Assembly (NCBI GenBank): GCA_946537565.1
Contig: CAMNFW010000010.1
Location: 1-19,463, forward strand
Source of the DNA: an uncultured Ruminococcus sp.
GTDB lineage: Bacteria > Bacillota > Clostridia > Oscillospirales > Ruminococcaceae
Direction: 5' to 3'
DNA: 19,463 nucleotides
Under the pieces are notes generated by a model. The model did no database searches. It was not told where the DNA came from and saw only the letters and a list, made by a program, of their open reading frames with translations. Positions 1 through 19,463 of this stretch are shown piece after piece. Numbering within the stretch: the first letter of the stretch is position 1; the number at the start of each line of letters is the position of its first letter. Both the position numbers and the translations under genes were made by a program.

Positions 1-1223
1 CACAAGTGGGAACAACTGCACAGGCAATTCGCACAAGCAATACTGAAAACTGGAAAAATGTCGGAAACATTGCAGTGTCCGGTGATAAGCTAAATGCCTC
101 TCTTCCGGCAAATTCTATAACTACATTCATCATAGACGGCTGCAGTGGCGGTACCGGCAATGGGATCGACCTGACAAATGCAGAGCTTTCAGGTTCAGCT
201 TCCTGGAAAAACAATGCAGCGACTGATTTCAGCAAGGCATTTGACGGTGATCTCGGCACATACTTTGACGGAGTAGGTGCTGGCTGGGTACAGGCTGATC
301 TTGGAGCGGTTTACGATCTCAGTTCTATCGGATATTGTCCACGAAAGGGATATGAGTACAGAATGACTGACGGTTATTTTGAAGTTTCACTGGACGGAGA
401 AAGCTGGGAGAAGGTCTATACAATTACAAATAAGCCGGATTATTCAATGCACAAGGCAAGACTTGGCAATATCAAGGCAAGATATGTTCGCTATGCAGTT
501 CCGGAAGGAAAACCTGATAATCAGTATAACACAGACGACACATATTGCTGCAATGTGGCAGAAATTGCATTTTATGGACAGCTTGACCCGACTGAAAATT
601 TTGAAAGGCTGATACCGGCTCAGACCTCTGGCAGCGATTCATGGCAGAACAGGGGAAGTTTTAATTATGAAAAGGCTTTTGATGAAAAGCTTGATACCTA
701 TTTTGACGGAGTCGGAGCAGGCTGGGTAATGGTAGATCTGGGCGAGATATGTGAGCTTGACGTACTGGGATATTGTCCCCGTGAGGGATATGAGTATCGA
801 ATGGTTGACGGATATTTTGAGGTTTCTGAGGACGGAAAAAGCTGGCAGAAGGTTTATACGATAAAGCGTCAGCCTGGTTATTCAATGCAGTATGCAGTGC
901 TGGAAAACCCTGTGAATGCGAGATATGTTCGTTATGCGGTACCGGAAGGAGCGCCGGCTAATGGTGTGAACGGTGATAATGTATATTGCTGCAATGTCGC
1001 AGAGATCGAGCTGTACGGCAGCAGACAGCAGGCTGTTAAGCATGATGTTAACGGTGACGGAGCGTTTAATGTTTCAGATCTTGTTACGCTTGAACGCTGG
1101 CTGCTGGCAGCACCTGATGCTGAGCTGGCAGACTGGAAGGCTGCTGATATTTGTGAGGATAGCAGGATAGATGTCTTTGATGTTTGTGCAATGCGAGAGA
1201 AGCTGACGGTGCTTAAAGTATAA
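1..1223 (+). CDS. Dockerin-bearing carbohydrate-active protein, C-terminal part (5' end outside window)
   Basis: The reading frame is open to the left edge, so the true start lies outside the window; the GTG at position 6 is only an internal codon. Residues are numbered from that codon. Residues 1-45 resemble the last strands of the beta-domain that closes many glycoside hydrolases (GH30-like, ending NSITTFII); this family call is tentative. Two discoidin/F5-8 type C domains follow at about 60-191 and 206-338. A type I dockerin occupies about 346-403, with two calcium loops beginning DVNGDGAFNVSD and DICEDSRIDVFD. Dockerins bind cohesins, so the protein is probably secreted and mounted on a cellulosome, where the discoidin domains would bind glycan. 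No sorting signal follows the dockerin. A strong hairpin terminator lies about 75 bases downstream. Dockerin and discoidin calls are firm; the catalytic family is not. Confidence 0.85.
   Translation, partial: QVGTTAQAIRTSNTENWKNVGNIAVSGDKLNASLPANSITTFIIDGCSGGTGNGIDLTNAELSGSASWKNNAATDFSKAFDGDLGTYFDGVGAGWVQADLGAVYDLSSIGYCPRKGYEYRMTDGYFEVSLDGESWEKVYTITNKPDYSMHKARLGNIKARYVRYAVPEGKPDNQYNTDDTYCCNVAEIAFYGQLDPTENFERLIPAQTSGSDSWQNRGSFNYEKAFDEKLDTYFDGVGAGWVMVDLGEICELDVLGYCPREGYEYRMVDGYFEVSEDGKSWQKVYTIKRQPGYSMQYAVLENPVNARYVRYAVPEGAPANGVNGDNVYCCNVAEIELYGSRQQAVKHDVNGDGAFNVSDLVTLERWLLAAPDAELADWKAADICEDSRIDVFDVCAMREKLTVLKV
183..1019 (+). repeat. Tandem duplicated discoidin domain (two ~400-bp copies)
   Basis: The segments 183-578 and 621-1019 encode two copies of one domain. 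They share blocks such as TYFDGVGAGW, GYEYRM, DGYFEVS, ARYVRYAVPEG and YCCNVAEI. Both copies keep the same cysteines (GYCPR and YCCN), so both probably fold the same way. The DNA is also similar in places, for example TTTGACGGAGT followed by GCTGGGTA-type runs. This points to an intragenic duplication. Confidence 0.85.
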
Positions 1224-1290
1224 TGTTGTAAAGTGACATCAGCATTTTTATAAAATAAAAAACATAATGCAGAAACGCATCTTTTGAATA

Positions 1291-1334
1291 AAAAAATTGA
1301 GCACTGATTTTTTGGGGTCAGTGCTCTTATTTTA
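1291..1334. terminator. Bidirectional intrinsic terminator
   Basis: A perfect 9-bp stem is formed by GAGCACTGA (1299-1307) and TCAGTGCTC (1318-1326) with a 10-base loop. It is preceded by a run of A and followed by TTATTTTA, so either strand yields a hairpin followed by a U-rich tail. It lies between the convergent dockerin gene and the acyltransferase/SGNH gene and probably ends both transcripts. Confidence 0.85.
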
Positions 1335-1368
1335 TGTGATGAGAGTTTTAGAGGCTGACATGATAGTG

Positions 1369-2466
1369 TCAGTTCTCAGCCTCGGACAATACCGCAGCGG
1401 AGTACATGATAACACCGGCTGATGCGTTTGGGTGGATATGGTCAAGGAGAAATTTATCGGCAGGGGCAGCAGAAAGCTCCTTCTGAATATAATTATTGGC
1501 ATTAATATACATCAGTGAATTATCATGGCAGTATTTTTCGAGTGCAGCGGAGTAATCAGCATTAAGCTCTGATTTTTCTCTGTATGACAGCGGACAGAAA
1601 GGGTCGCCGTCAGTGGAATACCAGGGTGCAATGAATACAAAATCTGCCTTTGGTGATTTTTCGGAGAGACTGTTTTTAAGTTTACTGATACTCTCGGTAT
1701 AGTCTTCAGGTGTCATAGCACACACGCTGCTGTCACGATATCTGACATCATTTGTTCCGAGTGCAATGACATATAGTTCAGCCTCTGGAATATTATCAGC
1801 GCAGCTGTTCATATAGGAAACGGTGCAGCCGCCTTTTGAGTAATTCATTATATTTTTGCCGGGGAAATATTCCTCAATTGGTTCATACCAGGGACAGCCG
1901 CCGTTTTTTGTACCTTCAGTCACGCTGTCACCGATAAAGCATATGCTGTCAGCCTTATTCATTTCTGTGAAGAGAGTATTTTTTCTCATTTCGGCTGTAA
2001 GTTCAAGCCCGACAGCTTTTGAACGTATAAAACCATTTTCATTGAAAAAATACCTTTCAGTCACGGAGGTGATATCCATGCTGTGTCCGAAGACCACATC
2101 TGTGATGATGCTGTTGGAATTTGCGGCAAGTCTGATATCATCAGTAGTAAGCTGAGTTCTGAGGCTGGTGCCATTCATAATACTGTAAACCGGCACTGCA
2201 CGGTAATTACCGTCTGCTCTTGCGTGGGTATAAAGTGGGACGATGCTGCCGCCGATTATTTTTTTTGAATCACGGTCGATATAAACGTCGGTGAGCATAC
2301 TTGTGTCGCCTTGATTTTCACGGTAAATATTGGCGAAATTTCCCGGACAGTAAGCGGTAAAAACTTTTTTTCCGCCGTAATCTTCTATAGCAGCTGGTTC
2401 AATAACATGGGGGTGATCTCCGAGAATTATGTCAGCACCGTTTTCTTTGAAAATATCGAACCACAT
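1369..2466 (-). CDS. C-terminal CapA remnant plus SGNH/GDSL hydrolase domain (second half of interrupted gene)
   Basis: Residues 1-160 (from the ATG at 2466) hold the end of a CapA-like domain with GDHPHVIEP (16-24) and a GNF motif (42-44). Residues 172-365 form an SGNH hydrolase with GDSVTEG (179-185, nucleophile S181), a block II glycine near 212, GTND (237-240) and DHIHPN (342-347) carrying the catalytic Asp and His. All four SGNH blocks are intact. In known acyltransferase-3/SGNH proteins this outer domain completes transfer of the acetyl group to the glycan, so it probably works with the upstream membrane domain. The piece has no recognisable ribosome binding site and sits 132 bases, in frame, below the TAA. 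Its existence as a separate protein is doubtful. Confidence 0.7.
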   Translation of the reverse strand: MWFDIFKENGADIILGDHPHVIEPAAIEDYGGKKVFTAYCPGNFANIYRENQGDTSMLTDVYIDRDSKKIIGGSIVPLYTHARADGNYRAVPVYSIMNGTSLRTQLTTDDIRLAANSNSIITDVVFGHSMDITSVTERYFFNENGFIRSKAVGLELTAEMRKNTLFTEMNKADSICFIGDSVTEGTKNGGCPWYEPIEEYFPGKNIMNYSKGGCTVSYMNSCADNIPEAELYVIALGTNDVRYRDSSVCAMTPEDYTESISKLKNSLSEKSPKADFVFIAPWYSTDGDPFCPLSYREKSELNADYSAALEKYCHDNSLMYINANNYIQKELSAAPADKFLLDHIHPNASAGVIMYSAAVLSEAEN

Positions 2467-2595
2467 CTTTTGTTCGGCATCAGGGAAATTTGAAAACTGA
2501 GTGCCGATATGAGGCAGAACGATGATAAGATCAGGAGAAAGCTTTTTAGCCTCTGCAAAATCCTCTTCGACTCTGCGCTTAAGCTCTTCAAATTC

Positions 2596-4299
2596 TTAGC
2601 CCTCAGTACCTGAGATGACCGATGTAATGTAAGATAAGCTACCGTTTATCAATTTACTGTTGTCGATATAATTACAGCCGTAAGTATAAGAAAGCACAGC
2701 CATTTTAATACCCTGGCATTCCACCAACTTTATACGGCTGGTATTTTTTTCTTCGGCAGATCTGTAAGAGCCGGTGTGATCGAGCCCTATGCTGTCCAGA
2801 ATATCAATTGTTCTGACAGCGCCGTTAACACCTTTGTCAAGAAGGTGATTATTTGCATTGGTAACAAGATCAAAGCCTGCTGCCTTGACTGCTGAGGCGA
2901 AGGAATCCGGAAAATTGAGATACAGTTCCTTACCGTCATCGAAATTGCTTGAAGTATAACCGGCATCTTCTCCAGCCATAGGTCCTTCAAACACACCTAT
3001 AGCATAATCAGCAGAAGAAATATATGGCTCAGCGTATTCAAATACATCAGAAAAATCATATTCTCCGTCATAGTATGCACGTTTCACCTGATCTTCCAGC
3101 AATATAAGATCGCCGGCGAAGGTTATTCTGAAAGCATTGTCAAAGGCATTTTTTTGTTCACCAGTCATTATTGGATAGATGATATCTGCACTGGTATTCT
3201 CAGAAGGATTTGAAGCAGCAGGAACCTGGTCAGTATCTGAGCCGGGAACAGGATAATTATTCAGCAATGCAGACACAGCAAATCCTAATGTGACAAATAA
3301 TACTGCGAGTTTAGCCGGATTGATTTTATTGCTGGAGTTTCCGGTGAAAATTTCGGCTCCGGAATCTGCAAACCTGTTGAAGTAAGGAGCGATGATATCA
3401 TTTCCGAAAATCAGGCAAATAAGCGGAGCGGCAGCAGCGGATGCAAGGATCATCATTCCGGCTGACATATTATTAATAGTATCACTGATAAGGAAGGTTA
3501 AGGGTCTGTGGAGCAGAAATATCCAAAGGGAGTTTCTGCCAGCCATTGTTATCAGAGGGATATTTTTATCTGGTGAAAGATACCGCAGCGCATAAATTGC
3601 AAGGAAGGCAGTAATGAAAAGAACTATCCTGCCGCAGGCATCTTTAGGCTCACTGTAGCCGCCCATTTGCAGAGCCTGGTCATTGAACCGGAAAAAATCA
3701 TATGCAGCAAAGGAAAAAGCGGCAGTGCCGGCGAGAAACAGCAGACCTGAGGGCAATCTCTTAAGGTATTCTTTTTTGGAGATTTCGCTGCTTTTTTCAG
3801 CGGAAAGCAGATATCCTGCCATATAGTATGGATAAAAACATATAATGCGTGCAGCTGAAAGGGTGTTGTCGATGCTGGGATAAAAACCGGCGAATAAAGC
3901 GACGGTGATAAGGATAAGGGTAATACTGCGGAATTTAGCGATATGATGAGCTGTAAGCCGCCAGGCGATAAGGGCAGTGAGATACCAGTAGGAATACATT
4001 GGGGTAAGCAGTGAGGTGAATCCGTAGGCAAAACCGATCAAGCTGTTAAATATGAAGTATAGAAAGACAAGCTTTACAATGCCTGCAAAGCTGTGTGAGC
4101 GTTTGCTTTTGCCGAAGTAACCGGATACAAAGACAAATGCAGGCATATGGAACATATAAATATAGTCAACAGTATGATCTATCAACGCCGATCTGTCTTG
4201 CAGCTGAAAGAGAATATGGGCAAATACCACCAGCAGCATCAGCAGACCTTTGATGTTATACCAGTCGGGGCTCCGCTCTTTTTTTATATCAGTGTTCAT
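2596..4299 (-). CDS. Membrane acyltransferase-3 with truncated CapA-like domain (first half of interrupted gene)
   Basis: Numbering here is from the upstream ATG at 4305; the likelier start is the ATG at 4299 because AGGAG ends directly against the first one. Residues 15-310 form a multi-pass acyltransferase-3 domain with about ten hydrophobic helices. It has a K19-x10-H30 pair in the first helix (the R/K-x10-H motif of the family), FHMPAFVFVSGYF at 52-64 and LLHRPL near 265. Such enzymes pass acetyl groups across the membrane to glycans; the layout recalls fucose-4-O-acetylase/OatA-like proteins. A further helix (332-349) leads to a low-complexity linker and then a CapA-like domain from about 393, with FAGDL (D399) and TNANNH (482-487). 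The frame stops at TAA after residue 569, before the CapA GDHPH motif. The substrate is unknown; it is probably a surface polysaccharide. Confidence 0.8.
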   Translation of the reverse strand: MNTDIKKERSPDWYNIKGLLMLLVVFAHILFQLQDRSALIDHTVDYIYMFHMPAFVFVSGYFGKSKRSHSFAGIVKLVFLYFIFNSLIGFAYGFTSLLTPMYSYWYLTALIAWRLTAHHIAKFRSITLILITVALFAGFYPSIDNTLSAARIICFYPYYMAGYLLSAEKSSEISKKEYLKRLPSGLLFLAGTAAFSFAAYDFFRFNDQALQMGGYSEPKDACGRIVLFITAFLAIYALRYLSPDKNIPLITMAGRNSLWIFLLHRPLTFLISDTINNMSAGMMILASAAAAPLICLIFGNDIIAPYFNRFADSGAEIFTGNSSNKINPAKLAVLFVTLGFAVSALLNNYPVPGSDTDQVPAASNPSENTSADIIYPIMTGEQKNAFDNAFRITFAGDLILLEDQVKRAYYDGEYDFSDVFEYAEPYISSADYAIGVFEGPMAGEDAGYTSSNFDDGKELYLNFPDSFASAVKAAGFDLVTNANNHLLDKGVNGAVRTIDILDSIGLDHTGSYRSAEEKNTSRIKLVECQGIKMAVLSYTYGCNYIDNSKLINGSLSYITSVISGTEG

Positions 4300-4305
4300 A
4301 AACAT

Positions 4306-4310
4306 CTCCT
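4306..4310 (-). promoter_or_regulatory. Ribosome binding site that selects the acyltransferase start
   Basis: On the minus strand AGGAG abuts the ATG at 4305 with no spacing, which is too close for initiation. The second in-frame ATG at 4299 is six bases away, the usual distance. The protein therefore more likely starts MNTDIKKERS. Confidence 0.65.
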
Positions 4311-4339
4311 ATATGGCAATAGAATGGGATTTCAGTAAT

Positions 4340-4368
4340 ATTATATCATGCCGGGACTGAAAACACAA
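4340..4368 (-). promoter_or_regulatory. Promoter for the acyltransferase/CapA/SGNH gene
   Basis: The minus strand reads TTGTGT (4368-4363), a 17-base spacer and TATAAT (4345-4340), with a TG two bases upstream of the -10 (extended -10). The predicted start near 4333 gives a leader of about 30 bases. The -10 is perfect and the -35 is moderate. Confidence 0.6.
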
Positions 4369-4438
4369 TAGCATTAGGGTAAATATTTATTAAATTTATA
4401 AAATAATAGTGCCAGCTATAGCTTTTTCCGGCACGATA

Positions 4439-4447
4439 TGGTATAAT
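4439..4447 (+). promoter_or_regulatory. Extended -10 promoter for the cysteine desulfurase/thiI unit
   Basis: TGGTATAAT gives a perfect TATAAT at 4442-4447 with an extended -10 TG. No good -35 is seen at 16-18 bases upstream. A 5-bp inverted repeat, GTGCC (4409-4413) with GGCAC (4430-4434), brackets the -35 zone and could be an operator. That last point is speculative. Confidence 0.5.
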
Positions 4448-4488
4448 ATAATTTACGATATTTTTTTACAAAGAAAGGCATTGATAGT

Positions 4489-5613
4489 GTGATATACCTT
4501 GATAATGCAGCCACGACAAAGCCTTGTGACGAGGCAGTTGAGGCAGCGGTAAAAATGATGAAAGAGAATTTCGGCAATCCCTCATCCCTCCATCGTGCAG
4601 GACTTGACGCACAGCTTGAAATGGACAGGGCGAGAAAGATAATTGCCGATTCACTGGGAGCTGAAAGCAGCAATATTATTTTCACTTCTGGTGCAACAGA
4701 AAGCAGCAATCTTGCTTTAAGAGGTGCAGCAGCAGCCTATGGAAGAAGGAAAAAACGTATAGTAGCCTCTGCTGTTGAACACGCATCTGTTGACGAAACA
4801 TTGACAGCTCTGGAGAAGAGCGGATTTGAAGTAGTGAGGATATCTCCCGGAGCCGGGGGAAAATTTGAGCCGGCGGATTTTATTTCAGCCTGCAACGAGG
4901 ACACGTTTCTTGTAACAATGATGCTTGTGAACAATGAGACAGGGCATATACTTCCTGTAAAGGAGACATTTTCCGCAGTAAAGCGCCGTTTTCCGGATAT
5001 CATCACCCACAGCGACTGTGTTCAGGCGTATATGAAGATATCATTCCGGGCATCGCAGCTTAATGCAGATCTGATAAGCCTCAGCGGTCATAAGATACAC
5101 GCAGTCAAGGGAGCTGGGGCATTGTATATTAAAAAAGGCATACGTTTGCTGCCGATAGTTACCGGCGGAAAGCAGGAGAAGGGAATACGCTCCGGTACAG
5201 AGAGTACACCACTTATCGCAGCTTTTGGAGCAGCTGTAGAAAAGTACAGCGGAGATATCTCACAGCGGTGGGAGAGAGCAGCAGAACTGAAAAAATACTT
5301 AACAGAAAAGCTTGCTGAAATACCTGAGGTTACTATCAACTCTCCGGAAGACGGCTCCCCTTACATTATTAATATATCGCAGCCTAAGCGTTCAGAGATC
5401 ATGCTGCATTATCTTGAAGGCAGCGGAATATATGTATCCAGCGGTTCGGCTTGCAGTAAGGGACAGCAGAGCGGTGTTCCGGCGCAGTTTGGAATAACAG
5501 GAAAGGCAGCAGACGGCGCACTGCGTATAAGTCTTTCTTCGGAGACTACAGAGTCTGAGCTGGACGAGTTTGCGTCAGCTTTGAAGAACGGCATTGAAAA
5601 AGTCAGGGGCTGA
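4489..5613 (+). CDS. Cysteine desulfurase, NifS/NifZ type, partner of ThiI
   Basis: This pyridoxal-phosphate enzyme takes sulfur from L-cysteine, forming alanine and a cysteine persulfide. The whole fold is present in 374 residues, normal for the family. It opens with YLDNAATT (3-10), has GNPSSLH (29-35), TSGATESSN, H98 that would stack on the cofactor, D176 and Q179, the cofactor lysine in SGHK (K202), and the catalytic cysteine in SSGSACSKG (C322). The start is GTG, preceded by AAAGG about ten bases away; no closer ATG exists. ThiI lies two genes downstream and has no rhodanese domain. That matches the Bacillus arrangement in which a dedicated desulfurase (NifZ) loads ThiI directly for tRNA 4-thiouridine. 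This role is inferred from context; a general Fe-S role cannot be excluded. Confidence 0.9.
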   Translation: MIYLDNAATTKPCDEAVEAAVKMMKENFGNPSSLHRAGLDAQLEMDRARKIIADSLGAESSNIIFTSGATESSNLALRGAAAAYGRRKKRIVASAVEHASVDETLTALEKSGFEVVRISPGAGGKFEPADFISACNEDTFLVTMMLVNNETGHILPVKETFSAVKRRFPDIITHSDCVQAYMKISFRASQLNADLISLSGHKIHAVKGAGALYIKKGIRLLPIVTGGKQEKGIRSGTESTPLIAAFGAAVEKYSGDISQRWERAAELKKYLTEKLAEIPEVTINSPEDGSPYIINISQPKRSEIMLHYLEGSGIYVSSGSACSKGQQSGVPAQFGITGKAADGALRISLSSETTESELDEFASALKNGIEKVRG

Positions 5614-5617
5614 TAAT

Positions 5618-5848
5618 GTGAAAATACTGCCGATTATTATATGCGGAACGTTAGTTATGACTTTAAGTTCGTGCAGCGGAGCGGTCAGCATTGGCAGCGG
5701 AATAGTTGACCAGCATATCGTGGTATATGATGTTCACAACGACCGGCAGTTTTTTCTCTGGGACAGATCAAATTATGATTACAGTCTGTGCTTGGAAAAC
5801 AATCAGCTTTATGCCCAAAAAAACATCGTATCTCACCAGTGCTGCTGA
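5618..5848 (+). CDS. Small putative lipoprotein with a frame break in an A7 run
   Basis: The likely start is GTG at 5618, four bases after the desulfurase stop, with AGGGG nine bases upstream. The N-terminus has a short charged end, a hydrophobic helix and a lipobox LSSC (residues 16-19), so it is probably a lipid-anchored surface protein. As written the frame ends at 5848 after 76 codons with a poor tail (SHQCC). The next frame continues from the A7 run to a TGA at 5916-5918 with coding-like sequence (SYLTSAADDV, then GILAIENGEL). Removing one A from 5817-5823 joins the two into a 99-residue protein. The family is not recognised. It sits between a desulfurase and ThiI but nothing ties it to sulfur transfer. 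Confidence 0.55.
   Translation: MKILPIIICGTLVMTLSSCSGAVSIGSGIVDQHIVVYDVHNDRQFFLWDRSNYDYSLCLENNQLYAQKNIVSHQCC
5817..5823 (+). other. A7 homopolymer at the lipoprotein frame break
   Basis: Seven consecutive A lie where the frame with a lipobox N-terminus must pass into the frame with the natural-looking C-terminus. An A6 tract would give a continuous protein of 99 residues ending at 5918. Homopolymer slippage in replication, sequencing or transcription could each explain it. Confidence 0.6.
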
Positions 5849-5954
5849 TGATGTACATTCTGAGACCGGCATTCTGGCGATAGAAAACGGTGAACTGATT
5901 ATGAAACCGATGCCCTGAAAAAACAATAGATTATAATAGTATAGGAGAATATAA

Positions 5955-7133
5955 ATGAGAGAAATTGTGCTTGTAAAATACGGCGAAATGGCACTCAAGG
6001 GTCTGAACAAAAAGACCTTTGAGGATATGCTCATAAAAAATATCAAACGCAGGATAAAGAGTCTGGGACAGTTCGAGCTGACCAGCGCTCAGTCCACTAC
6101 TTATATCATACCTCTCAGCGATGATATCGACCTGGAGGAGGTTGTTGAGAGAGTTAAGAAGATTTTTGGCATTGCAGCACTTTGCAGGGCTTGTGTATGT
6201 GAAAAGGATTTTGGTGATATAACTGAGAAGAGCATAGAGTATCTCCGGGACATACTTGGCAGCGCAAAGACTTTCAAGGTCAATGCAAAGCGTTCTGACA
6301 AGGCATTTCCAATGAAATCGCCTGAGATATGTATGGAGCTGGGCGGAATCCTCCTTGAGAAATTTCCCCACCTGACAGTTGACGTAAAGAATCCGGAGAT
6401 CACTGTCACTGTTGAGATCAGGGATACAAATGCGTATGTTCACGCTGAGAATATTAAGGGAGCAGGCGGTCTTCCAGTTGGAAGCAGCGGAAAGGCACTT
6501 CTGCTTTTGTCAGGCGGGATCGACAGTCCTGTTGCAGGATATATGATAGCAAAAAGGGGAGTGCAGATAGCAGCCATACATTATGTAAGTCCGCCTTACA
6601 CCTCAGACCGGGCACAGCTGAAAGTTGAGATGCTGGCTCAGAAGCTGACTGCTTACTGCGGAGGAATAGCCTTCTATTGCGTACCTTTTACTGAGATACA
6701 GGAGGCTATAAAGGATAACTGTCCGGAGGAGTTCTTCACCATAATCATGCGCCGTCTGATGATGGAGATCGCTCAGAGAATAGCTGCGAAGGACAATTGT
6801 CTTGCTCTCGTTACCGGTGAGAGCATTGGACAGGTTGCCAGCCAGACAATGGCAGCAATGGTTTGTACAGATGCTGTATGCCGTATACCGGTGTTCCGTC
6901 CGTGCATTGGAATGGACAAGACTGAGATCATTGAAACTGCCCGTAAAATAGATACTTTCGATATTTCGATCGAGCCGTATGAGGACTGCTGTACAGTGTT
7001 TACACCTCGTCACCCGAAGGTTCGTCCGAAGCTGGCTGATATTGAAAAAGCGCAGAGCAGCTTTGATTTTGAGCCGCTGATAGAGCAGGCGGTCGAAGGC
7101 ACTGAAATGAAGACATTTCAGCTTGGCAATTGA
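5955..7133 (+). CDS. thiI: tRNA sulfurtransferase ThiI
   Basis: ThiI adenylates uridine 8 of tRNA and replaces its oxygen with sulfur to give 4-thiouridine; in some bacteria it also serves thiazole synthesis. At 392 residues this is the short form. It has an N-terminal ferredoxin-like region, a THUMP domain around 60-165 and a PP-loop ATPase domain with SGGIDSP at 186-192. A cysteine pair follows in YEDCCTVFTPRHP (C345, C346). The C-terminal rhodanese domain of the Escherichia coli enzyme is absent, as in Bacillus. Sulfur must then come straight from a desulfurase, which is encoded two genes upstream. The ATG at 5955 has AGGAG seven bases before it. No clear intrinsic terminator follows. Confidence 0.93.
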   Translation: MREIVLVKYGEMALKGLNKKTFEDMLIKNIKRRIKSLGQFELTSAQSTTYIIPLSDDIDLEEVVERVKKIFGIAALCRACVCEKDFGDITEKSIEYLRDILGSAKTFKVNAKRSDKAFPMKSPEICMELGGILLEKFPHLTVDVKNPEITVTVEIRDTNAYVHAENIKGAGGLPVGSSGKALLLLSGGIDSPVAGYMIAKRGVQIAAIHYVSPPYTSDRAQLKVEMLAQKLTAYCGGIAFYCVPFTEIQEAIKDNCPEEFFTIIMRRLMMEIAQRIAAKDNCLALVTGESIGQVASQTMAAMVCTDAVCRIPVFRPCIGMDKTEIIETARKIDTFDISIEPYEDCCTVFTPRHPKVRPKLADIEKAQSSFDFEPLIEQAVEGTEMKTFQLGN

Positions 7134-7455
7134 TTTGGATAAAATTTTAAGTGATAATTCTGTGAAATAAAAACTCTGTATTGCACAAATATCAACGAGG
7201 GTTATTGTGCAGAATAATCAAAAAAATCAGCTGAATTATTTGCTAAAAGGTGATACTGTGAAAGTTTACGGCTATGCCTTGACAAAACACCCGGTCATGT
7301 TGTAAAATATAGTAGTATAGTAGCATAGAATAACTATGCCATTTTTAGGCAGGTAAAATACATCGGTATCCGTTGAAGGCTATCGAATATACGGTATATT
7401 ATCCAATTGCAAAGCCGTGAAACACAATTGATACTGATGGAGGCGGATAGATCTA
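7134..7455 (+). promoter_or_regulatory. Intergenic region with promoter and leader of the sortase unit
   Basis: No gene is seen in this 320-base gap. A promoter with a perfect TTGACA (7279-7284), an 18-base spacer and TAAAAT (7303-7308) would start transcription near 7315, leaving a leader of about 140 bases. The leader contains two small overlapping hairpins: GCATAG/CTATGC (7323-7328 with 7334-7339) and TGCC/GGCA (7337-7340 with 7348-7351). They cannot form together. Upstream, TGCACAA (7182-7188) and TTGTGCA (7205-7211) make a hairpin without a U tail. GGAGG at 7439-7443 serves the sortase start. Confidence 0.6.
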
Positions 7456-9042
7456 ATGAGCGAAAACAATAACGAACTTGACCCTGAAAAAATCCCTGAT
7501 GCTGATGACAGAGCCAGCAGGATCAGCGCTATAAAAAAGGCATTGCATTCCGGTGCAGAGCCTCCGGCTGAAGAGTGGGAGAATGAACTCGCTGAGAGGA
7601 TCGCACGAAAAGTTAAAAAGGTTAAAGAGAACAAGGCTTCATCTGCTCAGGATATCCTTGATCAGCTGGATGATGCAATAGCTTCGGTGAATGAGCATAC
7701 AGCTGAGCCGGAAGAGCCTAAGCCTGAGATGCCTTATCATATCCCTGAACCGGGACACGCCGATGAGTATGTTGAACCGACAGTAAATGCACCGCTGCCG
7801 GAGCTGGTAAGGAAAAAGCCTGTCAGTCATGCAGCACCGGAAAATCAGCCGGTAAGCCATGCGGCAACAGGTTACCAGCCGGTAAGCCATGCAGCCGAAT
7901 CAGTCGGACCGCCGGAGAATTATGCGCCGCCTGTCAGCCGTGCAGCTGAACCTCAGCCTGGGCAGCGTCCGGTTCCCAAAAAGAAAAAATCCAAAAAGAA
8001 AAAAAAGAAAAAGAAAACATTCTTGCAGAGCCTGCGTGGACTGTTCCCGGAAAAGGGCGACAGTATCCTTGAAAGACTTAGAAAACTGGTATTTCTTGGC
8101 TCTGTTATTGCAATAATCGTATGCGGATATATGGTGGGTGACTATTACCTCGACCTCTGGAAAAACCGTATGCAGAACAGCGATATTTCCGACCTTTATC
8201 ATACCTATCCGGCTATACGTTCCGATGAGGACGGTCAGGTGTATGAAAAGGAGGAAAACAAGTATTACCGGCTTATGGACGGTGCAAAGAAGCTGCTGGA
8301 CATAAATTCTGAAGTTGTCGGCTATATCCAGATCCCTGACACTCCTGTGGACAATCCGGTAGTTCAGGCTGATGATAATAAAAAATATCTCAACCTGAAT
8401 TTCAGACTGAATGAATCTCGTGCAGGTGCTTTGTTCCTGGACTGGAGAAATCATTTCGACCACGTTGAAGGACATTATCTCTATGAGCCTAATTCCGACA
8501 ACCTGGTTATCTATGGACATAATATGGCGGATGAGAGTATGTTCGGCTCTCTGAAGTATTATCAGTGGAATTATGATTACTACGACAAGCATCCGCTGAT
8601 ATACCTGAACTCAAACTATGAGACATACACATATAAGATATTTGCGTTTTTCATTGTTGACGCTTTAGATGAATCTGAGACAAAATATGATTGCTGGAAT
8701 GTTCTTAATTTTACCGGCGAGGAGCAGTTTTATGAATTCATCAACGAAGCAAAGAAGAGAACTCTCCGCACTAACGACGTTGACATGAAATATGGAGACA
8801 AGCTGCTTACCCTTTCTACCTGCAATACCACTCTTGGTGACAGGGGAAGGCTGATCATAATGGCGAGACTTTTAAGACCCGGTGAAGATCCGGAAGAGGG
8901 TACAAGGAACAGCGAAGCAAATCCGAATATCAAGTGGCCGTCCTTCTATTATGAGTCTAAACCAAATGAAAAATATGATCCCAATGCCCCATTTGAACCC
9001 TATGGTCCTTCCGGCACTGAGGAGCAAAATGGCGAGGAGTAA
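7456..9042 (+). CDS. srtB: Class B-like sortase with long cytoplasmic N-terminal region
   Basis: Sortases are membrane transpeptidases that cut sorting signals and join proteins to the wall or to each other. The catalytic domain covers about 275-475. It has H355 in VIYGHNM, C456 in LTLSTC and R465 in GRLIIMAR, and its spacing is typical of class B. One membrane helix (211-228) places the domain outside. The first 210 residues are unusual for a sortase: a charged helical stretch (20-80), a proline-rich segment with four PVSHAA/PVSRAA units (122-164), and a lysine block (175-187, including eight lysines in a row) before the helix, which fits the positive-inside rule. A short acidic tail follows the catalytic domain. 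At 528 residues it is about twice the usual length. The second sortase starts three bases after the stop. No sortase substrate is evident nearby. Confidence 0.88.
   Translation: MSENNNELDPEKIPDADDRASRISAIKKALHSGAEPPAEEWENELAERIARKVKKVKENKASSAQDILDQLDDAIASVNEHTAEPEEPKPEMPYHIPEPGHADEYVEPTVNAPLPELVRKKPVSHAAPENQPVSHAATGYQPVSHAAESVGPPENYAPPVSRAAEPQPGQRPVPKKKKSKKKKKKKKTFLQSLRGLFPEKGDSILERLRKLVFLGSVIAIIVCGYMVGDYYLDLWKNRMQNSDISDLYHTYPAIRSDEDGQVYEKEENKYYRLMDGAKKLLDINSEVVGYIQIPDTPVDNPVVQADDNKKYLNLNFRLNESRAGALFLDWRNHFDHVEGHYLYEPNSDNLVIYGHNMADESMFGSLKYYQWNYDYYDKHPLIYLNSNYETYTYKIFAFFIVDALDESETKYDCWNVLNFTGEEQFYEFINEAKKRTLRTNDVDMKYGDKLLTLSTCNTTLGDRGRLIIMARLLRPGEDPEEGTRNSEANPNIKWPSFYYESKPNEKYDPNAPFEPYGPSGTEEQNGEE
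7816..7947 (+). repeat. PVSHAA peptide repeat in the sortase N-terminus
   Basis: Four units PVSHAA, PVSHAA, PVSHAA and PVSRAA occur at residues 122, 132, 142 and 159. The middle two share an exact 17-base DNA repeat, CAGCCGGTAAGCCATGC, at 7846 and 7876, a 30-base period. Such repeats can change copy number by slippage, so strains may differ here. Confidence 0.75.
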
Positions 9043-9045
9043 GCA

Positions 9046-9981
9046 ATGAATAAAACAGCAAAGATTATTTCTGCAAGTACAGCCTGTGTGGCTGCCGCAG
9101 CTCTGGCAGTTGCCGCTTTTATGACTTTCAAAAAAGATGAAGAAGTTCCGACTCCTGTCATAGATATTACAACTGAGCCGGTTACAGAACTTGTAACTGA
9201 ACCTACGACCCTTCCGCTTTATGACTATGTCCCTTCTGAAACTGGTATGACCGAAAAGGCTAAAATGCTTCTTAAGCAGAACAAGGATATAGTCGGCTGG
9301 ATAAAAATAGACAATACCGATGTGGATTATCCTTTTACCCGTGATCCCGGCGAAATACCGGAAGGAAATAAATACTACGGCGGACAGGCATATGCGTATA
9401 ATGAGTATTATCTTGACCATGATCTTGATGGCAGCTATCTGCGCTGCGGAACACTGTTCTGTGACTGGAGAGATAACTTCGGAGCGGTTGAAGATATGCA
9501 GTCCGAGAATATAGTCATTTATGGCCACAATATGGCTAATAACACTATGTTCGGTTCATTAAGAAGATACCGCCAGGACTATTCATTCTATGAACAGGCT
9601 CCCTTCGTTGAGCTTAGCTCAAATTACAGAGACTATGACTATGTAATTTTCAGTATTCTCATAACCAGCGGGAACTGGTATACAGATTTCGTTTACTGGG
9701 ATATGGAAGAGCTGGATACAGAAGATGAATTCAACTATTATCTTGACAATATAAGGTCGAGACAGCTTATTGATACAGGCGTTGACGTTAAGTACGGCGA
9801 CAAACTGCTCACTCTTTCGACTTGCTATGCAGATGAGGATAATTCACGCTTCCTTGTTATGGCACGCCGTCTGCGTCCGGGCGAAAAAGCCGGCGACCTG
9901 TCTACAATAGAAAGAACAGAAGAATACAACAAAGCACACACACCGGATGAACAGAAAGATGAAAATGCACCCGGACAATGA
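9046..9981 (+). CDS. srtB: Class B-like sortase, second copy
   Basis: This 311-residue sortase has a conventional layout: an N-terminal membrane anchor (7-27), a Thr/Pro/Glu-rich stalk (about 35-63) and a catalytic domain from about 68 to 278. The active residues are H161 (VIYGHNM), C260 (LTLSTC) and R268 (NSRFLVMAR). It shares with its neighbour the blocks VIYGHNMA, MFGSL and KYGDKLLTLSTC, so the pair looks like a diverged duplication. The start is only three bases after the upstream stop and its Shine-Dalgarno (GGCGAGGAG) overlaps that stop, so translation is probably coupled. It lacks the long cytoplasmic region of the first copy, which suggests different partners or substrates. Confidence 0.9.
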   Translation: MNKTAKIISASTACVAAAALAVAAFMTFKKDEEVPTPVIDITTEPVTELVTEPTTLPLYDYVPSETGMTEKAKMLLKQNKDIVGWIKIDNTDVDYPFTRDPGEIPEGNKYYGGQAYAYNEYYLDHDLDGSYLRCGTLFCDWRDNFGAVEDMQSENIVIYGHNMANNTMFGSLRRYRQDYSFYEQAPFVELSSNYRDYDYVIFSILITSGNWYTDFVYWDMEELDTEDEFNYYLDNIRSRQLIDTGVDVKYGDKLLTLSTCYADEDNSRFLVMARRLRPGEKAGDLSTIERTEEYNKAHTPDEQKDENAPGQ

Positions 9982-10010
9982 GAAGATCATTATGTGAGGT
10001 GGAGTTAGCA

Positions 10011-11543
10011 ATGAAGACAGAAAACCCATTTAAGCGTGCGGCGGCAGCCATAGCAGGCATAGTTATTGCTTGTACAGGTTCAGCGCTGAATGCCGCCGCT
10101 GTTGAAAGCACAACTGCAGAGAATACTTCAGCTGAGGAAACTTCTGCGGAGGATACTTCCACAGTATCAACAGCTGCCGATACTCAGGCTTCTACAGAGC
10201 CTTCATCTGCTGCGGTTGAAGAGGAAAAGGCTGAGAAAGAAGAAACTGAATGGTACAAGGCTGAGCTTGATGAGTATGACGAAAGTCTGTCCCTCATAAG
10301 CTATGAAGTCTCGCCTGAATCTGCTGAAGACGGAAAAAGTACCGCAAAGACAAGAAAAAATAAGAAAGACGGTGAGCCTACTCCTGTTGAACTGAATGTT
10401 ACAGGCGGATTTGTGGGCGATATACCGTGGTTTGAAAGCGAGCCTGTAATTGATGCTCAGCCTGGTGAATTTGCAATAGTAACCTACGGCTGGGGACATG
10501 GCGTTGGAATGAGCCAGAACGGCGCTAATTACTACGCTATGTACAGCGGCTGGACTTATCAGGATATTCTGTTCCACTATTATCCCGGCACATATCTTAT
10601 GAATACAGGACTTGCTGAGACTGAGACCCTGACAATAGGCGGTGTTACCGGCGATGTACTGTCGCTGATATCCCAGGTCGTATTCAACGAGGTTGGCTGC
10701 ACTATGAGCTATGAAGCTATCAAAGCGCAGGCTGTCGCAGCGTACACCTATTGTAAATACAATGGTAACAACGGAAATGACCTGATACTCAAGCCGCATC
10801 CGCCGCAGAATGTTGTAGATGCCTGCGCTGAGGTGCTGGGTCAGGCGCTTTACTATGATGACGATTATGCTCTGACGATGTTCACAGCCTCCAGCGGCGG
10901 AGTTACAGCAAACTGCTATGAAGTATTTTGGGCTGATCTTCCGTATCTGAGGTCAGTTCCCAGCGATTATGATGCAGCGTATGATCCGCATTATGGAACG
11001 GTTACATATATCGACGATTTCCAGCTCAGGAATATGATCCAAAAAGCCTACGGACTCAAGCTTTCCGATGATCCGACACAGTGGCTCCAGCCTTCATATT
11101 CAGCTGAAACAGGATATGTAACATCAGTGAATATTGACAATCAGATCACGGTTCGTGGATATGAGTTCAAGCTGGCACTGGGACTTAAATGCTCGAAATT
11201 CAATGTTTTCTACTGCCCACGTCCTGAGGGTGAGAAAATACCGGATGGTTCTTCAACACCTACAGTTGTCGATCCTGATTTTATGCAGACACCTGCTATA
11301 ATCTATTCAAACAACCAGCCTACAGATATCGGCGGATATCAGCCGCCTGTAGAGGAGCCGACAGAGGAGACTACACTTCCGGAAGAGTATGTTACCGAGC
11401 CTTATGAGGAGCCTACAGAGGGTACTTCTGAGGAATATCCAACTGAGACCTATACCGGTGAGCCTCCGGAAACTACAGAGCCATCTTCCTATGAGGAGCA
11501 GACTACTTTATTTGAAGCTACAGAAACAACCTACCAGGAATAG
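10011..11543 (+). CDS. Secreted SpoIID/LytB-like protein with rearranged domain order
   Basis: SpoIID-family proteins are peptidoglycan lytic transglycosylases or amidase enhancers. I choose the ATG at 10011 over that at 9978 because GGAG lies six bases upstream and the protein then begins with a signal peptide (MKTENPFKRAAAAIAG through ALNAAA). Numbering is from there (510 residues). An acidic Ser/Thr/Glu-rich stretch (30-90) leads to GHGVGMSQNGA (162-172) and HYYPG (189-193). Only after these come FNEVG (putative catalytic E227), KAQAVAAYTY (238-247), TASSGG (292-297) and the final LALGLKCSKF strand. In normal SpoIID the GHGVGMSQ block is at the C-terminus, so this looks circularly permuted. 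A Thr/Pro/Glu-rich tail (from about 448) ends without LPxTG or a hydrophobic anchor. It is cotranscribed with two sortases. The exact activity is untested. Confidence 0.8.
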   Translation: MKTENPFKRAAAAIAGIVIACTGSALNAAAVESTTAENTSAEETSAEDTSTVSTAADTQASTEPSSAAVEEEKAEKEETEWYKAELDEYDESLSLISYEVSPESAEDGKSTAKTRKNKKDGEPTPVELNVTGGFVGDIPWFESEPVIDAQPGEFAIVTYGWGHGVGMSQNGANYYAMYSGWTYQDILFHYYPGTYLMNTGLAETETLTIGGVTGDVLSLISQVVFNEVGCTMSYEAIKAQAVAAYTYCKYNGNNGNDLILKPHPPQNVVDACAEVLGQALYYDDDYALTMFTASSGGVTANCYEVFWADLPYLRSVPSDYDAAYDPHYGTVTYIDDFQLRNMIQKAYGLKLSDDPTQWLQPSYSAETGYVTSVNIDNQITVRGYEFKLALGLKCSKFNVFYCPRPEGEKIPDGSSTPTVVDPDFMQTPAIIYSNNQPTDIGGYQPPVEEPTEETTLPEEYVTEPYEEPTEGTSEEYPTETYTGEPPETTEPSSYEEQTTLFEATETTYQE

Positions 11544-11578
11544 AAATATATAATATAGTATAATACCAAGAACGAAAG

Positions 11579-11637
11579 AATAAGTCCTTTGAGCGCAATG
11601 AAAGCATATAAACCGATCATGCGCTCAGGGACTTATT
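11579..11637 (+). terminator. Large hairpin terminator after the sortase/SpoIID unit
   Basis: AATAAGTCC (11579-11587) pairs perfectly with GGACTTATT (11629-11637), and GAGCGCA (11591-11597) with TGCGCTC (11620-11626), separated by a small internal loop. The two helices total 16 bp with a 22-base apical loop. The 3' side carries only a short U-containing tail (TTATTTGC), so termination may be partial. Confidence 0.6.
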
Positions 11638-11663
11638 TGCATAAAAATATGATTTAAGGATCT

Positions 11664-11722
11664 GAGGTGAAAAAAACCTGAATGAGCATCTTTTTTGAGC
11701 CGAAAAGGTGAAAAAAGGTGAA
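11664..11722 (+). promoter_or_regulatory. Distal AGGTGA box cluster, candidate MraZ sites
   Basis: GGTGA cores occur at 11666, 11707 and 11717, each preceded by A (full form RAGGTGAAAW). The last two are exactly 10 bp apart and the first is 41 bp (about four helical turns) from the second. They match the proximal cluster at the mraZ promoter. No convincing promoter lies directly beside them. Confidence 0.5.
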
Positions 11723-11850
11723 ATTCAAGTTAATATAAATAGCTAAAATTAAAACTTTTGTTTCGTAAAAATATCGGTCAGGTTTAATCATTATACAAAA
11801 TCACCAATTTACCGCCTGAATAATTATTAACGATTGTACAATATTACGGG

Positions 11851-11879
11851 TTGATTATTTTATCGTTATGGTTTATAAT
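11851..11879 (+). promoter_or_regulatory. mraZ promoter of the dcw cluster
   Basis: TTGATT (11851-11856), a 17-base spacer and a perfect TATAAT (11874-11879) form the best promoter in the gap. The predicted start near 11886 coincides with the first proximal AGGTGA box and leaves a leader of about 87 bases before mraZ. Confidence 0.75.
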
Positions 11880-11886
11880 TAATGTA

Positions 11887-11936
11887 GAGGTGAAAAAAGG
11901 TGATGTGAAGTGAAATTGACCCACTTTGAGGTGAAA
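11887..11936 (+). promoter_or_regulatory. Proximal direct-repeat operator, probable MraZ binding site
   Basis: GGTGA or AGTGA cores stand at 11889, 11899 and 11909, exactly 10 bp apart, with a fourth at 11930 (21 bp, two turns, further). All lie on the plus strand immediately downstream of the predicted transcription start. MraZ is known to bind short direct repeats with a 10-bp period upstream of its own gene (TGGG-type in Escherichia coli, AAAGTG-type in mycoplasmas). The boxes here resemble the latter. Autorepression is inferred. Confidence 0.65.
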
Positions 11937-11972
11937 TTTTCCACCTGACGGTATGAAAGCGAGGCGAAGTGC

Positions 11973-12404
11973 ATGAAAGAGCCGCTATGTGGTATTTATA
12001 ATCCAAGTATCGACGCAAAAGGCCGCATGAGCTTCCCGAATAAGCTTCGTGATCTGCTGGGTACAGAATTTTACTTGTGTATTGGTCATGACAAAAAATA
12101 CATCGCCGTTTACTCTTCTGAGGAATTCGATATTTACTGCGGCAAGCTCTATCAGATCGAGGGTGAGTTAGGTTCCCAGATCAGACGAGAGCTGCTCTCC
12201 GGTGCAGATAAGCAGATCCCCGATAAGCAGGGCAGAATTTTTATTGCTCAGCATCTCAGGGATTATGCCGGAATTACTGGTGAGGTCACAGTTATCGGAA
12301 ACATGAACCGTGCGGAGATCTGGGACAGCGCCAGCTGGGAGGCAAACAAGTCAACCATTGACGAGGCTGCTAAGAAGGCTGCTCTGAATAAGCTCGTGCT
12401 CTGA
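11973..12404 (+). CDS. mraZ: Transcriptional regulator MraZ
   Basis: MraZ is a DNA-binding protein with two SpoVT/AbrB-like halves that assembles into a ring and regulates the dcw cluster. The 143 residues match the family length. Each half carries the DxxGR signature: DAKGR at 14-18 and DKQGR at 84-88. Other family marks are FPNKLRDLLG (21-30) and VIGNMNRAEIWD (107-118). The ATG has GAGG eight bases upstream. It is the first gene of the cluster and rsmH follows after 53 bases. The direct-repeat boxes ahead of it suggest it controls its own transcription. Confidence 0.95.
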   Translation: MKEPLCGIYNPSIDAKGRMSFPNKLRDLLGTEFYLCIGHDKKYIAVYSSEEFDIYCGKLYQIEGELGSQIRRELLSGADKQIPDKQGRIFIAQHLRDYAGITGEVTVIGNMNRAEIWDSASWEANKSTIDEAAKKAALNKLVL

Positions 12405-12457
12405 TGTGCTTCTGCTGATGACGGCTTTGCCTCGCCGCAGATCAAAGGAGCTGTTTT

Positions 12458-13399
12458 ATGGAGTTTGTACATATACCCGTTCTGCTCGATGAGTGCATCA
12501 TCGGACTGAATATCCGTCCAGACGGTATTTATGTGGATTGTACTGCCGGAGGAGGCGGACATTCCTCTGCCATTGCCGAAAGGCTGGGCGAAAATGGAAG
12601 GCTTATTGCCCTGGACCGTGACCCGGATGCTGTCAAGGCGGCTTCCGAAAGACTGTCAGTTTACAGCAATGCTGTGGTTGTGCATACCAACTACTCTGAG
12701 CTGGATAAGGTGCTGGATGAAATGAATATCAGCGCAGTTGACGGTATACTTATGGATCTGGGAGTTTCGTCCCATCAGCTGGACGAAGAAAGCCGAGGAT
12801 TTTCCTATCATACCGACGCTCCTCTTGATATGAGAATGAGCCAGACCGGTATGAGCGCTGCGGATGTGGTGAATACCTTCACCGAGCAGCAGCTTGCAAA
12901 TATCATATTTGAGTACGGCGAAGAAAAATTCTCACGCCGGATCGCTTCAAATATTGTAAAAGCAAGAGAGATATCACCTATAATGACTACTCTCCAGCTG
13001 GCAGATATTGTAAGGGAAAGCGTTCCCCAAAAGGCAAGAAGAGATAAAAACCCCTGTAAAAAAACATTTCAGGCGATCAGGATCGCTGTCAACGGCGAAC
13101 TGGACCATCTGGATGCCGGACTGGAAAAGGCATTCTTCAGCCTGAAACCCAACGGCAGACTTGCAGTTATCACCTTCCACTCTCTGGAGGACAGGCTTGT
13201 AAAAAAGAAATTTGCGGGCTGGTGCAAAGGCTGTATTTGTCCGCCTGACTTTCCCCAGTGTGTATGCGGACGCAAGCCGCAGGGAATTCTTGTGAACAGA
13301 AAGCCCATTGAGGCTGACCAGAATGAACTTGAAGCTAATAACAGAAGCAGAAGTGCTAAGCTCAGGGTCATAGAAAGGAGTGCGGATCAAAATGGCTGA
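12458..13399 (+). CDS. rsmH: 16S rRNA (cytosine-1402-N4)-methyltransferase RsmH
   Basis: RsmH (MraW) uses S-adenosylmethionine to methylate N4 of C1402 in the decoding centre of 16S rRNA. The 313 residues match the usual length. HIPVLLDE (5-12) opens the protein, DCTAGGGGHS (27-36) is the SAM loop, DGILMDLGVSSHQLD (95-109) is the catalytic motif region, and FHSLEDRLVK (240-249) with NRSRSAKLRV (295-304) closes it. A cysteine-rich loop, CKGCICPPDFPQCVC, lies at 256-270. AAAGGAG is seven bases before the ATG. Its last eight bases overlap the ftsL-like gene, which supports coupled translation. Confidence 0.96.
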   Translation: MEFVHIPVLLDECIIGLNIRPDGIYVDCTAGGGGHSSAIAERLGENGRLIALDRDPDAVKAASERLSVYSNAVVVHTNYSELDKVLDEMNISAVDGILMDLGVSSHQLDEESRGFSYHTDAPLDMRMSQTGMSAADVVNTFTEQQLANIIFEYGEEKFSRRIASNIVKAREISPIMTTLQLADIVRESVPQKARRDKNPCKKTFQAIRIAVNGELDHLDAGLEKAFFSLKPNGRLAVITFHSLEDRLVKKKFAGWCKGCICPPDFPQCVCGRKPQGILVNRKPIEADQNELEANNRSRSAKLRVIERSADQNG

Positions 13400-13892
13400 A
13401 CCAGACTCTGTCCGCCGCTACTACAGCGACACATACAGAGCCGAGTCTGATGACACGTCCGGTTACGGAGTGAGACAGAATAAGCCGGATTTAAAACCGC
13501 AGATCAGTATGAGAAATACCGAAGCAAAAAGCGGTTCTGTATTCAGTATAATTATTATATCCGTACTTGCTGCTTTGCTGCTTGGTCTTGTTATCAACAG
13601 TCTTAACAGACGAAATACTATGTATAATGACGTGGCAGATGCAAACAATAAACTGTCACTGTTAGAAGCCGAGAATGTCAGACTGCAATCGGAGCTTGAA
13701 AGCAGAATGTCTGCTAAAAACGTCGAGGAATATGCCGAGAATGTTCTGAATATGCAGAAGATCGACTCTTCGCAGATCAAGTACATCAGGATACAGACAG
13801 ATGACGTTGTGAGCATTCCTCAGCAGGACGAGGGTTTCTTTGCGAAGGTAAAGGGATTTTTCGACCGCTGTGTGGAATATTTCAGAGGGTAG
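13392..13892 (+). CDS. ftsL: FtsL/DivIC-like cell division protein
   Basis: This 166-residue protein is a single-pass membrane protein: a polar cytoplasmic N-terminus (1-48), one helix (49-71) and an outer coiled coil (about 76-108), followed by a short globular end. This layout and its place between rsmH and the class B PBP match FtsL, which joins DivIB and DivIC in activating septal synthesis. Sequence conservation in this family is low, so the call rests on topology and position. I choose the ATG at 13392: AAAGGAG (13374-13380) is 11 bases upstream, whereas the GTG at 13380 lies inside that ribosome binding site. The gene overlaps rsmH by eight bases. A structured 397-base gap follows. Confidence 0.8.
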   Translation: MAEPDSVRRYYSDTYRAESDDTSGYGVRQNKPDLKPQISMRNTEAKSGSVFSIIIISVLAALLLGLVINSLNRRNTMYNDVADANNKLSLLEAENVRLQSELESRMSAKNVEEYAENVLNMQKIDSSQIKYIRIQTDDVVSIPQQDEGFFAKVKGFFDRCVEYFRG

Positions 13893-13932
13893 TACCAATA
13901 TAAATATAAAACAAGGACTGCCTGATCAATTT

Positions 13933-13960
13933 TTGAATACTAACGGCAAAAAAATATAAA
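13933..13960 (+). promoter_or_regulatory. Candidate promoter for the structured RNA in the ftsL-PBP gap
   Basis: TTGAAT (13933-13938), a 16-base spacer and TATAAA (13955-13960) would start transcription near 13968, about 20 bases before the structured element. An A-rich hairpin, ACGGC/GCCGT (13943-13947 with 13964-13968), overlaps it. Confidence 0.4.
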
Positions 13961-13987
13961 AACGCCGTAGTGATAGTAGAACACGGA

Positions 13988-14091
13988 GATACAACGGGTG
14001 ATCGGAAATACCGGGATCACCACCCCGGCTTGGGCGCTCAAGCCGGGGGCGGCTGGTTCCACGCTTGAATAGCGAAATCCTTCGTCGTATC
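13988..14091 (+). ncRNA. Predicted multi-helix structured RNA of unknown class
   Basis: Hand folding gives a closing helix GATACAACG (13988-13996) with CGTCGTATC (14083-14091), 8 of 9 pairs. Inside it lie three hairpins: GGTGATC/GATCACC (13997-14003 with 14015-14021), a perfect 10-bp CCCCGGCTTG/CAAGCCGGGG (14023-14032 with 14039-14048), and CGCT/AGCG (14062-14065 with 14071-14074). The core is far richer in GC than the flanks. No coding frame fits. It could be a cis-regulatory leader, a small RNA or a mobile palindromic repeat. I cannot match it to a known riboswitch or ribozyme. Confidence 0.5.
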
Positions 14092-14101
14092 AAAAAGAAA
14101 A

Positions 14102-14171
14102 GGACATCACATAAAAAAAGAAGATGTTCAAAGGCGGGGCAGTGACAACACCTCGCCTTATTCTATTTTTT
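14102..14171 (+). terminator. Intrinsic terminator upstream of the PBP gene
   Basis: AAGGCGGGG (14131-14139) pairs with CCTCGCCTT (14151-14159), nine pairs with one G-U, followed by ATTCTATTTTTT. A preceding weaker hairpin is GGACATC/GATGTTC (14102-14108 with 14123-14129). The terminator ends either the structured RNA or the ftsL transcript. The downstream PBP gene must depend on readthrough or on a promoter in 14172-14289, where I see no good one. Confidence 0.75.
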
Positions 14172-14289
14172 AGAGCCTGAACAGCTGCGGAATAATTCTT
14201 CTTCAGCCCTCTTTGCACTTCAGAAAAATCAAAGCCGGATTCGCTGAACAGACTCTCTGGTAAAAAAGTCTCCCGAAAGGCAGGTTAAA

Positions 14290-16695
14290 ATGGCAAACTC
14301 TAACAGACCTTCAAAGGCAATGAAATTCAGAACCAAGATAGTCATGACATTCGTGTTTTTTGTTTTGTTCATTCTTGTGGCTGGAAATTTCTTCCGCATA
14401 TCTGTTCTGAACAACAAGAAGTATCAGAATATGGCGAATGATCAGCATTTCGGCTCGATCACGATATCTGCCCACAGAGGATCTATATATGACTCAAAGA
14501 ATACTGCCCTGGCAAAAAGCGCTTCGGTTTACAAGGTCTTCCTCGACCCTTCACGTTTCCGTGAGGATATGGAAACTCTGGAAAAGAGAATAATAAAGGC
14601 AAATGAAGAAATCAAAAACGGTACCTATAAACCAAAGACAGAGAAAACTACTGATGCTAACGGTGAAGAGACCGGAGAAGTCGTTGTTATTCCTCTGCCT
14701 ACATCTATAACCAATTTCAGGGACGAGGCTGTAGCATTTCTCGCTGAAAAGCTGGAGATAACCCCTGAGCGTGTTAAAGAGGCTATGGAAGAGGACAGCC
14801 AATACAGTGTTTTGCAGGATCAGGTGGAGAAGCCTGTTGCTGACGAGGTGCTTGCTTTTTTCAACCGCTATGACATGACTTGTCTGAATGTTGAGGAGGA
14901 TACAAAAAGATATTATCCCCAGAATGAGCTGGCGGCTTCTGTTATCGGCTTCACCGGTGCTGACGGATACGGCATCTATGGCATTGAAGCTTACTATGAC
15001 GACTACCTCGCAGGAGTTGACGGAAGAACTATATCTGCAAAGGATTCCAACGGTAATGAGCTGCCTTATAGGTATTCCAAAACTTATCCAGCCCAGAACG
15101 GAAATGATGTGTATCTCACACTGGATATGAATATCCAGTATATCCTTGAAAAATATCTCAATGAGATGAATGATAAATTCCAGGTGAAAAACCGCAGCTG
15201 TGCTATTCTTATGAATGCCAAGACCGGTGCTATCTATGGAATGGCTACCTGTCCCAGCTTTGATCTTAACAATCCCCGTGAGATCACAGATCCTCTCAGT
15301 CTTGCAGCTTTACAGGAACTTGAAGGCGAGGCTCTTGAATCTGCAAAGGGCGAAGCAAGAGAACTGCAATGGAAAAATAAGTGCATTACCGAGACTTATG
15401 AGCCGGGTTCTGTATTCAAGGTCGTGACCAGTGCGTCTGCCTTTGAAGAAAATCTTATTGACCTTGAAAAAGACTCCTTCTTCTGCAGCGGTCAGGTGGA
15501 GATACCGGGTGCATTTCAGCCTATCAAGTGTCATGATGTAAGCGGACATGGTGCCCAGAGCTATCAGATGGCACTCATGCACTCCTGTAACCCGGCTTTC
15601 ATTGAAATAGGAAAAAGACTGGGAGTTGAAAAATTCTGTTATTACTTTGATGCCTTCGGTCTCAGGGAAAAGACAGGCATCGACCTGCCGGCAGAGGTTG
15701 CCGGAAATGGCTATACAGCAGATAATATGTCAGCAGTAGACCTGGCAGAAAGCTCATTCGGTCAGGCAGAAACGATCACTCCTATTGAAATGATCACCTC
15801 TTACTGTGCTGCTATAAACGGCGGATATCTGCTTAAGCCTTATGTTGTGGATAAGATACTGGACGAGGACGGAAATGTTGTCCTCAAAAACGAGCGTACA
15901 GTGAAGCGGCAGGTGGTATCTGAGAGTACATCTGCGATCATGCGTGATGCACTGGAAAAGGTCGTTACCCTTAACGGCGGCGGAAATGTTACTATCAAGG
16001 GATATTCTATCGGCGGTAAATCCGGTACATCACAGCGACTCAGCATTACAGCTCAGGGCCTTGCTGTCGACGATGGTCAGGAGGAAGATTCAAGCATTCA
16101 GGAGTATGGTGCTTCTTATGTATGCTTCACACCGGCTGACGACCCGGAGATAATACTTCTTGTGCTGGCAGATATGCCTGATAAGGAGATAGGATATTAC
16201 GGCAGCCAGGTGGCTGTTCCGACAGCGAGAAATATACTCACAGAGGTACTGCCATATCTTGGAATAAATCCTGAATATTCAGAAGAAGAGCTTGCCAATC
16301 TTGATGTAAAGGTGCCGCTGCTGGAGGGTTCTCTCAGCGATGCAAAGGCAACTCTTGAAGGATTGGGCATTACTCCTGAAGTTATAGGAGATGGAGAAAA
16401 TGTTGTGGCTCAGTCTCCGAAGACCGGAAAGAGCATATCCAAGGACGGTACAGTTTACCTTTATACTGAGTCCAGTCATACTGTTGATTATACCGAGGTT
16501 CCTGACCTTAAGGGACTTTCAGCGGAATATGCAAATCAGTCGATAATGTACTGCAAGCTGAACTATGTGGCAAGAGGTGCTTCTGTAACCCGTGAGGGCA
16601 GCTATGTTGAGAGCCAGTCTTATGAACCGGGCACAAAGGTGCCGGTGGGAACTACTATCGAGCTTGAATTCATTGTCGGCGGAGACAGCGACTGA
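14290..16695 (+). CDS. ftsI: Class B penicillin-binding protein (FtsI/SpoVD family) with two PASTA domains
   Basis: This is a septal-type peptidoglycan transpeptidase. A cytoplasmic start and one membrane helix (17-39) precede a pedestal domain containing HRGSIYD (62-68). The transpeptidase domain holds the three expected motifs: S374-V-F-K377, S432-C-N434 and KSGT (577-580). Two C-terminal PASTA domains follow at about 672-727 and 733-797. At 801 residues it is somewhat longer than many; an insertion at about 110-135 (Lys/Thr/Glu-rich) lies in the pedestal. PASTA-bearing PBPs in the dcw cluster of Firmicutes include division PBP2B and the sporulation enzyme SpoVD, and sequence alone does not decide between them. 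Position between ftsL and murE favours a division role. The ATG has GAAAGGCAGG just upstream. Confidence 0.93.
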   Translation: MANSNRPSKAMKFRTKIVMTFVFFVLFILVAGNFFRISVLNNKKYQNMANDQHFGSITISAHRGSIYDSKNTALAKSASVYKVFLDPSRFREDMETLEKRIIKANEEIKNGTYKPKTEKTTDANGEETGEVVVIPLPTSITNFRDEAVAFLAEKLEITPERVKEAMEEDSQYSVLQDQVEKPVADEVLAFFNRYDMTCLNVEEDTKRYYPQNELAASVIGFTGADGYGIYGIEAYYDDYLAGVDGRTISAKDSNGNELPYRYSKTYPAQNGNDVYLTLDMNIQYILEKYLNEMNDKFQVKNRSCAILMNAKTGAIYGMATCPSFDLNNPREITDPLSLAALQELEGEALESAKGEARELQWKNKCITETYEPGSVFKVVTSASAFEENLIDLEKDSFFCSGQVEIPGAFQPIKCHDVSGHGAQSYQMALMHSCNPAFIEIGKRLGVEKFCYYFDAFGLREKTGIDLPAEVAGNGYTADNMSAVDLAESSFGQAETITPIEMITSYCAAINGGYLLKPYVVDKILDEDGNVVLKNERTVKRQVVSESTSAIMRDALEKVVTLNGGGNVTIKGYSIGGKSGTSQRLSITAQGLAVDDGQEEDSSIQEYGASYVCFTPADDPEIILLVLADMPDKEIGYYGSQVAVPTARNILTEVLPYLGINPEYSEEELANLDVKVPLLEGSLSDAKATLEGLGITPEVIGDGENVVAQSPKTGKSISKDGTVYLYTESSHTVDYTEVPDLKGLSAEYANQSIMYCKLNYVARGASVTREGSYVESQSYEPGTKVPVGTTIELEFIVGGDSD

Positions 16696-16724
16696 TATCA
16701 GTTTCTGAAAAAGGAGGAAATATC

Positions 16725-18164
16725 ATGAAATTAGCTGAATTACTCGAAAACAATGCCTCATCTGCTATAGGCGGCGCTGAGATAACCTCGATTACTGATG
16801 ATACAAGAAAGGTAAAGCCGGGAAGCCTGTTCGTTTGCATAAAAGGAGGCAGCTTTGACGGCCATGATGCGGCAGCTGAAATGCTTGAAAAAGGAGCAGC
16901 AGCTGTGGTATGTGAGCGTGATCTTGGACTTGGAGACAGACAGATAATCACGGAGAATTCACGGTTTTTATATGGAAAGCTCTGTGCTGCATGGTTCGGT
17001 CACCCTGAAAAGAAAATGACTCTTATAGGCGTTACCGGTACTAACGGAAAGACTACTACAACCAATCTTATAAAGCATATCCTGATGTCAGCCGGACACA
17101 AGACCGGACTTATCGGTACTATTCAGAATGAAATAGGCGATGAGATACTCCACACCGACAACACGACTCCTCTCACCTATGACTTTATGGCACTGCTGGC
17201 AAAAATGGCTGATGCAGGCTGTGAGTACGTTGTAATGGAGGTAAGCTCCTTCGGACTTGTTCAGAACAGAATAGGCTCATCATGGTTCAGAACAGCAGTG
17301 TTTACCAATCTTACCCAGGATCACCTTGATTATCACAAGGATATGGAGGATTACTTCCAGGCTAAGAAAATGCTTTTTGATGTCTGTGATGCGGCACTCT
17401 GCAATATCGACGACAGCTATGGAAAAAGGCTGTACGATGAGATAAACTGCGAGAAATATACCTTTAGCGTAAAGACTAAGGCGGATTTTTATGCTGACGG
17501 TATAAAGATAAAGTCTACTGGCAGCAGCTTCTGGTTCTGTCACGGTGAAAAGTCATACCTGGTAAAATCAAGAATACCGGGAATGTTCAATGTTTCAAAT
17601 CTCACAGCAGCAATAACTGTATGCCTCAGAGAGGGAATAAGCACAGATGATATTCTCAGCGCAATAGCAGCCTACAACGGTGTTAAGGGACGCTGTGAGG
17701 TAATTCCCACAGGCAGGGATTTTACAGTTATATGTGACTATGCTCATACTCCTGATGCTATTGAAAATATTCTTCGCAGTGTCAAGGAATACACGGACAA
17801 CAGACTGATATGCCTCTTTGGCTGCGGCGGAAACCGTGATGCTGCAAAGCGGCCGAAAATGGCAAAGGCAGCAGCTGCATATGCAGATAAGCTTATTGTT
17901 ACCTCGGATAATCCCCGGAATGAAGACCCTGAGCTTATCATAAAAGATATTCTTGCGGGCATTGAAAACACTGATGTGCCGTATGATGTTGTGACGGACA
18001 GAAGAGAAGCTATATATCATGCCTTGAAAATTGCTGAGAAAGGTGATATAATAGTTCTTGCCGGAAAAGGACATGAGGATTATCAGATACTTGCCGGCAT
18101 GGAGCATATCCATTTTGACGAGCGTGAAGTTGTGGCAGAAGGACTTAAACTGCTGGATAATTGA
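16725..18164 (+). CDS. murE: UDP-MurNAc-L-Ala-D-Glu:meso-diaminopimelate ligase MurE
   Basis: MurE adds the third amino acid of the peptidoglycan stem in the cytoplasm, using ATP. The 479 residues contain all three Mur ligase domains: an N-terminal UDP-binding domain with SITDDTR (22-28) and a GSLFVCIKG stretch, a central ATPase with GVTGTNGKTTTTN (102-114) and a lysine in QAKKMLF (K214/K215) for carbamylation, and a C-terminal domain with DYAHTPD (338-344) and GCGGNRD (366-372). DNPR at 395-398 is the meso-diaminopimelate signature, so the wall should contain diaminopimelate rather than lysine. One oddity is EVSSFG at 172-177, where most MurE proteins have histidine in place of F176. AGGAGG lies seven bases before the ATG, and the PBP gene ends 29 bases upstream. 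Confidence 0.95.
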   Translation: MKLAELLENNASSAIGGAEITSITDDTRKVKPGSLFVCIKGGSFDGHDAAAEMLEKGAAAVVCERDLGLGDRQIITENSRFLYGKLCAAWFGHPEKKMTLIGVTGTNGKTTTTNLIKHILMSAGHKTGLIGTIQNEIGDEILHTDNTTPLTYDFMALLAKMADAGCEYVVMEVSSFGLVQNRIGSSWFRTAVFTNLTQDHLDYHKDMEDYFQAKKMLFDVCDAALCNIDDSYGKRLYDEINCEKYTFSVKTKADFYADGIKIKSTGSSFWFCHGEKSYLVKSRIPGMFNVSNLTAAITVCLREGISTDDILSAIAAYNGVKGRCEVIPTGRDFTVICDYAHTPDAIENILRSVKEYTDNRLICLFGCGGNRDAAKRPKMAKAAAAYADKLIVTSDNPRNEDPELIIKDILAGIENTDVPYDVVTDRREAIYHALKIAEKGDIIVLAGKGHEDYQILAGMEHIHFDEREVVAEGLKLLDN

Positions 18165-18211
18165 TCATAAACTGAAAAGAATAAATATGGATTCGCTTAA
18201 TGGCGATACTA

Positions 18212-18288
18212 AAGTCTGAAGAGCGGAAATTCTCCCCTGAAATGGGAGGTGTCACGAAGTGACGGAGGGGTTATCCCCCTTTAGACTT
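18212..18288. repeat. Compact triple-hairpin palindromic element between murE and mraY
   Basis: The element is bounded by AAGTCT (18212-18217) and AGACTT (18283-18288). Inside lie three hairpins: CTCCC/GGGAG (18232-18236 with 18244-18248), a perfect GTCAC-GAA-GTGAC (18251-18263), and GGGG/CCCC (18267-18270 with 18275-18278). The core GGAGGTGTCACGAAGTGACG resembles, from memory, an interspersed repeat common in gut Firmicutes genomes. No U tract follows, so it is not a normal terminator. It would be cotranscribed within the dcw operon. Confidence 0.6.
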
Positions 18289-18320
18289 GCCTTTATAAAA
18301 GTACAGGAGTTGTCAGAAAA

Positions 18321-19358
18321 ATGTCATTCTGGTTAATATGTTTGCTAATTGCATTGGTATCCTTTGCCATTGCCGGTATCTCCGGAAAATGGCTGGTTCC
18401 ATTTCTTCATAAGATAAAATTCGGTCAGCCTATAAAAACTGAGGACGGTCCTCAGTGGCACGCTAAAAAACAGGGCACGCCAACTATGGGCGGCTTTATG
18501 TTCATACTCTCTACAGTCATCACCTCCATTGCCGGATACTGGGTATACCGTATCCATTCAGGACTTGATACTACAGAAATATCAACTCATCATGCCTTCT
18601 ACAGACTGCTGAGCTGTGTTATTTTTTCGCTGCTATTTGGTCTTATCGGCTTTATTGATGACTACACAAAGGTTGCAAGAAAAAACAATGACGGCCTTTC
18701 TCCTATGCAGAAGATCGCATTGCAGACTTTGTTTTCACTGGGATTTCTTTTTGCGCTTTACAAGTTCGGAGACAGCTCCACTAAGCTTGATTTCGGCTTC
18801 TTCAAAACCCCGTCTCTGGGTATATTCTATTATATCATACTTGTACCTGTGATAATATATCTTACCAATGCTGTAAATCTCACTGACGGAGTTGACGGAC
18901 TCTGCGGCAGTGTGACCTTTGCGGCAATGCTGATATTTACTGTATCCTGTGCGATTCTGGATATGAAAGAGATCTCATGCTTTACAATGGCACTGGCTGG
19001 CGGATGTCTGGGATTTCTTATCTGGAACTTCAACCCGGCAAAGTGTTTCATGGGTGATACAGGCTCTATGTTTCTTGGTGCAGCTGTTACAGGCGTAGGA
19101 CTTATACTTCATAAGCATCTGCTGATGATACTTGTTGCCCTTGTTTATGTTATCGAGGCGCTTTCAGTTGTGATACAGGTCTTATACTTCAAGTACACCA
19201 AGAAAAAATACGGCGAGGGCAGACGTATCTTCAAGATGACACCTATCCACCATCACTTTGAGATGAGCGGATTCAGCGAGTACAAGATAGTAATAACATT
19301 TTCACTTACAGGCATTTTTTTCGGTATCCTGGGAATAATTACCTTGTTGACTTCATAA
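18321..19358 (+). CDS. mraY: Phospho-N-acetylmuramoyl-pentapeptide transferase MraY
   Basis: MraY is an integral membrane enzyme that moves phospho-MurNAc-pentapeptide from UDP to undecaprenyl phosphate, making lipid I. At 345 residues it has the usual length and about ten hydrophobic helices. Diagnostic stretches are GTPTMGGFMF (52-61), FIDDYTKVARK (111-121, D113/D114), NLTDGVDGL (186-194), FNPAKCFMGDTGS (237-249, D246) and the cytoplasmic PIHHHFE loop (308-314) typical of the family. The chosen ATG has AGGAG 11 bases upstream. It follows murE by 156 bases, most of which is the palindromic element; murF is not present between them, unlike the classical order. Confidence 0.96.
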   Translation: MSFWLICLLIALVSFAIAGISGKWLVPFLHKIKFGQPIKTEDGPQWHAKKQGTPTMGGFMFILSTVITSIAGYWVYRIHSGLDTTEISTHHAFYRLLSCVIFSLLFGLIGFIDDYTKVARKNNDGLSPMQKIALQTLFSLGFLFALYKFGDSSTKLDFGFFKTPSLGIFYYIILVPVIIYLTNAVNLTDGVDGLCGSVTFAAMLIFTVSCAILDMKEISCFTMALAGGCLGFLIWNFNPAKCFMGDTGSMFLGAAVTGVGLILHKHLLMILVALVYVIEALSVVIQVLYFKYTKKKYGEGRRIFKMTPIHHHFEMSGFSEYKIVITFSLTGIFFGILGIITLLTS

Positions 19359-19361
19359 AAA

Positions 19362-19420
19362 ATATCAGCTCATTATTTCGGAGAAGCCAAAGCTTTGCGA
19401 AGAGTCAGGGATATGAGCTG
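19362..19420 (+). other. Nested inverted repeats between mraY and the next gene
   Basis: CAGCTCAT (19366-19373) pairs with ATGAGCTG (19413-19420). Within it are TTCG/CGAA (19377-19380 with 19398-19401) and a 10-bp palindrome CAAAGCTTTG (19388-19397). There is no U tract, so it is more likely an RNA processing or stability hairpin than a terminator. Confidence 0.45.
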
Positions 19421-19446
19421 TCTGACCTATACGAAAGGGTGAACTA

Positions 19447-19463
19447 ATGGCAACTTCTGCAAA
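19447..19463 (+). CDS. Start of the next dcw gene (3' end outside window)
   Basis: An ATG at 19447 has GAAAGGG seven bases upstream and opens MATSA before the window ends. It lies 88 bases after mraY in the same direction. Position suggests a cell wall or division gene such as murD or ftsW, but five codons cannot identify it. Confidence 0.5.

Follow-up and report, generated by a model that had tools for sequence, protein, structure and literature searches.

The dcw cluster and the ftsL-PBP gap

The window analyzed here, the whole 19,463-nt stretch of contig CAMNFW010000010.1 from an uncultured Ruminococcus sp., carries a dcw cluster in which mraZ, rsmH (mraW), ftsL, a gene for a class B PBP with PASTA domains, murE, and mraY follow one another in one direction. 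RsmH, MurE, and MraY score above the NCBIfam cut-offs, and MraZ, FtsL, and the PBP (best model spoVD_pbp) score below them. The ftsL stop codon ends at 13892 and the PBP gene (14290–16695, plus strand), the putative downstream target of the element described below, starts at 14290, leaving a gap of 397 nt. Next come murE (16725–18164), 3′ of the PBP gene, and mraY (18321–19358), 3′ of murE, both on the plus strand. Two side observations concern other parts of the window. Repeated GGTGAAA-like units lie 5′ of mraZ (11660–11950), and we take them to resemble MraZ boxes. On the minus strand, the adjacent ORFs 1369–2466 and 2596–4305 seem to be one protein broken in two, presumably resembling an acyltransferase/CapA-like protein.

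A structured RNA ending in a terminator

The ftsL-PBP gap encodes a conserved structured RNA that ends in an intrinsic terminator. The minimum free energy (MFE) of positions 13960–14175 is −77.4 kcal/mol, compared with −54.31 ± 4.35 kcal/mol for 200 dinucleotide shuffles, none of which is as good (z = −5.31); the interval 13912–14171 gives z = −4.75 against shuffles. The MFE structure contains the closing stem (13988/14091) together with the inner helices, which the first-pass annotation drew by hand, and the fold is more than chance would produce, as it is also conserved in the genus and present as a single copy in its own genome.

Comparative evidence comes from alignment A1, which holds 76 of 82 representatives, and from a second alignment holding 69 of 72; strongly inserted rows were excluded and the columns number fewer than 400. 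One locus (L107) was left out of the gap alignment by length, and another alignment lost eight of its 109 rows by length and one as a duplicate. Over the 76 sequences, the drawn helices are paired in 83.4% of cells, compared with 39.6–47.9% when they are slid, and both-side changes occur at 30 of the 54 drawn pairs, a number reached by none of 500 shuffles. When 35,935 column pairs were ranked by mutual information, unguided by the structure, the outer pair of P1 came first; nine of the 54 helix pairs fell within the top 1% and 19 within the top 5%. Only two of the ten best pairs are part of the drawn structure, which points to much background from shared ancestry in this ranking.

All helices are on the plus strand. 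Hairpin P1 (13943–13968; 13943–47 with 13964–68) is paired in 97.3% of cells, and its outer pair has changed on both sides in 42 cells. It is followed by a conserved stretch, GTAGAACACGGA (13976–13987), which has seven invariant columns in alignment A1 and is unpaired in the drawn structure. The closing stem P2 (13988–14091) is made of two halves, 13988–92/14087–91 and 13994–98/14081–85, paired in 96.3% and 91.2% of cells, and surrounds conserved junctions, the variable arm P3-P4 (14013–14060), and hairpin P5 (14062–14074). P5 is paired in 88–90% of cells, and the hypervariable, poorly aligned arm P3-P4 in 36–85%. Hairpin P6 (GGACATC/GATGTTC, 14102–14129) is paired in 97.7% of cells, with four of its seven pairs changed on both sides. 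The last element is the terminator P7 (14132–14171), whose stem (14132–39/14151–58) is followed by T-rich sequence up to 14171. Its pairing is preserved in 99.0% of cells, which bears out the strong intrinsic terminator noted in the first-pass annotation; a simple terminator scan misses it because the scan allows loops of up to 8 nt and the loop of P7 has 11.

Because P2 hardly varies in the alignment, most of its pairs have low covariation ranks. When the arms were re-registered in 121 gaps (11 of them without a recognizable 5′ arm), the majority type GATAC/GTATC was found in 78 sequences, and compensatory arms were found in a few: GGCAC/GTGTC in four, GACAC/GTGTC in two, and GGCAT/ATGTC and GACAT/ATGTC in one each. 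Unusual arms have their partner in their own sequence in 15 of 21 cases, compared with 33% in majority-type sequences, a count in which the search window misses some partners, since nine GATAC rows were scored as unpaired and at least one of them (L003) shows GTATC in A1. The compensatory changes that the first-pass annotation named as support for the 13988/14091 stem thus exist, although they come from few sequences.

Distribution in the genus and beyond

The genus searched is the Ruminococcus flavefaciens group (125 genomes), which consists of cellulose-degrading rumen bacteria. A DNA search shows that the gap is conserved across the genus. In 110 of the 125 genomes the locus was fetched through its match to the gap, weaker scattered DNA matches being left aside, and 11 further gaps were added to give the total of 121. 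Upstream of the gap lies ftsL in all 110 fetched loci, and downstream lies the PBP gene in 109, the contig ending first in the remaining one (L104). The conserved core pattern was found in 59 named records; 56 bear the name Ruminococcus, and many of these are R. flavefaciens. Conservation of sequence extends up to the terminator; beyond that point it is limited to a Shine-Dalgarno-like block.

A core covariance model built from 69 sequences confirms that the gap RNA has homologs, as it matches 117 of the 125 genomes at one place each: 116 by a single match and one (G073) in two pieces. In the G073 locus (L067) the element is interrupted by an insertion located downstream of P5 and ahead of the 3′ strand of P2. 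The DNA of the element is present as a single copy in the window's own genome. A repeat or mobile element, which the first-pass annotation would have read from many dispersed copies, is ruled out by this single copy and by the one place per genus genome. No second operon carrying the large P2-P5 domain was found among the genus and family genomes searched.

Among 396 genomes of the family, the core model matches eight of the same genus and, weakly, four others. The latter (E from 0.004 to 0.047) are taken as chance matches, with no convincing ftsL or PBP gene alongside: tblastn for these genes gave E values of 0.6 or worse, and no hit at all for one of the four (L182). At the sensitivity of the core model, the large domain is therefore restricted to the genus.

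The eight genus genomes without a model match are of three kinds. Five (G087, G088, G103, G090, and G110) have gaps of 153–186 nt without the large domain, and all five keep a terminator hairpin, as judged by eye. One (G055) has a gap of 84 nt with neither domain nor terminator, and two (G031 and G083) showed no PBP gene of the dcw type.

A promoter-like signal at the end of ftsL

The promoter proposed in the first-pass annotation at 13933–13960 (TTGAAT-16-TATAAA) is not supported: it is unlisted by a simple scan, its −35 columns are not conserved, and it overlaps P1 (13943–47/13964–68). Upstream of it, at 13872–13909 on the plus strand, there is a conserved promoter-like signal that may act as a promoter. 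Its proposed upstream half coincides with the last six codons and stop codon of ftsL (GTGGAATATTTCAGAGGGTAG, 13872–13892), which are conserved at the nucleotide level: over 110 loci their wobble positions are 0.91–1.00 identical, compared with 0.32–0.75 in the 13 preceding codons, and GGAATATTT is kept in G103, G090, and G110 although F has changed to L. The other half is an AT-rich −10-like box (AATATAAATATAA, 13897–13909) conserved in the genus. Of the 110 loci, 102 have GGAATA and 100 have GGAATA-N15..21-TANNWW, and GGAATATTT and the AT-rich box are both kept in four of the five relatives without the large domain (all except G087). At up to three mismatches, the upstream half has one site in the window's own genome. 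At the corresponding place in loci of other genera, GGAATA-N15..20-TANNWT occurs in 16 of 55, compared with none of 550 positions taken as controls within the upstream ORF. The −35-like half of the signal differs from the usual TTGACA.

A leader of the PBP operon or a separate small RNA

The first-pass annotation left open whether the element is a small RNA gene or a leader gating PBP-murE-mraY. The position of the terminator is informative in this respect. With start codons chosen by script, the terminator stem lies less than 50 nt from the PBP start in 59 of 120 gaps (the distance for L104 is not a real one, its contig ending there), and a sigma70-like site of 9/12 or better follows the T run in 12 of 120. 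From these short distances and few sites one would expect that the PBP gene must often be reached by read-through of the terminator. The terminator stem and the PBP start codon of the window are 131 nt apart, which leaves room there for a separate PBP promoter.

Similar evidence comes from other genera. Terminator-like hairpins are present in 39 of 55 ftsL-PBP gaps, compared with 152 of 550 shuffles (28%) and 15 of 55 stretches after the PBP gene, among loci that are the best-scoring ones returned and are related rather than a random draw. An upstream ORF was present in 55 of the 56 loci and was taken as a putative ftsL; mraW is nearby in 54 of the 55. The hairpins in these gaps (L208–L264) often have a GGGTTAAGA...TCTTAACCC-like stem. 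Taken together, the distances, the terminators of the domain-less relatives, and the hairpins of other genera favour an old attenuator before the PBP gene, which in the genus carries the large domain.

The transcript of about 255 nt delimited by the promoter-like signal and the strong terminator, its one place per genome, and its long conserved stretches would also suit a gene for a small RNA that acts in trans, has a promoter and a terminator of its own, and merely happens to lie between ftsL and the PBP gene. We regard this as unlikely, if worth keeping in mind, because every one of the 110 fetched copies lies in the same gap and because the terminator stands near the PBP start, with nothing but the Shine-Dalgarno-like block conserved beyond it. 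The terminator is moreover kept where the large domain is lost, and the five domain-less relatives thus make a leader the better supported option. The first-pass suggestion of a leader gating PBP-murE-mraY therefore stands on the short distances and on these relatives, while its promoter position does not. The RNA is not 6S RNA (RF00013) either, which we take to resemble the leader in its similar size and long closing stem: seven of eight genus genomes tested match 6S RNA at other places, and the incomplete genome of the window has no match anywhere.

Terminator and proposed antiterminator pairing

Upstream of P1 lies the segment ACTGCCT (13917–13923, plus strand), a proposed antiterminator strand, whose partner GGGCAGT (14137–14143) belongs to the ascending arm and loop of the terminator. 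The MFE structure of a transcript cut at 14150 pairs the two, and in the full-length fold this pairing is absent and the terminator forms. At least four such long-range pairs are present in 113 of 120 sequences cut before the descending arm, compared with 10 of 120 at full length. The pairing shows some covariation: it is kept in 81.1% of cells, and 13 cells have changed on both sides, which none of 500 shuffles reaches. In a table of 77, 14, 2, and 9 sequences, CTG seems to change strongly together with GGC, and CTA with GGT, although few of these changes are independent. Another pairing, CTGCC/GGCGG (14133–37), was rejected, as it is paired in 96% of cells but has no both-side changes.

A constitutive terminator, producing a fixed drop in expression, with the structured domain serving RNA stability or a bound protein and without switching, would account for the simple hairpins resembling terminators that other genera have in this gap and for the weak statistics of the switch pairing. 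Shuffled 5′ segments make at least four pairs in 80% of draws, since the terminator arm is G-rich, and a segment pairs better with its own arm than with a swapped one in only 73 of 119 cases. On a quick tree the state of the 5′ segment changes twice and that of the arm seven times, mostly without the 5′ segment, and the arm follows a 5′ change in about one of two independent pairs (sign test, p = 1). The long-range pairs also rank low for covariation, the best being 980 of 35,935. We nevertheless give this explanation little credence, as it leaves aside the conserved junction nucleotides and the conserved 5′ segment, and as switch-like folds are more frequent in the truncated RNAs than with shuffled segments. 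The swap and shuffle comparisons lend the long-range pairing modest support, and the 5′ segment is likely an antiterminator, whose pairing may exclude the terminator.

Part of the 5′ strand of P2 and the positions after it (13986–14001) hold a GGAG-like stretch followed by GTG, which are conserved, unlike the ORF that they open. Leader-peptide attenuation, in which they would start a short ORF and its translation would control the terminator, is rejected as highly improbable: the stretch precedes GTG in 114 of 121 gaps, but the ORF has from 1 to 79 codons, its frame and sequence change past the first few codons, and in L105 it stops after one codon.

A candidate attenuator of septal wall synthesis

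The explanation that we favor, with some confidence, is attenuation of transcription in cis, with the gap RNA as leader of the PBP-murE-mraY section of the dcw cluster. As expected of an attenuator, an intrinsic terminator lies in the putative leader, on the same strand as the regulated gene and upstream of it. Transcription would start in or just after the 3′ end of ftsL, or run on from ftsL, and the leader would form hairpins P1 and P6 and the large P2-P5 domain before meeting the terminator in front of the PBP gene. When the ACUGCCU segment holds the ascending arm and loop of the terminator, it would act as antiterminator; when it does not, the terminator would form and end transcription in cells, and the operon would not be entered. 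P2-P5, which as in riboswitches is a conserved structured domain with conserved junction nucleotides, might sense a metabolite or a protein and bias this choice.

A folded RNA with a stop signal probably sets the level at which a key operon of cell-wall enzymes is expressed. To our knowledge, it is poorly understood by what means the dcw cluster fixes the amounts of the septal PBP and of the precursor enzymes, and a conserved attenuator inside it would, if true, give septal wall synthesis a direct point of control. In the large domain we see a candidate for a new family of regulatory RNAs. More tentatively, it may represent a new riboswitch class or a cell-wall-sensing leader RNA directly gating septal peptidoglycan synthesis, in which a metabolite (e.g., a lipid II precursor) or a protein would bind P2-P5 and set how often transcription reads through into PBP-murE-mraY; this control would build on an older terminator that many relatives in the order have in front of this gene.

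Comparison with known systems

At the gathering threshold, Rfam 15 has no match in the window or in the loci of 18 relatives, and a relaxed scan of 13890–14300 gives three matches with E values of 1.3–3.5, far below their thresholds. Together with the homologs and the covariation, this agrees with the first-pass view of an unclassified structured RNA. In the literature searched, including the main texts of PMC2864571, PMC8040213, PMC8632094, and PMC6429828, we found no description of it. PMC2864571 lists the mraW RNA motif of Actinomycetales (RF01746), a candidate structured RNA whose name comes from the dcw gene mraW. It resembles the present RNA, as far as that text goes, in being a structured RNA tied by name to a dcw gene. 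It differs in belonging to another phylum, and the Rfam scans of the present RNA do not match it.

Riboswitches with intrinsic-terminator expression platforms have a conserved multi-helix domain followed by competing antiterminator and terminator pairings, the same layout as predicted for the present leader. However, the latter occurs at a single operon of a single genus and its ligand is hypothetical, whereas many riboswitches serve further operons. Ribosomal protein leaders have a narrow distribution, a single linked operon, and a structured 5′ leader, and in these respects are like the present RNA, but here the target is the septal PBP operon and the protein partner is hypothetical. In conclusion, attenuator leaders are a known kind of regulator, and within Rfam and the literature searched, this RNA family and its place inside the dcw cluster appear new.
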